Assembly: GCA_021790305.1 (NCBI GenBank)
Contig: JAJYED010000004.1
Coordinates: 1-57,351, forward strand
Direction of reading: 5' to 3'
Source: Microcaldota archaeon
GTDB taxonomy: Archaea > Micrarchaeota > Micrarchaeia > Micrarchaeales > CABMGC01
DNA: 57,351 nt
Both the position numbers and the translations under genes were made by a program. Of the stretch, positions 1 to 57,351 are shown one piece after another. Positions within the stretch are counted from its first letter, which is position 1; every line of letters begins with the position of its first letter. Below the pieces are notes generated by a model. It searched no databases and was not told where the DNA came from. It saw only the letters and a program-made list of their open reading frames with translations.

Positions 1-73
1 CATTCAGGTATGCAAGCGTAAGTGATATGTGCTTTTCATATCCTGAACCTTCTTTATAGCGTATGTATTTCAT
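1..73 (-). CDS. partial CDS (N-terminus only, runs off the window), hypothetical
   Basis: Reverse complement reads ATG AAA TAC ATA CGC TAT AAA GAA GGT... = MKYIRYKEGSGYEKHISLTLAYLN...; its ATG overlaps the TGA of the 66-aa ORF (ATGA overlap at 70-73). Confidence 0.55.
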   Translation of the reverse strand, partial: MKYIRYKEGSGYEKHISLTLAYLN

Positions 74-270
74 TGAGCCACCATATATACGATAGATGAG
101 AGCATTATGATTACTGAGAAGATCAGTATCTGCTTCATCAGAAGTTTTTGTCCAATAGCTTTACCGTGATCGTTATTTGAAAATACGATTATTAGAGATA
201 AGATAGAGACGATGATTGCTGAAACCTCTGTTATGTATCTGAATAAGAAAATGATGCCATTCATTATCAC
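70..270 (-). CDS. small two-TM membrane protein
   Basis: 66 aa with two hydrophobic segments; overlaps the neighbouring ORFs by 4 nt. Confidence 0.6.
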   Translation of the reverse strand: MIMNGIIFLFRYITEVSAIIVSILSLIIVFSNNDHGKAIGQKLLMKQILIFSVIIMLSSIVYMVAQ

Positions 271-836
271 ACCACTCCGATATTGTATCCTGCAGTTAGC
301 ATAAGGAGAGTGGCTGAGAGCTCTTCCCTGCCCAGTACCGCATTGAGGAAAGATGCATTATCAGGGAAGGCCAACTCCAGCTTTTTATGGATTTTTATGC
401 GTTCAGGAAGTGCATCATACCTGTGAAGATCTACCATTCCGAATCTTCTTGATGCAATATTCAACGTGTCGCTTTCCGATAGTCTTCTTGAAGATATGCC
501 CTCGGTTATGAGGCGGTCGGTGACAATGCGTGATAGAGCGGCCTTGCGCGGCTCTGCAGAGTATGTTAAGTAGTTGCTAAACCTGTTCATCCCAAAATAC
601 ACATATCGATAAAAGGAATACTCCTTATCAGGCTCTTCCGAAAGGTCCTTTATGTCTGCCGTTTCGCTTAAGCTGATGGATCCTGATAGTTCGACATCAT
701 CTTTTGCTACAGGGGTATCGAGATCTATGCGTGTCTTGTGCTTCAGGAGATTAAGCGATTTTAACAGGGTGAATATGATTAAGCCAATTATCAGAGGGTA
801 GAATTGCGACAGGTAAGGCACTATTAACTGGGTCAT
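267..836 (-). CDS. hypothetical protein with N-terminal TM segment
   Basis: 189 aa ORF, 4-nt overlaps on both sides. Confidence 0.65.
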   Translation of the reverse strand: MTQLIVPYLSQFYPLIIGLIIFTLLKSLNLLKHKTRIDLDTPVAKDDVELSGSISLSETADIKDLSEEPDKEYSFYRYVYFGMNRFSNYLTYSAEPRKAALSRIVTDRLITEGISSRRLSESDTLNIASRRFGMVDLHRYDALPERIKIHKKLELAFPDNASFLNAVLGREELSATLLMLTAGYNIGVV

Positions 837-1507
837 ATCTTCACGATATTCAGCTTATTTCCCCTTGAAGGGAGTATCTTGTATCCACGATCCGGCAGCT
901 CATTAAGTGCCGATTGAAGCTCAATCTTGTCCAATCCAGTATATTCCATCATCTCTTGCATCGTTGCCTCTTTTCCTGACCTTGCAATTATCAGTTCAGG
1001 TGCGATTTGGTATAATTTGTTCTGGAGTTTTGCATTGCCGTTCTCCAGTTCAAGATTCTTCCTTCTTAGCTCTATTATCCGTTTGGAGAGCAGGATGTCC
1101 GAGTACTCGTTAGAGTTCCTTTCCTTTATCGCATTTGAGTAGTGATTCAACTGGTTCTTTACCAGGGCCTCTGAGAGATGTGCGTATATCTCAGACATTC
1201 TTAGTTCGTATCCCCATCTGCAATTGGACATCATTTCGAAAAGCATTAGGAGAATTTCCCTCTTCGGGTTTTCCAGTGCAGTGTTTGATAGAAGTTCTAT
1301 AGAAATGCACTTTTCGTCAAGGTTGAATACGAACTTCCTGCCCTCCTCTTCGAGAGTAGCACAGATGCTGCCTCCTTCTCCTGTTAACTTGTAGGCTTTT
1401 ACTTCCGAGAGATAAGTCTTCATCTGGCCTGTGTCGGCAATCATGTCTGCATTTACAGACATTACATAGCTTACCGCATACTTATTCTGCTTTTTCATTT
1501 TTGGCAC
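833..1507 (-). CDS. hypothetical protein with central coiled coil and possible C-terminal winged helix
   Basis: 224 aa; RIIELRRKNLELENGNAKLQNKL coiled-coil-like; MQEMMEYTGLDKIELQSALNELPDRGYKI HTH-like. Confidence 0.6.
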   Translation of the reverse strand: MPKMKKQNKYAVSYVMSVNADMIADTGQMKTYLSEVKAYKLTGEGGSICATLEEEGRKFVFNLDEKCISIELLSNTALENPKREILLMLFEMMSNCRWGYELRMSEIYAHLSEALVKNQLNHYSNAIKERNSNEYSDILLSKRIIELRRKNLELENGNAKLQNKLYQIAPELIIARSGKEATMQEMMEYTGLDKIELQSALNELPDRGYKILPSRGNKLNIVKI

Positions 1508-1766
1508 CTGCCGCTATCCGGTTTACCGCTCCTGCAAACGCGTCTGCTATCTCGCTGTCGTTTATCCTGAGCCTGCGCAACTCTGAGAGTATGGCTCTCC
1601 TGTCCGCACCGCACAGTATCATTTTGTGGATAAGCTCGCTTAACACTACCTCTGAAGAGGAATTTACGTATGCGAGCACTGCTGCTCCCTCTTCAGGACC
1701 GCAGAGCCGCAGGACTATGCCGTGAAGTTTGCCCGTGTCTACTTCCATCTCCATCCGATCAGCCAT
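1482..1766 (-). CDS. hypothetical protein
   Basis: 94 aa ORF, first gene of the overlapping cluster; AT-rich promoter-like region upstream (1767-1815). Confidence 0.55.
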   Translation of the reverse strand: MADRMEMEVDTGKLHGIVLRLCGPEEGAAVLAYVNSSSEVVLSELIHKMILCGADRRAILSELRRLRINDSEIADAFAGAVNRIAAGAKNEKAE

Positions 1767-1959
1767 TATTTATTTAAGTATAATATCATATACTATAATA
1801 TATAAACATTTCTTTTGAGTTAAGAATCTGTTGTGCTGAGCCGCTTGAGGCGGGAGTTAACGCATCTTCACCTGAATAATGAGGCGTGTATTGGTAAGAA
1901 TCCGCTTTAGAGCAAGCTTTTTATTCCTTAAATCACAGTAAATTTTGGCGATCAGGGAC

Positions 1960-4900
1960 ATGTTACATCTAAAATCACTCACTATACACAGGTTCAAGTC
2001 ATTCAAGCACGCAGAACTTCTTTTCAATGATGGGTTTACATGTATAGTGGGGCGTAACGGCTCTGGGAAGTCAACAATCTTCGATGCTCTTACATTCGGT
2101 CTTGGAGTTACGTCTAAGAAGAGGCTGCGAGTAAACAGCATGAAGGAGCTCTTATCCGATTCGCTGAAGGAGAAGAAGGGGCTGCATACAGCTTATGTCA
2201 AGCTCACCTTTACAGGAGATGAAAATGTAGAAGTGGCCAGATATATACGCTCTGACGGAAAGCACGCTTACAGGGTTAACGGGAAGAGGATGAAGAAAGG
2301 AGATGTGATGGAGCTCCTTGCAAAGCATGGAATAAAGTCCGATTACACGAATACGATGCTGCAAGGAGAGATAAACCGTGCAATAGAGATGAATCCTAAG
2401 GAGAGGAGGGAGCTCATAGACATAGCTTCCGGCATAAAGGAATTTGACATAAAGAAAGATGAGAGCCTTAAGGAGCTTGACAAGGTGGATCAGAAGATAT
2501 CAGAGGCGAGGGTCTCTTTGAACGAGAGGACAGGTTTCCTGAAGGAGCTTGGAAAGGAGAAGGAGGTTGCAGAATCTTATCTTAATTACAATAAGAGGCT
2601 AAAGGCCTTGAGATACAGCCTGCTTTCGATGAAGAAAGAGGCTCTGCAGATGTCTTATGACGATGCGGGCAGGAAGATTACAGTTATAGAGCAGAAGAAG
2701 GGCGGCATTAAACAGAAGTATGAAGAGATGAGCAAGCGGATAGAGCAGCTGAATGATGAGAGGCAGACGCTCATGTCGGAGATGAATGAGCGTACAACTT
2801 CTTCGGGGGAGAGGAGCAAGAAGTTGGAGATATCTGCGGCAGAGCTGGCAAACGTTAAGGCTGAACTTTCAAACAGGGAGCAGCAGATTGTTCAGTGCAA
2901 TTTGGATATCGCTGCGCTTGAAGCTGAGCGCAAAGGCATATTAGATAAGATAATTGCAAATTCAAAGGAGATAGAGAGGCTTAGAGAGGAAGAGAGCAGG
3001 TATGCAAAGATTGTTTCTGAGCTTGACTACCTTGGAATTGCTGATGAGAAAGCCGATGAGATACGGTTGATAAACCAGAGGATACTGGAGCTGAGCAGCA
3101 AGCTGATGGATGAGCAGGAGCATATGTCCAGAGTGGGCGCAGACAGATCAGCGATGCTGGACAGGAAGGAATTCTACAAGAAGCAGGCAGAGGAGGTATC
3201 CAAGGGCACAGTAAGCCTGGTCTCTGAGATGAATGATCTTGGCAAGCGCGTTCCTGAGATAGAGAGTAGACTTAAGGAGATAGAGGCTGAGCTGAAGAAG
3301 CTCGACTCTGGATCAAAAGGCCTCTCCTCAACGATAGAGAGGGCTGATGAGAAGCTCATAGAGCTCAGGGAGCAGAGGTCTTACGCAAGGCAGAGGAATA
3401 GTCAGCTTGAGACAAAGCTGACAGCTGCATTCAAGGAGAAGGATGGTTTCTATGGAAAGGCAGCTTCATTATGCACCTATGAACTTGAACACTCTGCTGC
3501 GATAGAGGCTGCTGCAGGGGCGAGGATGGAGTACTTTGTAGTCGATGATATAGACGTTGCCAACCGCATAATAGAGTATGTAAAGAAGAATAGCCTTGGC
3601 AGAGCCACCTTCATACCGCTAAAGGAGATAAAGACTATAGCGCAAAAGGAAGATGAGGAGATGGAGAGGCTCGTCGATCTGGTAAAGTTCGACAAGAAGT
3701 TCGGCAGGGCTTTCGAATATATATTTGAGGATACCTTCCTTGCAGAGAGCGTTGCACAGATAAAGAAGAAGGGAGTGGGCAGGCACAGGTATGTGACAAT
3801 TGATGGAGAGCTTGTAGAGCGCTCAGGGATAATAAGCGGAGGCTCAGGATACGGAAAGGTATCGGTAAGGACAATAGATATGAGCATAGAGAAATTTGAA
3901 GCGGAGAAGAAAGCAGCTCGCGAGGCGACTGATGCAATCGCAGGAAAGCTGTTTGATGCAAGAAAAGAGAAGATGCTTCTGGAGAGCGAGCTCAAGTCGA
4001 TAAACGATAGGACAAGCAGGTTGTCTTCTGAGGTAGCGATAGCTGAAAAGAAGCTCAATGATTCGGTAGCTGCTGCAAAGGAGCTAGAGGTAAAAGCAGC
4101 AGATATAGAGAAGGGCATGCAGGAGATGGATAAGGCAAAGCTTGAGACTGCAATGGAGATAGAGAGGCTGAAGGGCAGGCTGGCAAACGCGGAGAAGGGG
4201 AAGAAGGGCAAGGGGGCGATGGAAGAGGAGAGGAAGAAGCTGAATGATGCCCGTTCCGGCCTTGACAAGACAAGGATAAGGATTGCTGAGCTTTCAAAAG
4301 AGAATGAGATGATTAGTGAGAGGGATTCGGGAATAACCTCTTCGATGAAGAAGAGGAATGGTGAGATAGAGAGGAGCAGGAAGGAGATAAAGGAGCTTAT
4401 ATTGAAGAGACAGGTTCTGGAGGATTCAAGGAAGAGGATAGAGGAGGAGATAAAGAACAGCAGCAGTGTCACCTCGAAGGCTTATGAAAGAATGCAGAAG
4501 ATGGAGGCTGAACTGCAGAAGATGGGCATTGAGAATGGCAAGACCTCTGCGGAGCTGGCAAACGCAGAGAGGGAGCTGAACGAACTTAATATTGTAAGAG
4601 GCCAGACAGAGACAAGACTGAGCGATATAAAGGCGGAGTTTGCCTCGTATGATGGAGAGGGGATAGGGACGGTGGATGGAAGGATAGAGGATATGGAAGC
4701 TGAGGCTAACCTGCTCAACCTTAAGATAAAGGATCTTGGAAATGTCAATCTTAAGGCTCCTGAGATATATGAGATTAAGAAGAAAGAGGTCGACGAGGCG
4801 GATGCAAAGGTGCTCACGCTTGAAGCTGAAAAGGAAGCTGTCCTTAACATGATAAACGAGATAGAATCGAAGAAGCTGCAGATATTCATGGATACATTCA

Positions 4901-5340
4901 ACGATGTCAGCAAGAATTTCACCAAGCTGCACAAGCACATATCCGAGATAAAGGATGCGTCCCTGAAGCTGAGCGATATGTCAAACCCGTTGCAGAGCGG
5001 GCTTGAGATATCAATAAAGGAGGCGGGTGCCTCAAGATCCGTGATACAGCTCTCAGGAGGGGAGAAATCCTTCGCAGTTCTTGTACTGCTTTTTGCGATA
5101 TTCACCAGGAATCCTTCAAGGATATACATATTTGACGAGGTAGATTCTGCACTTGACAAGGACAACTCAAGACTGCTGTCAAAATTGATAAAGGATATGT
5201 CAAAGGACGCACAGTTCGTAGTGGTAAGCCATAATGATTCCCTTGTCGTAGAAGCAGATGCGGCAGTGGGTGTAATAAAGGATACTGCAGGATCAAATGT
5301 AGTAGGAGTCGAGATAGCGGAATTGACAAGAGGCAGATGA
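1960..5340 (+). CDS. smc: chromosome segregation SMC ATPase
   Basis: Walker A GRNGSGKST, long coiled coils, hinge with GISGGSGYGK, signature LSGGEKSF, Walker B IYIFDEVDSALD; start set at the ATG 15 nt inside the ORF. Confidence 0.95.
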   Translation: MLHLKSLTIHRFKSFKHAELLFNDGFTCIVGRNGSGKSTIFDALTFGLGVTSKKRLRVNSMKELLSDSLKEKKGLHTAYVKLTFTGDENVEVARYIRSDGKHAYRVNGKRMKKGDVMELLAKHGIKSDYTNTMLQGEINRAIEMNPKERRELIDIASGIKEFDIKKDESLKELDKVDQKISEARVSLNERTGFLKELGKEKEVAESYLNYNKRLKALRYSLLSMKKEALQMSYDDAGRKITVIEQKKGGIKQKYEEMSKRIEQLNDERQTLMSEMNERTTSSGERSKKLEISAAELANVKAELSNREQQIVQCNLDIAALEAERKGILDKIIANSKEIERLREEESRYAKIVSELDYLGIADEKADEIRLINQRILELSSKLMDEQEHMSRVGADRSAMLDRKEFYKKQAEEVSKGTVSLVSEMNDLGKRVPEIESRLKEIEAELKKLDSGSKGLSSTIERADEKLIELREQRSYARQRNSQLETKLTAAFKEKDGFYGKAASLCTYELEHSAAIEAAAGARMEYFVVDDIDVANRIIEYVKKNSLGRATFIPLKEIKTIAQKEDEEMERLVDLVKFDKKFGRAFEYIFEDTFLAESVAQIKKKGVGRHRYVTIDGELVERSGIISGGSGYGKVSVRTIDMSIEKFEAEKKAAREATDAIAGKLFDARKEKMLLESELKSINDRTSRLSSEVAIAEKKLNDSVAAAKELEVKAADIEKGMQEMDKAKLETAMEIERLKGRLANAEKGKKGKGAMEEERKKLNDARSGLDKTRIRIAELSKENEMISERDSGITSSMKKRNGEIERSRKEIKELILKRQVLEDSRKRIEEEIKNSSSVTSKAYERMQKMEAELQKMGIENGKTSAELANAERELNELNIVRGQTETRLSDIKAEFASYDGEGIGTVDGRIEDMEAEANLLNLKIKDLGNVNLKAPEIYEIKKKEVDEADAKVLTLEAEKEAVLNMINEIESKKLQIFMDTFNDVSKNFTKLHKHISEIKDASLKLSDMSNPLQSGLEISIKEAGASRSVIQLSGGEKSFAVLVLLFAIFTRNPSRIYIFDEVDSALDKDNSRLLSKLIKDMSKDAQFVVVSHNDSLVVEADAAVGVIKDTAGSNVVGVEIAELTRGR

Positions 5341-6356
5341 GTATTTTGAAGAAGGAAAAGACGAAACATGATTATGTCAGCTGGTTGCTTTATGCACTCT
5401 TAGTTGTGTCAGTAGTGGCTTATGCTTTTACTAGCAGTGTGTTAATAGGCATAGGAGCTTTCGCATTAGTAGTAATAATACTGATGTATGAATTCAGGCA
5501 GAGCGTTAAGGAAGAGGGTGCGAAAGGTACGGTAGTAGATGTAGCAAAGGCTCTTGCAGTAGTGGCTGTCATATGGTTAGTGCTGATAGTGGTGCTTGGC
5601 ACCACGCAGCCGGTAAATGTCGTGGCAAGCTGCAGCATGCTCCCTGTCCTGAACAGAGGAGACCTCGTCTTCCTTCATGGAATAAACAACATGTCTTCAT
5701 TCCTTCAGAGCAAACACATACCTGTAATAAATGTCAGCCAGACCCAGTTCAACAGTATGGAAGCGAACATCAACAGTGAATTCCTTGCGTATTTCGCATA
5801 TGCAAAGGCAAATCCTTCTGACATAGGGTATATAGGAAACTTCAGCAATTCCACTTATGGCATAGGGTTGTACAACACCCATTGCATAGATTACTACTCC
5901 AGCCTCTCTGAACCTACAGAATACGCAAGATGTGCGGTTCCTGCAGGTTATCAGAACAGGAATCTGATAAGATACAACTATTCAATAGGCAAGGCAGTAA
6001 TAAACGGCATTACTGAGCAGGCGGTCTATACCTCCTCGATAACCATAGCCAACCATACTGTTATAGAGAATTACTCCAATCCAATAATTATTTACCAGAC
6101 AACTCCTTCAGACTACTTCAGCGGAGATATAATACACAGGATTGTAGCCGCGTTGAACGTCAATGGTTCCTATTACATACTTACAAAAGGGGACAACAAC
6201 CCTGGCCTTGATATGGAATTTGGCAATTATCCAATAAACCAGAGCAGTGTAATAGGGTACAACATTGCAACAATACCGCTTATAGGCTATCTGAAACTGA
6301 TACTGAGCGGACAGCTTGGAGCTGTTGCAGGATGCAACCAGACAATGCTAAGATGA
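5337..6356 (+). CDS. signal peptidase I (S26-like) with N-terminal TM segments
   Basis: CSMLPVLNRGDLVFL catalytic Ser region and ILTKGDNNPGLD box; start overlaps smc stop. Confidence 0.8.
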   Translation: MSILKKEKTKHDYVSWLLYALLVVSVVAYAFTSSVLIGIGAFALVVIILMYEFRQSVKEEGAKGTVVDVAKALAVVAVIWLVLIVVLGTTQPVNVVASCSMLPVLNRGDLVFLHGINNMSSFLQSKHIPVINVSQTQFNSMEANINSEFLAYFAYAKANPSDIGYIGNFSNSTYGIGLYNTHCIDYYSSLSEPTEYARCAVPAGYQNRNLIRYNYSIGKAVINGITEQAVYTSSITIANHTVIENYSNPIIIYQTTPSDYFSGDIIHRIVAALNVNGSYYILTKGDNNPGLDMEFGNYPINQSSVIGYNIATIPLIGYLKLILSGQLGAVAGCNQTMLR

Positions 6357-6360
6357 GTGT

Positions 6361-6615
6361 ATGAAAATAGTATTTGACGAAGGGAAGATATGGGCGAAGA
6401 CGGAGCATGGAGAGGCCGAACTGGACTACAGGATAAAGGACAATTATATGATAATATACCATACAGGAACTCCTGAAGAGGATAGGGGAAAGGGAATAGC
6501 CGAGGAGCTCACTGACAGGGCTTTCGAGTTCGCCAAGAAGAATGGATTGAAGATAATACCCGCATGCCCGTACACACAGTATTACATAAAGAAGAAAAAG
6601 ATAACGGAATACTGA
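6361..6615 (+). CDS. GNAT-fold N-acetyltransferase, YjdJ-like
   Basis: 84 aa; MIIYHTGTPEEDRGKGIAEELTDRAFEFAKKNGLKIIPACPYTQYYI. Confidence 0.75.
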   Translation: MKIVFDEGKIWAKTEHGEAELDYRIKDNYMIIYHTGTPEEDRGKGIAEELTDRAFEFAKKNGLKIIPACPYTQYYIKKKKITEY

Positions 6616-6629
6616 TATTGCAAGCTATC

Positions 6630-7337
6630 TCAATCTTCAAAAAGAGGCCTTAATGCGCCTAGCAGTTGAGGGTCCATGCCATTCTTTTTACGCAGGTATA
6701 CCTTCCTTGCGGCATAGAATCTTGATCCTGGTATCATTATTGCATCGTTTGCCGTTTTTTCCATCTGCACGCTTCTTTCATCCTGCATGTATACCATTAC
6801 AGGCGCTTCTGCCATCGGCTGCCTTACACCGCTCATGCTCGTTACGCCCCCATGCTTGGATGTCTTCCATATATCCACGGATATCGGACCGTTTCCCTGA
6901 TGGAAGTATACTCTTCTGTTGAACGGCATATTGTCAAGCTCCTCTGTCCATTGCATTGATACGAAACGTAGCTTCTTCCTTTTGCTTTTGTTGTCAATGT
7001 CTATCGCATGATAGCCGTTAAGGTTAGTGCCGATTGCTCCAGTCCAGAACCAGATGTAACCGCTCTCGCCATAGAAACCGGTGCGTTCCAGGGAGGTGAT
7101 GAAGCGTTCATCTCCAAGGTAATCGATAAGCTTTTCAGGAGTGATTAGGCTACCTCTGCTCTTCGTAGCTGCCAGGTAGGAAGTGAAGTAGTTTGCAGGC
7201 TTTTCCACTAGAGTTGGTGCGATAGATGGCTTATTCTCAGCTTCTTTATTTGCAATCATAAAATCCTTGCATTCTTTTTGAGATTGCCTCATATATAAAG
7301 AATGCAGGCCGTTCTGATATAGATTTATAAAGTGCAA
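6630..7337 (-). CDS. hypothetical protein
   Basis: 235 aa ORF with no antisense competitor of comparable quality. Confidence 0.6.
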   Translation of the reverse strand: MHFINLYQNGLHSLYMRQSQKECKDFMIANKEAENKPSIAPTLVEKPANYFTSYLAATKSRGSLITPEKLIDYLGDERFITSLERTGFYGESGYIWFWTGAIGTNLNGYHAIDIDNKSKRKKLRFVSMQWTEELDNMPFNRRVYFHQGNGPISVDIWKTSKHGGVTSMSGVRQPMAEAPVMVYMQDERSVQMEKTANDAIMIPGSRFYAARKVYLRKKNGMDPQLLGALRPLFED

Positions 7338-7354
7338 TTGGTAGACTTATAAAT

Positions 7355-8131
7355 ATGCGTAGATTGGCCAATTATGTACTGCTTGTATCTGCCTTAAGCT
7401 CCGTCTTCCTATTTGCAAGTGCTAGTGCGTATTTCAACATGACATATGTCAATACGACTGTGATACTTTACAAGAATACCAGTGCCCATGTTGTAGAATC
7501 TTTCACGATATCCATGTCGAATTCCTCTATTTCGCAGTACAACCAGGATCGGAGGGCGATAAACCTGACACTCAGCGAATGGCAGCATGCGTTGAGCAAC
7601 GATTACCTGATGGAGCACATAATAAACCCTAGAGGCAGCGTACGGGACGTAACCTTTCTGCCAGGGCCGATAGGATATACGAACAATTACGGAGGAACTG
7701 CGATAATAACTCTTGATTACTGGGTGAATAATGTGACCGATGTGCAAAATATTGCACCGCGGGAATTTGAGTATACCTTCAATGACTCTGTGCTTAATTT
7801 CCAGCACACCTCGAGCGGGGAGGATCTTCCGCCCAACACAAGATTCAATATAATAATTCCCAAGGGCACAGACGCCATATCGGTGTATCCATCTCCTGAC
7901 TTCCCGAACCCTAGCTTCACGGGCAATTACACAGGGCATGTGCTCTTCTCGTGGTTTGAGAGCGAACCGTTGAACAAGTTTACCTTTGCATATACGCAGC
8001 AGCAATCTATGCAGGCAGAGGTACTGGCATATTTCAGCGGGATTTACTACGGTTACACCGCAGAGGTATATCTGGCAATAGTGGTCGCTGCTGCAGCTGT
8101 TGGGATTTACGCATACAGGAAGCTGAGATAA
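7355..8131 (+). CDS. secreted, C-terminally membrane-anchored protein
   Basis: N-terminal signal segment, many NxS/T sequons, C-terminal TM followed by YRKLR. Confidence 0.7.
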   Translation: MRRLANYVLLVSALSSVFLFASASAYFNMTYVNTTVILYKNTSAHVVESFTISMSNSSISQYNQDRRAINLTLSEWQHALSNDYLMEHIINPRGSVRDVTFLPGPIGYTNNYGGTAIITLDYWVNNVTDVQNIAPREFEYTFNDSVLNFQHTSSGEDLPPNTRFNIIIPKGTDAISVYPSPDFPNPSFTGNYTGHVLFSWFESEPLNKFTFAYTQQQSMQAEVLAYFSGIYYGYTAEVYLAIVVAAAAVGIYAYRKLR

Positions 8132-8140
8132 GGTGTATTT

Positions 8141-9628
8141 TTGCATAATTATGAGATTAGGGTGCTTCGCTTATTGGCACGTGCAGACAGCGCATCTCTT
8201 ACAGAACTTGAGAAGCGTGCAGAGCTTAGCAGGGATCAGGTTCTGTGGTCCCTTCACGGACTTGAGGATAAAGGATTTGTAAAATTGCATTACAAGGAAG
8301 AGCGCAGGATAATCCTTACTGCAGAGGGCAAGAGATATGCTGAAAACGGGCTTCCTGAAAGCAGACTCCTTCAAAGAATAAGTAAATCCGAGGTGAAGGC
8401 AGTATCACTCAGCAGTGATGAGGATAAGATAGGACTTCAGTGGCTCATGAGGAAGAAGCTTGCAAATATTGACAACGGTTCCTTAAGGATAACGGACGCT
8501 GGAGAGAGCGCTTTGAAGAAGGAATTCCCTGAAGAGCGTCTGCTACGGGCGATAGCAAAGGATATCGAACATGACAAACTTGCATCTGAGTACGGGGAGG
8601 AATTGGATACCCTGAAGAGGAGGGGGCTTTTGGATATTGAGAATGTGAATGAGTTTGAAAAGGCAGAGATAACCAAGAAAGGGATTGAAGCTGCCGGCGA
8701 TTCGTCTGAAAAAAAGGACGATATCGGAAGCGTTGACCGCGAGATGATTGCAAAGATGGGCTGGAAGGGCAGGAAGTTCTCCGAATATGATGTATCTGCA
8801 AAGGTGGGGCGGGAATTTGCAGCAAAGAAGCATGTATTAAAACAGACTATTGACAGGATAAAGGATGCTTACCTTGCGATGGGCTTCAAGGAGATATCCG
8901 GCCCTACAATCGATTCTGCATTCTGGGTATTTGATTCACTCTTCGTTCCACAGGATCATCCTGCTAGGGATAAGCAGGATACCTTCTTTCTGGAAAACCC
9001 AAAGGAGTTGGAGATAAAGGAAAGGGACTATGCCAAAAAGATAAAGGAAGAGCATGAAAAATCATGGAAGTACGAGTGGGACATAGATAAGGCAAGGCAG
9101 AGCGTCCTTAGGACCCATACTACAAGCGTATCCGCAAGATTCGTTCAGGAGGCGATTGCAAAGATAGCGTCTGAGGAGAGCGATGAGATGCTTCCGTTAA
9201 AGGCCTTCTCGATCGGAAGGATATTCAGGAATGAGAATATTGATTATAGGCATCTTGCGGATTTCTACCAGCATGATGGCGTGATAGTAGGCAAGGATCT
9301 GACCATGGCAAACCTTTTTGATACCCTGATAAAGATATATGCGAAATTCGGGATAGGGATAAAGTTCAAGCCGTCATACTTCCCTTTTGTAGAGCCTGCT
9401 ACAGAGTTTTATGGTTTTTCAGAAGTAGCTGATGAGTGGATAGAACTTGGAGGTGCCGGAATATTGAGAAGGGAGATTACAGGCATCTCAAGAAGCAAGA
9501 TAAGCGTGCTTGCGTGGGGGGCAGGCGTGGAACGCATATTGCTCATGAACAAGGACAATGGGATAAAGTCAATAGCGGAGCTCTACAACAACGGAATAGG
9601 CTTTGCAAGAGATATGAGGTATGTATAG
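8141..9628 (+). CDS. pheS: phenylalanyl-tRNA synthetase alpha subunit (TTG start)
   Basis: class II motifs (FRNENIDYRHLADFYQHDG; ELGGAGILRREI; AWGAGVERILLM); N-terminal wHTH; followed directly by pheT. Confidence 0.93.
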   Translation: MHNYEIRVLRLLARADSASLTELEKRAELSRDQVLWSLHGLEDKGFVKLHYKEERRIILTAEGKRYAENGLPESRLLQRISKSEVKAVSLSSDEDKIGLQWLMRKKLANIDNGSLRITDAGESALKKEFPEERLLRAIAKDIEHDKLASEYGEELDTLKRRGLLDIENVNEFEKAEITKKGIEAAGDSSEKKDDIGSVDREMIAKMGWKGRKFSEYDVSAKVGREFAAKKHVLKQTIDRIKDAYLAMGFKEISGPTIDSAFWVFDSLFVPQDHPARDKQDTFFLENPKELEIKERDYAKKIKEEHEKSWKYEWDIDKARQSVLRTHTTSVSARFVQEAIAKIASEESDEMLPLKAFSIGRIFRNENIDYRHLADFYQHDGVIVGKDLTMANLFDTLIKIYAKFGIGIKFKPSYFPFVEPATEFYGFSEVADEWIELGGAGILRREITGISRSKISVLAWGAGVERILLMNKDNGIKSIAELYNNGIGFARDMRYV

Positions 9629-11284
9629 ATGCCGGTAATGAAGATAAACAAGAGTTATCTCGGTTCACTCTTAAAGCTGAAGATAAGTGACGAGCAGTTG
9701 AGGGACCAGATATTGAAGCTGGGACTTGAAATAGAGAGCATGACAAAGAACGAGATTGATATAGAACTGCACCTTTCAAGGCCAGATCTTCTTGACCCGG
9801 TAGGAATAGCAAGAGCTTTGCGCTACTTTATGCATAAGAGCGATAAGTTCCATTACAAACTTGGGAGCGGTAAACCGGAGATGACAATAAATGTTTCCAG
9901 CAGCGTAAAGGGCGTAAGACCGTTTATTGCAGGGATGGTAGTCAAAGGGATAAGATTCGATGATATATCGCTGCAGCAGCTAATGGCATTCACGGATAAG
10001 TTCTGCGATACGTTCGGAAGGGAGAGGAAGAAGATAGCAGTTGGAATACATGATTATGACTCGATAGAAAAAACGGATCTCTCATACACACTTTCAAAGG
10101 ATGACAGTTTCGTTGCTCTTAATTCGAAAGAGCGGGAGAGCTTCAGCAGCATTCTGAAAACCAACAAGAAGGGCATCGATTATGGAGAGTCAATAGCGTA
10201 TGGAGGATCAGGATATCCTGTGCTGAAGGATTCCAAAGGTATCCTTGCCCTGATACCTATAATAAACTCGGAGAGGACCAAGGTTACAAAGTCCACGAAG
10301 AACCTCTTCGTTGACGTGACTGGAAATTCCGAGTATGCGATTGGCAAAAGCATCGATATGCTTGCCGCGATGTTCATGGACATGGGTGCAACTGTCTGTC
10401 CTGTAATCACAGCTTATGGAAGCTCTAAGAAGACGTATCCAATGATGGATTCAGATTATATCTCAATAGCACTTGAGGATATATGGAAGAGCCTTGGAGT
10501 TAAATTTGACTACAGGGCAGCGATATCGCTTGCAAACAAGATGGGTTATGAAGCCGCATCTGTGGGCAAGAAGATAAGATTCAGCACTCCTGAGTACAGG
10601 ATAGATATAATCAACGAACAGGACATAATTGAGGACATGGCCATTGCATACGGCTATGATTACATACAGCCGATAGGATTGCCCAGCTATAATGCAGGAT
10701 CGCTTGAGAGTACAACGCTGATGAACAGGAATCTGGAGAGCATGATGACAGGCATGGGATTCACGCAGGTCATGAATTCCTATCTTACAAATCTATCTGT
10801 GAATTATGAGAAGATGGAGGTAGAGAAAAACAAGGATGAAGCGGTGACTATTACAAACTCGGTAAATTCTTCGGTATCGATGCTTAGAACATGGCTTCTC
10901 CCTTCCCTGATGGGAAATCTGTCAAGATCCCAGCATGAAAAGATGCCGCACAGGCTATTTGAACTGGATATGGCATTTTCCGTGAATGCATCAAAGAAGG
11001 TAAGCGAGGAGTATCGCATTGCAGCCGTCGTGTCTGACCCTAAGGCCAATCTTAATGACATAAAAGCTGTTTTGGAAGAGTTAATGTACCTTAACAGGAT
11101 AAAATACACTGTATCTAAATGCTCGCATGGAAGTTTTATAGAAGGAAGATGCGGGGAGATAAAGGTTGATGGCAAGAGCGTCGGATTCTTCGGTGAGATA
11201 CATCCGAAGATACTGAATAATTTTTCTATAGATGAACCCGTATCAGCATTTGAGATAAATCTTCATGGGCTTGGGATCTACTGA
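9629..11284 (+). CDS. pheT: phenylalanyl-tRNA synthetase beta subunit
   Basis: B5-like segment YRIDIINEQDIIEDMAIAYGYD, C-terminal FGEIHPKILNNF, archaeal length 551 aa. Confidence 0.92.
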   Translation: MPVMKINKSYLGSLLKLKISDEQLRDQILKLGLEIESMTKNEIDIELHLSRPDLLDPVGIARALRYFMHKSDKFHYKLGSGKPEMTINVSSSVKGVRPFIAGMVVKGIRFDDISLQQLMAFTDKFCDTFGRERKKIAVGIHDYDSIEKTDLSYTLSKDDSFVALNSKERESFSSILKTNKKGIDYGESIAYGGSGYPVLKDSKGILALIPIINSERTKVTKSTKNLFVDVTGNSEYAIGKSIDMLAAMFMDMGATVCPVITAYGSSKKTYPMMDSDYISIALEDIWKSLGVKFDYRAAISLANKMGYEAASVGKKIRFSTPEYRIDIINEQDIIEDMAIAYGYDYIQPIGLPSYNAGSLESTTLMNRNLESMMTGMGFTQVMNSYLTNLSVNYEKMEVEKNKDEAVTITNSVNSSVSMLRTWLLPSLMGNLSRSQHEKMPHRLFELDMAFSVNASKKVSEEYRIAAVVSDPKANLNDIKAVLEELMYLNRIKYTVSKCSHGSFIEGRCGEIKVDGKSVGFFGEIHPKILNNFSIDEPVSAFEINLHGLGIY

Positions 11285-12507
11285 TTCTTTCCTCTCTCCT
11301 TTATGAAGTCGGCCTCATCAGATTCCAGATTGAAGTGCTTCTCCATGAATGCCATGGTCTCATCCTTGCCGTATGAGCTCTCTCCGCTTTCCATCATCAG
11401 CTTCAGCAGAGGCATGTAGCCATTTACTATCTCCTTCTTGTTCACATGGAATACTGGAGAGAGCTTCCCCGCTATCTCCTTGATGTACTGGCGCTCCGCT
11501 TTTGTAGTGCTGAGGTATCTTATTACGCTCGGGAAGAGGTAAGGATTTATCGTGCTTATGTATCCTGTATTCTGAAGGCTTACACCACCTGACATAAGAT
11601 CGTTTGAATATCTCAGATAGCCATAGTAGTTCGTGCGTGTCGCATTGTTGTTGAACCTGCTTGCAAGGGCAAGGACAGAATAGGCATTCGCAACATCCTT
11701 CTTTGACAGATATCTTACAGGTATATTCTGGTCAATCCATTTGAGCAGCATGTCCTTGTCTATTCCTGAAGCAAGGGCCACGCTTCTTGATGCGAGTTTC
11801 TTTGAGGTGAATATCTTATCCAACACGGCAAAGGTCTCTACCTTCCTGTCCCTCATTCCAAGGTGCTCCAGCAGTTCAGGACTTGCGTCTACCATCGCTT
11901 CAAGGTCGTTTAGCGCAGCTCTTACGTCCCCGTTTGCCCTGTTTGCGATTATGTCTACCGTTGCCTTGTCCATCGATATGCCCTCCTTTGCAAGTATGTT
12001 GTTCATCAGTGATACCACATCTTTTGCACTTGGTTTCTTGAACTCTATCCTTTCCACGTACTCTCTAAGGAAGACAAGACTCCTGCTCCAGTAATCGTTA
12101 GCGGTCAATATAACAGGGCTTTTGGATTCCCTGAAGAGCTTTGTCAGTATGCCTTCTATTCCCTTGTCAAACCTTGCCGATATCTCGTCTATCTCATCGA
12201 ATATGATTATTACCTTGCTGCCGAAGAGGTTCCTTGATGTTGTTGCAGGGAGAAGCCTTTTCTGCAGCGTTTCTGCGTCACGGTAGTCGCTTGCGTCGAA
12301 TTCTATTATCTCAAAACCGTTGGAGTATGCGAATGCATGCGCTGCCGCAGTCTTCCCGGTTCCCGTAGGCCCATATATCAACAGGGGTCTTTGCTTCTTC
12401 CCAGATTGAACCTCTGCACCGTAATTTATTAACCTGTCAATCTGGTTCCTATTGCCGATAAGCATGTTGAGCGTAATAGGAGCGTATTTCTCGCAGAATG
12501 AGGGCAT
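11278..12507 (-). CDS. rfcL: replication factor C large subunit
   Basis: Walker A YGPTGTGKT, Walker B IIIFDEIDE, AAA+ clamp-loader layout. Confidence 0.88.
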   Translation of the reverse strand: MPSFCEKYAPITLNMLIGNRNQIDRLINYGAEVQSGKKQRPLLIYGPTGTGKTAAAHAFAYSNGFEIIEFDASDYRDAETLQKRLLPATTSRNLFGSKVIIIFDEIDEISARFDKGIEGILTKLFRESKSPVILTANDYWSRSLVFLREYVERIEFKKPSAKDVVSLMNNILAKEGISMDKATVDIIANRANGDVRAALNDLEAMVDASPELLEHLGMRDRKVETFAVLDKIFTSKKLASRSVALASGIDKDMLLKWIDQNIPVRYLSKKDVANAYSVLALASRFNNNATRTNYYGYLRYSNDLMSGGVSLQNTGYISTINPYLFPSVIRYLSTTKAERQYIKEIAGKLSPVFHVNKKEIVNGYMPLLKLMMESGESSYGKDETMAFMEKHFNLESDEADFIKERGKNQ

Positions 12508-12562
12508 GGTATTAATTTATCTGTAAGGAATATAATAGTTCTGAATTAATTCTAAGTGCTAT

Positions 12563-12637
12563 GCTCCGATCGTCTAGTCCGGTCAAGGACGCAGGCCTCT
12601 CACGCCTGTAACCCGGGTTCAAATCCCGGCCGGAGCA
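12563..12637 (+). tRNA. tRNA-Glu (CTC)
   Basis: cloverleaf: GCTCCGA / D arm GTCT..GGAC / CAGGC CTCTCAC GCCTG / CCGGG TTCAAAT CCCGG / CCGGAGC A. Confidence 0.93.
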
Positions 12638-12656
12638 CTTTTGCGTATGTAAAGAA

Positions 12657-12923
12657 TCAGTCCTTTCTTGGCATTTTCTTTAGCTCTTTAAATATGATAA
12701 TAGATGAAGTGATTCCTGCTATCCCCAGCCCTATTGTTGCACCTGCAGCAATGTGTATCAGCTGATTTTCCGGCAGATCATTAGGATTGGCCTTTGAGAA
12801 GTGAATACCGGCGAGCCATGCTCCTATAACTGAGCTTGTGGCAGTGAACTTTATCCCTTCGTTTATCAGATATTTTTTGGGATTATTCTCCTGCTTCCCT
12901 ATTTTGAAGTGCATGCTAAACAA
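12657..12923 (-). CDS. small membrane protein
   Basis: 88 aa with two hydrophobic stretches and FKELKKMPRKD tail; resembles the divergent neighbour. Confidence 0.6.
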   Translation of the reverse strand: MFSMHFKIGKQENNPKKYLINEGIKFTATSSVIGAWLAGIHFSKANPNDLPENQLIHIAAGATIGLGIAGITSSIIIFKELKKMPRKD

Positions 12924-12979
12924 GGATTTAAGATGAATATTATGATTATTAAATATTGTTGCTTTGTGAGAAGAACTTA

Positions 12980-12997
12980 ATACGATATATGTCGTAT
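12980..12997. promoter_or_regulatory. near-perfect 18-bp palindrome in the divergent intergenic region
   Basis: ATACGATATATGTCGTAT, 8 of 9 arm positions complementary. Confidence 0.4.
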
Positions 12998-13036
12998 AAA
13001 ATTATGATCCTGAGTTACTTTTAAAAATCATAAGAT

Positions 13037-13300
13037 TTGTTATATGTATGTGAAGAGATGGAGATTTCAAAAAAACTGAAAGGTAAATACATCGAGAACA
13101 GGCACCTCGTACCTGAGGTGCGCAAGTTCGCTGCGTCAGGAGCTTTCGTAGGAGCATCAGTAGCAGGGATTGGAGGGGTCGCGGCAGGTATGCACGGAGT
13201 AGGTGTTGGAGAGATTACAGCATATGTAGGATCTGCGGCTTTGATCGGCGCTGTTGGATTAGGTATAATGGCTTTCAAGGAATTGAAGAGAAAGGAGTAG
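13037..13300 (+). CDS. small membrane protein
   Basis: 87 aa; two Gly/Ala-rich hydrophobic stretches and FKELKRKE tail. Confidence 0.65.
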   Translation: MLYVCEEMEISKKLKGKYIENRHLVPEVRKFAASGAFVGASVAGIGGVAAGMHGVGVGEITAYVGSAALIGAVGLGIMAFKELKRKE

Positions 13301-13679
13301 GACAGAATAGCAAGGAACTGGATTTTATGCAGTCTGTTGACGCATTTTGTGTGTTTGACTGATATTTGCAGCTTTGGACTGCAGCATAGAAAGTGTTAAA
13401 TATCTAGCAGTACATATAGTAGTTGAAAGAATTTCTGGTACAGATAGGTCATCTTATCCTGAAAAGATTAAGGTAAACATGGCGGCAATCTAAATATATA
13501 GAATTACTTTTTGAGATTTTAGCCGTTTTGCAGATTTTATAACAATCGGTCATTTTACCAGAAGTTCTTTTGACATTCAAAGTACGCAGGGTTTTGAAAA
13601 GATATAAAAACCTTGAGTTATACATAAACTTACAGAATTTTTATACAAAGCACAGCGATGGCTTTATACGGGTCTATTT

Positions 13680-14105
13680 ATGAAGACGCATCTTGAGAAC
13701 AAGCTAATTGCCATAGTAAGAGTCAGAGGAACCTATGGAGTAAGGCATGATATAAAGGAGACCATGAAGAGGATGAACCTGAACAGGGTCAACAGCATGG
13801 TGCTGCTTTACGGCAACAAGGCCAATATAGGCATGATAAACAAGTGCAGCGACTTCGTGACTTACGGAGAGATTGATAATGAGACATTGGAGCTTGTAGC
13901 GAAGAGGAAGGAGATAAAGGTCGAGAAGACAGACATCGATGGCATCTCAGCAGGTAAGAAGAGCCCTAAGGAGGTTATCCCTATGCCAATAAGGATGCAT
14001 CCTCCAAGAAAGGGATACCGAGGCATAAAGCAGAGCTACAAGGCAGGAGGAGACCTTGGATACAGAGGCAAGGAAATAAATTCATTGATAAAGAGAATGG
14101 CATAA
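13680..14105 (+). CDS. rpl30: ribosomal protein uL30
   Basis: LIAIVRVRGTYGVRHDIKETMKRMNLNRVNSMVLL; followed by uL15. Confidence 0.9.
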   Translation: MKTHLENKLIAIVRVRGTYGVRHDIKETMKRMNLNRVNSMVLLYGNKANIGMINKCSDFVTYGEIDNETLELVAKRKEIKVEKTDIDGISAGKKSPKEVIPMPIRMHPPRKGYRGIKQSYKAGGDLGYRGKEINSLIKRMA

Positions 14106-14115
14106 GGTTATTTTT

Positions 14116-14511
14116 ATGGTATTAAGAGTTAAGAAAAAGAGCAGGAAGTTTTTAGGGAGCAGAAGCTGGGGCGTAGGCAACATAAAGAATGCCAGAGGCT
14201 CCGGAGACCGTGGAGGCACAGGAAGTGGAGGAAAGAAGGGAAAGTGGACACACACGGTAGTTTATGAGAAGGATTCGATAAAGAAGGTGGGTTTCAGCCC
14301 TTGGAGAAAGAAGAACTATTCTGAGATAAACCTTGAGGACATCTCAAAGAACATGGATAAGCTCAAGAAGGACAATGAGATAATGCTAAGGAATTACAAG
14401 GTGCTCAGCAGGGGAGAGATAAGCGTGCCTGTAAAGATATCAGCAAAGTCATTTTCAAAGAAGGCTGAGGAGAAGATAAAGGCGGCAGGAGGAGAAGCGG
14501 TAAAGCTTTAG
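14116..14511 (+). CDS. rpl15: ribosomal protein uL15
   Basis: Gly-rich N-terminus (GVGNIKNARGSGDRGGTGSGGKKGKWTH) and C-terminal VKISAKSFSKKAEEKIKAAGGEAVKL. Confidence 0.9.
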   Translation: MVLRVKKKSRKFLGSRSWGVGNIKNARGSGDRGGTGSGGKKGKWTHTVVYEKDSIKKVGFSPWRKKNYSEINLEDISKNMDKLKKDNEIMLRNYKVLSRGEISVPVKISAKSFSKKAEEKIKAAGGEAVKL

Positions 14512-14518
14512 TGTATAC

Positions 14519-15694
14519 ATGGAAAAATTAAGGATTGCGTTTTATACTGACACCTATCTGCCTAACGTCGATGGTGTCGTTACCTCGATAATAAATTTCA
14601 GGAAGGAATTGGAGAGAAGAGGGCATACTGTTTATGTGTTTGCCAGCGCAAGCCCAAAGAACAAGGCACTCTATTCAAATAACAAGACCTTTCTGTATAC
14701 TGGATTGAACTTCAAGCCATATCCGCAGTACAGCATCGCGATATTCCCTTACAATTCGGCAATAAAGTTAAGGTCCCTTGGAGTTGACATCATACATGCG
14801 CAGACACCTTTTGCAATGGGCTTTTCAGGCTTGATGGCAGGAAGGATATCACAGTACCCAGTATTGGGATCCTTCCACACCTTTGTCAACAATAGGCACA
14901 TAGTAGAACATTATTATCCAAAGAGCAGACCGCTGAAAAAGTTTGCAAGCACTTACATGAAGAAATACCTGCGCTTCTTCTACAGGAGATGCGATGGCGT
15001 GATAGCCCCTTCTTTCACTGTGGAGAGGATGCTTTACAAGAGCGGGATAAAGGATGTTCATGTTGTGCCGAACAGCATAGACATATCAAAATTCAACAAC
15101 AAGGTAAGCGGAGATAAGATAAGGAAGAAGTACGGGATAAAGGACAGGGACAAGGTTGTGCTCTACGTTGGAAGGCTGTCTGTAGAGAAGAGGATAGAGA
15201 CTATGCTTAAGGCTGCAAAGCTGCTTATGGACAAGGATGACAAGGTAAAGGTCATGATTGCAGGCAAGGGCCCGTCTGAGTCATATTACAAGGAGGTTGC
15301 GCATAAGCTAGGGGTTGCAGACAGGGTGCGCTTCATAGGTTTTGTTGAGCAGAAGACGCTTCCTGAGGTATATGCGGCTTCTGATCTGGTCTGCATGCCC
15401 TCGACCTTTGAGACCCAGGGAATCGTCTCCGTAGAGGCGATGGCCTGCGGAAAACCCGTGGTCGGAGCAGATTACCTCTCCACAAAGGAGCTCATAAAGA
15501 ACGGTTTCAACGGAGAAAAGTTCCGCGCAGGGGATTACAGGCACTGCGCTAAAAAAATAGATAAGGTTTTAAATGATACTAAACCTTATATTAAAAATGC
15601 CCTTAGTACAGGGCGCAGTTTCTCTTCGGAGAAGATGACAGACAAACTGATAGATGTTTACAAACTACTTTTGTCAAAGCAGGCGATAGACTGA
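14519..15694 (+). CDS. GT4-family glycosyltransferase
   Basis: DTYLPNVDGVVTSI, VGRLSVEKRIETML, PSTFETQGIVSVEAMACGKPVVG. Confidence 0.9.
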   Translation: MEKLRIAFYTDTYLPNVDGVVTSIINFRKELERRGHTVYVFASASPKNKALYSNNKTFLYTGLNFKPYPQYSIAIFPYNSAIKLRSLGVDIIHAQTPFAMGFSGLMAGRISQYPVLGSFHTFVNNRHIVEHYYPKSRPLKKFASTYMKKYLRFFYRRCDGVIAPSFTVERMLYKSGIKDVHVVPNSIDISKFNNKVSGDKIRKKYGIKDRDKVVLYVGRLSVEKRIETMLKAAKLLMDKDDKVKVMIAGKGPSESYYKEVAHKLGVADRVRFIGFVEQKTLPEVYAASDLVCMPSTFETQGIVSVEAMACGKPVVGADYLSTKELIKNGFNGEKFRAGDYRHCAKKIDKVLNDTKPYIKNALSTGRSFSSEKMTDKLIDVYKLLLSKQAID

Positions 15695-15831
15695 GCGAAA
15701 AAGAGAACGGAAACAACAAGGCAGCTGCAGAAGCGGCGCCTACACCTCATAAGAGCGAGAAGCAGGATAAGGTAGAGGAGATCAGGAAGCAGATAGATGA
15801 GGAGAGGAAGAAGGGAGCTTCGATAGCGAAT

Positions 15832-16341
15832 ATGATAAGGGCTACGAAGCGCAGGCTCCTTTACAAGCTTGACGAGAAGGCAGCGGTATCCAAGCTGGCT
15901 CAGATCAGTCATGAGAAGACAAAGGACATAAGGTATCTGAGGAAGAGGAAGAACGAGATAGATTTCAGGATATCCACAGAGGCTTTCACGCTGGATGCCG
16001 AGAGGGATCTTGTAAGGAAGAGAAATGCTATTGAGAAGGAGCTAAACGAAGCGACAAAGAGCTACAGATTGAAGAAGAAGGTAGAGTTCATAGACAAGAG
16101 AATAGAAGAGATGAACAAACAGATAGAGACGATGGTCGAACAGCTTAAGGAATCTAACAAAAAACTCGATGATTACTACAACGAGATGAGAAGGATAAGC
16201 GGCGGCGAAAGAAGAAGGAGGGAGCCTCAGCATGGGGAGGGAAGGCACCAGCAGAAGCCGCAGGAGATAAGCATTGCAGACATCGCCATAATAAACAAGG
16301 AAGAAAGCAAGAAAGAAGAAGATAATTCGGTGATGAATTGA
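15832..16341 (+). CDS. Lys/Glu-rich coiled-coil protein (true start may be upstream, see findings)
   Basis: heptad-like KE-rich sequence; ends overlapping the TTG start of the next gene. Confidence 0.7.
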   Translation: MIRATKRRLLYKLDEKAAVSKLAQISHEKTKDIRYLRKRKNEIDFRISTEAFTLDAERDLVRKRNAIEKELNEATKSYRLKKKVEFIDKRIEEMNKQIETMVEQLKESNKKLDDYYNEMRRISGGERRRREPQHGEGRHQQKPQEISIADIAIINKEESKKEEDNSVMN

Positions 16342-17654
16342 AGATTACATTCCTAGGCGCTGCCGGAGAAGTCGGCAGAAGCTGTATAATGATAGAAGAA
16401 GACGGTACGAGAGTTCTTCTTGACTCGGGCATAAAGCTTGGCAAGAAGATAGAATATCCAGAATTGGATAAGGAGACATTGAAGGGTGTTGATGGGATAG
16501 TGGTGAGCCACGCCCATCTTGACCACAGCGGATACCTTCCGCACATATACTCCATAGGTTATGACAAATACGCATATGCTACGAAGCCTACGTTTGAACT
16601 TACGAATGTGCTTATTAGCGATTATATGCGCATTTCCAATCCTGAAGAGATAACCAAGCAGGGCTTGTCTGCGATGCAGAAGAAGCACAAGATAGTAGAG
16701 TATGGGGAGGAATTCAGGATAAAGAACCTAAGGTTCAGGCTGCTCACTGCAGGGCACATACTCGGCAGCGGGATGGTAGAGGTATCATCTAGCAAGGAGA
16801 AGCTGCTCTATACAGGGGATTTCAACCTCGCTACAAGCAAGCTGCTTGAGCCTGCATCAAACCAGGGTCTTAAGATAGATACCCTTGTTACAGAGAGCAC
16901 GTATAGCGGCAAGGATGATGTGTTCAAACCTGAAAAGGTGACCATGGATTTGATGGTAAACAGTCTGAATGATACGATAACTAGAGGAGGAAAGGCGATA
17001 GTCCCGAGCTTCGCGGTAGGGCGTGCAGAGGAGATACTCCTGCTGCTTGACGATTATATGAAGTCAGGAAGGCTGCAGAAGGTCCCGATACATATCGATG
17101 GCATGATAGGGAAGGCCATGCGCATACACAGGCATAATGTCATATACTGCAGGGACGAGCTGCAGAAGAGGATTCTTATGAATGATGACGATCCGTTCAA
17201 GAGCACGAACTTCAACGTCATAAAGACCAGAGGGGAGCGCAAGAACATAATAAACAGCAGCGAGTCAAGCATAATAGTAACGACAAGCGGCATGCTCACA
17301 GGAGGTCCGGTGATAAACTACCTGCAGTCCCTCGCAAAGGATACAAAGAATAAGCTTATCCTTGTAGGATACCAGGCTGTAGGGACGCCAGGAAGGGAGC
17401 TCTTTGACGGTAAGAAGGAGATACAGATAGAGGATAAGACTATAAAGGTAGGCTTAGAGGTAAATACCTTCCACATCTCTGCCCATGCAGACAGGCCGCA
17501 TCTGGTCAACTTCATAAAGTCCTTGAAGGGCTTGAAGAATGTCTATGCCGTGCATGGAGAAAAAGCTAAAGCAGAAGAATTTGTAGACTATATAAACCAG
17601 GACCACAAGCACAACGCAGTTGCGCCTGAACTTGGTTCTTCTTATAATACCTGA
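16338..17654 (+). CDS. beta-CASP metallo-beta-lactamase ribonuclease (TTG start)
   Basis: SHAHLDHSGYLP, YTGDFN, PSFAVGRAEE, TTSGMLTGGP, VGYQAVGTPGRELFDG, HISAHADRPHL. Confidence 0.92.
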   Translation: MKITFLGAAGEVGRSCIMIEEDGTRVLLDSGIKLGKKIEYPELDKETLKGVDGIVVSHAHLDHSGYLPHIYSIGYDKYAYATKPTFELTNVLISDYMRISNPEEITKQGLSAMQKKHKIVEYGEEFRIKNLRFRLLTAGHILGSGMVEVSSSKEKLLYTGDFNLATSKLLEPASNQGLKIDTLVTESTYSGKDDVFKPEKVTMDLMVNSLNDTITRGGKAIVPSFAVGRAEEILLLLDDYMKSGRLQKVPIHIDGMIGKAMRIHRHNVIYCRDELQKRILMNDDDPFKSTNFNVIKTRGERKNIINSSESSIIVTTSGMLTGGPVINYLQSLAKDTKNKLILVGYQAVGTPGRELFDGKKEIQIEDKTIKVGLEVNTFHISAHADRPHLVNFIKSLKGLKNVYAVHGEKAKAEEFVDYINQDHKHNAVAPELGSSYNT

Positions 17655-17655
17655 T

Positions 17656-17877
17656 TTATTCGTATTTGCTTTTCAGGTGTCTTCGGTACAGGATGAATCC
17701 TATTACCAGTATTACCAGTATCACTACTAGAATAACTAGGTTGAATGATTGAGGCAACGGCTGCTGGATTCCCTGCGGCACTGTTATTGTCGGAGCTATT
17801 GGAATTGAGCTTCCTGATGAATTAGGATTTAAAGAACCTGCGGTTCCAAGCACGTAAACGAAGTCCATATGTAGCAT
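17656..17877 (-). CDS. small C-terminally anchored membrane protein
   Basis: 73 aa; Pro/Ser-rich N-terminal part, TM LVILVVILVILVIGFILY, basic tail. Confidence 0.55.
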   Translation of the reverse strand: MLHMDFVYVLGTAGSLNPNSSGSSIPIAPTITVPQGIQQPLPQSFNLVILVVILVILVIGFILYRRHLKSKYE

Positions 17878-17913
17878 ATTTTAATTGATTACTATTAAAT
17901 AGGTTACATTAAC

Positions 17914-18840
17914 ATGAGACTCCAAAGTGCATTCGAATATCTTATGGTATGGGGCTGGGTAGTCCTGATAATAGCAGTAGTGCTCGTTATGCTCTTTGAG
18001 GAGGGATTGCTGAATCCTCTGAACTTTTACCCCACGGTATATGGGGGTGCTTGCCATGTTATAAGGCCTGATGGCCCTCTCACGACGCAGTTCATAAGCC
18101 TTGCAGGCACTTGCAATGCTGCTTTGCCGCAAAGCGTTGCGGATATGCCGTGCGCATGGCCCAACCTTAACGTGTGTAATCCTAATTTTATGGTTTCAAA
18201 TCTGAATAATTCAATAAATCCATTGACCATCTCGGCGTGGTTCTGGGAACCTCCAAATATAGTTTATGACGGGCAGTCCGTTGGTTATGGAGGGGTGATA
18301 GTAGGATTTAACGGCGTTTATCCAGAGCTTGCAGTAGGTTACAAATCGGGAAGCAATCCTGGATCTTATCTTTGTGGAGGTACGCCCAGCGACATATACT
18401 GCAGTTCGCATAACGCAACTCCGGGGGCATGGAATTATGGAGTCGTTACTATAAGCGATTCCGTGATAAATGTCTATATGAATGGCAAACTGGTAGCATC
18501 AGGTGCAGGAACAGCATTGACTGGAGATAACACGGCATATGTCGGGGTAAATGCCTCCGGGTGCCGCTGCTGGGAGAATTCTGCTGGCCAGTATGAGCCT
18601 TATTACAATAGCGGGTATACTGCAGACGTGCAGATATACAATACAACTCTTTCCTACGGGGACGTAAATGCGCTTTTTGCAGAAGGAATAAACGGTGCCC
18701 CGATAAACCTGAACAATCTTGTCGCATGGTGGCAACTAAATGGCGATTACAACGATTATAGCGGGAACGGGTACAACGGAAATGCCATAAACATATCATC
18801 TACCGGGTCATGGAAGAACACATATGTCGGTAAAAATTGA
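17914..18840 (+). CDS. secreted LamG/concanavalin-like protein with pilin-like (class III-type) N-terminus
   Basis: MRLQSAFEYLMVWGWVVLIIAVVLVML; LNNLVAWWQLNGDYNDYSGNGYNGNA LamG-like motif. Confidence 0.75.
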   Translation: MRLQSAFEYLMVWGWVVLIIAVVLVMLFEEGLLNPLNFYPTVYGGACHVIRPDGPLTTQFISLAGTCNAALPQSVADMPCAWPNLNVCNPNFMVSNLNNSINPLTISAWFWEPPNIVYDGQSVGYGGVIVGFNGVYPELAVGYKSGSNPGSYLCGGTPSDIYCSSHNATPGAWNYGVVTISDSVINVYMNGKLVASGAGTALTGDNTAYVGVNASGCRCWENSAGQYEPYYNSGYTADVQIYNTTLSYGDVNALFAEGINGAPINLNNLVAWWQLNGDYNDYSGNGYNGNAINISSTGSWKNTYVGKN

Positions 18841-18883
18841 TCGGCGCTCAGAAGAAGAGGTTCGCTTTTTCCTGTGTTTGAAG

Positions 18884-19971
18884 TGGGGTGTCCCATAATT
18901 ACTCATAAGTGGCCATGACTGCACTTCAGGCCTGATCTTATGAGATTTTACGGGATTGTACAGTTATAAAGAAACAACTTTGCGTCGATTTCCTTCTGTA
19001 TCATATCTTTTGTCTTAGAAAAGACAGATTCTCCGAACATCCCTTTGAACTTCCCATATGCTCCTTCCACTATCCATCTTTTTCCAAAACCAGATTTTTT
19101 CTTCCGTTTCTTTTGTTTTGCAATTCTGTACTTCTTACTGAGAGTGGTATGATACCTGCCATGGTGTCCATGACTGTCACTATCTGTGGGCAAGTCAAAC
19201 TGTTCTATTACTGCCTTTCTTCTCTCCCCTCCACACCTTCTGGTCGCGTTTATTCTTACAGGAACTATGCATCTGAAACTATGTTCCTTTCCCAGTTCAT
19301 GAGTCATTTCTGCGTCCCATGCACGGTCTGCAAAAAGAGATTTCATAGGTCCAAATAACGGATCCAATAATATCTTTGTAGGTTTTATGTCGTGTAGGTT
19401 ATCTTTTGTAACTGTTCTAGTTAACACTCTTCCATTGTCTGTATCTACTGCGAAAAAGAGTTTGATCCAGTCCTTTCTTTTGCCATACATCTTCGTACGG
19501 TATTCTCCATCGTTTACCAGTTTTATTCCTGTAGAATCAATCGCGACCTCAATTTTTTCCCCACTTTTGATTGGATGCGTATTGAAATTTACTTCAGTTT
19601 TCAATTTTTTAATTCGTCTCCACAAAGTCCTAAAATTTGGAGTTTCAACCTGAATATTCCTGAGAATATCTCGTATTGCGCCGGAAACCTGCCTGTAACC
19701 AAACCTGAGAAGACATTTCAAAGCAAATCCTGCAAAAACCAATCCGTTCCCATATATGAACGGTCTGCCGATTTTATCTTCATTCAGCTCCTTCACTTCC
19801 CTGCTTTGAATTAACGCTGCAGGTTCTATATACAGTGAAATCTCTCCTCTTCTTACTAACATATTGTTATATTCTTTCCAATTCCTATTCTTTACCATCT
19901 TAGTCGCCAAAACTAAGATGCCCCTAGGGGTTTATACCCCTTGGGGATTAGTGGAATTATTGGACAACGCA
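18884..19971 (-). mobile_element. IS5-family (ISH1-like) insertion sequence
   Basis: transposase ORF flanked by imperfect TIRs (TGGGGTGTCCCATAATT vs TGCGTTGTCCAATAATT, 14/17) and 8-bp direct repeat GTTTGAAG at 18876-18883 and 19972-19979. Confidence 0.87.
18948..19910 (-). CDS. DDE transposase (IS5/DDE_Tnp_1-like)
   Basis: VAIDSTGIKL..., FFAVDTDNGRVL, LFADRAWDAE, VEGAYGKFKGMFGE. Confidence 0.9.
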   Translation of the reverse strand: MATKMVKNRNWKEYNNMLVRRGEISLYIEPAALIQSREVKELNEDKIGRPFIYGNGLVFAGFALKCLLRFGYRQVSGAIRDILRNIQVETPNFRTLWRRIKKLKTEVNFNTHPIKSGEKIEVAIDSTGIKLVNDGEYRTKMYGKRKDWIKLFFAVDTDNGRVLTRTVTKDNLHDIKPTKILLDPLFGPMKSLFADRAWDAEMTHELGKEHSFRCIVPVRINATRRCGGERRKAVIEQFDLPTDSDSHGHHGRYHTTLSKKYRIAKQKKRKKKSGFGKRWIVEGAYGKFKGMFGESVFSKTKDMIQKEIDAKLFLYNCTIP

Positions 19972-19989
19972 GTTTGAAGATAAGATATA

Positions 19990-20003
19990 AATATCATGAT
20001 ATT
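19990..20003. promoter_or_regulatory. 14-bp perfect palindrome downstream of TATA-like element
   Basis: AATATCATGATATT; 20 bp before the ATG at 20024. Confidence 0.35.
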
Positions 20004-20023
20004 CATTTAATTTCCTTGATAGT

Positions 20024-20233
20024 ATGAGAATAAAGGCAAACAAGGCGACTAGATATCACGGGGATGAACTCGGAATAGGAGCACCTGCATTTATAAGCAG
20101 AGATACAGAAGCGACTGACTCCTTTAAATGGGCATATAGGGGAGCTGACGTTGCTTCAAATAATATACCGAGTAAGAAAAATGCCGATTCTAGATTCTCA
20201 GAAGATTACGGCGGAGAGCCGTTGTTTATCTGA
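20024..20233 (+). CDS. hypothetical small protein
   Basis: 69 aa ORF with TATA-like ATATAAATA upstream; hydrophilic. Confidence 0.5.
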   Translation: MRIKANKATRYHGDELGIGAPAFISRDTEATDSFKWAYRGADVASNNIPSKKNADSRFSEDYGGEPLFI

Positions 20234-20521
20234 TTATCTCTCTATGACAAACTTTTCATAATCGGGGCACTTTGGAAAATTTCCGGAGTGCTCTTCGTAT
20301 CTTTCTATGTGCATTACAGAAGGTCCGTTTTTCATATCGACATTAATCTCCTTCTCAAATTTATCAATTAATTCTTTTTCTGCTATTGCAATTATCCTGA
20401 CGCTTCCGTTCTCCATGTTCCTCACGCTGCCTTTTATGCTGTTCCTAAAGGCCGCTTTCTTTACTAGCCATCTGTATCCTACGCCCTGCACATTGCCATG
20501 GACTATGAGAAGGATCTTCAT
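20234..20521 (-). CDS. acyP: acylphosphatase
   Basis: VHGNVQGVGYRWLVKKAAFRNSIKGSVRNMENGSVRI. Confidence 0.92.
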   Translation of the reverse strand: MKILLIVHGNVQGVGYRWLVKKAAFRNSIKGSVRNMENGSVRIIAIAEKELIDKFEKEINVDMKNGPSVMHIERYEEHSGNFPKCPDYEKFVIER

Positions 20522-20643
20522 ATGATAATATGTTTTTAATCAGTATTATATAATCTTTATCTTTTTCAAATAAAAGTTGAAATATTACAAATATAAGTTA
20601 GAAAAAAGCAAAGATTTATATATTATATATGTACAGTACAATC

Positions 20644-21093
20644 ATGAGCTCTGGAGATAAGATTATTATAAGGACAGTGAGCAGGCCTTCAGGAAAGGAT
20701 GCAGAGGAACTTGTAGATTGGTTCTGCAGGGTCTTCGGCCTATCCGGAGAGAAGGGAGATATAGAGCCTGTGCTGCTGAAAGAGATAATCATTACTAGCG
20801 TTAACGGAGAGGGAACGACGAGCAAGGTTTTGAATGAGAAGCTTGAACTCCCGAGAAGCACCGTGATATACCATCTAAACAGGTTCATATATTCAGGGCT
20901 TGTTGTGCGCAGAGGCAGAAAGTATTATCTGCGTTCCGAGGATATGGAGAGCACGCTTGAGGAGCTGCAGAGCGAGATTGACAGGGAGTTTGGCCGCATG
21001 ATGGAGTTCGCACAGAGGATGGATAGTTTATTTGAGGGTAATTTAGATGCAAGAAACAGAAGATGGAAAGAAAGACGAAAGGGCAGAGCCTGA
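20644..21093 (+). CDS. winged-helix (ArsR-like) transcriptional regulator upstream of grpE-dnaK-dnaJ
   Basis: TTSKVLNEKLELPRSTVIYHLNRFIYSGLVVRRGRKYYLR wHTH; first gene of the chaperone cluster. Confidence 0.75.
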   Translation: MSSGDKIIIRTVSRPSGKDAEELVDWFCRVFGLSGEKGDIEPVLLKEIIITSVNGEGTTSKVLNEKLELPRSTVIYHLNRFIYSGLVVRRGRKYYLRSEDMESTLEELQSEIDREFGRMMEFAQRMDSLFEGNLDARNRRWKERRKGRA

Positions 21094-21604
21094 GAAGAAG
21101 GAGACTGCAGAGCAGAGCTCTCCGGAGAAGGAGATAGCTGATCTTAAGGACAGGATGCTCAGGCTTGCTGCTGAATTCGACAACTACAAGAAGCGCGTTG
21201 TCAAGGATCTTGGCGCTTCCTCTGACAAGGGAAAGGCTGAGATAATTGCAAAACTGCTCCCTGTTATAGACGAGTTTGAGCTTGCGATAAGCAATATGGA
21301 TATTAAGCAGGAGCATGCGAAGGGTATCAGTCTGATATACTCGAACTTCATAAGCATACTTAAATCCGCTGGACTCAGGGCACTAGATGTATCTGGAAGG
21401 TACGATCCGTACAAGCAGGAGATAGTTCTTGTGGAAGAGAGCGATGAGGAAGAAGGCACTATAATCGAGGTAGTAAGGAAAGGGTATGCATTCAATGAAA
21501 TAATGCTTAGGCCCGCATCTGTGATAGTCGCGAAGAAGAGGCATGTTGAGCAAACAAAAAACAAAGAAGAAAACAAAGAGGAAAATAAGAAAGATGGTGA
21601 ATGA
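21047..21604 (+). CDS. grpE: nucleotide exchange factor GrpE
   Basis: [13 protein letters not shown]..., [12 protein letters not shown]-like, [22 protein letters not shown]. Confidence 0.92.
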
Positions 21605-21605
21605 T

Positions 21606-23459
21606 ATGAAAATTATTGGAATAGATCTTGGAACGAGCAACAGTGCTGCAGCAGTACTTGAAGGAGGAAGACCGGTCCTGATACCAAGCGCAGAAGGGAC
21701 CTCGCTTTATGGAAAGTCCTTCCCAAGCTATGTCGCATTTACAAAGGATGGGCAGAGACTTGTCGGAGAGCCTGCAAGGAGGCAGGCTGTAGCAAATCCG
21801 GAAGGGACCGTAGCTGCATTCAAGAGGAAGATGGGTACCGATTTCAAATACGAGATATTCGGTAAGAAGTACTCGCCCCAGGAATTGTCGGCTGCAATAT
21901 TGCAGAAGATAAAGAAGGATGCTGAAGCCTTCCTCGGGGAGGAGGTTATAAAGGCAGTGATAACGGTGCCTGCATACTTTGACGACAACCAGAGGCAGGC
22001 AACAAAGGATGCTGGAGAGATTGCAGGCCTTGAAGTGATAAGGCTTGTCAATGAACCTACAGCTGCTTCTCTTGCATACGGGATAGATAAGGGAGCCAAA
22101 GAGGCGAAGATACTGGTATACGACTTTGGAGGAGGAACGCTTGACGTAACCATAATGGAATTTGGCGGCGGTGTTTTTGAGGTAAAGGCTACAAGCGGAG
22201 ACACCCATCTTGGAGGAACAGATATGGATAATGCAATAGTTGAATTCCTCCTTGCCGAGATAAAGAAGAGCACAGGAGCAGATGTTTCGAAGGACAAGCA
22301 GGCAGTGCAGAGAGTCAGAGAGGCTGGAGAGCGTGCAAAGATAGAACTCTCTACCACAGTTTCGACAGACATAAACCTTCCCTTCCTTGCGATGGGTGCT
22401 AACAACACTCCTGTTAACTTCTCGTACCAGATGAGCAGGGCGAAGCTCGAAGAGATAGTCATACAGATAGTAGAGAGGACGACGAAGCCGGTAATGCAGG
22501 CCATGAAGGATGCGAAGCTTGAGCCAAAGGACATAGACAAGGTAATACTTGTCGGCGGCCCAACAAGGATGCCCATAGTGCAGAGATATATAGAACAGCT
22601 GCTTGGGAAGAAGATAGAGCGCGGCGTTGATCCTATGGAAGCGGTAGCTTTCGGCGCGGCCATACAGGCAGGAGTGCTTACAGGTGAGGTAAAGGATGTC
22701 GTTCTTCTCGACGTTACTCCGCTATCCCTTGGGCTTGAGACCATGGGAGGGGTGATGACCAAGATCATAGACAGGAATACGACAATACCTGTCAAGAGAT
22801 CCCAGATATTCACAACTGCAGAGGATAACCAGCCTACGGTAGACATACACATACTGCAGGGAGAAAGGAGCATTGCAAAAGACAATATAGAGCTTGGCAG
22901 ATTCGAGCTCACAGGTCTTCCTCCAGCAAGAAGAGGAACGCCGCAGATAGAGGTTACCTTCGACATAGATGCAAACGGGATACTCCACGTCCATGCAAAG
23001 GATAAGGCAACAGGAAAAGAGCAATCCATGCAGGTAATGGCACCTAACAAGATGAACAGGGATGATATTGAGACGAAGATAAAGGAGGCTGAGCAGAACG
23101 CAGAGCAGGATAAGGAGCTGCTTGAAAAGATACAGCTCAAGAATGACGCCGAGTCCATCATATACACTACTGACAGAGCGCTGAAGGATTACAAGGATAA
23201 GATACCTGCTGACGTATCTGACAGCATAAGCAACTTGAAGAATGAGCTTGAGGATGCGGTAAAGAAAGAGGATTATCAGGGAATAAAGGACGGGCTTGAC
23301 AAGCTCAGGGAGGAGCTCCAGAAGATAGGCGGAAGCATGTATGGGCAGGGAGCTGGAGGAGAACCTGGACCAGAAGCTGCGCCTGGCCCTGGTCCCGGTC
23401 CTGATGCAGGAGAGGGAGGAGATGGAAGCGTAGATGCGGATTTCAAAGTGCAGAAATAG
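21606..23459 (+). CDS. dnaK: molecular chaperone DnaK (Hsp70)
   Basis: [47 protein letters not shown]; true start at 21606 just after grpE stop. Confidence 0.97.
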
Positions 23460-23468
23460 GGTTGAACG

Positions 23469-24593
23469 ATGGCAAAGGATTACTATAGCATTCTCGGAGT
23501 TCCAAAGAACGCTAGCCAAGCCCAGATAAAGGAGGCTTACAGGAAGCTTGTGCTGAAGAACCACCCTGACATAAACAAGAACGATGAAGCCAAGACCAAG
23601 ATGCAGGAGATAAACGAGGCTTATGCGGTCCTTGGAAACGAGGAGAAGCGCAAGCAGTATGATACATATGGTCCGGAGATGTTCAACAGGCAGTTCTCCC
23701 AAGAGGACATATTCAGGGGCATGAACTTTGAAGATATTATAAGGGATATGGGCCTCAACATAAACTTCGGCGGCTTCGGATCTGAAGACCTTTTCGGCAG
23801 CTTCTTTGGAGGACCTAGGCAGAACAGGGATGTTGGACAGAGCATATTATACAGGATGGACCTTACGCTGGAAGAGATAGCAAGAGGTACAAAGAAGAAG
23901 ATAACAATAAAGCATCTAAAGAGGTGCTCCCGCTGCTCCGGAGCAGGAGGAGAGCCAGGTTCAAAGCCCGTAAAGTGCCCAAGGTGTAAGGGCACAGGGT
24001 ACATAAGCAGGCAGCAGCGCTCGATGTTTGGCAGCATAAACACCGTTACCCCTTGTGAAGATTGCGGGGGAGCTGGAAAATACTATGACAAGGTATGCAA
24101 AGTATGCTCAGGAAAAGGAGGGGTCCTTGCATCTGAGAATGTCGAGGTTTCCATTCCTTCCGGAGTTACCCATGGGATGAGGCTGCGCCTTGAAGGCATG
24201 GGAGATTTTGGAAAGGATGGAAATGGAGACCTTTACATAGAGATAAGAGAGCTTGGTCATCGCATTTTCAAGAGGAGCGGGGATACGGTCATGGTTGATG
24301 TAAAGGTACCGTTTTACATAGCGGCACTTGGAGGAGGCGTATCCGTTCCGACGCTCTTGCATGGAAATAAGGAGATTGAGATAGAAAAAGGTACGCAGCA
24401 GGGAAAGAAGATATTCCTCAAGGACGAGGGGATTAAGAGATTCAATGGAAGTGCGATAGGAGAGGAGATAGCAGTAGTGAATATAGAGATACCTAAAGAG
24501 CTGACAAAGGAGGAAAGGGAGCTTATGGAAAAGCTCAAGGAGCTTGGGGAGCAGCATAAAGATGGCTCTAAGAAAAGGTTCGGCTTGTTCTGA
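23469..24593 (+). CDS. dnaJ: chaperone DnaJ
   Basis: J domain with HPD, CxxCxGxG zinc-finger repeats. Confidence 0.96.
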
Positions 24594-24641
24594 GTAGTGC
24601 GATACCTATTTAAAATTGGGATTTCAGATATATTCGATATT

Positions 24642-25340
24642 ATGCGCTTCTCGATGTACCATGCGATTCTTCTAGTGTGCATATTTACAGCCACAGGATA
24701 TGGTGCAAGCGTTAATTCCACTAATCAGACAACAGGCTACTCGACCATACTTGTAAATACCTCTTTTGTTATGCCAAATTATCAAACCAAGTACGTTAAC
24801 TTCATTGTTTATCCTCTTTCAAACGTAAGCAGCTACACTACTCTAGAGTTGCTGAATCAGAGCTCATTCACAAAATATAACATGAGCGTAAAGCTTCTGA
24901 ACAATAGCGGGTATCCGCCATTCGTGGGTCAGATTGTGATTGCGCCGACAAATCATACGCCTAGTAATTTTTATCTGATCCGGTTGCAGGCTGTTGGTGG
25001 AAATCCTTCGAACTTTACCGAGGTTGTTAACGTAACCATACTTAACAGCACGCTGTATGAAGAGTATATAGGCCTGCAGAATTCCGTAAACAGCATAATA
25101 AATGGAAATACGACTTCCGTAAGCACGGTTAGCACCGTACCTGTAACACAGCAGACTACAGCCATTTACAATACTGCCAGTTCTGTGCAGACAACAGCTT
25201 ACGTCAATACAACTATAGCCACTACTGTTGCAACTGCTGCGCCACAGAATGGTAACTTGCTTTTGTATGCGGTTATCGTAATAGTGGTTGTGGTAGCGAT
25301 TGGCACATACCTGTTTTTGATGAATAAGAAGAGGCGATGA
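24642..25340 (+). CDS. secreted, C-terminally anchored Thr-rich protein
   Basis: signal-like N-terminus, NxS/T sequons, Thr-rich stalk, C-terminal TM + NKKRR. Confidence 0.7.
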   Translation: MRFSMYHAILLVCIFTATGYGASVNSTNQTTGYSTILVNTSFVMPNYQTKYVNFIVYPLSNVSSYTTLELLNQSSFTKYNMSVKLLNNSGYPPFVGQIVIAPTNHTPSNFYLIRLQAVGGNPSNFTEVVNVTILNSTLYEEYIGLQNSVNSIINGNTTSVSTVSTVPVTQQTTAIYNTASSVQTTAYVNTTIATTVATAAPQNGNLLLYAVIVIVVVVAIGTYLFLMNKKRR

Positions 25341-25343
25341 TTC

Positions 25344-25652
25344 ATGAAAGGAAATAAGGTACAGGCAGAGGTAGCCGAATTTCGTATAAAAAGGCTCTTC
25401 TCGCTTGCAAAAGAATCGATGGATCCAGATTCGCCAATGCATGGGCTAGGAAAGAGATACGTACATATAGCAGAGGAGATAAGCTCGCATTACAGGATAA
25501 GGATACCTGATAAGATAAGGGTACAGATATGCCGGTCTTGCCATAATCTTCTTGTCCCTGGAATAAACGCAAAGGTAAGAGTAGTCTCTGACAAGGATTA
25601 TGTTGCTTATTTATGCGAGTGTGGAGCGGAGCGCCACATTTTTTACAGATAG
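25344..25652 (+). CDS. rnp4: RNase P protein component 4 (Rpp21/Rpr2-like)
   Basis: KRYVHIAEEISSHYRIRIPDKIRVQICRSCHNLLVPG...LCECGAERHIFYR. Confidence 0.85.
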   Translation: MKGNKVQAEVAEFRIKRLFSLAKESMDPDSPMHGLGKRYVHIAEEISSHYRIRIPDKIRVQICRSCHNLLVPGINAKVRVVSDKDYVAYLCECGAERHIFYR

Positions 25653-25656
25653 TATC

Positions 25657-26178
25657 TTATTTTACGCCAAGCTTTTTTAGCATCAGTTCGGACAATACGT
25701 CTACTCTCTCCGGATCGCTTAGCGTTATTATGTTTTTCTGGTCTTCCAGATAGTTTTCAGAAGCCTTGCCATGGTACAGCCTGATTACATCTCTTATTGA
25801 AGGGTCTTTTGGGGCTGCCACTTTTATCTCTGATATTATATTTGATCTTGCGATTATCTTTATTGCATTGTTTATCCCCACTATTATCTTGCCCCTGTTT
25901 GCGAATGAGGATATAACTTCAAGGAGAGGCCTGAAATCGTATAGTCTGTAAGACTCCACCCCAGGACCATCTGCCAGTATTATGGCATCGAAATCGTTGC
26001 CTTTTATGCGGCCTGCGTTAGTGAATCTGCTGTATACTGCACCATGAGAGCCAACGCACTCTTTTGTAGAGTAGCTTGCAAGCACGACTTCCACTCCCCA
26101 TTTTTCAAGCGTATTTTTTATGCTTGATATAGATTCATCCCTGAAGTCCTTTGGAGGTATAAGCATTACTACGCGCAT
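25657..26178 (-). CDS. DJ-1/PfpI-like protein
   Basis: MRVVMLIPPKDFRDESI, DAIILADGPGVESYR, IIVGINNAIKIIA. Confidence 0.72.
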   Translation of the reverse strand: MRVVMLIPPKDFRDESISSIKNTLEKWGVEVVLASYSTKECVGSHGAVYSRFTNAGRIKGNDFDAIILADGPGVESYRLYDFRPLLEVISSFANRGKIIVGINNAIKIIARSNIISEIKVAAPKDPSIRDVIRLYHGKASENYLEDQKNIITLSDPERVDVLSELMLKKLGVK

Positions 26179-26216
26179 TTTATCACAAATTGTTGGACTA
26201 TAAAGATTATAACCTT

Positions 26217-28193
26217 TTACATGCCCCTATGCAGCCTTGACCTGGATATGAAATATACTATGAATGCTATTGCAACTATTCCTATTAAAATCTCAATGTC
26301 ATATACAGATACAAATATCTGTCTTATCTGGGTGCCGCCAGATGCAGAAGCATACTCGGTTATTCCACCATAGGTCGCACTCAGGTTTACCATGCCGTAT
26401 GGAAGATCCCTGAATGATATCCTTCCGTCAGTAGCTTGTAAATTTTCTGAACTTCCGTTGGCAAAAACCGCATGGATAGTTGCGTTTATAGGATTGTCAA
26501 AAATATCGGTGAATGTTGCGTTTATATTATACAGGGGCAGATTTACGAATACCGTACTGTTGCGCGTTATGCTTATCGGTTGGTTTAGTGCCATCTTCAT
26601 GTTGTCGTAGTAGACTCCGGTTATGTTATATGTCTGATCAGGGAATAGGAAGGCTGAATTATTGTATGCCTTGCCGTTTAGGTATATCTTTGAAGGGAAG
26701 ACCCTGTTTCCATATTCGTCTGTGGTCTCGAGAGAGGCAAGGTACTGCTTCTTGAATATTGCAGCCACAGTTACCGGCCGAGTCACGATGAAATTCATGT
26801 ATGTGTCAGAAGAGCCGTTGCTCCATGCGTAGAATGATGTTTGTGAAAAGTTCGATCTTTTTACTGTGTAGTTGCTAATTGATACTGTGGCGTTGGTGCC
26901 ATAGGCATACCATCCACTTCCGCTTATGCTGCCGTACTTTGAGCTTGCGTTTACGTAGTATTCCTTGATGAAAGTTGCGCTGATGTTGAATGGAGAATTG
27001 GCATATGCGCTTCCGGAAGGTTTATTGTTCCCGTTTGACCAGTTTTGGAAGACGTACCTTGTTGTTTGGTTGTAATAATAAGTGGAATTGTCTACGGCAT
27101 AGTTCACCATGCTTCCTGCATTATACCAGCCAGCGCCTTTTGCTGCACCATAAGAAGAATTTACATTTATCAGGTATTGAAGCTGCCAGTTTGCGTTCTC
27201 AGTTATATTGCTCGATATTGAGATAGTAGTGGAGTTATCCGGTCCTGTATAGCTGCCTGCTCCTGTGCCTGACCAGCCTTCGAACACTGCCCTTGTACCG
27301 TTTCCCATGTACACATACTTTGGCTCTGATATCTGCTGGCTTGAGTAAGCCTGGAATTGTGCTGTTGAATTCTTGGCACCGTATGCAGAGATGATCTTGA
27401 GGTAATAGCCGAAGTCCCATAGTTGGTATCCGTTGTTTGGCTGCGCAAGTCCTGAACCTGCCTCAAAATAGTTTATTCTTGACCCTATCTCTGAGACACC
27501 GTAAGGGTTTTGCAATGCCTTGTCGCTTCCTACACCATATCCTATGTAAGAATAGCCGTGCGGCACAGGATAGACTTCTCCTGCAGAATTGTAGAAAGAG
27601 AAATTTGAGAATATAACTGGCAGTATACGGGTGTTTGCGCCTGTAGAATTTGCCATCTCACCGAAGGCAACAGGTGCATTGCTCCCTGAAGATCCTGTCC
27701 CAAGATCGACTGTGCCTATCTGATTTCCGTTTAATAGAAAATGCCATACTCCGTTTGAATAATAAAACGAATACCTGTTGAATTTGCCATCAGGTCCAGC
27801 TGAACCGTCTGGCCCTATTGCACCCATAAAGGTGCTTGAATTAGAATTAGGAAGGAAGTATTCGTAGAACCATTCTGCGTCGCCTTTGTTTATGTACGCT
27901 GTGCTTGTGCAGTTGTATTGATTGCAGTATGAAGGATAGTTGCCGGACTGGTTTTCTATAACGTAGCCCACCTGTATGAATGCACCGTTTGCCAGGTTTT
28001 CGCCTGTCCAGAAGCCTATGGAGCCATTTTCCAGATAAGGCTGTGCTACTGTCTGTATTGTCACGGCTGCGCCTGTGTTATGGTAGGTTATCTGGTCCCC
28101 TGTCGCACCGAACTGGAACCAGTACTGGGCGTTGGCACTGTAAATAAGTACAGAGGCAAGTATGAAAATAGCAAATGCATCACGCCCTCTCAT
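26217..28193 (-). CDS. large surface protein: LamG-like N-terminus, bacterial-repeat (WSNG) modules, C-terminal TM
   Basis: signal peptide, many sequons, repeated YVNASSKYGSISGSGWY...FYAWSNG units, C-terminal TM + SRLHRGM. Confidence 0.75.
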   Translation of the reverse strand: MRGRDAFAIFILASVLIYSANAQYWFQFGATGDQITYHNTGAAVTIQTVAQPYLENGSIGFWTGENLANGAFIQVGYVIENQSGNYPSYCNQYNCTSTAYINKGDAEWFYEYFLPNSNSSTFMGAIGPDGSAGPDGKFNRYSFYYSNGVWHFLLNGNQIGTVDLGTGSSGSNAPVAFGEMANSTGANTRILPVIFSNFSFYNSAGEVYPVPHGYSYIGYGVGSDKALQNPYGVSEIGSRINYFEAGSGLAQPNNGYQLWDFGYYLKIISAYGAKNSTAQFQAYSSQQISEPKYVYMGNGTRAVFEGWSGTGAGSYTGPDNSTTISISSNITENANWQLQYLINVNSSYGAAKGAGWYNAGSMVNYAVDNSTYYYNQTTRYVFQNWSNGNNKPSGSAYANSPFNISATFIKEYYVNASSKYGSISGSGWYAYGTNATVSISNYTVKRSNFSQTSFYAWSNGSSDTYMNFIVTRPVTVAAIFKKQYLASLETTDEYGNRVFPSKIYLNGKAYNNSAFLFPDQTYNITGVYYDNMKMALNQPISITRNSTVFVNLPLYNINATFTDIFDNPINATIHAVFANGSSENLQATDGRISFRDLPYGMVNLSATYGGITEYASASGGTQIRQIFVSVYDIEILIGIVAIAFIVYFISRSRLHRGM

Positions 28194-28983
28194 AGTCAAT
28201 CCCAAGCTCTTCAAGTTTATTTATAATCGCAGACCTAGGCTCCGATCCCAAGCTCTTCCAGTCTATGACTGCAAGTTCGGTTTCCTGGTCGCTCCTTTTT
28301 ATCGCAGCCTCGATCATATCAGTATTCCATGTGCTGCCATCTTTTATAAAAGAGTGGCTGGGCATTATGTGCCCGAATGCATAGCCCTTTTCCAGCGCCA
28401 GCCTTGTGAATTTTGATGGATAATGGTTTCCGCCTATGCCTATAACAGCATGTGAATAATCCTGGGAGTTATCTGCCATGGACTGTGCGGCGCTTATCGA
28501 AGCCTGTCCGAGAATTTCTGCCGATTCATGATTGCTAACCATGGCTTCGCTTCCTCCGAACTCTATGAATGTACAGGGAGTATCGAGCAGAGGGCCGTGA
28601 TGTGTGGCTTCGTATACCTTGTTTGTCCCTTCTGGTGCTCTTTCCGATAGATTCCTCATGCATGCAAGCATGAGTACAGGAGAAGAGGTTGAGAGTTTCT
28701 TCGGCATGCCCCCTAGCGATGCCTCTTTTGTCCAATTCCCTAAGGAGTGGGATGTGAAAGAGGTTATGCCTGCAGAGCTGTGATGCCTGCTCATGAATAG
28801 CACTGTGCTGAAACCCATCTTGTCCACATAGTCTGCGGTAATGAGAGATCCTTCGATCCTGAGCAGCTCTACCTTGTCCTGAATGACCCTTCCATCCCTG
28901 TCCTCGAAATCATACCCCTTTTTTATGAACTCGGCGGCATTCTTTGATACAGGATCGCTATCTGAATAGGCTATGCATATCAT
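28180..28983 (-). CDS. dtdA: D-aminoacyl-tRNA deacylase, archaeal DTD2/GEK1 family
   Basis: FMSRHHSSAGITSFTSHSLGNW, EATHHGPLL, FIEFGGSE, GIGGNHYPSKFT, GHIMPSH. Confidence 0.9.
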   Translation of the reverse strand: MICIAYSDSDPVSKNAAEFIKKGYDFEDRDGRVIQDKVELLRIEGSLITADYVDKMGFSTVLFMSRHHSSAGITSFTSHSLGNWTKEASLGGMPKKLSTSSPVLMLACMRNLSERAPEGTNKVYEATHHGPLLDTPCTFIEFGGSEAMVSNHESAEILGQASISAAQSMADNSQDYSHAVIGIGGNHYPSKFTRLALEKGYAFGHIMPSHSFIKDGSTWNTDMIEAAIKRSDQETELAVIDWKSLGSEPRSAIINKLEELGIDYERA

Positions 28984-29124
28984 GCTAACGCATCGGATAA
29001 GGGTTTTCAAGATATAAAGCTTGAGGTTAGTTGTCTTCAGAGAACTTCAAATTAAGATAAGCTATATATTATTATCGTGGTTAGTAGTTGTATAGCTTTT
29101 TGCTGATGCTCTGGCATAGGTGAT

Positions 29125-29865
29125 ATGTTGGAATTAAAGATAGATAATGCGAAGTATTGGAAGGAGTGCATAGATACGATAGTTAACCTTGTTGATGAAG
29201 GTGTCTTCAATGTTACGAAGGAGGGAGTCACCCTTAAGGCCATGGATCCTTCAAGCATAAGCATGATCTCTTTCTTCATGCCTACAAAGGCTTTCTCAAA
29301 ATATGATGTTGACAAGAATGTCTCTCTCGGCCTCAATATAGACAATTTGAGCAAGATAATGTCAAGGGCAAGGGATGGAGAGTCACTTATAATGAAGGAA
29401 CATGATAATAAGCTCACGCTTGAGTTCTCAGGCCAGTCCAAAAGGAGGTTCAAGACCCAACTGATAGACGTAAGGAAGAGCGTTGACAAGGAACCAAGCG
29501 TGCAGTTTGACGCAGATATTGAGATAAACGGAGAGACGCTTAAGGAATTAGTAAAGGATGCCACGATAGTCTCTGAGTATATATCTCTCAAGGCAACCAA
29601 GGATCAGTTCAACATAGATTGCAGAGGAGATTCAGGAGAGCTGAACGAGGAGCACCTCAGCGATGGCAATTCTATAAAGAAGATAAAGGCAGAGAAGAAT
29701 GCCGAGGCAACTTTCAACCTGCAGTTCCTTGAGAATATGGTTAAATCGTGTCCTGCCGGGAACTACATAAGCATAGGCTTGAAATCCAACGAGCCGCTTA
29801 AGCTCACCTACAAGGTAGGAGAGGCCCAGATAACATATTATCTTGCGCCTTACATGGAGAGCTGA
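29125..29865 (+). CDS. pcn: DNA polymerase sliding clamp PCNA
   Basis: EGVTLKAMDPSSISMISFFMP, KLTLEFSG, PLKLTYKVGEAQITYYLAPYMES. Confidence 0.93.
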   Translation: MLELKIDNAKYWKECIDTIVNLVDEGVFNVTKEGVTLKAMDPSSISMISFFMPTKAFSKYDVDKNVSLGLNIDNLSKIMSRARDGESLIMKEHDNKLTLEFSGQSKRRFKTQLIDVRKSVDKEPSVQFDADIEINGETLKELVKDATIVSEYISLKATKDQFNIDCRGDSGELNEEHLSDGNSIKKIKAEKNAEATFNLQFLENMVKSCPAGNYISIGLKSNEPLKLTYKVGEAQITYYLAPYMES

Positions 29866-29873
29866 ATGGTAAT

Positions 29874-30122
29874 TTGTTGGAAGTGGAAGCCCGCATAAGG
29901 AAGGATATACTGCTTTTTTCCGAGAGTATGAAGAAGGTCAGCAATGCCAGCCTGAACGATGAGGAGAGAAAGGTTGTTGAGCTTGCAGAGATGTATGCAA
30001 AGGACTCTGAGTCATGGCTCAAGAAGAATGACGTTTACACTGCTTTCGCAAGCATAGCATATGCGCATGGATTGCTTGATGCGATTCTCAAGATAAAGGG
30101 AATTTATGATGAAGGTAAATGA
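29874..30122 (+). CDS. DUF357-family protein
   Basis: 82 aa; ELAEMYAKDSESWLKKNDVYTAFASIAYAHGLLDA. Confidence 0.75.
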   Translation: MLEVEARIRKDILLFSESMKKVSNASLNDEERKVVELAEMYAKDSESWLKKNDVYTAFASIAYAHGLLDAILKIKGIYDEGK

Positions 30123-31188
30123 GCTCTCAGCTGAGATAAGTGTCAATAAAGGAGTATTCTACAATCCAAAGATGCAGTCTCTGCGTTCCGTCTCGGTGGC
30201 TTTCGTAAAAGCAAATGCCAGGAAGGGCGCAAGGCTTCTGGATGCGACTTCTGCAACAGGGATACGCGACATAAGATATGCGCTTGAAGCTGGAATAAAG
30301 GAGCCTGTGCTGATAGACATGAACAAAGATGCTTATGCCAATTCCTTGGATAATGTGAAAGCCAATGGGATTGAAGCAGACGTGAGGGAGAAGAGCTTCC
30401 AGGAGTTTGCAAATACCGATAGTGAGAGATTTGACATAATAGACATAGACCCGTTCGGAAGCCCGGCTCCTTTGATATACGATGCTTTCAAGATCTCGAA
30501 AGACGGGACGCTGCTGATGATTACTGCTACGGATACAGCAGTGCTGCACGGAGCGCATGCAAACGCATGCATAAAGACATACGGATCATTTCCTATGCAC
30601 ACTGAACTGTGCAAGGAAGCAGGAGCAAGGATCCTGTTGGGATTTGTTGCAAGAAATGCAGCACAGTTCAACTTCGGCATAGAACCTCTCATGTGCGTAT
30701 CGGATATGCACTACCTGAGAGTGTTCATGCGCGTATCTCACGGAGCATCAGGGGCCCTCGCTTCTGTAAAGGATCTTGGGATTTTGAAGCAATGCAGCTC
30801 ATGCAGATATTTCGAGTATAACGATGGAATATGCACATCTGATATCAGATGCACAAAGTGCGGTTCGAAGATGCTTGTTGCAGGGCAGATGTGGCTTAAA
30901 GGGCTTTCAGATAGGAAGCATGTAGATAATACATTAAAGGCAATAAAGAAGATGAACGATCCTGCTGCTGAAAAGCAAATGTCCATGATAGCCGATGAAC
31001 TTGATGTCCCTTTTTTCTACTCTGTCCCTAAGATGACAAAGGCATTCTCAATTGGCTCGGTTTCGCATAGGAAGGTTATGGATAGGCTGCAGAGTAAAGG
31101 ATATAGGGTCTCAGAGACGCAGTTCTGGAAGGATTCTGTAAAGACAGATGCAGATTATGATGCTGTTGTCAATTCTGTTAAAACCTAG
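30106..31188 (+). CDS. trm1: tRNA (guanine26-N2)-dimethyltransferase Trm1
   Basis: NKGVFYNPKMQ, DATSATGIRDIRYA, DIDPFGSPAP, LMITATDTAVLHG. Confidence 0.93.
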   Translation: MMKVNELSAEISVNKGVFYNPKMQSLRSVSVAFVKANARKGARLLDATSATGIRDIRYALEAGIKEPVLIDMNKDAYANSLDNVKANGIEADVREKSFQEFANTDSERFDIIDIDPFGSPAPLIYDAFKISKDGTLLMITATDTAVLHGAHANACIKTYGSFPMHTELCKEAGARILLGFVARNAAQFNFGIEPLMCVSDMHYLRVFMRVSHGASGALASVKDLGILKQCSSCRYFEYNDGICTSDIRCTKCGSKMLVAGQMWLKGLSDRKHVDNTLKAIKKMNDPAAEKQMSMIADELDVPFFYSVPKMTKAFSIGSVSHRKVMDRLQSKGYRVSETQFWKDSVKTDADYDAVVNSVKT

Positions 31189-31191
31189 TAG

Positions 31192-31806
31192 TTATCTTCT
31201 CCTTTCTACTGAAAAGGCCAGTTTGAATGCGTCCCCTTTCTTATGATTCAATGAAAGATAATGCTCGTTTAGATTTTGATCTGGACATTTTGGCACATCT
31301 GGAGTAAGCATTCTTGGCAGTGTGCGCCTTTTCAGCTCCCTTGTTAATGAGTAGGAAGAGATACTTCCTTGATCGATAAAATAATTAATCGCTCTGAGCA
31401 ATCCCCTCTCCACATTTGGATTCTGTGTAGTTACAGTAAAGACGCTGAATCCTTCCCCCAGTCCATCCGATATGCGCAGTTTATTTAGCATGTAGTATAT
31501 CCCGTTGCCACGATCTGGTTTTGCGACAAAGGCAGTAACAAAATGGCACTCGTCCGTTTGATATTCTGATGCTGCAAAGCCTACTGCAGTCTTTGTGTCT
31601 TTCCTGCATGCCGAGAGCAGCAGGTTGTTTGTGGCGAGAAGGCGGGCTATCCACCTATCTGAAGTGTTATTGGTGAATGCATTCTTGGCTACCCTGATAG
31701 CATCTTTCAGTTCGGATTTGTCTATGTCAATGCTCTTTCCCCATGCGGATTTCTGTTTGATTATCTCGTATTTCCCATTGCATTCTATTGATGGCATGGT
31801 TTTCAC
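31192..31806 (-). CDS. GNAT-like acetyltransferase, paralogue A
   Basis: VGFAASEYQTDECHFVTAFVAKPDRGNGIYYMLNKLRISDGLGEGFSVFTVTTQNPNVERG. Confidence 0.7.
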   Translation of the reverse strand: MKTMPSIECNGKYEIIKQKSAWGKSIDIDKSELKDAIRVAKNAFTNNTSDRWIARLLATNNLLLSACRKDTKTAVGFAASEYQTDECHFVTAFVAKPDRGNGIYYMLNKLRISDGLGEGFSVFTVTTQNPNVERGLLRAINYFIDQGSISSYSLTRELKRRTLPRMLTPDVPKCPDQNLNEHYLSLNHKKGDAFKLAFSVERRR

Positions 31807-32435
31807 TCCCAGAAAAATTTCCTTGTTCTACTGGCTACGAATGATATCTGGAATGCATCCCCTCTCGTGTAGTCAAGCATAGAGAATAGCCTATTTATTC
31901 TCTCTTTGGATGATCTGGGAATATAGCCAGTTATCAGCCTGCCGTAACAGCCACGTATTACCTCCCTTTGCATGGAGTATCCCGATATTCTGCCCTCCAT
32001 TAATAAAGCATCGAAAGTGCAGGATATGCCATTTTCCACTCTTGGGTTTTGCGTAGTAACCGTAAAGGTGTCAAATCCCTTGCTGAGACCATCGCTTATT
32101 CGCAATCTGTTGAACATTTGATACAGGCCTTTCCCCTGCTCTGATTTGATTATTGCTGCTGAAGAGAGATAACAGAAATCGTCCGTATAATGAGAGGATG
32201 CAAACCCTACCGGCTGCATTTTGTCTTTATCATATGCCACGATAAGAAGAGCACTATCCTTTATAAGATTTGTTACCTCTTCTTTTGATATTACCGGGGT
32301 GAAAGAGGCTCTTGATATTCTGAATATCTCCTCGAATAACTCCTTGTTTATATTAGGATCTCCGGAATTTGCCTTATGTTTGGCTATCCTGTAGGTCTTT
32401 TCTGTTTCTGTTGAATAGTCTGCCCTTAGAGCCAT
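31803..32435 (-). CDS. GNAT-like acetyltransferase, paralogue B
   Basis: VGFASSHYTDDFCYLSSAAIIKSEQGKGLYQMFNRLRISDGLSKGFDTFTVTTQNPRVENG. Confidence 0.7.
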   Translation of the reverse strand: MALRADYSTETEKTYRIAKHKANSGDPNINKELFEEIFRISRASFTPVISKEEVTNLIKDSALLIVAYDKDKMQPVGFASSHYTDDFCYLSSAAIIKSEQGKGLYQMFNRLRISDGLSKGFDTFTVTTQNPRVENGISCTFDALLMEGRISGYSMQREVIRGCYGRLITGYIPRSSKERINRLFSMLDYTRGDAFQISFVASRTRKFFWE

Positions 32436-32632
32436 TTTATCGCCTATTTCCTGTTGTGTTTTGCATACTTAGAAGCGAAGGTCTTGTGTTCTTTTGTCTT
32501 GAGGTAGCAGCGAGACATTTAATCTCGGAATTTGATTAAAAATTGATGTAATACTTTCGATTAATCTGATATTTAAATCAGCATGTTTCGCTTCCACTAT
32601 TTCGTAATGTTTAAATATGACCAAAAGGAGAG

Positions 32633-32962
32633 ATGTCTTGTGGGGATAAATTGGATGGGATAGCTCTAGAAAGACAAGTGAGAGGGGAAGACTCGCTGGT
32701 CCAGTTCCTGAATAACAGCTGTATGAGCTGCAGGAAGGAATTCGGGAGGGACGAGATAAGGGTTCTGCCGTCTTCGTATATACAGGAGAGGGACTTCTAC
32801 GTCAGGAGCGGAATAGTAAGAAAGAGGCTGCTCTGCGTAGACTGCTACAACGGCACAAGAATGGCTACGAAGACAAGGAGCAACAGGTACAGGAATACTC
32901 GCAGGACAGGACTGCGCAGGCTCTTCTCTTCGAGAGGCTTCCTTTCGGAGACCTTGGTCTGA
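32633..32962 (+). CDS. small zinc-finger-like basic protein
   Basis: CMSC...CVDC pair, Arg-rich C-terminus. Confidence 0.6.
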   Translation: MSCGDKLDGIALERQVRGEDSLVQFLNNSCMSCRKEFGRDEIRVLPSSYIQERDFYVRSGIVRKRLLCVDCYNGTRMATKTRSNRYRNTRRTGLRRLFSSRGFLSETLV

Positions 32963-32965
32963 GGA

Positions 32966-33688
32966 TTACTTCCTCTTTCTCAGGTCTGCCGTTATTATAT
33001 GGAAGTTTTTCTCTGCGTTGTCATAACCTAGCGCAGACTTGAAGACCTCTGCATCAAGAGTCATGGTGCTGTCAGAATAAGGATCGTTTATGTAGAATGC
33101 GTCCTTATCATAGCCTGTTACGACCACCCAGTGTGGTGATGACTCCATGTACGGATTTATCACATTTGCATCTATCAGCACTATGGGCAGCTGATTTGAA
33201 GAAAGTGCCTTCTTTATAGAATTTATCGTGATGTTGTTTGAGTGCTCCTCTGCAACCTTCATAGAGAGAGCTTTTTCCTTTATCTCGTTGAATGAAGCTG
33301 TGAGAGTATCAAGATTGACATTTTCATATACTGCGAGCTTCCTGTCGTACCCTTCATCCTTAGTATTGCTTATTATTTTTACCCTTGCGCCCCTCTTTGC
33401 AAGTGCGTATGCTATTCCGTACTTTGAACCGTGCCAGACGCTCCCGTTTACAGCTTCCTGCCATATGCCATACTCCTGATCCTTAGATAGCTTGAAGTTC
33501 TTGTTGATATATTTAAGTACCATCATGGTGCATGCTGCGGAGCTTGTGAATTCCTCTGTCTGCGGATAGTGAGGCACTTCAAGGGCGACCTGGGGCCTGA
33601 GCTTTGCCCTCTTAGCGTGATGCTGAGCTTTCGGAGTTTTCTTAACTGGTTTCGCCTTTTTCGCAGATTTCTTCTTGGTTATCGCCAT
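32966..33688 (-). CDS. C39-like cysteine peptidase family protein with basic N-terminus
   Basis: SSAACTMMVLKYINKNF, HWVVVTGYDKDAFYINDPYSD; Lys-rich N-terminal tail. Confidence 0.72.
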   Translation of the reverse strand: MAITKKKSAKKAKPVKKTPKAQHHAKRAKLRPQVALEVPHYPQTEEFTSSAACTMMVLKYINKNFKLSKDQEYGIWQEAVNGSVWHGSKYGIAYALAKRGARVKIISNTKDEGYDRKLAVYENVNLDTLTASFNEIKEKALSMKVAEEHSNNITINSIKKALSSNQLPIVLIDANVINPYMESSPHWVVVTGYDKDAFYINDPYSDSTMTLDAEVFKSALGYDNAEKNFHIITADLRKRK

Positions 33689-33702
33689 TGAATCACATTT
33701 TT

Positions 33703-33803
33703 TGGTGCAGGGAGAGAGATTTGTTCAGTGTTATTGAACTCTCGTAGGCCTAAGCCAACAGATCTTGAGTCTGTCGCGTTTGACCAGGCTCCGCCATCCC
33801 TGC
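33703..33803 (-). tRNA. tRNA-Leu (CAA) with 13-nt insertion/intron in the T-loop; 3' CCA encoded
   Basis: minus strand GCAGGGA TG GCGGAGC..GC G ACAGA CTCAAGA TCTGT ..long variable arm.. GAGAG TTCAATAACACTGAACAAAT CTCTC TCCCTGC ACCA. Confidence 0.88.
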
Positions 33804-33914
33804 ACGGCTATTTAATTATATGTTTCATTATATAATATTATCTAGTATTTATACGTTTGCATTGCAAAAAAACGCGTGATTTCCTCAGTTTTACTGATAT
33901 TTAAAGGTTAGGTT

Positions 33915-35354
33915 ATGAGAGTGAAGAAGATTGATGAGTATAGGTTCAGGATAGAGAAAGACGCCTCTAGCGGCATGAATACAGGCGTGGTAATGTACTC
34001 CTCTGAAAAGCTTATGGCCAATCTTAAGAATGATAGGACGATGCAGCAGGCCGCAAATGCGGCAACGCTCCCTGGAATACGGGGTAATGTGATGGTTATG
34101 CCTGACGGGCATGAGGGGTATGGTTTTCCCGTAGGAGGCGTAGCTGGTTTCGACGCTGATGAAGGGATAATCTCTCCTGGGGCGATAGGATTTGACATAA
34201 ACTGCGGGATACGTGTCATAAGAACCAATCTTGAAGAATCAGATATAAGGAAGAATATGAAAAAACTCTCTGATGAGATATTCCTGAATGTGCCTAGCGG
34301 GCTTGACAGCAGGCTCAAAATAGGTTTTGAGCCTTCGGATTTAGAAAGAGTGGCTCAGGAAGGTGCAGCATATCTTGTAAGCAAGGGCTTTGGAGTCAGT
34401 GAGGATATAGAGCATATGGAGGAGAAGGGCTGCATGGAAGGGGCGGATTTCTCAAAGGTCAGCCAGCGTGCAAAATCAAGAGGAAAGAATCAGCTTGGCA
34501 CTCTCGGAGCCGGCAATCACTTCCTTGAGATACAGAAAATTGATAAGATCTTCGACAAGAAACTTGCAAAGGCTTATGGAGTCTATGAAGGACAGATAGT
34601 GATCATGGTGCATACAGGCTCACGGGGTTTCGGCCACCAGATATGCAGCGATTATCTTCGCACACTTGCGGAATATCAGGCAAGAAAGGGCATACAGATA
34701 GTTGATCCGGAGCTGAGCTACGCGCATGTTAAGAGCAAAGAGGCAGAGGACTACCTTAAGGCTATGAAGTGCGGGGTGAACTTCGCATTTGCAAACAGGG
34801 AGATGATAACGCACATAATAAGAGAGAGCTTTGAGAAGGTTATGGGAAGGAGTGCTGAGGAACTGGGAATGAGCTTGCTGTACGATCTTTCCCATAATAT
34901 AGCAAAGCTTGAGGAGCACAAGGTTGAGGGTAAAAAGGAGAGAGTATATGTGCATAGGAAGGGAGCTACAAGGGCTTTTGCAAAAGGAAGGAAGGAGATA
35001 CCTGAAGCTTATAGGGATTACGGGCAGCCTGTGCTCATACCCGGAAGCATGGGAACAGCCAGCTACATACTTGCAGGGGGAGAAGGAGCGATGGAGGAGA
35101 CTTTCGGTTCTGCGTGCCATGGTGCAGGAAGGGTGATGTCAAGACACCAGGCACTGCGCGAGATAGGAGCGGAGAAGACAATGGCCTCTATGAAGAGCAA
35201 GGATATAGAGCTCAGGGTGCATGACAGGAGGCTGGTAAGCGAGGAATCGGAGTGGGTATACAAGGACATAGATGAGGTAATAAGAGTGGTGGAAGGGGCT
35301 GGGCTTGCACTGCCGGTATCAAGGAATGTGCCCATAGCTGTGATAAAAGGCTGA
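33915..35354 (+). CDS. rtcB: RNA-splicing ligase RtcB
   Basis: MPDGHEGYGFPVGGVAGFD, GAIGFDINCGIRV, LGTLGAGNHFLEIQ, VHTGSRGFGHQI, SACHGAGRVMSR. Confidence 0.95.
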   Translation: MRVKKIDEYRFRIEKDASSGMNTGVVMYSSEKLMANLKNDRTMQQAANAATLPGIRGNVMVMPDGHEGYGFPVGGVAGFDADEGIISPGAIGFDINCGIRVIRTNLEESDIRKNMKKLSDEIFLNVPSGLDSRLKIGFEPSDLERVAQEGAAYLVSKGFGVSEDIEHMEEKGCMEGADFSKVSQRAKSRGKNQLGTLGAGNHFLEIQKIDKIFDKKLAKAYGVYEGQIVIMVHTGSRGFGHQICSDYLRTLAEYQARKGIQIVDPELSYAHVKSKEAEDYLKAMKCGVNFAFANREMITHIIRESFEKVMGRSAEELGMSLLYDLSHNIAKLEEHKVEGKKERVYVHRKGATRAFAKGRKEIPEAYRDYGQPVLIPGSMGTASYILAGGEGAMEETFGSACHGAGRVMSRHQALREIGAEKTMASMKSKDIELRVHDRRLVSEESEWVYKDIDEVIRVVEGAGLALPVSRNVPIAVIKG

Positions 35355-35451
35355 TACGCCACTCTTGAACGAAAAATTATGAATCTGAGAAGAGCTTTTT
35401 GAGTAAAAAAGTGCCAGGACATTGTTAAATGATAGTAAATGCTGTACTATG

Positions 35452-35471
35452 AATGAGATAAAGGTCTCATT
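35452..35471. terminator. possible hairpin between convergent genes
   Basis: AATGAGA-TAAAGG-TCTCATT, perfect 7-bp arms. Confidence 0.35.
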
Positions 35472-35997
35472 TAGATAATTTATACCTCTTAATTGTTTTA
35501 AAACGTCCTGTTTGCCTCTCTTCAACAATGTAGATATAATTGATTTTATGTATTCTTTTTATTTTCTTTGAATTCACTTCGTTAAATGCGTTTTTGAACT
35601 TGTTCTTTTGTATCTTATCTCCGACTGCGATATGTGGAATCCATAATTTTGTGGTATAATCAGTTGAAAATTTCTTACTATATAATTTAAAAAGATGATT
35701 TATTGCTTTATTCAACCTAATTAAGTCGCTTGTTCTTTTTATCTTATAGTATATCCTTCTTTTTGACCAATTAGTTAAACCGACAATCTCTATTTTGATG
35801 GGTTTAGTTTCAGAACTTATTTTCTTTAGTTCTTTTTTTATTTCGTTTAGATTTTTTATTTTTCCGATCTGGAAAGTTATGTGCGGATAATTATCTGAAG
35901 CTCCAGTTATTCCATTATATTTTCTTTCAAAGTCCTTGAAAAGTTTCATAAGTTTTTTATCGTCGTTTACAATTGATAAGATGTAGATTTTTGACAT
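35467..35997 (-). CDS. 2H phosphoesterase / 2'-5' RNA ligase-like protein
   Basis: two H-x motifs: PHITF and PHIAV; fold-typical length. Confidence 0.75.
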   Translation of the reverse strand: MSKIYILSIVNDDKKLMKLFKDFERKYNGITGASDNYPHITFQIGKIKNLNEIKKELKKISSETKPIKIEIVGLTNWSKRRIYYKIKRTSDLIRLNKAINHLFKLYSKKFSTDYTTKLWIPHIAVGDKIQKNKFKNAFNEVNSKKIKRIHKINYIYIVEERQTGRFKTIKRYKLSK

Positions 35998-36049
35998 TTT
36001 ATTCCCTCTTTGGTCCACCTATAAGATTACTTTTGCCTTCTGTCTCTAC

Positions 36050-36871
36050 TTATATCCCTGCAGCACCGGCCACGTTTTTGATACGTTTCTTGTATACATT
36101 GTATTTCGGAAGGTCTATGAATGAAGAGATCATATCGAGAAGTTTTTCTGCGCTGTCGAACTCTTTCTTCATTGCAAGATGCCTTGCAGCATAGAATACC
36201 GCATTCAGCTCCCTTTCACGAAGCAATTCGTTTATCTTCTTCTCTGCATCCTTTTCGTTGGTCTCTGTTGCGAGTGCCATCTTCGCATATTTGAATGCAA
36301 GAGTGGTGTTCATCTGCTGGTCCAGTATTATCGATGCGTGCGCATACCTCTTCAACTTTATCTCAGCCATCGCCTTTATGAAGAGTGAATTCTCGTCAGA
36401 GGCTTTTGAAAGTTCGAGGATTTCTATGCTTTTGTGAAGGCACTCCCTGTTTCTGGATTCGAGATGCATGGCATTATACTTGTTCCTTTTAGGCTCGTCA
36501 TTCCTGTTGTCTGCATTTCTCTCCATGAATGCCTTCATGTTATAGTCCACATCCAGATAGGTTATATCTGAAAGTGATCTGTAGAGAGAGGCAAGAGCGT
36601 ATAGCACTTTTGGATCTGCATTTGTGCAGAGCTGTTCTGCATTCTCAATGGCTTCAAGATACGCCCCTTTAGCTATGGATTGGCTTATGCCACCGAGCTT
36701 GGATGCGACTACAGGATCAAGGATGTTCTTCTCTCCAGGCACCACTATTGATTCGCATAGCGGGCATATGGAATAAGGACCTTCTGCGCACATGTATTCT
36801 GTTGAACAGTAGGCGCACTTTGCCTTTGATTCTGGAAGCTTGAATGCCTTTGCATTATGATACAGGCCCAT
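36050..36871 (-). CDS. zinc-ribbon protein with TPR-like helical repeats
   Basis: CAYC...CPLC N-terminal ribbon, alpha-helical remainder. Confidence 0.6.
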   Translation of the reverse strand: MGLYHNAKAFKLPESKAKCAYCSTEYMCAEGPYSICPLCESIVVPGEKNILDPVVASKLGGISQSIAKGAYLEAIENAEQLCTNADPKVLYALASLYRSLSDITYLDVDYNMKAFMERNADNRNDEPKRNKYNAMHLESRNRECLHKSIEILELSKASDENSLFIKAMAEIKLKRYAHASIILDQQMNTTLAFKYAKMALATETNEKDAEKKINELLRERELNAVFYAARHLAMKKEFDSAEKLLDMISSFIDLPKYNVYKKRIKNVAGAAGI

Positions 36872-36904
36872 GATTAACTTGTATCATAAAACATTTTATA
36901 TATG

Positions 36905-37564
36905 TCAGCGTTTTTTGAGTACAGCGAATAGGTGCATCCTGTCGAAAGGCATAAGGTCCATTGACTCCACAACCTCGAATGTTCCGGATACCGCCTTTAG
37001 GAATTCCTTGTACACCACTTTCGGATTCTTTGATACGCTGATGCTCTGTGACTTTATTGCAACATATGCATAGCTTCCTTTTCCTAGGAACCTGCTGTTC
37101 TCGATAAGCATCTGCGCCTGATCCCTTGCGGCTATATCCTGATACAGCACGTCTGCAAGGCCCACTTCTTCAGCATACCTCTCAACGTTCCTTGCATTTT
37201 CCAGTATAGGCAGCATATTCTCCCGCTTTTCGCAGACCTTTATCAGATCTCGTACGCTTCTCTCAGATACCTCTACGCAGTAGAGCTCTCCTTCCATTGA
37301 TATTATGTCGCTTATATGGCTGCATGTTGTGCCTGTCGCTGCTCCCAGGTAAAGAACCTTGCTCCCCTTCTTTATCTGCATGTGCCTCATTCCTTTCAGA
37401 ATGGCAGCGGCAAGCTTTGATCTGTAGGGATTCCATAGCCTGTACTCTTTGCCATCCGCTTTAACAAGCTCTTCTCCGTATACCTTCTCTCCCTGTACAA
37501 GATTGACAGTTGCAAGCTTTCCATTCACCCTGAACACCCCGTCGAATACTTCCTTTGCAGTCAT
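36905..37564 (-). CDS. flpA: fibrillarin-like rRNA/tRNA 2'-O-methyltransferase
   Basis: EYRLWNPYRSKLAAAI, VLYLGAATGTTCSHISDII, VLYQDIAARDQAQML. Confidence 0.93.
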   Translation of the reverse strand: MTAKEVFDGVFRVNGKLATVNLVQGEKVYGEELVKADGKEYRLWNPYRSKLAAAILKGMRHMQIKKGSKVLYLGAATGTTCSHISDIISMEGELYCVEVSERSVRDLIKVCEKRENMLPILENARNVERYAEEVGLADVLYQDIAARDQAQMLIENSRFLGKGSYAYVAIKSQSISVSKNPKVVYKEFLKAVSGTFEVVESMDLMPFDRMHLFAVLKKR

Positions 37565-37609
37565 TAGAACACTGACATGATTTGGCGATGCATATTTATA
37601 ATCCTTTTA

Positions 37610-39886
37610 ATGGACAATACGTTCATGGACGGCGACCGGTATGACAATCTGCTCTCCGTAGTGACAGGACTTTATAAGGAAGCAGGTACTCCTGCGGAGC
37701 TTATGAAGAGGTTTTCAACGAAGATGCAGAGCGTCAGCGGTGTCGACAGCGCCATAGTAAAGGAATCGAGTGCAGACAGTAAGAGAGGCAATTTTGAGGA
37801 GTTCATATTCAACACGAGAAAGCCGTATGTTGACAACAGCCTTAGCGACTATTCGGCTTTTCCTGAGCTGATAGAGTATTACAACAAGGGATACAAGAGC
37901 TGCATGGTGCTTCCGATAAGCGCTTACGATAGGAAGTTCGGGCTGCTAATACTCCTGTCAAAGCAGGAGGAAGCCTTTGGGGGCAATGCCATCTCTGATG
38001 CAGTGGTAATGGCCGAAGCCGTAGGTAATGCAGCGCTCTTCTTATCTGAGAAGGAGAAGAGCGTAAATCTTGCAAAGTATTTTGACGCAGCGTTTAATGC
38101 GGCTGTGCCGCAGGTGCTTATAGACAAGAATGGAAATGTTGTAAAAGCCAACAAAGGCTATGCCAATCTTTTTGATTATTCTGTTAGGGAGGCGATCGGC
38201 AAGAGTTTCGCCAATAACTTCAAGCTTGGAGAACAGGAGATGAAAGAGCTATTTGCAGGAGTGCCTCTTAATACTAGGACAGTCGATGGCAGACTTTTTG
38301 CAATAAGAGGAAGCACTGTAAACGAGAGGCTGACTCATCTCCTGATACGGGATATTACTGAGCATGAGAATCTGGAGAGGAGATTAGATACTGCGCAGAA
38401 AAGCAGGAATGATGTATTTATCGCAATGGATCGCAGCTTTAAGATAACGTGGATAAGCAGCAATGCGGCAGGAGTTCTCGGAATCATTCCTGAAGAAGTA
38501 ATAGGAGTAAATTTCACTGATATGGTGAAGGACGGCTCAGGCATATTGGCTGCGCTTGCGGGAGCTGCCGACAAGGAGTATTCTGCAAACATAAGGTTAA
38601 GCATAGGCAACGGCATGAATGCGGATATGAAAGCTTATCTGTATAGAAAGGATAATTCCATATATGGTGTGCTTTCAAAAGAACATGAGAGGTACTTCAA
38701 AGAGCTTAGCTCAACTTTTGACCAGGTAATAGGCATATCCAACGATTCAATCATAAGGATAGATGAGAATGGGATGATAACCGGGGTGAATAAAAGCTTT
38801 GAGAAGATTCTCAAATACACTCAGGAAGAGGTTTATGGGAAGCCGGTTACAAACATGTATGGCACGGCAGATGGACAGAAGCTGAGTTCGTATATATCTA
38901 TGGCAAAGAAGAACGGAATCGTAACGGACATGTTCGGAAACATGCATGCAAAAAACAGCGATGAGCTTGTGCCTTTCAAGTTTAGCATAAAGAGGATAAA
39001 TGAGGGTTATAGCAGCAATATGAGCTTCCTGATAATAGGTACTGAGCTTGCCACAAAGACGCGTATGGAGGACTTGGAAAATGAGATTGAGAGAAGAGAC
39101 AGGGAGGCACAGAAGTATAAGGCTGAGAGCGATCTGAAGACGCAATTTATAAATAATATATCCCATGACCTGAAGACCCCTATAACAAATATAAAGGGCT
39201 TCTCCAAGCTGCTCTATAAAGGAGAGTTCGGCGAACTTAATGAGGATCAGAAAGGGTACCTTAAGATAATAATGGATGAGCTTGACAGACTGATGAATCT
39301 GATAGGGCAGATGCTTGACGTTGCAAAACTCTCTTCTGGTAAGGTAGTGCTTGACCTGCAGCAGGTAAATTTCAATGAGCTCCTGAATAATCCGAGCATA
39401 AAGGCCTTTGAGGAAGTGTGCAAGGCAAAAGGGCTGTACTTCAGGTCACATGTCGATTATGATGTGCCTACGATAATAGCAGACCCAAACAGGCTGATAC
39501 AGGTTTTGGTCAATCTTATAGGCAATTCAGTAAAGTTTACTGAAAGTGGAGGGATAGAGATTATTGTAAAACGAGTGTCCAAGAACAGCAGGTATGTGAG
39601 AGTGACTGTGAAGGATACAGGCATAGGAATTCCAAGGGAAGAGAAGAAGAAGGTCTTTGGCAAATTCTTCCAGGTGCCGCATAGGGATAATCTGAAGATG
39701 CAAGAGGGAGCTGGCACGGGACTTGGTTTGTCGATAACAAAGGAGATAGTGCATCTTCATGGGGGGAAAGTCGGCGTTGAGTCCGAACCTGGAAAAGGCA
39801 GTGAGTTCTGGTTCAGGATGCCGTTCAGCGCTAAGGTCAAGAAGGAATCAAAGAAGCAGGCGCCTAAAGACAAGGTCAAGGAATGA
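37610..39886 (+). CDS. cytosolic GAF/PAS sensor histidine kinase
   Basis: H-box FINNISHDLKTPITN, N-box NLIGNSVKF, DTGIGIP, GTGLGLSITK; PAS-like repeats; no TM segments seen. Confidence 0.9.
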   Translation: MDNTFMDGDRYDNLLSVVTGLYKEAGTPAELMKRFSTKMQSVSGVDSAIVKESSADSKRGNFEEFIFNTRKPYVDNSLSDYSAFPELIEYYNKGYKSCMVLPISAYDRKFGLLILLSKQEEAFGGNAISDAVVMAEAVGNAALFLSEKEKSVNLAKYFDAAFNAAVPQVLIDKNGNVVKANKGYANLFDYSVREAIGKSFANNFKLGEQEMKELFAGVPLNTRTVDGRLFAIRGSTVNERLTHLLIRDITEHENLERRLDTAQKSRNDVFIAMDRSFKITWISSNAAGVLGIIPEEVIGVNFTDMVKDGSGILAALAGAADKEYSANIRLSIGNGMNADMKAYLYRKDNSIYGVLSKEHERYFKELSSTFDQVIGISNDSIIRIDENGMITGVNKSFEKILKYTQEEVYGKPVTNMYGTADGQKLSSYISMAKKNGIVTDMFGNMHAKNSDELVPFKFSIKRINEGYSSNMSFLIIGTELATKTRMEDLENEIERRDREAQKYKAESDLKTQFINNISHDLKTPITNIKGFSKLLYKGEFGELNEDQKGYLKIIMDELDRLMNLIGQMLDVAKLSSGKVVLDLQQVNFNELLNNPSIKAFEEVCKAKGLYFRSHVDYDVPTIIADPNRLIQVLVNLIGNSVKFTESGGIEIIVKRVSKNSRYVRVTVKDTGIGIPREEKKKVFGKFFQVPHRDNLKMQEGAGTGLGLSITKEIVHLHGGKVGVESEPGKGSEFWFRMPFSAKVKKESKKQAPKDKVKE

Positions 39887-40841
39887 GTGCGGCGCATGCA
39901 TTCCCTATTGACTTTTGGGAGTTATAGTTCGATTCTACCTGCGAGTAGGTAAGCCCGCTGAATAATCCAGTGAATGTAGTTGTTACAGTGACATTGGAAG
40001 GGTAGGTAAACTGGGCATTAAGGGCAGCTTTTGAACCAAGAGTCTTTGATACAGTAGTGTATGTTATGTTGTAAGTTCCAGGAGAGACCTCTACTGCTGA
40101 TGAGGTGATTTCGTACGGAGTTACCTTGCTTGTATTGTAATATGTATTCTGTCCTGAAGGTGCAGAGTGCTGCGTTGAGATGAAGGTTGAATTGTATAAT
40201 GAAGGAGTGCATGATTGCGTTGCCTGATAAAGTGCTGCGTAGTTGCCCATCAGCGTGCCTACAGATGTTTTATTGAATGAAGATATTGCAAGGGCGCCAG
40301 TATTGACTGTCGTTGTTGGCTGTATCGTTGATATTGTGGTGCTGCCTGAGGTGGTAGTTGCAGTTGTAGTGGCAGTGGTCGGATTTCCTGAGACGCCTGT
40401 GGAAATCTTTATGTCTGCAGGTATCTGCACCACAGAGAGAACAGCGCCTGTGTTGTTTGATGAAATAAGCTTGAGTTCCATGTCTGCGTATTGTGACCCG
40501 CTAAGGCTGATGTTTGCCGTCTGGCCTTTGCTTATCCTCAGAGCTATCGTCTGACCCTGGAAGATAGGTATACTGCTGAGATACAGATTAACTAATGATG
40601 GAGTAGAATAGTTAAGGTATACTGAGAATTGATTGCCATTGTTTAACATAAGATTCTGTGCAGACCCTTTCTGCAGAACGAATGTGTAGTTCTGGCTTAT
40701 CTGCCTTGTCCCGTTTCCGGAAGAGAGGACAGCGTATGCTGCTATTATCACTAGAATAACAATAACTGCTGCTATTACTACCTTGCCGTTGCCTTTTCTA
40801 GCAACTTGGTTATGTACGCGGTGATGTTTGCCAAATCTCAT
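39876..40841 (-). CDS. membrane-anchored extracytoplasmic protein
   Basis: N-terminal TM (VVIAAVIVILVIIAAYAVL), Thr-rich linker. Confidence 0.7.
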   Translation of the reverse strand: MRFGKHHRVHNQVARKGNGKVVIAAVIVILVIIAAYAVLSSGNGTRQISQNYTFVLQKGSAQNLMLNNGNQFSVYLNYSTPSLVNLYLSSIPIFQGQTIALRISKGQTANISLSGSQYADMELKLISSNNTGAVLSVVQIPADIKISTGVSGNPTTATTTATTTSGSTTISTIQPTTTVNTGALAISSFNKTSVGTLMGNYAALYQATQSCTPSLYNSTFISTQHSAPSGQNTYYNTSKVTPYEITSSAVEVSPGTYNITYTTVSKTLGSKAALNAQFTYPSNVTVTTTFTGLFSGLTYSQVESNYNSQKSIGNACAALIP

Positions 40842-40948
40842 GTTTTAGATTTATACGCATGCATTTTAATAGTTTACTTGCAGCGAGGTGCAGGGAAATG
40901 ATAAGAAATATTATATACTTTATACGAATCCTATTATAGGCGATCAGA

Positions 40949-42148
40949 ATGGACAACGTTGAATCTGTAAAATCCGACATCATATCTATAATAAACGACA
41001 GGCAGCAGGTAACCTATAATGAGTTACAGGGGCTTACCTCTTCTCTTAAGATAAGTGAGAGCACGCTCAAAAAGGGACTTGAGGAGCTTGAAGAAGCAAA
41101 TGCAATAGCTTCGAGGAGCAGCGGAGGAATACTCACCTATTATATGCTCCAGGACGAGCAGGTCCTGAACAGGGTCATGATAGTTGAGGATGATAAGAAC
41201 ATAAACAAACTGATGGCTCTCTCTGTAGGCAAGGGCTTCAACATAACCCAGATATACGATGGAAAGGAGGCCATGGAGAGAATAAAAAGGGAGAAGCCTG
41301 ATCTTGTCATACTGGACCTTATGCTTCCTGGAGCTGACGGCCTTGAGATATGCCAATCGGTAAAGACAAACCCTGCTCTTACAGACACCACAGTAATAAT
41401 AGTAAGCGCAATGGATGCTACATCTAACAGATTTAAGGGAATAAAGTACGGAGCTGATTATTACGTAAAAAAACCGTTCGATCCTACAGAACTGAGGAAT
41501 CTTGTCACCATATTCCTGAAGAAGAAGGGTAAGAGATTCGATCCCCTTATAGATCTGCCAAACGAGGAGAAGATATCTGCTGCTGTAGAGAAGAGCGTAA
41601 AGGCAACAAGCGACTACGGAATAGGAAGGCTTAAGGTAGAGGGGCTTGCGGATTTCGCAGATAGATTCGGATCAGATTCAGGAATAACAATACTCAGGCT
41701 TGTTTCACAGCTGATACAGGACAATGTAAAGGAATCAGGAGGGTCTGTCTTCGTCGGATTTCTTGATGCAGATGATTTTGTAATAGCAGGTGACAGGGCG
41801 AAGGTCTCCAAGATAGCTGCGAACATGGCTTCGGAGTTCAACTCAGTACTGCCTTTCATATATCAGAATGAGGGTTACAAACCGATAGAGCTCGGGATAG
41901 AAGACACGTATGGCACGGAGATGCCGAAGCTTCAGCTAATGTACTCGCCAATAGAAAAGAGTGACCTTAAGGAGAGAAGATCCGAGATACTTAAGAGCAA
42001 GAAGGATGAAAATACGATAGGGTCATATACCTACGAAGAGCTGAGGCGCATGCTTGGAAGCAACGACCTTGACGTTATAATAACCAGGGATCAGAACGGA
42101 GTAAGGCTATCCATAGGAAAGGGCAAGAGGGATAAAGACACTGAGTGA
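40949..42148 (+). CDS. response regulator: wHTH + REC + possible degenerate GGDEF-like domain
   Basis: MIVEDDKN..., VILDLMLPGADGLE, YVKKPFDP; downstream segment with GGDEF-like pattern. Confidence 0.82.
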   Translation: MDNVESVKSDIISIINDRQQVTYNELQGLTSSLKISESTLKKGLEELEEANAIASRSSGGILTYYMLQDEQVLNRVMIVEDDKNINKLMALSVGKGFNITQIYDGKEAMERIKREKPDLVILDLMLPGADGLEICQSVKTNPALTDTTVIIVSAMDATSNRFKGIKYGADYYVKKPFDPTELRNLVTIFLKKKGKRFDPLIDLPNEEKISAAVEKSVKATSDYGIGRLKVEGLADFADRFGSDSGITILRLVSQLIQDNVKESGGSVFVGFLDADDFVIAGDRAKVSKIAANMASEFNSVLPFIYQNEGYKPIELGIEDTYGTEMPKLQLMYSPIEKSDLKERRSEILKSKKDENTIGSYTYEELRRMLGSNDLDVIITRDQNGVRLSIGKGKRDKDTE

Positions 42149-42466
42149 CTATCTTCTCTTTGCTTTTTTCTGCGGGCTTTTAGGCTTTTGGGCTTTTGCT
42201 TTCTTCTGAGTCTTGGGCCTCGCATTCTTCCTTTTGACTGAAATCGACCTGGCAACTGCAGAAGGTCTTGACCCTGCTTCAGGAGAGCCAAGAAGCTTGG
42301 CTATGTGATCTTCCTGCTCTGGCCTGTCAGTTGCACTGTTGCTCAGTGCTTCGCTCTCGATAATTCCCTTCTCCAAAAGCTTATATATTTGCTGAGACCT
42401 ATTAAAAGTCTCAAAGCCTGTTGCCCTTTTGCTTTTATTCTTCTTAGCTACCATTTTAACTCCCAA
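42149..42466 (-). CDS. small basic protein with Lys/Pro-rich C-terminal tail
   Basis: 105 aa; ...RKNARPKTQKKAKAQKPKSPQKKAKRR. Confidence 0.6.
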   Translation of the reverse strand: MGVKMVAKKNKSKRATGFETFNRSQQIYKLLEKGIIESEALSNSATDRPEQEDHIAKLLGSPEAGSRPSAVARSISVKRKNARPKTQKKAKAQKPKSPQKKAKRR

Positions 42467-42522
42467 TAACCAACCTTTTACAATAGGCGTACATCACACT
42501 TATAAATTTATTCTATAGCGCA

Positions 42523-45195
42523 GTGCATTTCATGATACGAGTATTGGATAGGCAGTTTAGTGTAGAGGAGAGCCTCGATAGCCTAAATCTGTTCATAAGG
42601 AAGTGGTTCGTTTCCAGATACAAGGAGCCTAGCCCCCCACAGAGGTACTCCTTCAAGCTCATAAAGGAGAAGAAGAATATACTTGTAACGGCACCGACAG
42701 GGAGCGGCAAGACCTTCTCTGCCTTCATGGCGGTTCTCAGCGACCTTATGAATATGTCGCTTGCAAACCAGCTTGAGGAGAAGGTATACTGCATATACGT
42801 CTCTCCCTTGAGGGCTCTGAACAATGATATATACAGGAACCTTAACGAGCCACTTTCCGAGATATACTCTGATCTGAGCATAGACGTGAAGAAGATAACT
42901 GTTGGGATAAGGACAGGAGATACTCCTACTTCTGAGAGGCAGAAGCACATTGCCCACCCTCCAAACATACTCGTTACCACTCCGGAGAGCCTTGCCATAC
43001 TCCTTAATTCGCCCAGATTCATGGAGAACCTAAAGGACCTGAAGTACTTCATAATAGACGAACTGCATGAGCTTGCCAACAACAAGCGCGGAGTGCATCT
43101 CTCATTGTCCATAGAGAGGCTTGCAGAGGCAGTCGGCCATGATTTCATCAGGATAGGGATGGGAGCGACTTTGCACCCCATAGAGGATGCTGCACGCTTC
43201 CTTGTGGGATATGATAGGAAGGGCAAGGAGAGGGATTGCGATGTTGTAGACGCGACATGGAACAAGAAGCTGCAATTCGTTGCGATGTCTCCTGTAAAGG
43301 ACATAATGAATGCAAAGGATGAGGAGATAGAGAACTCCCTTTACTCGACAATGAATTCCATAATAAAGAAGAACAGCACCACTCTGATATTTACCAATAC
43401 AAGAAGCGGCACTGAAAGAGTAGTCTATAACCTTGCCAAGAGGTACAAATACGGCAATGAGCATATAGCGGCCCATCATGGCTCGCTATCAAGGGATACC
43501 AGACTTGGAGTTGAGGAGATGCTCAAGAAAGGCAAGCTGAAGTGCGTAGTCTCTTCCACAAGCCTTGAGCTCGGCATAGATATAGGGTCTATAGACAACG
43601 TAATACAGCTAGGGTCGCCTAAGAGCGTAGCACGGGTAGTGCAGAGGATAGGAAGGAGCGGGCACGGGTTCGGGAATCCTGCCATAGGTGAGGTCATAGT
43701 CACAAATAGGGACGACCTTGTTGAGTGCTCTGTGATGCTAGATTCTGCAGTAAAGAGACACCTTGACTCGTTCAATACTCCGAAGAACGCTCTGGATGTA
43801 CTCTGCCAGCACATTGTCGGTATGGCCCTTAACAGGAAGTGGGACGTGGAAGAAGCTTATGAGACCATAAGATGCTCCTATCCTTACCACACTCTTGACA
43901 AGCAGGATTACTTTGCAGTACTCAGGTACCTTTCAGGAATGTATGTTGGTCTAGAGAGCAGGCGCGTATATGCAAAGATATGGTATGATGAGAAGGAAAA
44001 GGTCTTCGGGAGAAGGGGGAAACTCACCAAGCTGATATACTACCTTAATCTGGGCACAATACCTGATGAGGTATCCGTAGACGTAGTGACAAAGGAGAAC
44101 AAGCATATAGGAAATATAGAGGAGGAGTTTCTTGCTCGGCTGAAACCAGGCGACATATTTGTACTGGGCGGAAGAGTGTACAGGTTTGAATACTCGAGAG
44201 TGATGAAGGCTTACGTGAGCGATGCTTCTGGAATGGCGCCCACGATACCTCCGTGGTATTCAGAACAGCTTCCTCTTACATACGAGCTTGCAATAAACAT
44301 AGGCAGGTTCAGGGCCGAGTTCACGGAAGCGGTATCGAAATCTGCAAAGAAGGAGAAGAAGCTCATAAGCAAGCTCTCAAGAAACACCCTGGAGGCCAAC
44401 AAGGACGCTAAGAAGATACTCGACAGCATGCCAATGGATGATAATGCAAAGAACTCGATGTTCAACTACTTCATGGAGCAGCTGCTCTTTGCAGGATATG
44501 TGCCTAATGACAGGTTTATGCTGATAGAGCAGAGTGTTGATGAGGAGAGCGAGAGGAACCTGATAATATTCCACTCTTTGTATGGAAGAAGGATAAACGA
44601 TGCGATGTCAAGGCTCTTCGGCATAAAGATAGCAGATATGCACGACACCGAAGTTGGAGTCAATATAACCGATAACGGCTTTGTAATAATGACACCTGAA
44701 GATGTAAGGATCACTGGCAAGGAGATACATGCCATAATACAGGAGCTTGGGAGATCAGACCTTTACAAGATGCTTCGTGAGAATATAAGGAGAACGGAGA
44801 TGATGAAGAGAAGGTTCAGGCACTGCGCGGCAAGGAGCTTCATGATTCTTAGGAATTACCGCGGCATAAAGATAGGCGTAAGGAGGCAGCATGTGAACTC
44901 TCAGGCGATACTCAAAGCGGTAGAGGAGATGGATCCCAACTTTCCGATATTGAAGGAGACTTACAGGGAGATATTCGACGATCTCATGGACCTTCCTAGG
45001 ACTACTGGAATAATAAAAGGACTTGTGGAAGGGAGCATAGACTACAAGGTCATAACAAGCGATATACCTTCACCTTTTTCACATATGATGCTGACTTTCG
45101 GAGAAGCAGATGTTATAATGATGAGCGACAGGAGAAGGCACCTCAAGGAACTTAGGAAGCAGGTTCTTGCAAAACTGAAGGAGATGTCGAAGTGA
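42523..45195 (+). CDS. lhr: Lhr-type DEAD/DEAH-box helicase
   Basis: TAPTGSGKTFSAFM, YVSPLRALNND, IIDELHEL, SSTSLELGIDIGSID, QRIGRSGH. Confidence 0.92.
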   Translation: MHFMIRVLDRQFSVEESLDSLNLFIRKWFVSRYKEPSPPQRYSFKLIKEKKNILVTAPTGSGKTFSAFMAVLSDLMNMSLANQLEEKVYCIYVSPLRALNNDIYRNLNEPLSEIYSDLSIDVKKITVGIRTGDTPTSERQKHIAHPPNILVTTPESLAILLNSPRFMENLKDLKYFIIDELHELANNKRGVHLSLSIERLAEAVGHDFIRIGMGATLHPIEDAARFLVGYDRKGKERDCDVVDATWNKKLQFVAMSPVKDIMNAKDEEIENSLYSTMNSIIKKNSTTLIFTNTRSGTERVVYNLAKRYKYGNEHIAAHHGSLSRDTRLGVEEMLKKGKLKCVVSSTSLELGIDIGSIDNVIQLGSPKSVARVVQRIGRSGHGFGNPAIGEVIVTNRDDLVECSVMLDSAVKRHLDSFNTPKNALDVLCQHIVGMALNRKWDVEEAYETIRCSYPYHTLDKQDYFAVLRYLSGMYVGLESRRVYAKIWYDEKEKVFGRRGKLTKLIYYLNLGTIPDEVSVDVVTKENKHIGNIEEEFLARLKPGDIFVLGGRVYRFEYSRVMKAYVSDASGMAPTIPPWYSEQLPLTYELAINIGRFRAEFTEAVSKSAKKEKKLISKLSRNTLEANKDAKKILDSMPMDDNAKNSMFNYFMEQLLFAGYVPNDRFMLIEQSVDEESERNLIIFHSLYGRRINDAMSRLFGIKIADMHDTEVGVNITDNGFVIMTPEDVRITGKEIHAIIQELGRSDLYKMLRENIRRTEMMKRRFRHCAARSFMILRNYRGIKIGVRRQHVNSQAILKAVEEMDPNFPILKETYREIFDDLMDLPRTTGIIKGLVEGSIDYKVITSDIPSPFSHMMLTFGEADVIMMSDRRRHLKELRKQVLAKLKEMSK

Positions 45196-45935
45196 TAGAG
45201 CTATACAAAGGAGTATACGTAGTAGAAGGTATGCCGGTATTATTCATAAAGAAGCTGAATGCGCTTGTATGTTCAGACCTTCACCTCGGATATGAGGGAG
45301 TGATGGCGGATAGAGGCATCTTCCTTCCCAAGACAAATCTTGCTAAGATAAAGGAGACATTGAAGAAGAGCACGGAGATAACAGGAGCAAAGAAGCTGAT
45401 AATAGACGGCGATATAAAGAACGAATTTTCCAAAGTACATATGGAGGAGTTCAATGAATTCAGGGAGCTTGTGTCTTTCCTTAAAGAGCTCGATATCGAA
45501 GAGCTGCACCTTGTAAAAGGCAACCATGATAACTTCATAGACAGGTTCGAAAGACCTTTCGGGATAAAGATATATAGGCAGGAATTTCTTCTTAAAGACG
45601 TTTTGTTCTTCCACGGCGAGGAACTACCTGCTTCAGATGAAGGCAAGCTGCTTGTGATGGGACATCTGCATCCTGCTGTCGGCATATTCAACAAATTAGG
45701 GGTTAAGGAGAAGGTGAAGTGCTTCCTTTATGGCAAAATGGCAGATAAGAGAGATATAATCATACTGCCTGCCATGAACTACTTCTCAGAAGGAATAGAG
45801 GTCAACATAAGCAATATTGACGATACGCCGGTATTCAGGCGTATGCTGAACCTCATGGACATGAATGTTGTAGGCATAGATTACACTGAAGCTGTGAAAT
45901 TCGGCAGTGTAAGGGAACTTGCAGATATTTTATAA
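45192..45935 (+). CDS. calcineurin-like metallophosphoesterase (Lhr-associated)
   Basis: CSDLHLGYEG, IDGDIKNEF, VKGNHDNF, HGEELP, MGHLHPA. Confidence 0.88.
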   Translation: MIELYKGVYVVEGMPVLFIKKLNALVCSDLHLGYEGVMADRGIFLPKTNLAKIKETLKKSTEITGAKKLIIDGDIKNEFSKVHMEEFNEFRELVSFLKELDIEELHLVKGNHDNFIDRFERPFGIKIYRQEFLLKDVLFFHGEELPASDEGKLLVMGHLHPAVGIFNKLGVKEKVKCFLYGKMADKRDIIILPAMNYFSEGIEVNISNIDDTPVFRRMLNLMDMNVVGIDYTEAVKFGSVRELADIL

Positions 45936-45958
45936 TTTAAACAGGGATATTGTTACGC

Positions 45959-46031
45959 AGTCCCGTCATCTAGTGGCCAAGGATAGCGGGCTTTGGACCC
46001 GCTTACGCCAGTTCGAATCTGGCCGGGACTA
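45959..46031 (+). tRNA. tRNA-Gln (TTG)
   Basis: AGTCCCG / GCGGG CTTTGGA CCCGC / GCCAG TTCGAAT CTGGC / CGGGACT A. Confidence 0.94.
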
Positions 46032-46086
46032 TCAAGTGATGAGACGAGGTATTTCTGAATGGTGATGAAAGAGAGTCTCTGACCAA
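46032..46086 (+). ncRNA. box C/D sRNA immediately 3' of tRNA-Gln
   Basis: C GTGATGA (46036-46042), guide GACGAGGTATTT, D' CTGA (46055-46058), C' GTGATGA (46062-46068), guide AAGAGAGTCT, D CTGA (46079-46082). Confidence 0.85.
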
Positions 46087-46162
46087 CATGACTTTGCATG
46101 CGCGTATGTAGATAGTATTTAAGGTATTTTGCATCAATACTGAGTATTGTTTAAGTGAATCC

Positions 46163-47614
46163 ATGGTTGAAAAGCCGAAGAACCTTGAGGGCATAAATGT
46201 TCGTAAGGACGAGAATTTCTCTGAGTGGTATACTCAGGTAGTGCTAAAGGCAGGATTGGCAGATTATGGGCCTGTACAGGGTACGATGGCAATACGTCCT
46301 ACAGCATATGAGATATGGGAGATGATACAGGAGGCTTTTAACAGAATGATAAAGAGTACGGGCCATAAGAATGCGTATTTCCCGATGCTCATACCAGAGT
46401 CATTCCTTACAAAAGAGGCAGAGCACTTCGAGGGCTTCACTCCTGAGGTGTTCTGGGTTACTCATGGCGGCAATAACAAGCTTGGAGAACAGCTTGCAGT
46501 AAGGCCTACTTCCGAGACGATAATATACTCCTTTTATTCAAAGTGGATAAGGAGCTGGAGAGACCTTCCTCTGCTGCTGAACCAGTGGTGCAATGTCCTT
46601 AGGGCTGAGATAAAGGCAACAAAACCTTTCCTGAGAACTAGCGAATTCCTTTGGCAGGAAGGACACACTGCACATGCCACTAAAGAGGAGGCAGATAAGG
46701 AAGTTAGGATGATACTTGACTTCTATAAGGAGATTGCAGAACAGTACCTTGCTATACCTGTCCTTCAGGGAATGAAATCGGAGAGGGAGAAATTTGCAGG
46801 AGCTCTTTACACTACAACCATAGAGGCGCTGATGCCTGATGGCAAAGCAGTACAGTCAGGAACATCGCATAATCTGGGACAGCACTTCGCCAAGGCGTTT
46901 GGCATAGAGTTCCTTGATGAGCAGGGGCAGAAGCAGTTCGTCTGGCAGACCTCATGGGGGATATCAACAAGGCTTCTTGGAGCTTTGATAATGCTGCATG
47001 GAGATGATAAAGGACTGGTCATACCTCCGAAGGTTGCACCTGTGCAGCTGATGATAGTGCCGATATACAAGGACATTGAGAAGGCAGAAGTTCTGAAAGC
47101 TTCCAGGAGCATAATGGAGAGTCTCAGAAGCGCAGGCTTCAGGGTCGATATAGATGAGAGGGAGAATAGGACTCCTGGATGGAAGTTCAACGAGCATGAG
47201 ACAAAAGGGGTGCCGATGAGGATAGAGATAGGACCAAAGGACATTGCATCTGGATCTGTAGTATTGGTAAGGAGGAACACTTCGGAAAAGAGATCAGTAA
47301 AAATATCCGAACTGAACAACTTAGTAAAGGAAGAGATAGTTAAGATGCAGAATGAGATGTTTGAAAAGGCAAAGAAGTTTCTTGACCAGAATATAAGAGT
47401 TGCAGAAAATTATGATGAATTCAAGGAGATACTCAATTCAAAGAAGGGTTTCATAAAAGCAGGATGGTGCGGCAAGGACTCCTGCGAAGATAAGATCAAG
47501 GAGGAAACTGGAGCTACAAGCAGACTGATACCTTTTGATCATGAGAATACAAAGAGCTGTGTTTATTGCGGAGAGAAGGCTAAGAGCTACGCTTACTTTG
47601 CACTCTCTTATTGA
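46163..47614 (+). CDS. proS: prolyl-tRNA synthetase
   Basis: class II motifs (VRPTSETIIYSFYSKWIRSWRDLPLLLNQW; RTSEFLWQEGHTAH), C-terminal zinc-type region and terminal Tyr. Confidence 0.95.
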   Translation: MVEKPKNLEGINVRKDENFSEWYTQVVLKAGLADYGPVQGTMAIRPTAYEIWEMIQEAFNRMIKSTGHKNAYFPMLIPESFLTKEAEHFEGFTPEVFWVTHGGNNKLGEQLAVRPTSETIIYSFYSKWIRSWRDLPLLLNQWCNVLRAEIKATKPFLRTSEFLWQEGHTAHATKEEADKEVRMILDFYKEIAEQYLAIPVLQGMKSEREKFAGALYTTTIEALMPDGKAVQSGTSHNLGQHFAKAFGIEFLDEQGQKQFVWQTSWGISTRLLGALIMLHGDDKGLVIPPKVAPVQLMIVPIYKDIEKAEVLKASRSIMESLRSAGFRVDIDERENRTPGWKFNEHETKGVPMRIEIGPKDIASGSVVLVRRNTSEKRSVKISELNNLVKEEIVKMQNEMFEKAKKFLDQNIRVAENYDEFKEILNSKKGFIKAGWCGKDSCEDKIKEETGATSRLIPFDHENTKSCVYCGEKAKSYAYFALSY

Positions 47615-48211
47615 TTATGCTTCTATGCCGTATTTTTTAAGATCTTTCATTAACCCGTTAATGCCTTTGAAGCGTATGGCATTTATTCCTGCCTTTCTTG
47701 CCCCTTTTACGTTAACTTCCATGTCGTCTATGAATACGGCTTCACTTGGCTTGACATTCAGCCTTCTCAGTGCTTCCAGATATATGCGCTTGTCTGGCTT
47801 TGACACCCCAAAGTAGCAGGACGCGAGGACAAACCTGAATATGCCGTAGTCTATAAGGGATTTTGCGTAGTAATATCTTGACTTGTCAACATTTGTTATG
47901 CATGCAATTTTGTATCTCTTGCTAAGCTTTTTGGCGAGCGAAACCATGTCCTTCTTTACCTTCCCGTTGTCATAAAGGAAGATCGGCCATTTTACCTCTG
48001 ACTCCTTTATGCCGAATCTCTTTGCTATCCTACTTTCGAATTCATGCTTTGTCATATTTCCCGACTCGTAATCCACAAGAAGCGATACGATGAAGTTGCG
48101 TATTGTCTTTTCATCAGTATTGGTGAGCCCTTCCATCTTCCTGAAGTACTTGTAATTAACCGCGTCTAGAAGTACCCCTCCCATATCGAATATTACAGCT
48201 TTTATTGCCAT
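47615..48211 (-). CDS. HAD-superfamily hydrolase
   Basis: VIFDMGGVLLD, CITNVD, KPDKRIYLEALRRLNV, VFIDDMEVNVKGARKAGI. Confidence 0.88.
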   Translation of the reverse strand: MAIKAVIFDMGGVLLDAVNYKYFRKMEGLTNTDEKTIRNFIVSLLVDYESGNMTKHEFESRIAKRFGIKESEVKWPIFLYDNGKVKKDMVSLAKKLSKRYKIACITNVDKSRYYYAKSLIDYGIFRFVLASCYFGVSKPDKRIYLEALRRLNVKPSEAVFIDDMEVNVKGARKAGINAIRFKGINGLMKDLKKYGIEA

Positions 48212-48215
48212 GCAT

Positions 48216-49061
48216 TCAGCCCTGTATTATGGATCTTATTATTATCTTTGTATGCTCCCATTCTGACAGCCTGCGCATCGAGTATTTTATCCACTCTTCC
48301 CCGTATGGCAGATAGATATTCATGTCCTCTGATTCTGCAATCTTTGCAGCAAGAGACGATCTTACTCCTTTCAGCATCCCGAATGAGATCCTTTTATGAT
48401 ACTTTTTCTCGCTGTTTATTGCAATCTTTATTATCTTATCATCATGCGATGCTATCATGAATTTGTCCGCATGGGAAAAAAGATACGCCATGCACCTTAG
48501 ATAATTATTGTACACATCGCGCTTGTCCTGGAACGCTATTGTTGAGGGGTATTTGTATGCTCCCTTCACAAGCCTTACCATACCATTATGCTTTGCTATC
48601 CGTTCTACATCCTTAAGGCTTCTTTTGAGCTTAGCCTGTATGCATACTCCCGTATTCTTGTATCGCTTATGGAATTTTAGATAGGTGTTTATAGTACTTG
48701 GAACGAATCTGTACTGTTCCATATCAAGCCATACTGTAATATCGTATCTTGATGCCTTTGCAAGTATCATTGAATAATTCTTCTCGAAATAGCTTGTGCT
48801 TACTATCAAACCAGTCTGTGTCGGCTTAACAGCTATGCTTCCTTTTATTTTCTTGGAATGCATCTGGTCCAGAAGCTGCATTATCTGATCCATGTTCTGT
48901 TCCACAAGCTTTTTGCTCTTAAGATCCTCTCCCAGATAATTCATTATTACGCTCTCTTTATGGGAGTTTATCCTTTTTGCCTCCTGAATTGCGTGTTGCA
49001 GATCCTCTCCTGCAATCCACTTCCTTGCAACAAGCATTCCTAGCGAGTCTATGACAGACAT
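48216..49061 (-). CDS. proline dehydrogenase family protein
   Basis: RKWIAGEDLQHAIQEAK, MVRLVKGAYKYP, IASHDDKI, YLPYGEEWIKYSMRRLSE. Confidence 0.82.
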   Translation of the reverse strand: MSVIDSLGMLVARKWIAGEDLQHAIQEAKRINSHKESVIMNYLGEDLKSKKLVEQNMDQIMQLLDQMHSKKIKGSIAVKPTQTGLIVSTSYFEKNYSMILAKASRYDITVWLDMEQYRFVPSTINTYLKFHKRYKNTGVCIQAKLKRSLKDVERIAKHNGMVRLVKGAYKYPSTIAFQDKRDVYNNYLRCMAYLFSHADKFMIASHDDKIIKIAINSEKKYHKRISFGMLKGVRSSLAAKIAESEDMNIYLPYGEEWIKYSMRRLSEWEHTKIIIRSIIQG

Positions 49062-49127
49062 ATAAACATTAGTATCTCTTGCAACAAATTTATATAATAC
49101 CCCTTGCGAATATTATCTGTTTATTCA

Positions 49128-49267
49128 GGGGTTGTTGCGTAACTTGGCAGCGCGGCAGGCTCCAGATGTTTATAATCCAATGAGCCTTTCGGCGATGATG
49201 AGGATCTGGAAGTACCGAATAAATATGAAGTAACCTGCAAGTCGGGGTTCAAATCCCCGCAACCCCA
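49128..49267 (+). tRNA. tRNA-Trp (CCA) with ~67-nt intron at 37/38 (49166-49232)
   Basis: GGGGTTG / GCAGG CTCCAG[intron]A CCTGC / CGGGG TTCAAAT CCCCG / CAACCCC A. Confidence 0.92.
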
Positions 49268-49378
49268 AGCCCTATCCCATAGCAACAGGATGCATAGATT
49301 ATTTATAGATAAGTGAGATATATATCCAGCAGATTTCGCCTGTTGGGCCTAAAATAAATAGAAACATGTTGGGTTTTT

Positions 49379-49522
49379 ATGAACGTACGCATGCATGAAT
49401 TCTTTATCGCTTTCATTGCTATATTCAGTGCCACGCTTATCCTCAGCTTCTGGCTTGGCGGATGGCCATTCATACCTGCCGGAGCGCTGTTTGTTTACAT
49501 AATTGCAAGACTTGACAAATAG
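49379..49522 (+). CDS. 47-aa hydrophobic small protein
   Basis: ATG..TAG ORF below the track cut-off: MNVRMHEFFIAFIAIFSATLILSFWLGGWPFIPAGALFVYIIARLDK. Confidence 0.5.
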   Translation: MNVRMHEFFIAFIAIFSATLILSFWLGGWPFIPAGALFVYIIARLDK

Positions 49523-49534
49523 CATTCTTTCTGT

Positions 49535-50761
49535 TTACTCCCTGCTTAACGTTATCATCCCGTATCGTTTCATGAATATGTAACTGCTTGCCAGCCTGCT
49601 CAGTCTTTTCGCGTCCAGTTCTTTAATCATCTGCGGTATTTTTGCATACATTCTTCCATCGCCGTACATCAGCTCCATCTCAGTTATCTTAGTTGCAGTT
49701 TCCATCGTATCGTCAGTATCCATTGCGTATTTTATCTCAAGTCCGCGCTTGACATTTTCCAGCTCCTCGCTTTTAATCTTTCCGCTCTTGAGCTTCTGAA
49801 ATTCCTGGAGCATTATCTGCCTTATTTTATTGAGCTTTGATGGAGAACCTCCCGCAGATGCTGAGATATAGCCGAATGTGCCGTATGCGTTGTATTCGAC
49901 ACTTGGGTCGTATGAAAGCCCGTGGATCTCTCGTACCTGATCGTAGAGCCTGTTGTTCAGTATGCTCGCTATCGCACGCATTGATACATACTCTTGGAGC
50001 TTGGACGCGTCTATCCCGTGGCATCCGAAGCCTATGGCAACCTCCCCTCTTTCAGTATCCTTCCGCTTCATTTTTATGCGCCTGGTGTTATTGTTCGGAA
50101 ATAATCGGTCACGCTTTGGACTGGAGAGTTTCCGCTCAAAATCGCCCATGTATTTCTTGGCAAGTTCAACTCCGTATTCTGCGCTTATGCCTCCGCTTAT
50201 TACCATGACGGAATTGCCCGGATTATAATAGGTCTCGTAAGCATCTATTATGTTCTGAAGGCTTACATTGTGCTCCAGGGAGCTTATGCTTTCAGGCATT
50301 ATTCCCTTGCTTTTCTTGAACAGCGCCCTTGGCATGTTGTCATACACTATCGAATTCGGATCCTCCTTCCTCATCGCTATCTCATGCGTGATGGGACCGA
50401 GCTCATGTTTGAATTCCTTTCTTGAGAACTTCGGGTGCCTGAACATATCTGATATCAGCTCCATTGCGTTCTCCGTATAACGCCTGTACACCTGCGCTTC
50501 GTACATCGTGGTCTCGTAATCCGTCTCGGCGTTGTAGAAGATGTTGTACTTCCTCGTTATCTCGTTTATCTGCGACCAGCTCCTCTTCTTTGTGCCTTTG
50601 AAGAGCATGTGCTCAAGATAATGTGCAAGGCCTTCATGGTTCCTTCCAACATCTACCGAGCCGAAATTAACCCCTATCACTATGCTTACTGATTCCAGGC
50701 TCTCCTTTTGGGCTATGAGCACCCTTAAGCCATTATCTAAAGTTCGCTTGTGGATCTTCAT
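49535..50761 (-). CDS. M16-family zinc peptidase
   Basis: GLAHYLEHMLFKGTKKRSWSQI (HxxEH), downstream E in NAETDYETTMYEA. Confidence 0.92.
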   Translation of the reverse strand: MKIHKRTLDNGLRVLIAQKESLESVSIVIGVNFGSVDVGRNHEGLAHYLEHMLFKGTKKRSWSQINEITRKYNIFYNAETDYETTMYEAQVYRRYTENAMELISDMFRHPKFSRKEFKHELGPITHEIAMRKEDPNSIVYDNMPRALFKKSKGIMPESISSLEHNVSLQNIIDAYETYYNPGNSVMVISGGISAEYGVELAKKYMGDFERKLSSPKRDRLFPNNNTRRIKMKRKDTERGEVAIGFGCHGIDASKLQEYVSMRAIASILNNRLYDQVREIHGLSYDPSVEYNAYGTFGYISASAGGSPSKLNKIRQIMLQEFQKLKSGKIKSEELENVKRGLEIKYAMDTDDTMETATKITEMELMYGDGRMYAKIPQMIKELDAKRLSRLASSYIFMKRYGMITLSRE

Positions 50762-51014
50762 CGTATTAGATGTAGCGAAGCAACTTTCTTTAACCTTTTA
50801 GAGCATTTTGGTATGTAGCGATGCTTTCTAAGGACTTGTCTATAAAGAAGATGCTTATTTGGCAGGATAAATGATAAAATAAATGCAGTAGATGGCATAA
50901 AAGACAAAATGGATACAAGACAGGACAGCATGGTGCACTTTCTTTGACATCAGGGCATACGCTCATACATAAAAATCTTGCTTTGCATAGATATTATCAT
51001 ATAATGGTGATTTT

Positions 51015-51287
51015 GTGGCTAGAAGAAGAAGCGTTAGAAAGAGCGAATCTGGAGAATATTCCAGAGGTGCCAATAGAAAGATGCACGGACCTGTAGGCTG
51101 GTTATATCTGGTTGCAGGAATAGTGCTGGTATTCGTAGCGTACTTTGTAAACCCTGCGCTTATAGCAGCACTGATATTCTTTGTGATAGGACTGGGCTTG
51201 CTTGCCGCAGGATTCGGCATGATGGGAATAAGGTGTGGCTTCCTGTGCAATTGGTTCTGCGATGACAGCTGCGGTACCAAACACTGA
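51015..51287 (+). CDS. small membrane protein with Cys-rich C-terminal tail (GTG start)
   Basis: 90 aa, two TM segments, tail RCGFLCNWFCDDSCGTKH. Confidence 0.65.
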   Translation: MARRRSVRKSESGEYSRGANRKMHGPVGWLYLVAGIVLVFVAYFVNPALIAALIFFVIGLGLLAAGFGMMGIRCGFLCNWFCDDSCGTKH

Positions 51288-51402
51288 CTGGTGTTAAGCA
51301 TTTGATGCGTGGTCTTTTTCCATGCATCTTTACTATATGTGCGGAGAGAGAATACTCTCTCCGTTATTCTTTTTCCTTTGTAATTATCGCACTTGCCTGC
51401 CT

Positions 51403-52473
51403 TTAGACGTTCCTGTGTACAAGGAAGTCAACCAGCTGCTTCATCCTCTCCTTTGCTGCTGAATCAGGAAGTGTCTTGTCTACTGCATCCCATGCTTCTT
51501 TTATCATGCGCTCTGCTATTTTGGTTGAGTATTCCTTCGAATTGTACTTGTCGATTATACCTATTGCTTCTTTTATCAGGACTTTGTCCTTTGTGTGCAT
51601 CCTTAGTATCTCGGAAAGCCTGTTCTTGTCAGCTTCACTGCCTTCCTTCATCACATGCAGTACCATCAAGGTTATCTTGCCTTCCGAAATGTCGTCTCCA
51701 ACTCCTCCCTTGCCTTCTGAGAGCTTGCTTTCCGTCAGGTTGAGTATATCATCCTGTATTTGGAATGCTATGCCTATAGTTGCACCGAACCTTCCCATTA
51801 TCTCTACGGTTTTGTCATCAGCGCCTGCAAGTGCAGAACCGAGTTCGCATGCAAATCTTGATAGTACGCCTGTTTTGTCGTGAGCCATCTGCAGATACTT
51901 CTCCTCTGTTATGGTCTTGGGATCCACAAGGCCACCGTGCCACGCTATATCTATAGCCTGGCCTAGAGATACCCTTGTCATATTTTTTATGTATATTGAG
52001 GCTGCCCTGTTCTTTTGGTCTTGTGTAAGCTTTGGGCTGTCAATTAATGCAAGCATTGGGAAAAAGTACATGAAGTCGCCAAGGTTTGTCGCTACATCTA
52101 TCCCGAATTTTACATGTATAGAATCGGCATTTCTCCTTTTTGGGGAATTATCCTCTATATCATCATGAATCAGAGTGGCGTTGTGTATCACTTCTGGTAT
52201 TATTGAGAACTCTATATATTCATCAGGGTTCTTGCCAAGAGCTTCAAGTGTGATCATGGTCAGTGCAGGGCGCCACCTCTTGCCTCCAAGATCAAGGAGA
52301 TACCAAGCAGGCTCCAGGATGCTCTTTGTCATGGCTTCAGGGTCATACTCGTAGTTGCTCCTTCCAAGCAGGCTTTCTATATACCTGTTTGAAGACTTTT
52401 TCTTGAGGTAAGTCTCAAGTTCCTGATTGACCTTTTGTGAATTTTCCTTTAGATACTCTTCAAAATTATCCAT
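51403..52473 (-). CDS. polyprenyl (GGPP-type) diphosphate synthase
   Basis: LIHDDIEDNSPKRRN (DDxxD), GGKRWRPAL, FQIQDDILN. Confidence 0.92.
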   Translation of the reverse strand: MDNFEEYLKENSQKVNQELETYLKKKSSNRYIESLLGRSNYEYDPEAMTKSILEPAWYLLDLGGKRWRPALTMITLEALGKNPDEYIEFSIIPEVIHNATLIHDDIEDNSPKRRNADSIHVKFGIDVATNLGDFMYFFPMLALIDSPKLTQDQKNRAASIYIKNMTRVSLGQAIDIAWHGGLVDPKTITEEKYLQMAHDKTGVLSRFACELGSALAGADDKTVEIMGRFGATIGIAFQIQDDILNLTESKLSEGKGGVGDDISEGKITLMVLHVMKEGSEADKNRLSEILRMHTKDKVLIKEAIGIIDKYNSKEYSTKIAERMIKEAWDAVDKTLPDSAAKERMKQLVDFLVHRNV

Positions 52474-52602
52474 ATACACACAGCGCACGTTTAGGTGCTA
52501 TTATAGATTGACTTAGGGTATTAAGAATTTAGCTGCTTATTCGTCAAAAGAGGTAAGGTAGATTTAAATCTTGAACGTTTCAAATCTAGAATAGGTATTA
52601 AC

Positions 52603-52851
52603 ATGGTAAAGATAGATGTTAAGGCAGAGGCAGCAAATCTTCACAAGGCCACGCGAACGCAGATAACTACATTGATAATAACTGCATTCGGGCTTGTAGC
52701 AGCGCTTGCATGGAATACTGCAATACAGGGGATTTTTGTGTTGGTATTCGGCCCAGCCAGTTCGATAGGGGCCATGCTGAGTTATGCAATTCTGGTTACT
52801 GTGATAGCGGTCATAGTTACTGTTTATCTCTCAAGGCTAAATTCCAAGTAA
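52603..52851 (+). CDS. small two-TM protein (DUF5654-like)
   Basis: 82 aa; TTLIITAFGLVAALAWNTAIQGIF. Confidence 0.6.
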   Translation: MVKIDVKAEAANLHKATRTQITTLIITAFGLVAALAWNTAIQGIFVLVFGPASSIGAMLSYAILVTVIAVIVTVYLSRLNSK

Positions 52852-52855
52852 GTAA

Positions 52856-53476
52856 TTACTTCCTTGTCTTCTTAACAGCTATCCTGTATATTATGTATAG
52901 GATGAGTGCGAGGAATGCCACTGCGGACATTGCAATATAAAGGTTATTTGAAGACAGCAGATAGTATCCAAAAAGCATTAGCAATATGTCCCATATCGCA
53001 CTTCCTACCAAAGAGTATAAGAAGAACTTTTTGAAAGGCATCCTTGCAAAACCTGCAGGGAAGCTGATAAGCCCTCTTAGAACTGGTATCATCCTTGATA
53101 CAAATACTGCAAATCCTCCATTCCTGTTGAACCAGCTGTCAAAAGCATCTATTTTCTCCTTGTTTATGTGGAAAAGGTGAAGATGTTTGTATACTACATC
53201 CTTGCCTATGAAATATCCTATTACATAGTCTATGACTACGCCAACCATATTTCCTGCAAGTATTGCAAGTGCAGCTATGTAAAAATTAAAGACGCCTTTT
53301 GCAGCAAGATATCCTGCTATCGGAACTATTACCTCACTAGGTATAGGCAGGGATGCGCCTTCTAGGGCCATCATCCCGAACAATCCCAGATACCCGTAAG
53401 TAGAGAGCAGACTGTTGATGTACGCAGTACTGAATATCGTTTGGAGCAGCAGTAGTATTTGAAGCATATTTTTCAC
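52856..53476 (-). CDS. DedA/VTT-domain membrane protein
   Basis: MMALEGASLPIPSEVIVPIAGYLAAKG, FVSRMIPVLRGLISFPAGFARM. Confidence 0.88.
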   Translation of the reverse strand: MKNMLQILLLLQTIFSTAYINSLLSTYGYLGLFGMMALEGASLPIPSEVIVPIAGYLAAKGVFNFYIAALAILAGNMVGVVIDYVIGYFIGKDVVYKHLHLFHINKEKIDAFDSWFNRNGGFAVFVSRMIPVLRGLISFPAGFARMPFKKFFLYSLVGSAIWDILLMLFGYYLLSSNNLYIAMSAVAFLALILYIIYRIAVKKTRK

Positions 53477-53510
53477 ATAAGATAAATATTTGGTAACAGT
53501 AGATCAACTG

Positions 53511-54221
53511 TTACTTTTTACGGATCGTGAGTATGTACAGAATAACAATTCCTATTGCGAGTATTGCTCCGACAATTATAATAAGGCTTGGAGCCTGGCC
53601 TTGGCTTGTCGCTATTGTTGTAGAATTCTGTGTGTTATTCTGGCCAGGTATGGTATAGAGCAATGAGGTCGTGTTGGCAATAGTAGTGGTGTTTACAGTC
53701 TCGACCGTAGTCTGAACTGTTGTAGTTGTAAGGTTTGCAGGTAACTGTGTTGCTGAAGTTACAGTTCCAGCATCTGAATTGGTGCCAAACCATTCTGCAA
53801 GTATCAACCATGAGCCATTAGAGTATACATATGTGGCAGAATAAGGTATGAATAATGCGGTGGTCTGGTTGCTTGACACAAACCATATATCCCTGTTTAC
53901 GCTGTATGCTGTAGCATTTATGTCTACCACACTTGAATTCCTTATGTAAAAGGTGTAGGGAGTGCCGTATGAAGTTATGTTTTCCAACGCAGGCAGTATC
54001 TCAGAATTACCATAATAGGTATTGCTGAAGTTAGTGTAATTCATATTTATGAATATGAATGGATATGTAACATAGCTTCCCATAGTAGCACTTATGTTTC
54101 CTGCAGCTATTTCGCTTATATGCACAGTGGATATGTTTGCAAGCGTTTGGGTGACGTTCGACTGGGCAAGCACTAGAGATGAGATGAAAATTAACGCAAG
54201 TAAAGGTATAGATGCCTTCAT
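53511..54221 (-). CDS. secreted, C-terminally anchored Thr-rich protein
   Basis: signal peptide, sequons, Thr-rich stalk, C-terminal TM + TIRKK. Confidence 0.7.
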   Translation of the reverse strand: MKASIPLLALIFISSLVLAQSNVTQTLANISTVHISEIAAGNISATMGSYVTYPFIFINMNYTNFSNTYYGNSEILPALENITSYGTPYTFYIRNSSVVDINATAYSVNRDIWFVSSNQTTALFIPYSATYVYSNGSWLILAEWFGTNSDAGTVTSATQLPANLTTTTVQTTVETVNTTTIANTTSLLYTIPGQNNTQNSTTIATSQGQAPSLIIIVGAILAIGIVILYILTIRKK

Positions 54222-54286
54222 CCTATCATATTGGTTATTAAAGCGTGCAACTTATATAAATGCGTTAAATCGATTGGTGTTTTTAA

Positions 54287-55207
54287 TTGCCAATAGAATG
54301 TGTAAAACTTACAAAAAAATACCACGGAGCTACTTCAAAATCACTGGATAATGTAAATGTCAGCATACCTACCAAGGGGATATTCAGCCTCATAGGAAGG
54401 AATGGGGCAGGAAAGACTACACTTACAAGAATACTTGGAACTCAGCTCATGCCGAGCTCGGGACACGCGAGCATTAATGGGCTTGATGTTGTGGATGATG
54501 CTAAGGAGCTCAGGGAGATCATCGCGGTGATACCGCAGGATGGGAAACCTGTTCCGTGGGTAACTCCTGCACAGATGATAATGACATATTTGATGTGGAG
54601 AGGATATGGGATTAGGGATGCAAGGTCAAGAGCCTTAAGCGTGATAAAGGATGTCGGTATTTACAAGGAGAAGGATAAGCATATTGAAAATCTTTCAGGC
54701 GGCACAAGGAGAAAGGTGCTTGTAGGATGCGTCCTTGCCTCTGAAGCAGAGATAGTCTTCATGGACGAGCCGACTACCGGCCTGGATCTTATATCAAGGA
54801 CTTCTTTTTGGGAGACTCTTGGAAGGCTGAAAAAGGACCGTTTCTTCCTTCTTACCACGCATTACCTTGAAGAGGCAGAGTCACTTGCTGATGGAATAGG
54901 CATACTTGACAACGGAAAGCTGCTGGTATCAGGGAGCATGGACCAGATAAGGAGGAGGATACGCTATAAGTACATGGTTACTCTTGGAAAAGATGCAAAG
55001 GTCCCTGATGTTAAGGGAAAGACGGTGCGCACTTCTAACAGCACAAAAATAATGACATCTGAGAAGGAGGCAAAGAAGATAGCTTCTGAGATGATAAGGA
55101 GGCATGCAGAATTTTCAATGAGTCCCATATCACTGAATGAGATATTTTACTCTTTTGTAAAGGAGGATATAGATTTAGAAAACGGTGAGAGTCATGAGGA
55201 GAAATAA
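54287..55207 (+). CDS. ABC transporter ATP-binding protein (TTG start)
   Basis: Walker A GRNGAGKTT, LSGGTRRKV signature, Walker B IVFMDEPTTGLD. Confidence 0.92.
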   Translation: MPIECVKLTKKYHGATSKSLDNVNVSIPTKGIFSLIGRNGAGKTTLTRILGTQLMPSSGHASINGLDVVDDAKELREIIAVIPQDGKPVPWVTPAQMIMTYLMWRGYGIRDARSRALSVIKDVGIYKEKDKHIENLSGGTRRKVLVGCVLASEAEIVFMDEPTTGLDLISRTSFWETLGRLKKDRFFLLTTHYLEEAESLADGIGILDNGKLLVSGSMDQIRRRIRYKYMVTLGKDAKVPDVKGKTVRTSNSTKIMTSEKEAKKIASEMIRRHAEFSMSPISLNEIFYSFVKEDIDLENGESHEEK

Positions 55208-55937
55208 GCTTAGTCAGATCTGGGCATCCGTCCTTCTTACAGCAATATACTGGATGAGAAATTACCCTATATCGATAGTTGCGTCCTTCCTCTCTCCGCT
55301 TGCGATAGTGTTGATAATATCATTTGTAAGCAAAGGTGCACTTGTAGGAGTAGCTGTTGAAGGTGCGTTGATAACGACTTTTGTGCTTAATGGAATAATG
55401 GAGATGACAGACATATCTCATTTGAAGAACGATTTTAAGATACAGGATATGGTAGTGGCTTCTCCCACTTCTGCCTTCTCGTATATATTTGGCATGTCGC
55501 TTTCAAGCCTGGCTACTTCTATCCCATCAATAATATTCATACTCATATTGTGGAGCGTTTTTGTACATACTACGATAGTATCTGCTCTGACGGTTTTTGC
55601 CGTGGTGGCTCTCCTCATGGTCCTTTCCATATCAATAGGTTTCTTCCTGGCTACCAGAACATCAGATATATCTCAGAGTTATCAGTTTACAAGCATACTT
55701 GGCTTGCTTTTTACAACAATTTCCCCTATATACTATCCTATATCTCTGATACCGATGCCATATAGGTATCTTGCATATCTCTCTCCGATAACCTATGGAG
55801 CAGAGATAATACAGAGCGCAACTGGTTACCTTAGCATAAGTTCCATGAATCTTGCAGTTGACTGGCTGGTCCTCATCGTTCTTACAGCAATTACACTGTT
55901 CTTCGCGATAAAGGATTTGAGATGGCGCGAGGCATGA
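55185..55937 (+). CDS. ABC-2 type transporter permease
   Basis: six hydrophobic segments, overlaps the ATPase gene. Confidence 0.85.
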   Translation: MRVMRRNKLSQIWASVLLTAIYWMRNYPISIVASFLSPLAIVLIISFVSKGALVGVAVEGALITTFVLNGIMEMTDISHLKNDFKIQDMVVASPTSAFSYIFGMSLSSLATSIPSIIFILILWSVFVHTTIVSALTVFAVVALLMVLSISIGFFLATRTSDISQSYQFTSILGLLFTTISPIYYPISLIPMPYRYLAYLSPITYGAEIIQSATGYLSISSMNLAVDWLVLIVLTAITLFFAIKDLRWREA

Positions 55938-55941
55938 GTTT
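55803..55941 (+). repeat. direct repeat copy 1 (3' end of permease gene)
   Basis: 25-bp and 65-bp blocks repeated at 57135-57228. Confidence 0.92.
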
Positions 55942-56080
55942 TGCTTGGGAGATTTCGGGTTTAGGATAGATGTAATTCGCATATTGTTATCTGCCATAAC
56001 GCCGCCTAACGGCCAGGTAGGATACGATAACTTTTTCAGTTTATTATTAAACAGGTTAAGCGTATTAAACAAGTGAAACG

Positions 56081-57136
56081 ATGGGAAATAAGGATTGGTA
56101 TACTGAAAGGTGGAAAAATAAGCAAGCGCTTAAGAAAAAGACACGACGCCTTGAAAAACTGAAAAGAAATGTAAAAAAAGATAATTCTGATGAAGACTCT
56201 CTAGAACTGACTATTTATGATTCTGACGATCCGGTTTTAGGTGAATTAAATCAGGGCATCCTAGCTGGTCTGAGTTATCCCACTTATACAATCCTGTCTA
56301 AAGGGAAATTTATTCAAGGAATGACCGAATCAAAAGAACAGGGAGGTATACTTAGCAAGCTTTCGATAGGAGATAACATAGTATTTGACATGTATGATGA
56401 AAAACCTGTGATAATGGGGATAACCCAAAGGCGCTCGAAGCTTGTCAGGTTACGTGCAGACGCTTCTAGGCGCTCTCAAGCTGGAGCAGAAGAGCAAGTG
56501 ATTGCAGTTAATATGGACTTGGCAATAATTGTTGCTTCTGTAGCCCAGCCCACTTTCCACCCAAGGTTAGTAGATAGATACCTGATAGTGTGCCAGTACG
56601 GCAACATACGTCCTTTGCTATGTCTGACTAAGATAGACTTAGCGCCAATACCAGATGTGTCAATGTACCGTGGGATAGATCTGCCGGTTGTAAGCATATC
56701 AAACAAAACTAATGAAGGCATAGACCAGCTACTGCCTTATCTTAATGGAAAGTGTTGTGTCCTAGTTGGTAACAGCGGCGTAGGAAAATCCTCCCTAGTC
56801 AACACTCTGCTTAAGAGAGAGGAAGCATTAACAGGAGAGGTAAGCAAAAAATCTGGAAAAGGAAGACACACTACTTCAGCTTACATGCTGCACGTCTTAG
56901 ATAAATCTACTTATCTTATCGATACACCTGGAATACGTTCGCTTGGTTTATTGGACATAGACAAGAGATCATTGCGCTTATATTTTCCTGAGTTTCATGA
57001 GTTCGCAACTAATTGCAAATTCAATGATTGTACACATTATCATGAACCAGACTGTGCAGTCAAAAAGGCAGTAGAAGAAGGGTTTATCTCACAGGAGAGG
57101 TACGATAGTTATATCCGTATCCTATCAAAGAGTTGA
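56081..57136 (+). CDS. rsgA: bacterial-type circularly permuted GTPase RsgA/YjeQ
   Basis: VNMDLAIIVASVAQPTFHPRLVDRYL, CLTKIDL (G4), GNSGVGKSSLVN (G1), DTPGIRSLG (G3), C-terminal CKFNDCTHYHEPDCAVKKAVEEG zinc motif. Confidence 0.93.
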   Translation: MGNKDWYTERWKNKQALKKKTRRLEKLKRNVKKDNSDEDSLELTIYDSDDPVLGELNQGILAGLSYPTYTILSKGKFIQGMTESKEQGGILSKLSIGDNIVFDMYDEKPVIMGITQRRSKLVRLRADASRRSQAGAEEQVIAVNMDLAIIVASVAQPTFHPRLVDRYLIVCQYGNIRPLLCLTKIDLAPIPDVSMYRGIDLPVVSISNKTNEGIDQLLPYLNGKCCVLVGNSGVGKSSLVNTLLKREEALTGEVSKKSGKGRHTTSAYMLHVLDKSTYLIDTPGIRSLGLLDIDKRSLRLYFPEFHEFATNCKFNDCTHYHEPDCAVKKAVEEGFISQERYDSYIRILSKS

Positions 57137-57228
57137 GATAATACAGAGCGCAACTGGTTGCCTCGTTCTTACAGCAATTACACTGTTCTTCGCGATAAAG
57201 GATTTGAGATGGCGCGAGGCATGAGTTT
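57135..57228 (+). repeat. direct repeat copy 2 (internally deleted remnant of permease 3' end)
   Basis: 57135-57159 = 55803-55827; 57164-57228 = 55877-55941; 49 bp of copy 1 replaced by 4 bp. Confidence 0.92.
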
Positions 57229-57347
57229 GGCGGGGGGGAGATTTGAACACCCGATCTCTAGATTTCTAAGATCATAGCCGAAAGGCTCATTACTCATCAT
57301 GCTATGCATATGAGTCTAGCGCTCTAACCAGGCTGAGCTACCCCGCC
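57228..57347 (-). tRNA. tRNA-Met (CAT; elongator or Ile2 not resolved) with ~45-nt intron at 37/38 (57264-57308)
   Basis: minus strand GGCGGGG TA GCTCAGCCTGGTTAGAGC G CTAGA CTCATA[intron]A TCTAG AGATC GGGTG TTCAAAT CTCCC CCCCGCC A. Confidence 0.9.
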
Positions 57348-57351
57348 TTCG

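Follow-up and report, generated by a model that had tools for sequence, protein, structure and literature searches.

Archaeal tRNA genes with a box C/D guide RNA attached at the 3' side have been published for three archaea (PMC3491384; PMC7994747), in keeping with the remark in the original prediction that tRNA-sRNA dicistrons occur in a few members of this domain. The unit of Nanoarchaeum equitans, tRNA-Val(TAC)-sRNA8, is supported by RNA-seq (Randau 2012, PMC3491384), and the tRNA-Ser-sRNA of Ignicoccus hospitalis and the tRNA-Pro-sRNA of Thermoproteus tenax are dicistronic according to Tripp et al. 2017, as cited in PMC7994747. Outside the archaea, plants have dicistronic genes in which a tRNA is followed by a C/D snoRNA and RNase Z carries out the processing (Kruszka 2003, as cited in PMC3491384). 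Here we describe a locus of Candidatus Micrarchaeota at which a tRNA-Gln(UUG) and a C/D box sRNA, together covering positions 45959-46082, very probably form a single dicistronic gene whose sRNA would guide 23S rRNA methylation. The elements themselves, their conservation and their complementarity to the targets are demonstrated by comparison of sequences. Because three archaeal tRNA-C/D sRNA dicistrons have been published, the arrangement is not of a new kind; its novelty lies in the lineage and the tRNA involved, in the two sites predicted as targets and in the range of promoter states that can be compared, and a literature search on box sRNAs of Micrarchaeota returned nothing.

The closest counterpart is the N. 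equitans unit, in which, again in an archaeon with a small genome, a C/D sRNA adjoins the 3' end of a tRNA and RNase Z is proposed to make the sRNA 5' end, but there the tRNA is tRNA-Val and RNA-seq is available, whereas the Micrarchaeota unit has tRNA-Gln. The I. hospitalis and T. tenax units share the position directly 3' of a tRNA; they come from thermophiles, with other tRNAs and in other phyla, whereas the present sRNA family can be compared in its fused, spaced and reversed forms inside a single order. The plant genes also place the C/D RNA 3' of the tRNA, although they are eukaryotic. The locus extends tRNA-guide RNA dicistrons to Micrarchaeota.

The window, by which we mean the whole 57,351-nucleotide stretch of DNA that was analysed, comes from a 742-kb, 37-contig bin, a Candidatus Micrarchaeota MAG, and the ProRS that it encodes is 83-94% identical to those of its nearest named relatives, likewise Candidatus Micrarchaeota MAGs. 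The fibrillarin gene lies within the window about 8 kb from the sRNA, and searches of the whole genome show that Nop5 and tRNase Z (C37:4641-5516; TIGR02651, 321 bits) are also encoded in the bin. RtcB, a 2'-5' RNA ligase-like protein and fibrillarin are clustered at 33915-37564 of the window, an RNA-processing neighbourhood.

Table 1 Features of the tRNA-Gln-sRNA locus and the fibrillarin gene in the window.
Feature	Position	Strand	Basis
Putative TATA element attttataatttaa, ~19-32 nt 5' of mature tRNA	45927..45940	+	Sequence; ATTTTAT in 6/6 genomes of the genus
tRNA-Gln (anticodon TTG)	45959..46031	+	ARAGORN; Rfam RF00005, 57.9 bits
Linker TCAA, 4 nt, inferred sRNA 5' leader after tRNase Z cleavage	46032..46035	+	Sequence
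C box GTGATGA	46036..46042	+	Sequence; TGATGA invariant in 35 aligned homologues
D' guide GACGAGGTATTT, 12 nt	46043..46054	+	Sequence; 23S pairing
D' box CTGA	46055..46058	+	Sequence; homologue alignment
D'-C' spacer ATG, 3 nt	46059..46061	+	Sequence
C' box GTGATGA	46062..46068	+	Sequence; homologue alignment
D guide AAGAGAGTCT, 10 nt	46069..46078	+	Sequence; 23S pairing
D box CTGA	46079..46082	+	Sequence; homologue alignment
Fibrillarin, C/D sRNP 2'-O-methyltransferase	36905..37564	-	Pfam PF01269, E 2.8e-76; whole-genome search

Both ARAGORN and Rfam RF00005 end the tRNA at 46031, as the original prediction had it; this base is the discriminator A, and CCA is not encoded. The C/D box sRNA spans 46036-46082 in the order C-D'-C'-D with all four boxes perfect, and the predicted TCAA linker, C, D', C' and D boxes, guide lengths and 3-nt spacer were all recovered base for base. 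The prediction had also read the two genes as an apparent dicistron, in which tRNase Z processing of the tRNA 3' end would at once create the sRNA 5' end, and had seen no place for a separate promoter. Support for the dicistron comes from the gap between tRNA and C box, which is 3-4 nt in all six genomes of the genus (g1) and is kept while the sequence further downstream diverges.

The second claim, that there is no separate promoter, gains support from homologues that stand alone. In their 62 distinct upstream sequences, positions -30 to -24 relative to the C box form an AT-rich block that resembles a TATA element, where A+T content is 73-94% (84-94% at -29 to -25, with a peak of 94% at -27), and words of a strict TATA-like list were found in 24 of them, compared with 11 for shuffles. 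In the fused genes this stretch is filled by tRNA sequence, and none of the five distinct fused upstream sequences contains a TATA-like word; upstream of the tRNA, a TATA-like ATTTTAT is conserved in all six genomes. Plant tRNA-snoRNA genes have their RNA polymerase III promoter inside the tRNA. Given that the tRNA body occupies the place of the promoter block, release of the sRNA 5' end by tRNase Z appears the likely route, and one tRNA-sRNA transcript in which tRNase Z would make the sRNA 5' end is the simplest reading. The published archaeal tRNA-sRNA dicistrons have drawn the same tRNase Z proposal (PMC7994747; PMC3491384).

A genuine C/D sRNA could also be made apart from the tRNA transcript, either from a weak or non-canonical promoter of its own inside the tRNA gene or as part of a longer transcript, with the proximity to tRNA-Gln being incidental. 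Many archaeal C/D sRNAs do lack a recognisable promoter and are matured by nuclease trimming to the edges of the sRNP (PMC7994747), and in relatives the linkage to tRNA-Gln is often loose, ranging from tens of nt to kilobases. However, the replacement of the TATA-like block by the tRNA and the short gap retained in six genomes amid diverging downstream sequence both speak against this origin, which we consider improbable. A longer transcript would in any case yield an identical sRNA 5' end, since tRNase Z must cut at 46031 for the tRNA to mature.

For the tRNA-linked gene we infer that the two RNAs are transcribed together, that tRNase Z then releases the sRNA, and that an sRNP assembles on it and methylates the targets. 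A single transcript would start upstream of tRNA-Gln, and tRNase Z would cut it after discriminator A46031, a cut that would mature the tRNA 3' end and at the same time set the sRNA 5' end 4 nt ahead of the C box. L7Ae, Nop5 and fibrillarin would then bind the C/D and C'/D' motifs, the D and D' guides would pair with two 23S domain IV sites 19 nt apart, and fibrillarin would 2'-O-methylate U1921 through the D guide and A1940 through the D' guide.

No rRNA was found in the bin, and the targets were therefore read from the same-genus genomes G002, G004 and G005, whose 23S rRNA reads CUCUGACUCUCUUAAGGUAGCGUAAUACCUCGUC at the target region. The D' guide pairs with AAUACCUCGUC over 11 contiguous bp (11 of its 12 bases) and the D guide with GACUCUCUU over 9 contiguous bp (9 of its 10 bases); the base next to each D' or D box is unpaired, and the N+5 position pairs A-U at both sites. 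In E. coli numbering, obtained by alignment with E. coli rrlB, the predicted 2'-O-methylations fall on A1940 (D' guide) and U1921 (D guide), the latter in the 3' strand of helix 69, which spans 1906-1924. The target strings given in the original prediction are exact complements of the guides and agree with the 23S rRNA except at the box-adjacent base, its N+5 targets A and U correspond to A1940 and U1921, and the rRNA complementarity that it had named as a check is present in the same genus.

Shuffled guides matched equally well in none of 2000 trials for the D' guide and in 1.8% of trials for the D guide, and in G004 neither 23S nor 16S rRNA holds a further guide match of at least 7 bp. On these comparisons the sRNA most likely guides methylation of two nearby 23S spots, and the prediction is that two particular rRNA positions at the interface between the subunits are methylated. 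The accessible text of Dennis et al. 2015 (PMC4644070) describes the region of helices 68-71 in 23S domain IV as a hotspot of archaeal C/D-guided methylation, where double-guide sRNAs serving closely spaced sites are a known design, and in that text we did not find one sRNA serving exactly U1921 and A1940 elsewhere. A search of the guides against the 31 tRNA loci of the bin gave a sole 8-bp match, between the D guide and position 398 of locus L176, which was rejected as a target because it falls outside the tRNA of that locus.

When 60 relatives were searched at the DNA level, the sRNA region was recovered separately from the tRNA, at 82-98% identity, from many genera belonging to the same family and order. 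All 35 aligned homologues keep TGATGA, GAGGTATTTCTGA, TGATGA and CTGA, and GAGGTATTT of the D' guide is invariant among them, whereas there is variation in the D'-C' spacer and on either flank. A model using sequence alone, derived from these homologues, matched 120 of the 165 genomes of the order (E <=5e-9 in 118); this count partly recovers the training set, as the model was trained on members of the order, and its independent part is the genomes outside that training. In a phylum sample the model matched 164 of 303 genomes, and most of the matches beyond the order were weak. The sRNA is genuine and ancient.

In relatives with a mutated helix-69 target, the D guide is altered as well. Among genomes with both sequences available, the GAGAGTC core of the D guide is kept in 17 of the 20 with the usual helix-69 site GACUCUCUU and missing from 3, whereas none of four lineages in which the 3' strand of helix 69 is altered keeps it (Fisher 0.003, a value that ignores shared ancestry). 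The four are G008, G020, G022 and genus g2, for which the rRNA is from G032 and the sRNA from G006, so that in this one case both come from within one genus. The altered D guide of G022 fits the opposite strand of helix 69, over 9 bp. The D' guide, like its target, hardly varies among the relatives. Several lines of evidence support the original assignment of the element as a C/D box sRNA: its boxes are conserved across the order, permutation supports its two adjacent 23S targets, complementarity of the D guide is lost in genomes with a mutated target, and fibrillarin, Nop5 and tRNase Z are all encoded.

The terminal stem that would flank the C and D boxes is absent in the tRNA-Gln-fused genus. 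In homologues it is often weak or absent, and weakly above a re-pairing control; relative to a re-pairing control, the stretches that follow the C box and precede the D box show a slight excess of complementarity to each other in two registers (p 0.037 and 0.004). The missing stem would suit a decayed or non-functional sRNA remnant left 3' of the tRNA, yet four perfect boxes and guide cores kept across genus and order, with varying spacers and flanks, make such a remnant very unlikely.

The element also stands out against the composition of the window. In a scan allowing <=2 mismatches in C, D' and C', the tRNA-Gln-linked sRNA was the sole match in the window, and no C/D element appeared on either strand of 40 windows simulated with a first-order Markov model. 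Across the 742-kb bin the strict C-D'-C' pattern has two occurrences and a reversed control pattern has none. Single boxes, being short and A+T-rich, are common, but a chance motif match near a tRNA can be dismissed as next to impossible, being already refuted by the conservation, with the empty simulations and the two adjacent 23S targets also against it. The predicted fold of the tRNA-sRNA unit has no greater stability than those of shuffled sequences (z -0.38), so thermodynamics is uninformative either way. Within about 200 nt around the other tRNAs of the bin, no further tRNA-linked C/D sRNAs were found. The second strict match in the bin, at G000:C29:67229-67257 on the minus strand (L161), has a D box and ends 4 nt ahead of an ATG that, on visual inspection, appears to open a histone-like frame; neither 16S nor 23S rRNA has a 7-bp match to its guides.

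Several other arrangements occur in the order. Outside the genus, an upstream tRNA-Gln, where present in the stretch examined, is always on the same strand and 4 to ~2300 nt away, and the largest tRNA-Gln-sRNA distance in relatives is 13.6 kb. Genus g24 alone covers gaps of 4 nt (G094), 17 nt (G093), 21 nt (G028) and 1.1-2.3 kb (G095 and G099). The order of the two genes is reversed in genus g42 (G056, G057, G123 and G124; L112, L134, L250 and L251): the sRNA comes first, ~9-12 nt ahead of a tRNA-Arg(CCT) that contains an intron, and both members checked for a flanking stem have one of ~7 bp. The g24 and g42 arrangements may be independent fusions or may reflect losses of an ancestral close linkage. 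The series from stand-alone genes with a promoter-like block, through a short gap, to fused genes lacking the block suggests how a dicistron of this type can arise. We tentatively propose, as a possibility somewhat short of even, that one family of helix-69 guide sRNAs has been captured repeatedly by tRNA units within one order, 3' of tRNA-Gln in g1 and one g24 genome and 5' of tRNA-Arg(CCT) in g42. If so, guide production would have been coupled to tRNA supply, with the stand-alone promoter lost each time.

A few further observations concern the relatives and the rest of the window. In the 4-nt fusion of G094 (L229/L253), the C' box is changed to GTGAAGA. G003 has a second tRNA-Gln on a 534-base sequence (G003:C17, L142) with a cut-off sRNA 241 nt downstream, perhaps through contamination of that bin. 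Three long tRNA matches in the window, at 33706-33803, 49128-49267 and 57228-57347, were found by Rfam and not by ARAGORN, and probably contain introns. The sRNA is followed by the ProRS gene at 46163-47614 on the plus strand. In the congener G003 (L148) a convergent ProRS gene, its product 47% identical to that of the window, is found at the same place, and several matches of the window ProRS outside the genus are to Bacteroidota, at 48-50%; a replacement of the ProRS gene is possible.

Follow-up and report, generated by a model that had tools for sequence, protein, structure and literature searches.

The intron of the tRNA-Trp gene in the DNA analysed here is, with high probability, a box C/D guide that acts within pre-tRNA-Trp to direct 2′-O-methylation of C34, and the same principle would hold for introns of elongator tRNA-Met and tRNA-Ser. 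It is also likely, if somewhat less so, that in Micrarchaeota these three introns are minimal self-targeting C/D guides for position 34 that track changes of the anticodon, with the Trp guide occurring in a free-standing form as well, and that the Met and Ser introns are the first intronic guides beyond tRNA-Trp, the latter being the first position-34 guide for a tRNA-Ser. The window, by which we mean the whole stretch of 57,351 nucleotides, is contig C35 of a 742-kb genome in 37 contigs that is ~82% complete. Comparison of prolyl-tRNA synthetases gave Candidatus Micrarchaeota MAGs as its nearest named relatives (94–64% identity).

The box C/D element of the tRNA-Trp intron

The Rfam tRNA model placed an insertion in the anticodon loop of 49128–49267, a gene that ARAGORN run with bacterial settings on this region did not detect. 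The gene and its intron are laid out as follows.

49128–49267, plus strand: pre-tRNA-Trp(CCA) gene (Rfam RF00005, 46.8 bits; anticodon CCA from direct reading)
49166–49232, plus strand: intron of 67 nt at site 37/38, G37 to A38 (exon stem GCAGG/CCUGC and position of the insertion)
49180–49183, plus strand: D box AUGA (UUGA or AUGA in 77/81 introns of relatives)
49184–49193, plus strand: capped predicted K-turn stem GCC-UUUC-GGC, strands GCC at 49184–49186 and GGC at 49191–49193 (third-pair covariation; present in the predicted fold)
49195–49201, plus strand: C box AUGAUGA (sequence, compared across relatives)
49204–49210, plus strand: guide AUCUGGA, complement of U33-C34-C35-A36-G37 and intron nucleotides 1–2 (pairing kept in 81/81 introns)
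49214–49218, plus strand: degenerate D′ box ACCGA (CCGA, 49215–49218, one base past N+5)
49226–49232, plus strand: intron 3′ end UGAAGUA with the splice-motif strand GAAG at 49227–49230 (3′ end conserved in most introns)

A preliminary description of this DNA had already proposed the D box, capped hairpin and C box, all of which we find where it placed them, and had noted that AUCUGGA is complementary to the anticodon loop; the complementarity is confirmed and covers U33–G37 plus the first two intron nucleotides, with C34 (49162) opposite G49209. Both the hairpin and the guide–anticodon duplex are present in the predicted fold of the pre-tRNA (z = −2.4). None of the Rfam C/D families exceeded its gathering threshold in the window, the best being sR1 at 14.2 bits (threshold 45). 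A K-turn-like match within 67 nt is weak proof by itself, and the case therefore rests on conservation.

We searched 98 relatives with the window's pre-tRNA-Trp; the majority matched across the entire gene, intron included, and yielded 81 distinct Micrarchaeota introns, all from the window's order and representing two of its families. U33, C34, C35, A36, G37 and intron nucleotide 1 were each paired with the guide in all 81, and intron nucleotide 2 in 75. In the stem between the D and C boxes, which could be parsed in 78 introns, the first and second pairs were never unpaired; the third was paired in 55 and covaried, alternating between C-G, A-U and G-C. A tetramer ending in GA stood exactly at N+5 for C34 in 50/81 introns, and the same box at registers shifted by −1, +1 and +2 in 3, 6 and 2, a control that carries the same relatedness as the in-register count. 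The core of the earlier reading, an intronic C/D element directed at the anticodon, is upheld by this conservation; methylation is what the arrangement of boxes and guide would predict.

A second motif may be formed in these introns by the degenerate D′ box and a possible C′ box at the 3′ end, where many relatives have AUGA..GUGA; in the window the 3′ end, together with 49225, possibly serves in addition as a C′-like box. Five introns of the window's genus, that of the window among them, have the D′ box ACCGA at +1. Because the congener L036 has ACGA in exact N+5 register, a one-base insertion is a simple account of the shift. The preliminary description was right that CCGA in the window is degenerate and one position off; this does not extend to the order, in which exact N+5 is the commonest register elsewhere. 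The shift in five genus members, together with the loss of a position-39 guide throughout the order (see below), could mean that the element is decaying in this genus, with methylation of C34 abandoned or redirected to U33. We regard decay as unlikely, since the genus preserves the C box, the D box and each of the seven guide bases, exact N+5 register is kept by its Met and Ser guides, and degenerate D′ boxes are common among relatives in any case.

A guide for position 39 was sought in the Trp introns of the window's order and not found; no pairing exceeded 4 bp. The same class also contains family f11, whose Trp intron (L287, L294 and L300) has UGCAGGU before the D box, at N+5 to C39, with pairing of 7–9 bp in L287 and L294, and its C34 guide precedes a canonical CUGA (in L300 by direct reading). 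This two-guide intron resembles the published two-guide form. The window's Trp intron is a member of the known archaeal tRNA-Trp C/D intron type, minus the position-39 guide; its order has retained the C34 guide only and lost the other throughout. The guide also occurs outside the intron. At L288 (G161:C4:12463-12720) a tRNA-Trp gene with a short intron that has no C/D boxes is directly followed by a two-guide C/D RNA, GAUGAAGAUAUGCAGGUUUU-CUGA-ACA-AUGAUGA-AAAUCUGGAGUA-CUGA, whose two guides, read by eye, match C39 and C34 of tRNA-Trp at N+5. Since the Trp guide is intronic or free-standing inside one class, the succession of these states is traceable.

Elements in the introns of tRNA-Met and tRNA-Ser

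The Trp element is one of a set: a second lies in a tRNA-Met intron of the window, and the genome has a third, outside the window, in a tRNA-Ser intron. The Met gene contains the following.

57228–57347, minus strand: pre-tRNA-Met(CAU), elongator type (Rfam, 54.8 bits), with a 45-nt intron at 57264–57308
57292–57297, minus strand: guide AUGAGU (G57295 faces C34, 57312, at exact N+5)
57287–57290, minus strand: D box AUGA (sequence; comparison with relatives)
57277–57286, minus strand: capped stem GCC-UUUC-GGC (third-pair covariation; present in the predicted fold)
57270–57276, minus strand: C box UAUGAUC, RUGAY type (sequence; comparison with relatives)

The intron thus contains AUGAGU-A-AUGA-GCC-UUUC-GGC-UAUGAUC, in which the guide precedes the D box. 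Across 45 distinct Met introns from the window's order the guide paired A31, C32, U33, C34 and A35 without exception; U36 was paired in 43. An NNGA box stands in the C34 register. In a phylum sample combined with fetched loci the element reached most families sampled in the class, and several of these class-level introns combine a canonical CUGA with a long stem, for example GCGCUUACGCGC. It was not found in the four readable loci L307 and L309–L311, nor in Diapherotrites (L283, L284). An identical elongator tRNA-Met gene with an identical intron lies at G000:C12:31368-31487; both copies are close to contig ends and their 3′ flanks are dissimilar.

Within its intron, the tRNA-Ser(UGA) gene at G000:C18:4201-4321 in the window's genome contains CUCAAGAG-CUGA-UUACAA-AUGAUG. 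Forty-three distinct Ser introns from the window's order have GAG and then CUGA in N+5 register for position 34, and the guide pairs that position in 42 of them. A CUGA whose N+5 target is position 34, backed by 6 bp or more, was present in 41/43 (1.5 expected from shuffles), and the same count for positions 32, 33, 35, 36 and 37 as targets gave 0–1. Four Ser genes have the anticodon CGA. Three of these, L186, L190 and L232, drawn from three genera of two families, have G rather than A as the guide base; in the genomes G073 and G081 the sister UGA gene retains guide A (L222, L231). The fourth, L221, retains the UGA-type guide. Position 37 likewise tracks in 3/4 G-to-A cases. The element was not found in four class-level tRNA-Ser genes outside the window's order. 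The tRNA-Ser(CGA) genes L250 (G080) and L258 (G064) have an apparent short intron just 5′ of C32, on the 5′ side of the anticodon.

Controls and the splice motif

We scored all three introns by one criterion, under which the box had to agree with CUGA in three or more of its four positions and the guide had to form at least 6 contiguous pairs. The Trp introns passed in 38/81 cases, the Met introns in 31/45 and the Ser introns in 41/43, while shuffles averaged 0.8, 0.8 and 1.5, respectively; such counts overstate significance because related sequences are not independent. When the box was relaxed to NNGA the counts were 52, 43 and 41, and 29 of the 81 Trp introns fell short of 6 bp with such a box in register. 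The guides are short, ranging from 6 to 11 bp across the elements. Sixteen other tRNA introns gave at most 4 bp, and C/D elements were sought and not found in Phe, Thr, Tyr, Ile, Cys and Leu introns and in the Met introns of Diapherotrites.

Several of these other genes have features of their own. T-loop introns, a non-canonical site, occur in tRNA-Leu(CAA), tRNA-Arg(UCU) and tRNA-Ala(GGC) (window 33706–33803, minus strand; L140; L141). The introns of tRNA-Phe, Thr, Ile and Cys genes (L244, L245, L247, L248 and L249 in G080; L024 in the window's genome) share a near-identical AAACUUCUU..AAGAAGUUU hairpin, which looks as if it had been copied among tRNA genes. Archaea usually have an agmatidine-modified CAU tRNA-Ile; a tRNA-Ile with a UAU anticodon is present in Micrarchaeota and Diapherotrites (L325, L326, L281, L282) and may replace it.

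In archaea the bulge-helix-bulge splice motif normally involves pairing between intron and anticodon region, and the complementarity to the anticodon loop might be no more than this pairing. The splice strand, however, is a separate segment at the 3′ end of the intron. It pairs position 34 in 22/81 Trp, 18/45 Met and 41/43 Ser introns, whereas the guide does so in 81/81, 45/45 and 42/43. In the window's Trp intron it pairs C32, U33 and C35 and leaves C34 unpaired. L186 and L190, two of the three Ser(CGA) genes with a compensated guide, changed the guide with the anticodon and not the splice strand. We therefore rejected splice-motif pairing as the source of the complementarity; the comparison of the strands largely refutes it, and we consider it very improbable. 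The mismatches of the splice strand at position 33 or 34 fit a splicing endonuclease that, in Micrarchaeum, tolerates relaxed splice motifs (PMC12397907).

Guide duplex and splice motif compete for the same bases, so that each excludes the other, and the predicted Trp and Met folds favour the guide duplex in cis. One could thus propose that the elements bind L7Ae mainly for stability of the intron or its circle, or for control of splicing, and that pairing with the anticodon is a structural switch and not a methylation guide. A switch would work without a D box at precisely N+5 and without the same spacing recurring in three unrelated introns, and we give this explanation only a slim chance. 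Methylation guidance remains our preferred reading.

Proposed mechanism and comparison with known systems

Machinery for C/D methylation and for tRNA splicing is encoded in the window.

36905–37564, minus strand: fibrillarin, the C/D methyltransferase (PF01269, E = 2.8e-76)
33915–35354, plus strand: RtcB tRNA-splicing ligase (PF01139, E = 2.1e-165)

Fibrillarin was present in 30/31 relatives searched. Nop and two L7Ae-family genes lie elsewhere in the window's genome, although the L7Ae-family matches may include L30e-type relatives. The interval between RtcB and fibrillarin holds a 2′-5′ RNA ligase/LigT-like gene and an ORF without a Pfam match (35467–36018 and 36050–36871, both minus strand).

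We propose that the precursor itself would provide the assembly site, D-hairpin-C in Trp and Met and D-short loop-C in Ser. L7Ae would bind the D-hairpin-C kink-turn and be joined by Nop5 and fibrillarin; AUCUGGA would then pair with U33–G37 and the first intron bases of its own or of another pre-tRNA-Trp molecule, and the C34 ribose would be 2′-O-methylated ahead of splicing. The Met (C34) and Ser UGA/CGA (U34/C34) introns would act likewise with a guide placed upstream of the D box. The preliminary description suggested that circularisation could complete the C/D motif, a step that the intron may or may not need. Pairing of the guide with intron nucleotides 1–2 points to unspliced pre-tRNA as the substrate, in agreement with publications on Haloferax (PMC2584109, PMC4090602). 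Methylation of position 34 would precede splicing, since splice motif and guide duplex share bases. Standard archaeal C/D guides carry two motifs; the Met and Ser introns show a single one. Since each holds one motif, two precursors may share one dimeric RNP.

In the literature, Cm34 in Met and Trp tRNAs prevents misreading of AUA or UGA (PMC7668247); this logic does not apply to tRNA-Ser, because the Ser codon box is not split. A 2014 review called the Trp intron the unique example of a guide-bearing tRNA intron (PMC4090602), and a 2024 review still lists it as the sole tRNA intron with a modification guide (PMC11408192). Among the open papers searched, we found no description of Met or Ser intronic guides, nor any C/D guide, whether intronic or free-standing, that addresses tRNA-Ser position 34. 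If true, the Met and Ser cases would extend intron-encoded tRNA guides beyond tRNA-Trp for the first time and, with Ser, to a position 34 for which none had been described. Their introns, with an inferred guide role, offer very small one-motif C/D RNAs as test objects. Three guide introns in one lineage and the covariation of guide and anticodon suggest that guide cargo can help to retain tRNA introns.

The closest known system is the box C/D RNA in the euryarchaeal tRNA-Trp intron, Pyrococcus sR50 and its counterpart in Haloferax volcanii (Clouet d'Orval 2001, Singh 2004, as related in PMC7994747 and PMC2584109). Relative to the form outlined there, the introns of the window's order share the tRNA, the 37/38 site, the C/D boxes and a C34 guide that spans the 5′ exon–intron junction; they differ in having no position-39 guide, an often degenerate D′ box and a capped D-hairpin-C stem. 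Their C34 guide follows the C box, whereas it precedes a D box in the Diapherotrites Trp introns L065 and L066. For tRNA-Met, the free-standing C/D sRNA of the Pyrococcus sR49 type has the same target as here, C34 of the elongator (PMC2584109). That paper places Trp guides always within and Met guides always outside the intron; unlike the sR49 type, the Met guide described here lies within the intron of its own target. The Pyrococcus anticodon C/D sRNAs for Leu (CAA and UAA), Met and Trp (PMC7994747) share with the elements described here the box C/D type and the N+5 register to position 34, which among the Trp introns is the commonest one; the Met and Ser introns are set apart from them by carrying one motif only.

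Follow-up and report, generated by a model that had tools for sequence, protein, structure and literature searches.

A single rsgA gene gained at the 3' end of a tRNA gene, and a duplicated permease end next to it, in a genome of the Micrarchaeota

Results

Layout of the rsgA locus

The window analysed here is the whole of a 57,351-bp contig (C35 of genome G000), and its last three kilobases hold a transporter gene pair, rsgA and a tRNA gene. The resident pair consists of a DrrA-like ABC transporter ATPase gene (54287-55207, plus strand; PF00005, 1.2e-24), found in the equivalent position in the congeners G001 and G004, and an ABC-2 permease gene (55185-55937, plus strand; PF01061, 1.9e-15) that is 93% identical to that of G004, 90% to that of G001 and 62% to that of G003. 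The functional permease 3' end (copy 1, 55803-55942, plus strand) recurs as a relic with one substitution and a 45-bp deletion (copy 2, 57135-57228, plus strand). Between the two lie a short tail-like segment (55942-55955, plus strand), the leader or promoter region that arrived with rsgA (55956-56080, plus strand) and rsgA itself (56081-57136, plus strand), which encodes 351 amino acids with an intact circularly permuted GTPase and a zinc-finger region. The tRNA gene (57228-57347, minus strand) follows copy 2, and its 3' end is the integration point.

The duplication of the permease 3' end, which a preliminary description of this DNA had reported, was recovered at both positions by an exact-repeat search of the window: 25 bp at 55803-55827 recur at 57135-57159 and 66 bp at 55876-55941 recur at 57163-57228, with no further exact repeats of 20 bp or more anywhere in the 57,351 bp. 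That description had 49 bp of copy 2 replaced by 4; the loss of length stands, and the change is equally describable as an A to G substitution plus a 45-bp deletion. It was right that the insert of about 1.2 kb carries rsgA as its sole gene, and that the rsgA TGA (57134-57136) shares the first two bases of copy 2, which amounts to about 2 bp of microhomology (the GA common to the stop codon and the start of copy 2). Copy 2, which lies directly against the tRNA gene, contains no separate reading frame; it is non-coding and its decay has begun. No inverted repeats flank the insert, and the unit contains neither terminal inverted repeats nor a transposase. The 143-bp leader (55938-56080) gave no convincing match in nine genomes, its own and related ones. 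Two candidate element types were rejected. An integron attC site at 55990-56060 seemed present by eye (GCCTAAC...GTTAAGC), but its inner arms are not complementary, and a casposon or a non-autonomous derivative of one is countered by the lack of Cas1 in G000 and of flanking inverted repeats.

The tRNA gene contains a 45-nt intron and its anticodon loop, assigned by hand, reads CT-CAU-A. ARAGORN misses it by default and names it Ser(CGA) when introns are allowed, while calling the G002 orthologue Met(CAT). The gene may encode either elongator Met or Ile2, G004 having another Met(CAT) gene. The T stem shows, by inspection, a U-U mismatch that is also found in congeners. In relatives this CAU tRNA gene is followed by tRNA-His and ribonucleotide reductase genes. 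The window terminates in the tRNA, so its far side is inferred from those relatives. The final 126 bp of the window recur in contig C12 of the same bin with another left flank (L050, 16200-17773), which is identical over 494 bp to an insert with Nudix genes in G001; C12 also holds the tRNA-His and ribonucleotide reductase genes, as lie beyond the CAU tRNA in relatives. The C12 flank is either a chimeric junction through shared sequence or a real polymorphism or cross-species exchange.

A genuine RsgA of micrarchaeal descent

The product of the inserted gene is a genuine RsgA, as first proposed: it matches PF03193 (4.7e-49, 167 bits against a cut-off of 30) and TIGR00157 (205 bits, cut-off 100), as well as solved RsgA/YjeQ/EngC structures in the PDB down to 5.6e-45. 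Its G motifs stand in the circularly permuted order TKID, GxxGVGKSS and DTPG, followed by a C-terminal Cys/His zinc motif, and in an alignment of ten micrarchaeal RsgAs the residues T183-K184-D186, G230-S237, D281-G284 and C312/C317/H319/C325 (A1 numbering) are invariant. The whole catalytic and zinc-finger core is shared with bacterial RsgA/YjeQ/YloQ (PF03193, TIGR00157), whereas the window protein has an archaeal host, belongs to a clade of its own and differs in its N-terminal 45 residues or so. It probably remains functional as a GTPase of small-subunit assembly. The codon-usage comparison that the preliminary description had suggested sets rsgA apart: its codon usage is atypical and its GC3 (0.359) is the lowest in a comparison with 29 genes, whose mean is 0.49.

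We found no rsgA in any of the five congeners, all incomplete genomes, an absence with a probability of about 1e-4 from incompleteness alone at their stated completeness. Within the phylum (301 genomes), 12 other genomes carry it, the G219 copy being broken by stop codons. In a tree that took in 70 bacterial sequences, the window RsgA falls within a micrarchaeal clade (SH-aLRT 99) to which a Clostridia group is sister (95), and its nearest relative, at 66% identity, comes from a micrarchaeon of the same family (G175). A position inside a well-supported micrarchaeal clade argues that the bacterial gain is old. Micrarchaeal RsgA thus appears to be an old acquisition from Clostridia-related bacteria, and the proximate donor of the window gene was probably another micrarchaeon. 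Of the recent gain of a bacterial gene proposed earlier, the recent single-gene gain survives; recent entry directly from bacteria is not supported, since branching within an archaeal clade was among the outcomes that the preliminary description had named as refuting it. We found no RsgA in viral contigs. Across eight genus-level lineages of Micrarchaeota the gene lies in eight different neighbourhoods, in three of which the rsgA 3' end faces a tRNA 3' end less than 100 bp away; at the rsgA-bearing tRNA-Gly (G012) and tRNA-Val (G260), no tail copies above control were found. A review lists archaea as having no YjeQ/YloQ counterpart (PMC9032327), which is contradicted by the window genome and the 12 other micrarchaeal genomes.

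An empty site in relatives, and many tRNA 3' ends like it

In the closest congener, G004, the permease end (...GAGGCATGAGTTT) is followed directly by the tRNA gene, and the site is empty in G003 too. In G001 this exact position is taken up by the 3.4-kb insert that contains the Nudix genes, and G005 has mscL beside the same tRNA and lacks the ABC pair. The empty site sought in relatives therefore exists, the insertion falls exactly at the tRNA 3' end, and the gain at a tRNA locus that had been proposed is confirmed: rsgA was gained at this end from an empty state, with the neighbouring permease end duplicated. Both window copies carry variants of this species' own relative to G004; the duplication is therefore younger than the split from G004.

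The rsgA site is not special. The genus has many such insertion points at tRNA 3' ends, which the preliminary description had missed. In a comparison of G000 (593 kb) and G004 (481 kb), at 85% nucleotide identity, synteny broke at the 3' end, within about 10 bp, at 10 of the 16 orthologous tRNA loci. The offsets were -1 to +7 bp at nine loci, and for the CAU tRNA +2 bp in C12 and within copy 2 in the window. No synteny stopped at a tRNA 5' end in this comparison, and kilobases of synteny extend 5' of the tRNA genes. Internal synteny ends fell at tRNA 3' ends in 10 of 105 cases where 0.13 were expected, and in 5 of 65 (0.1 expected) between G001 and G004. A like pattern was seen in another genus of the family at a minimum of five locus pairs (at least 5; G006 against G032). 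The cargo at these ends comprises one to a few genes, including a P-type ATPase, a 187-aa membrane protein and a PIN-domain-like protein; these names, like those of other cargo apart from rsgA, the Nudix genes and mscL, come from a reading of the sequence and not from a database match.

Among inserts whose far boundary was readable, copies of the tRNA tail were found at the distal boundary of four single- or two-gene inserts at G004 and G001 loci. The longest, perfect over at least 50 bp, surrounds a two-gene AbiEi/AbiEii-like toxin-antitoxin unit without an integrase at tRNA-Leu(TAA) (G004:C29:10100-11700), the cleanest mini-insert that we saw; the others measure about 21 bp at tRNA-Glu(TTC) and 16 bp each at tRNA-Phe and tRNA-Asp. 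Tail copies amounted to 6/123, against 1/363 in controls; at the majority of broken tRNA loci no clear copy is seen. The window holds a second hotspot, a tRNA-Glu(CTC) gene with an 88-aa ORF (12563-12949, plus strand), where G004 has 4.2 kb of other genes. That G004 insert includes a transposase-like gene and other ORFs and is bounded by a 15-bp repeat of tail plus flank (AGCACCTTTGCGCAG).

At the rsgA locus, copy 1 is followed by TTTTGCTTGGGAGATTTC, where the corresponding tRNA side reads TTTGGCGGGGGGGAGATTTG. The two have nine bases in common (GGGAGATTT), a match with p of about 0.014 against random 36-mers of the window before its position is used, within an imperfect tail of about 14 bp (55942-55955). 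This segment occupies the distal boundary, as do the tail copies of other inserts. Just past permease copy 1, the repeat thus probably continues for some 13 bp as a decayed tRNA-tail copy, a distal att remnant. A similar tail at the G001 permease junction is not significant alone and was set aside.

Three other sites were noted along the way. About 1.09 kb of the window, at 18883-19972, is an insertion that G004 lacks; it contains a transposase-like ORF of 320 aa, and the overlap at its target measures about 8 bp. In contig C1 of G000 (L152, 297-358 and 1617-1679), a two-gene stretch lies between duplicates (89%) of a HAD-like gene's 3' end together with 35 bp of intergenic sequence, which may be a similar event; recombination between paralogues is more likely there. 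A repeat in C10 (L161) was rejected as a gene-end duplication, being made of tandem surface-protein paralogues.

Enzymes that could serve such insertions were found in relatives. Related tyrosine integrase ORFs overlap tRNA-Glu and tRNA-Arg tails in G003 and G006, and G175 and G032 have further integrases close to tRNA 3' ends. G000, at 82% completeness, has no match to PF00589, PF00239 (serine recombinase) or Cas1, and PF00589 is equally without a match in G001, G002 and G005, all of these being incomplete assemblies in which absence is no proof. Because G000 lacks an integrase match and integrases at tails occur in relatives only, we class the rsgA unit as non-autonomous cargo.

Discussion

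The reading that we favour, and hold to be more likely than not, treats rsgA as non-autonomous cargo of an integration hotspot at a tRNA 3' end, and the permease duplicate as the product of aberrant excision and re-integration. The comparison with relatives shows that the ancestral permease stop lay within a few bp of the tRNA 3' end and that DNA came in at exactly this point. Tail remnants and the integrases at tRNA tails in relatives suggest that entry occurred by recombination at the tRNA 3' tail, through a tyrosine integrase that either worked in trans or has since disappeared. An earlier integrated copy may then have been excised aberrantly, joining the rsgA stop to permease position 55803, and the excised circle would have carried rsgA, the last 139 bp or so of the permease and one tail. 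Its re-integration at an empty permease-tRNA site, tail to tail or by homologous crossover in the shared segment of about 150 bp, would give the order permease, tail remnant, rsgA, permease end, tRNA. The gene itself would have come from the micrarchaeal RsgA pool, itself probably an old acquisition from Clostridia-related bacteria.

That the permease duplicate arose in two steps is our inference, and one-sided homologous or illegitimate recombination yields an identical product. In such an event, which we regard as possible and clearly less probable than the favoured route, DNA from a permease-rsgA strain would have paired on its left in the permease of an empty-site cell, and an illegitimate join on the right would have linked the end of rsgA to the recipient permease at 55803, the last step proceeding without an integrase. 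This accounts exactly for the observed order, for a right junction with short homology only (GA, or GAG..GAGATAAT with two mismatches) and for the lack of an integrase match in G000; the two copies are also nearly identical, which speaks for DNA from the same species. By itself, however, it leaves the tRNA 3'-end insertion points and the tail copies unexplained, and an earlier site-specific event would still be needed. The preliminary description had proposed instead that integration, transposon-like or at a staggered break, duplicated about 139 bp of target. In favour of this are the direct repeats on either side of the insert and the existence of an empty site, but transposase target duplications are usually much shorter than 139 bp, the unit has no transposase or terminal inverted repeats, and a tail-like remnant sits at the distal boundary. 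Because the start of the duplicate lies 139 bp within the permease gene and a decayed tail is probably present at the distal boundary, simple target-site duplication is quite unlikely; a better fit is an element with host flank attached, which either recombined here or was re-integrated.

Two further explanations would do away with a recent gain or with the arrangement itself. If the genus ancestor had carried rsgA elsewhere, the five sampled species could have lost it while here it moved, and the age and patchiness of RsgA in Micrarchaeota would suit such vertical inheritance. Several losses and a move would be required, however, incompleteness hardly accounts for the absence from five congeners, rsgA neighbourhoods vary between genera, and the codon usage and GC3 of the gene are atypical; we consider this unlikely. 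Least probable of all is that the arrangement is an assembly or binning artefact that merges sequence from two co-occurring strains. The contig does stop at the tRNA, and the match of the C12 flank to G001 makes a chimera possible at one or more of the junctions that run through the tRNA. Yet no repeat able to cause a false join exists at the junction of rsgA with copy 2 or at the 45-bp deletion, an end overlap of 126 bp points to a long k-mer that would exceed the 66-bp repeat, and copy 2 differs from copy 1.

Taken alone, the rsgA locus is an instance of tRNA 3'-end gene gain, which is already known. A survey of Thaumarchaeota described archaeal tyrosine-integrase elements that target tRNA genes (PMC6563490), and the likeness extends to the use of the 3' part of tRNA genes, intron-containing ones included, to short direct repeats and to several occupied tRNAs per genome. 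Those elements are larger and multigene, whereas most inserts here consist of one or two genes and lack an integrase, and they occur at over half of the tRNA loci that could be compared. The additive flexible genomic islands of Ca. Methylopumilus, with repeated tRNA tails (PMC10872708), resemble our inserts in that they can be as small as a single CDS, but are described at one tRNA-Lys locus in bacteria rather than many archaeal tRNA loci with usually one cargo unit each. Tycheposons of Prochlorococcus and Methylophilaceae, by the account of the same source, are tRNA-anchored cargo islands with tRNA-Met among their targets; they are given there as 4-200 kb with a tyrosine recombinase, compared with the single gene, about 1.2 kb and lack of a recombinase of the rsgA unit.

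Sister species differ at over half of the tRNA 3' ends that could be compared, and the interest of these findings lies in how dense the insertion sites are in an archaeal genome of 0.75 Mb and in an archaeal RsgA that circulates. They provide a concrete route for gaining genes one at a time in reduced, largely host-dependent archaea. The documentation of a patchy micrarchaeal RsgA clade makes the function of RsgA on the archaeal ribosome directly testable. More speculatively, the Micrarchaeota may maintain an economy of single-gene cassettes, mini-elements of 0.7-1.5 kb that would use the tRNA tail as att, be mobilised in trans by tRNA-tail integrases from other strains and sit at most tRNA 3' ends. 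If this tentative view is true, tRNA genes would serve as genome-wide docking ports, and it is in this way that bacterial-type genes such as rsgA would spread through the phylum.

Follow-up and report, generated by a model that had tools for sequence, protein, structure and literature searches.

The introns of tRNA-Met(CAU), tRNA-Trp(CCA) and tRNA-Ser(UGA) in Micrarchaeota are probably box C/D guides for 2'-O-methylation of the wobble nucleotide (position 34) of the tRNA that carries them. The window, as we call the whole 57,351-nucleotide stretch of DNA analyzed, contains two of these genes, and an earlier note had reported that their introns share a nearly identical 21-nt core. Both 21-mers were found as reported, at 49179-49199 in the tRNA-Trp intron and at 57271-57291 on the minus strand in the tRNA-Met intron, with one base differing between them. 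On sequence grounds, the reading that best fits the shared core is that of a D'-kink-turn-C' element, part of a box C/D 2'-O-methylation guide encoded by the intron. The features of the window are given below, the guide and box assignments being predicted.

36914-37558, minus strand: fibrillarin gene, a predicted methyltransferase (PF01269, E = 9.3e-77)
49128-49267, plus strand: intron-bearing tRNA-Trp(CCA) gene (Rfam tRNA, 46.8 bits; model R2, 178.3 bits)
49166-49232, plus strand: tRNA-Trp intron of 67 nt at position 37/38, with a one-base ambiguity at its ends (stem GCAGG/CCTGC)
49180-49183, plus strand: Trp D' box AUGA (survey of 70 Trp introns)
49184-49193, plus strand: Trp kink-turn C-stem hairpin GCC-UUUC-GGC (D'-K-turn-C' upstream of the guide in 70/70)
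49195-49201, plus strand: Trp C' box AUGAUGA (survey of 70 Trp introns)
49204-49210, plus strand: Trp guide AUCUGGA, in which G 49209 faces C34 (49162) (Trp intron comparison)
49215-49218, plus strand: Trp D box CCGA, at N+6 in the window copy (NNGA at N+5 in 31/48 genera)
49225-49231, plus strand: candidate Trp C box AUGAAGU, a short loop past the D box (sequence; an AUGAAG-type 3' end is common in other genera)
57229-57347, minus strand: intron-bearing tRNA-Met(CAU) gene of the elongator type (Rfam tRNA at 57228-57347, 54.8 bits; model R1, 150.9 bits)
57264-57308, minus strand: tRNA-Met intron of 45 nt at position 37/38, with inferred ends within 1 nt (anticodon stem CTAGA/TCTAG closes around it)
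57292-57300, minus strand: Met guide segment, in which G 57295 lies at N+5 and faces C34 (57312) (GAGU-NNN-GA spacing constant, 87/88 Met introns)
57287-57290, minus strand: Met D' box AUGA, consensus CUGA (GA invariant; CUGA in some outgroup families)
57277-57286, minus strand: Met kink-turn C-stem hairpin GCC-UUUC-GGC (compensatory pairs between genera)
57269-57275, minus strand: degenerate Met C' box AUGAUCU (NRUGA after the stem, 85/87)

Box C/D RNAs have the consensus boxes RUGAUGA (C) and CUGA (D), and the nucleotide that they target is set by a fixed distance from the D or D' box (the N+5 rule); standard archaeal C/D sRNAs carry both a C/D and a C'/D' motif, some 12 nt from each other. 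The arrangement GA-stem-NRUGA corresponds to the kink-turn core between D' and C' boxes. In the proposed mechanism, a guide segment beside one box would pair with the anticodon loop of the carrier tRNA, and L7Ae-Nop5-fibrillarin would 2'-O-methylate the wobble nucleotide thus selected, giving Cm34 in Met and Trp. The order of elements would be permuted in Met (guide, D', K-turn hairpin, C'), and tRNA-Ser(UGA), with the order as in Met, would select U34. We infer RNP binding and methylation; the guide could act either on the precursor to which it belongs or on a separate molecule. The fibrillarin gene is present in 21 of 21 genomes and Nop in 19 of 21, both misses being in incomplete genomes, and the source genome has two L7Ae-family genes. 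The kink-turn arrangement GA-stem-NRUGA was found in 85 of 87 Met introns, where nothing but a stem of 2 bp or more separates GA from NRUGA, and in 70 of 70 Trp introns; CUGA-linker-RUGATG was found in 27 of 27 Ser introns.

The Met set comprises 88 loci, one or few per genus, of which 87 were extracted by script and one (L312) was added by hand; the module-less L317 is counted as a miss. After the exon CUCAUA, the Met intron consists of a small hairpin NGC-NNN-GCN, then (U)(U)AUGAGU, three letters and GA, followed by a stem-loop, N-R-U-G-A and a tail mostly ending in (G/A)AG-AA. The AUGAGU segment is complementary to A31-U36 of its own tRNA, and the G facing C34 lies 5 nt upstream of the NNGA box. 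This spacing, GAGU-NNN-GA, is present in 87 of the 88 extracted introns from 59 genera. A full 5-bp guide at N+5 together with the K-turn occurs in 51 of 59 genera, where dinucleotide shuffles of the same introns lead to an expectation of 0.04, and ATGAG at N+5 occurs in 53 of 59 genera (1.8 expected). The D' box is usually degenerate (NNGA) rather than CUGA, and in outgroup families (loci L315, L316 and L319) the Met D' box can be the canonical CUGA; stems there can be longer. The third pair of the C-stem is a standard one in 39 of 40 genera and is of the types CG, AT, TA and GC, with 18.4 expected from shuffling. Counted from A31 on the spliced tRNA, the contiguous guide is 9 bp in 21 genera, 8 bp in 8 and 7 bp in 8; it is shorter in 22 of 59 (6 bp in 18 genera and 5 bp in 4). 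Guide position -8 is U in 41 of 59 genera and position -9 is U in 47 of 59, which fits A37 and A38 once the tRNA is spliced. In the genus of the window, position -8 is G, or A in one of its six genomes; this is a mismatch at 37, so that the window's own Met guide reaches only 6 bp. A rule that at least one of -8 and -9 must be U was dropped, with neither being U in 3 of 59 genera and 3.7 expected if the two were independent. No second C/D motif was found in the Met intron, which shows one D-C pair only. The initiator tRNA-Met (L008) shares the loop CUCAUAA matching the guide of the Met intron and is a possible further target in trans.

A search of 164 genomes of the order with a pattern of common stem letters, at up to 3 mismatches, revealed no intronless tRNA-Met; it gave just two places, both with the loop CTGATAA rather than CAT. 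The best matches to model R1 are weak (best E about 1e-14 or weaker) in 36 of the 164 genomes, which is compatible with incompleteness, divergence or a lost intron alike. The Met-intron pattern applied to one genome per species (84,980 species) gave 105 stretches, and among the 80 matches listed all are Micrarchaeota or members by title, save four titled Marsarchaeota; this pattern fixes part of the module, and no claim of conservation for the fixed letters draws on it.

Trp statistics refer to 70 chosen loci, including L167 and L192, which were retained though the script's guide TGGA differs from the choice by eye. In 70 of 70 introns D'-stem-C' lies upstream of AUCUGG or a variant of it complementary to the anticodon loop. 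The GA of the D box stands at N+5 relative to C34 in 31 of the 48 genera, and 17 of 48 are without NNGA there; the other offsets (-2, -1, +1, +2, +3 and +4) yield counts of 1, 1, 2, 1, 0 and 0. The window's own Trp D box misses N+5 by one base, which runs counter to a clean rule. Apart from the D'-C' pair, a second D box and a candidate second C box can be recognized in the Trp intron. In these introns the third intron-proximal letter (after GAT; 49168 in the window) and the letter before AUCUGG (49203) are the same purine, being G/G in 28 genera, A/A in 11, G/A in 2 and A/G in 0 (Fisher 2e-8, uncorrected for kinship). This pair switches within two genera; its letters are not complementary, and the partner was not found.

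The tRNA-Ser(UGA) introns are predicted to carry the same device in the Met-type order, selecting U34. The gene of the source genome (G000:C18; L054) has the exon CUUGAG, a short loop, CUCAAGAG-CUGA, a linker and AUGAUG. The Ser(UGA) pattern matches in 53 of 164 genomes, and 42 genomes have the string CTCAAGAGCTGA; the 26 such introns examined in full all belong to tRNA-Ser genes. Places that match the pattern with varied letters instead of CTCAAGAGCTGA may, among those left unexamined, be due to chance. Neither AG nor the first letter of CUGA nor the C box was fixed by the search pattern; the letters of the module that it did fix are excluded from claims of conservation. AG-CUGA and then RUGATG follow in 27 of 27 introns examined (the 26 and L373), with the guide at N+5 from the D box in all 27, a position for which the pattern selects. 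The exon targets of Met and Trp are invariant, so no signal of guide-target covariation is possible there; in Ser, L373 has A for G at exon position 37 and U for C in the guide, which amounts to one compensatory guide-target change (G37-C to A37-U). Only one D-C pair was seen in the Ser(UGA) introns, with no second.

Beyond Met, Trp and Ser(UGA), no guide layout was seen in the tRNA hits of the source genome or in 20 long tRNA hits chosen from four nearly complete genomes. Scanned for the motif, 1.24 Mb of DNA gave CAT 64 times, TGA 19 times, and CCA and GGG once each; the single GGG hit is taken for chance, and as the DNA was chosen for these tRNAs, the scan is no survey. With default settings ARAGORN finds neither the Met nor the Trp gene of the window; when introns are allowed, it calls the Met gene Ser(CGA), the Trp gene Arg(CCT) and the Ser(UGA) gene Ala; routine annotation may therefore hide these tRNA genes. 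Other introns were noted in passing: a tRNA-Leu(CAA) gene at 33706-33803 on the minus strand of the window has a probable non-canonical T-arm intron, and tRNA-Arg(UCU) (L056, G000:C12:10318) and tRNA-Ala(GGC) (L059, G000:C29:16483) have probable T-loop introns.

In the window, the two cores are the only matches to the 21-mer at up to 3 mismatches, where shuffles lead one to expect 0.01. The source genome as surveyed comprises 741,784 bases in 37 contigs and is 82% complete; it holds three exact matches, each within a tRNA intron: one in Trp, one in Met and one in a further copy of tRNA-Met, on contig C12. One tRNA-Met gene is found at two contig ends with different 3' flanks (57229-57347 of the window and L001), reflecting either two copies or an assembly break. 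At up to 3 mismatches the 21-mer occurs at 24 places in 15 of 60 genomes; 23 of the 24 were examined, of which 17 fall in introns of tRNA-Trp or tRNA-Met and 6 lie elsewhere. The nine places that mismatch at no more than one base are all in tRNA introns. The string thus passes the check set in the earlier note, which had named frequent occurrence outside tRNA introns, or absence from the orthologous introns of sister genomes, as counting against its proposal. That note had described a selected module, a K-turn with a UUUC-capped hairpin. The K-turn module is supported by the compensatory changes of the C-stem and by its position, which is the one needed for a box C/D guide, and GA-stem-NRUGA is the part of the core kept over the whole class. 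The UUUC cap is not conserved, as the loop varies even inside the genus of the window (UUUC, UUUA and UUUG). The remark that both host tRNAs begin their anticodon with C34 gains a meaning in that C34 is the predicted target, but it does not extend to the third host, tRNA-Ser(UGA), which has U34.

In the unspliced tRNA, a single local hairpin has the anticodon loop as one strand and the guide as the other. For the Met arm of the window, the predicted best fold contains the guide hairpin and a GAGCC stem. The first three intron positions show covariation with guide positions -12 to -10 and are fully paired to them in 44 of 59 genera (27.1 by shuffling); without the commonest pair, 9 of 24 are paired as against 3.9 expected. 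The splice motif uses the same exon letters, and the guide fold and the splice fold are therefore mutually exclusive. Compared with hand-drawn splice folds, the guide hairpin has -9.9 versus 0.4 kcal/mol for the Met type and -8.3 versus -6.9 kcal/mol for Ser; for the outgroup arm of G182 and the free Ser arm of the source genome, the best fold is not exactly the guide hairpin. Tentatively, the introns might serve as conformational switches through which splicing is tied to wobble methylation, a proposal that we consider doubtful as yet. The anticodon loop of the precursor would first snap onto the intron guide, giving a methylation-ready fold with the K-turn nearby, and the same exon and intron bases would then serve the bulge-helix-bulge cut by the splicing enzyme. 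Position 34 could thereby be methylated in cis ahead of splicing, amounting to a quality check within the intron.

The same hairpin is central to an unlikely alternative, according to which the K-turn is an L7Ae site that aids splicing or intron stability, the complementarity to the anticodon is merely that of a structural hairpin, and no methylation is guided. A precursor hairpin of anticodon loop and guide, with its covariation between intron positions 1-3 and guide positions -12 to -10, is expected with or without methylation, and the U at guide position -9 could also pair with A37 in this hairpin. However, such a hairpin leaves unexplained the constant register of five nucleotides to the D or D' box in three tRNAs with differing layouts, the canonical CUGA and RUGATG boxes in Ser, and the U at Met positions -8 and -9 (41 and 47 of 59 genera), which matches A37 and A38. 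A methylation guide remains our preferred reading of the introns.

For this reading, the near identity of the Met and Trp cores would reflect mainly shared K-turn constraints, along with a chance likeness of the free positions in one genus. The earlier note had suggested intron spread between tRNA genes, and one intron copying the other, by mobility or gene conversion, would also give a common core. In the genus of the window the two cores are 1-3 bases apart in 5 of 6 genomes, and the genes are neighbors, separated by some 8 kb in the window and by no more than about 11 kb in three relatives. Over 27 genera, however, core similarity within and between genomes is 5.65 versus 5.39 (permutation, p = 0.27), and p is 0.50 without the genus of the window; the flanks of the two introns are entirely different, and orthologous genes carry each module throughout the class or order. 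Spread is thus unsupported, and we regard copying as quite improbable for the common core, with local gene conversion being possible within the genus of the window, where the cores are nearly the same and the genes lie close together. That the string is a functionless chance similarity is hardly credible, given 0.01 matches expected in the window and a module with class-wide conservation and covariation. As a reading of the module, chance is already refuted; for the extra identity of the loop it is possible, as the free core positions could coincide in this genus; chance alone would give roughly 1 of 27 genera its own Trp as the best match, and this genus is one that has it.

Two elements of this picture are already known, namely the Trp guide and a C/D-like tRNA-Met intron in Nanoarchaeum. 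The archaeal tRNA-Trp intron is described as an established C/D guide of the sR50 type in Haloferax and Pyrococcus, directed at C34 of its own tRNA (PMC7994747, PMC4090602), and as acting in trans or intramolecularly (PMC7994747). U39 is the known second target of this type. The Micrarchaeota Trp introns resemble it in being tRNA-Trp introns with C/D boxes and a guide to their own C34, and differ in lacking the U39 target, in having one conserved guide and, in the genus of the window, in a D box shifted by one. Position 39 of the window tRNA-Trp is C (stem GCAGG/CCTGC), which removes the U39 target of the known guide; with the C34 guide present and the U39 half absent, the window intron is a reduced relative of the sR50 type and not a full member. 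For Nanoarchaeum equitans, a stable 66-nt RNA from the elongator tRNA-Met intron with box C/D elements has been reported, and the section of that paper on this RNA gives no target (PMC3491384). Compared by its description alone, it is likewise a C/D-type tRNA-Met intron of a DPANN archaeon, at 66 nt rather than the approximately 45 nt of the Micrarchaeota intron with its guide to C34 at N+5. Box C/D sRNAs in permuted order, with D ahead of C, are reported in the same paper for N. equitans; the Met and Ser introns share this order, but the N. equitans sRNAs have genes of their own and are not parts of tRNA introns. Free-standing C/D guides for position 34 of tRNA-Met are reported in Pyrococcus and predicted in Haloferax (PMC7994747, PMC2584109), addressing the same nucleotide from apart from the tRNA, whereas the Micrarchaeota guide lies within the intron of its own target. 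In humans, SNORD97/SCARNA97 is described as guiding Cm34 of elongator tRNA-Met (PMC6601510), which is also box C/D-guided but by separate eukaryotic RNAs acting in trans. Cm34 itself is reported in some archaeal tRNAs (PMC7668247). In searches of an open-access library we found no Met-intron guide with C34 as target, no Ser(UGA) intron guide and no Micrarchaeota tRNA-intron guide.

In reviews, the tRNA-Trp intron stands as the archaeal case in which an intron directs modification of the tRNA it comes from (PMC4090602, PMC11408192). Three tRNA families of one lineage with the same device, directed to the same nucleotide, would extend a trick firmly described for just one tRNA. The device leads to the prediction of Um34 in tRNA-Ser(UGA), and C34 is the suggested target for the tRNA-Met intron RNA of Nanoarchaeum. 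That three families share it suggests that intron retention for self-guided wobble methylation is a general strategy, and the device would give reduced genomes a selective reason to retain their tRNA introns.
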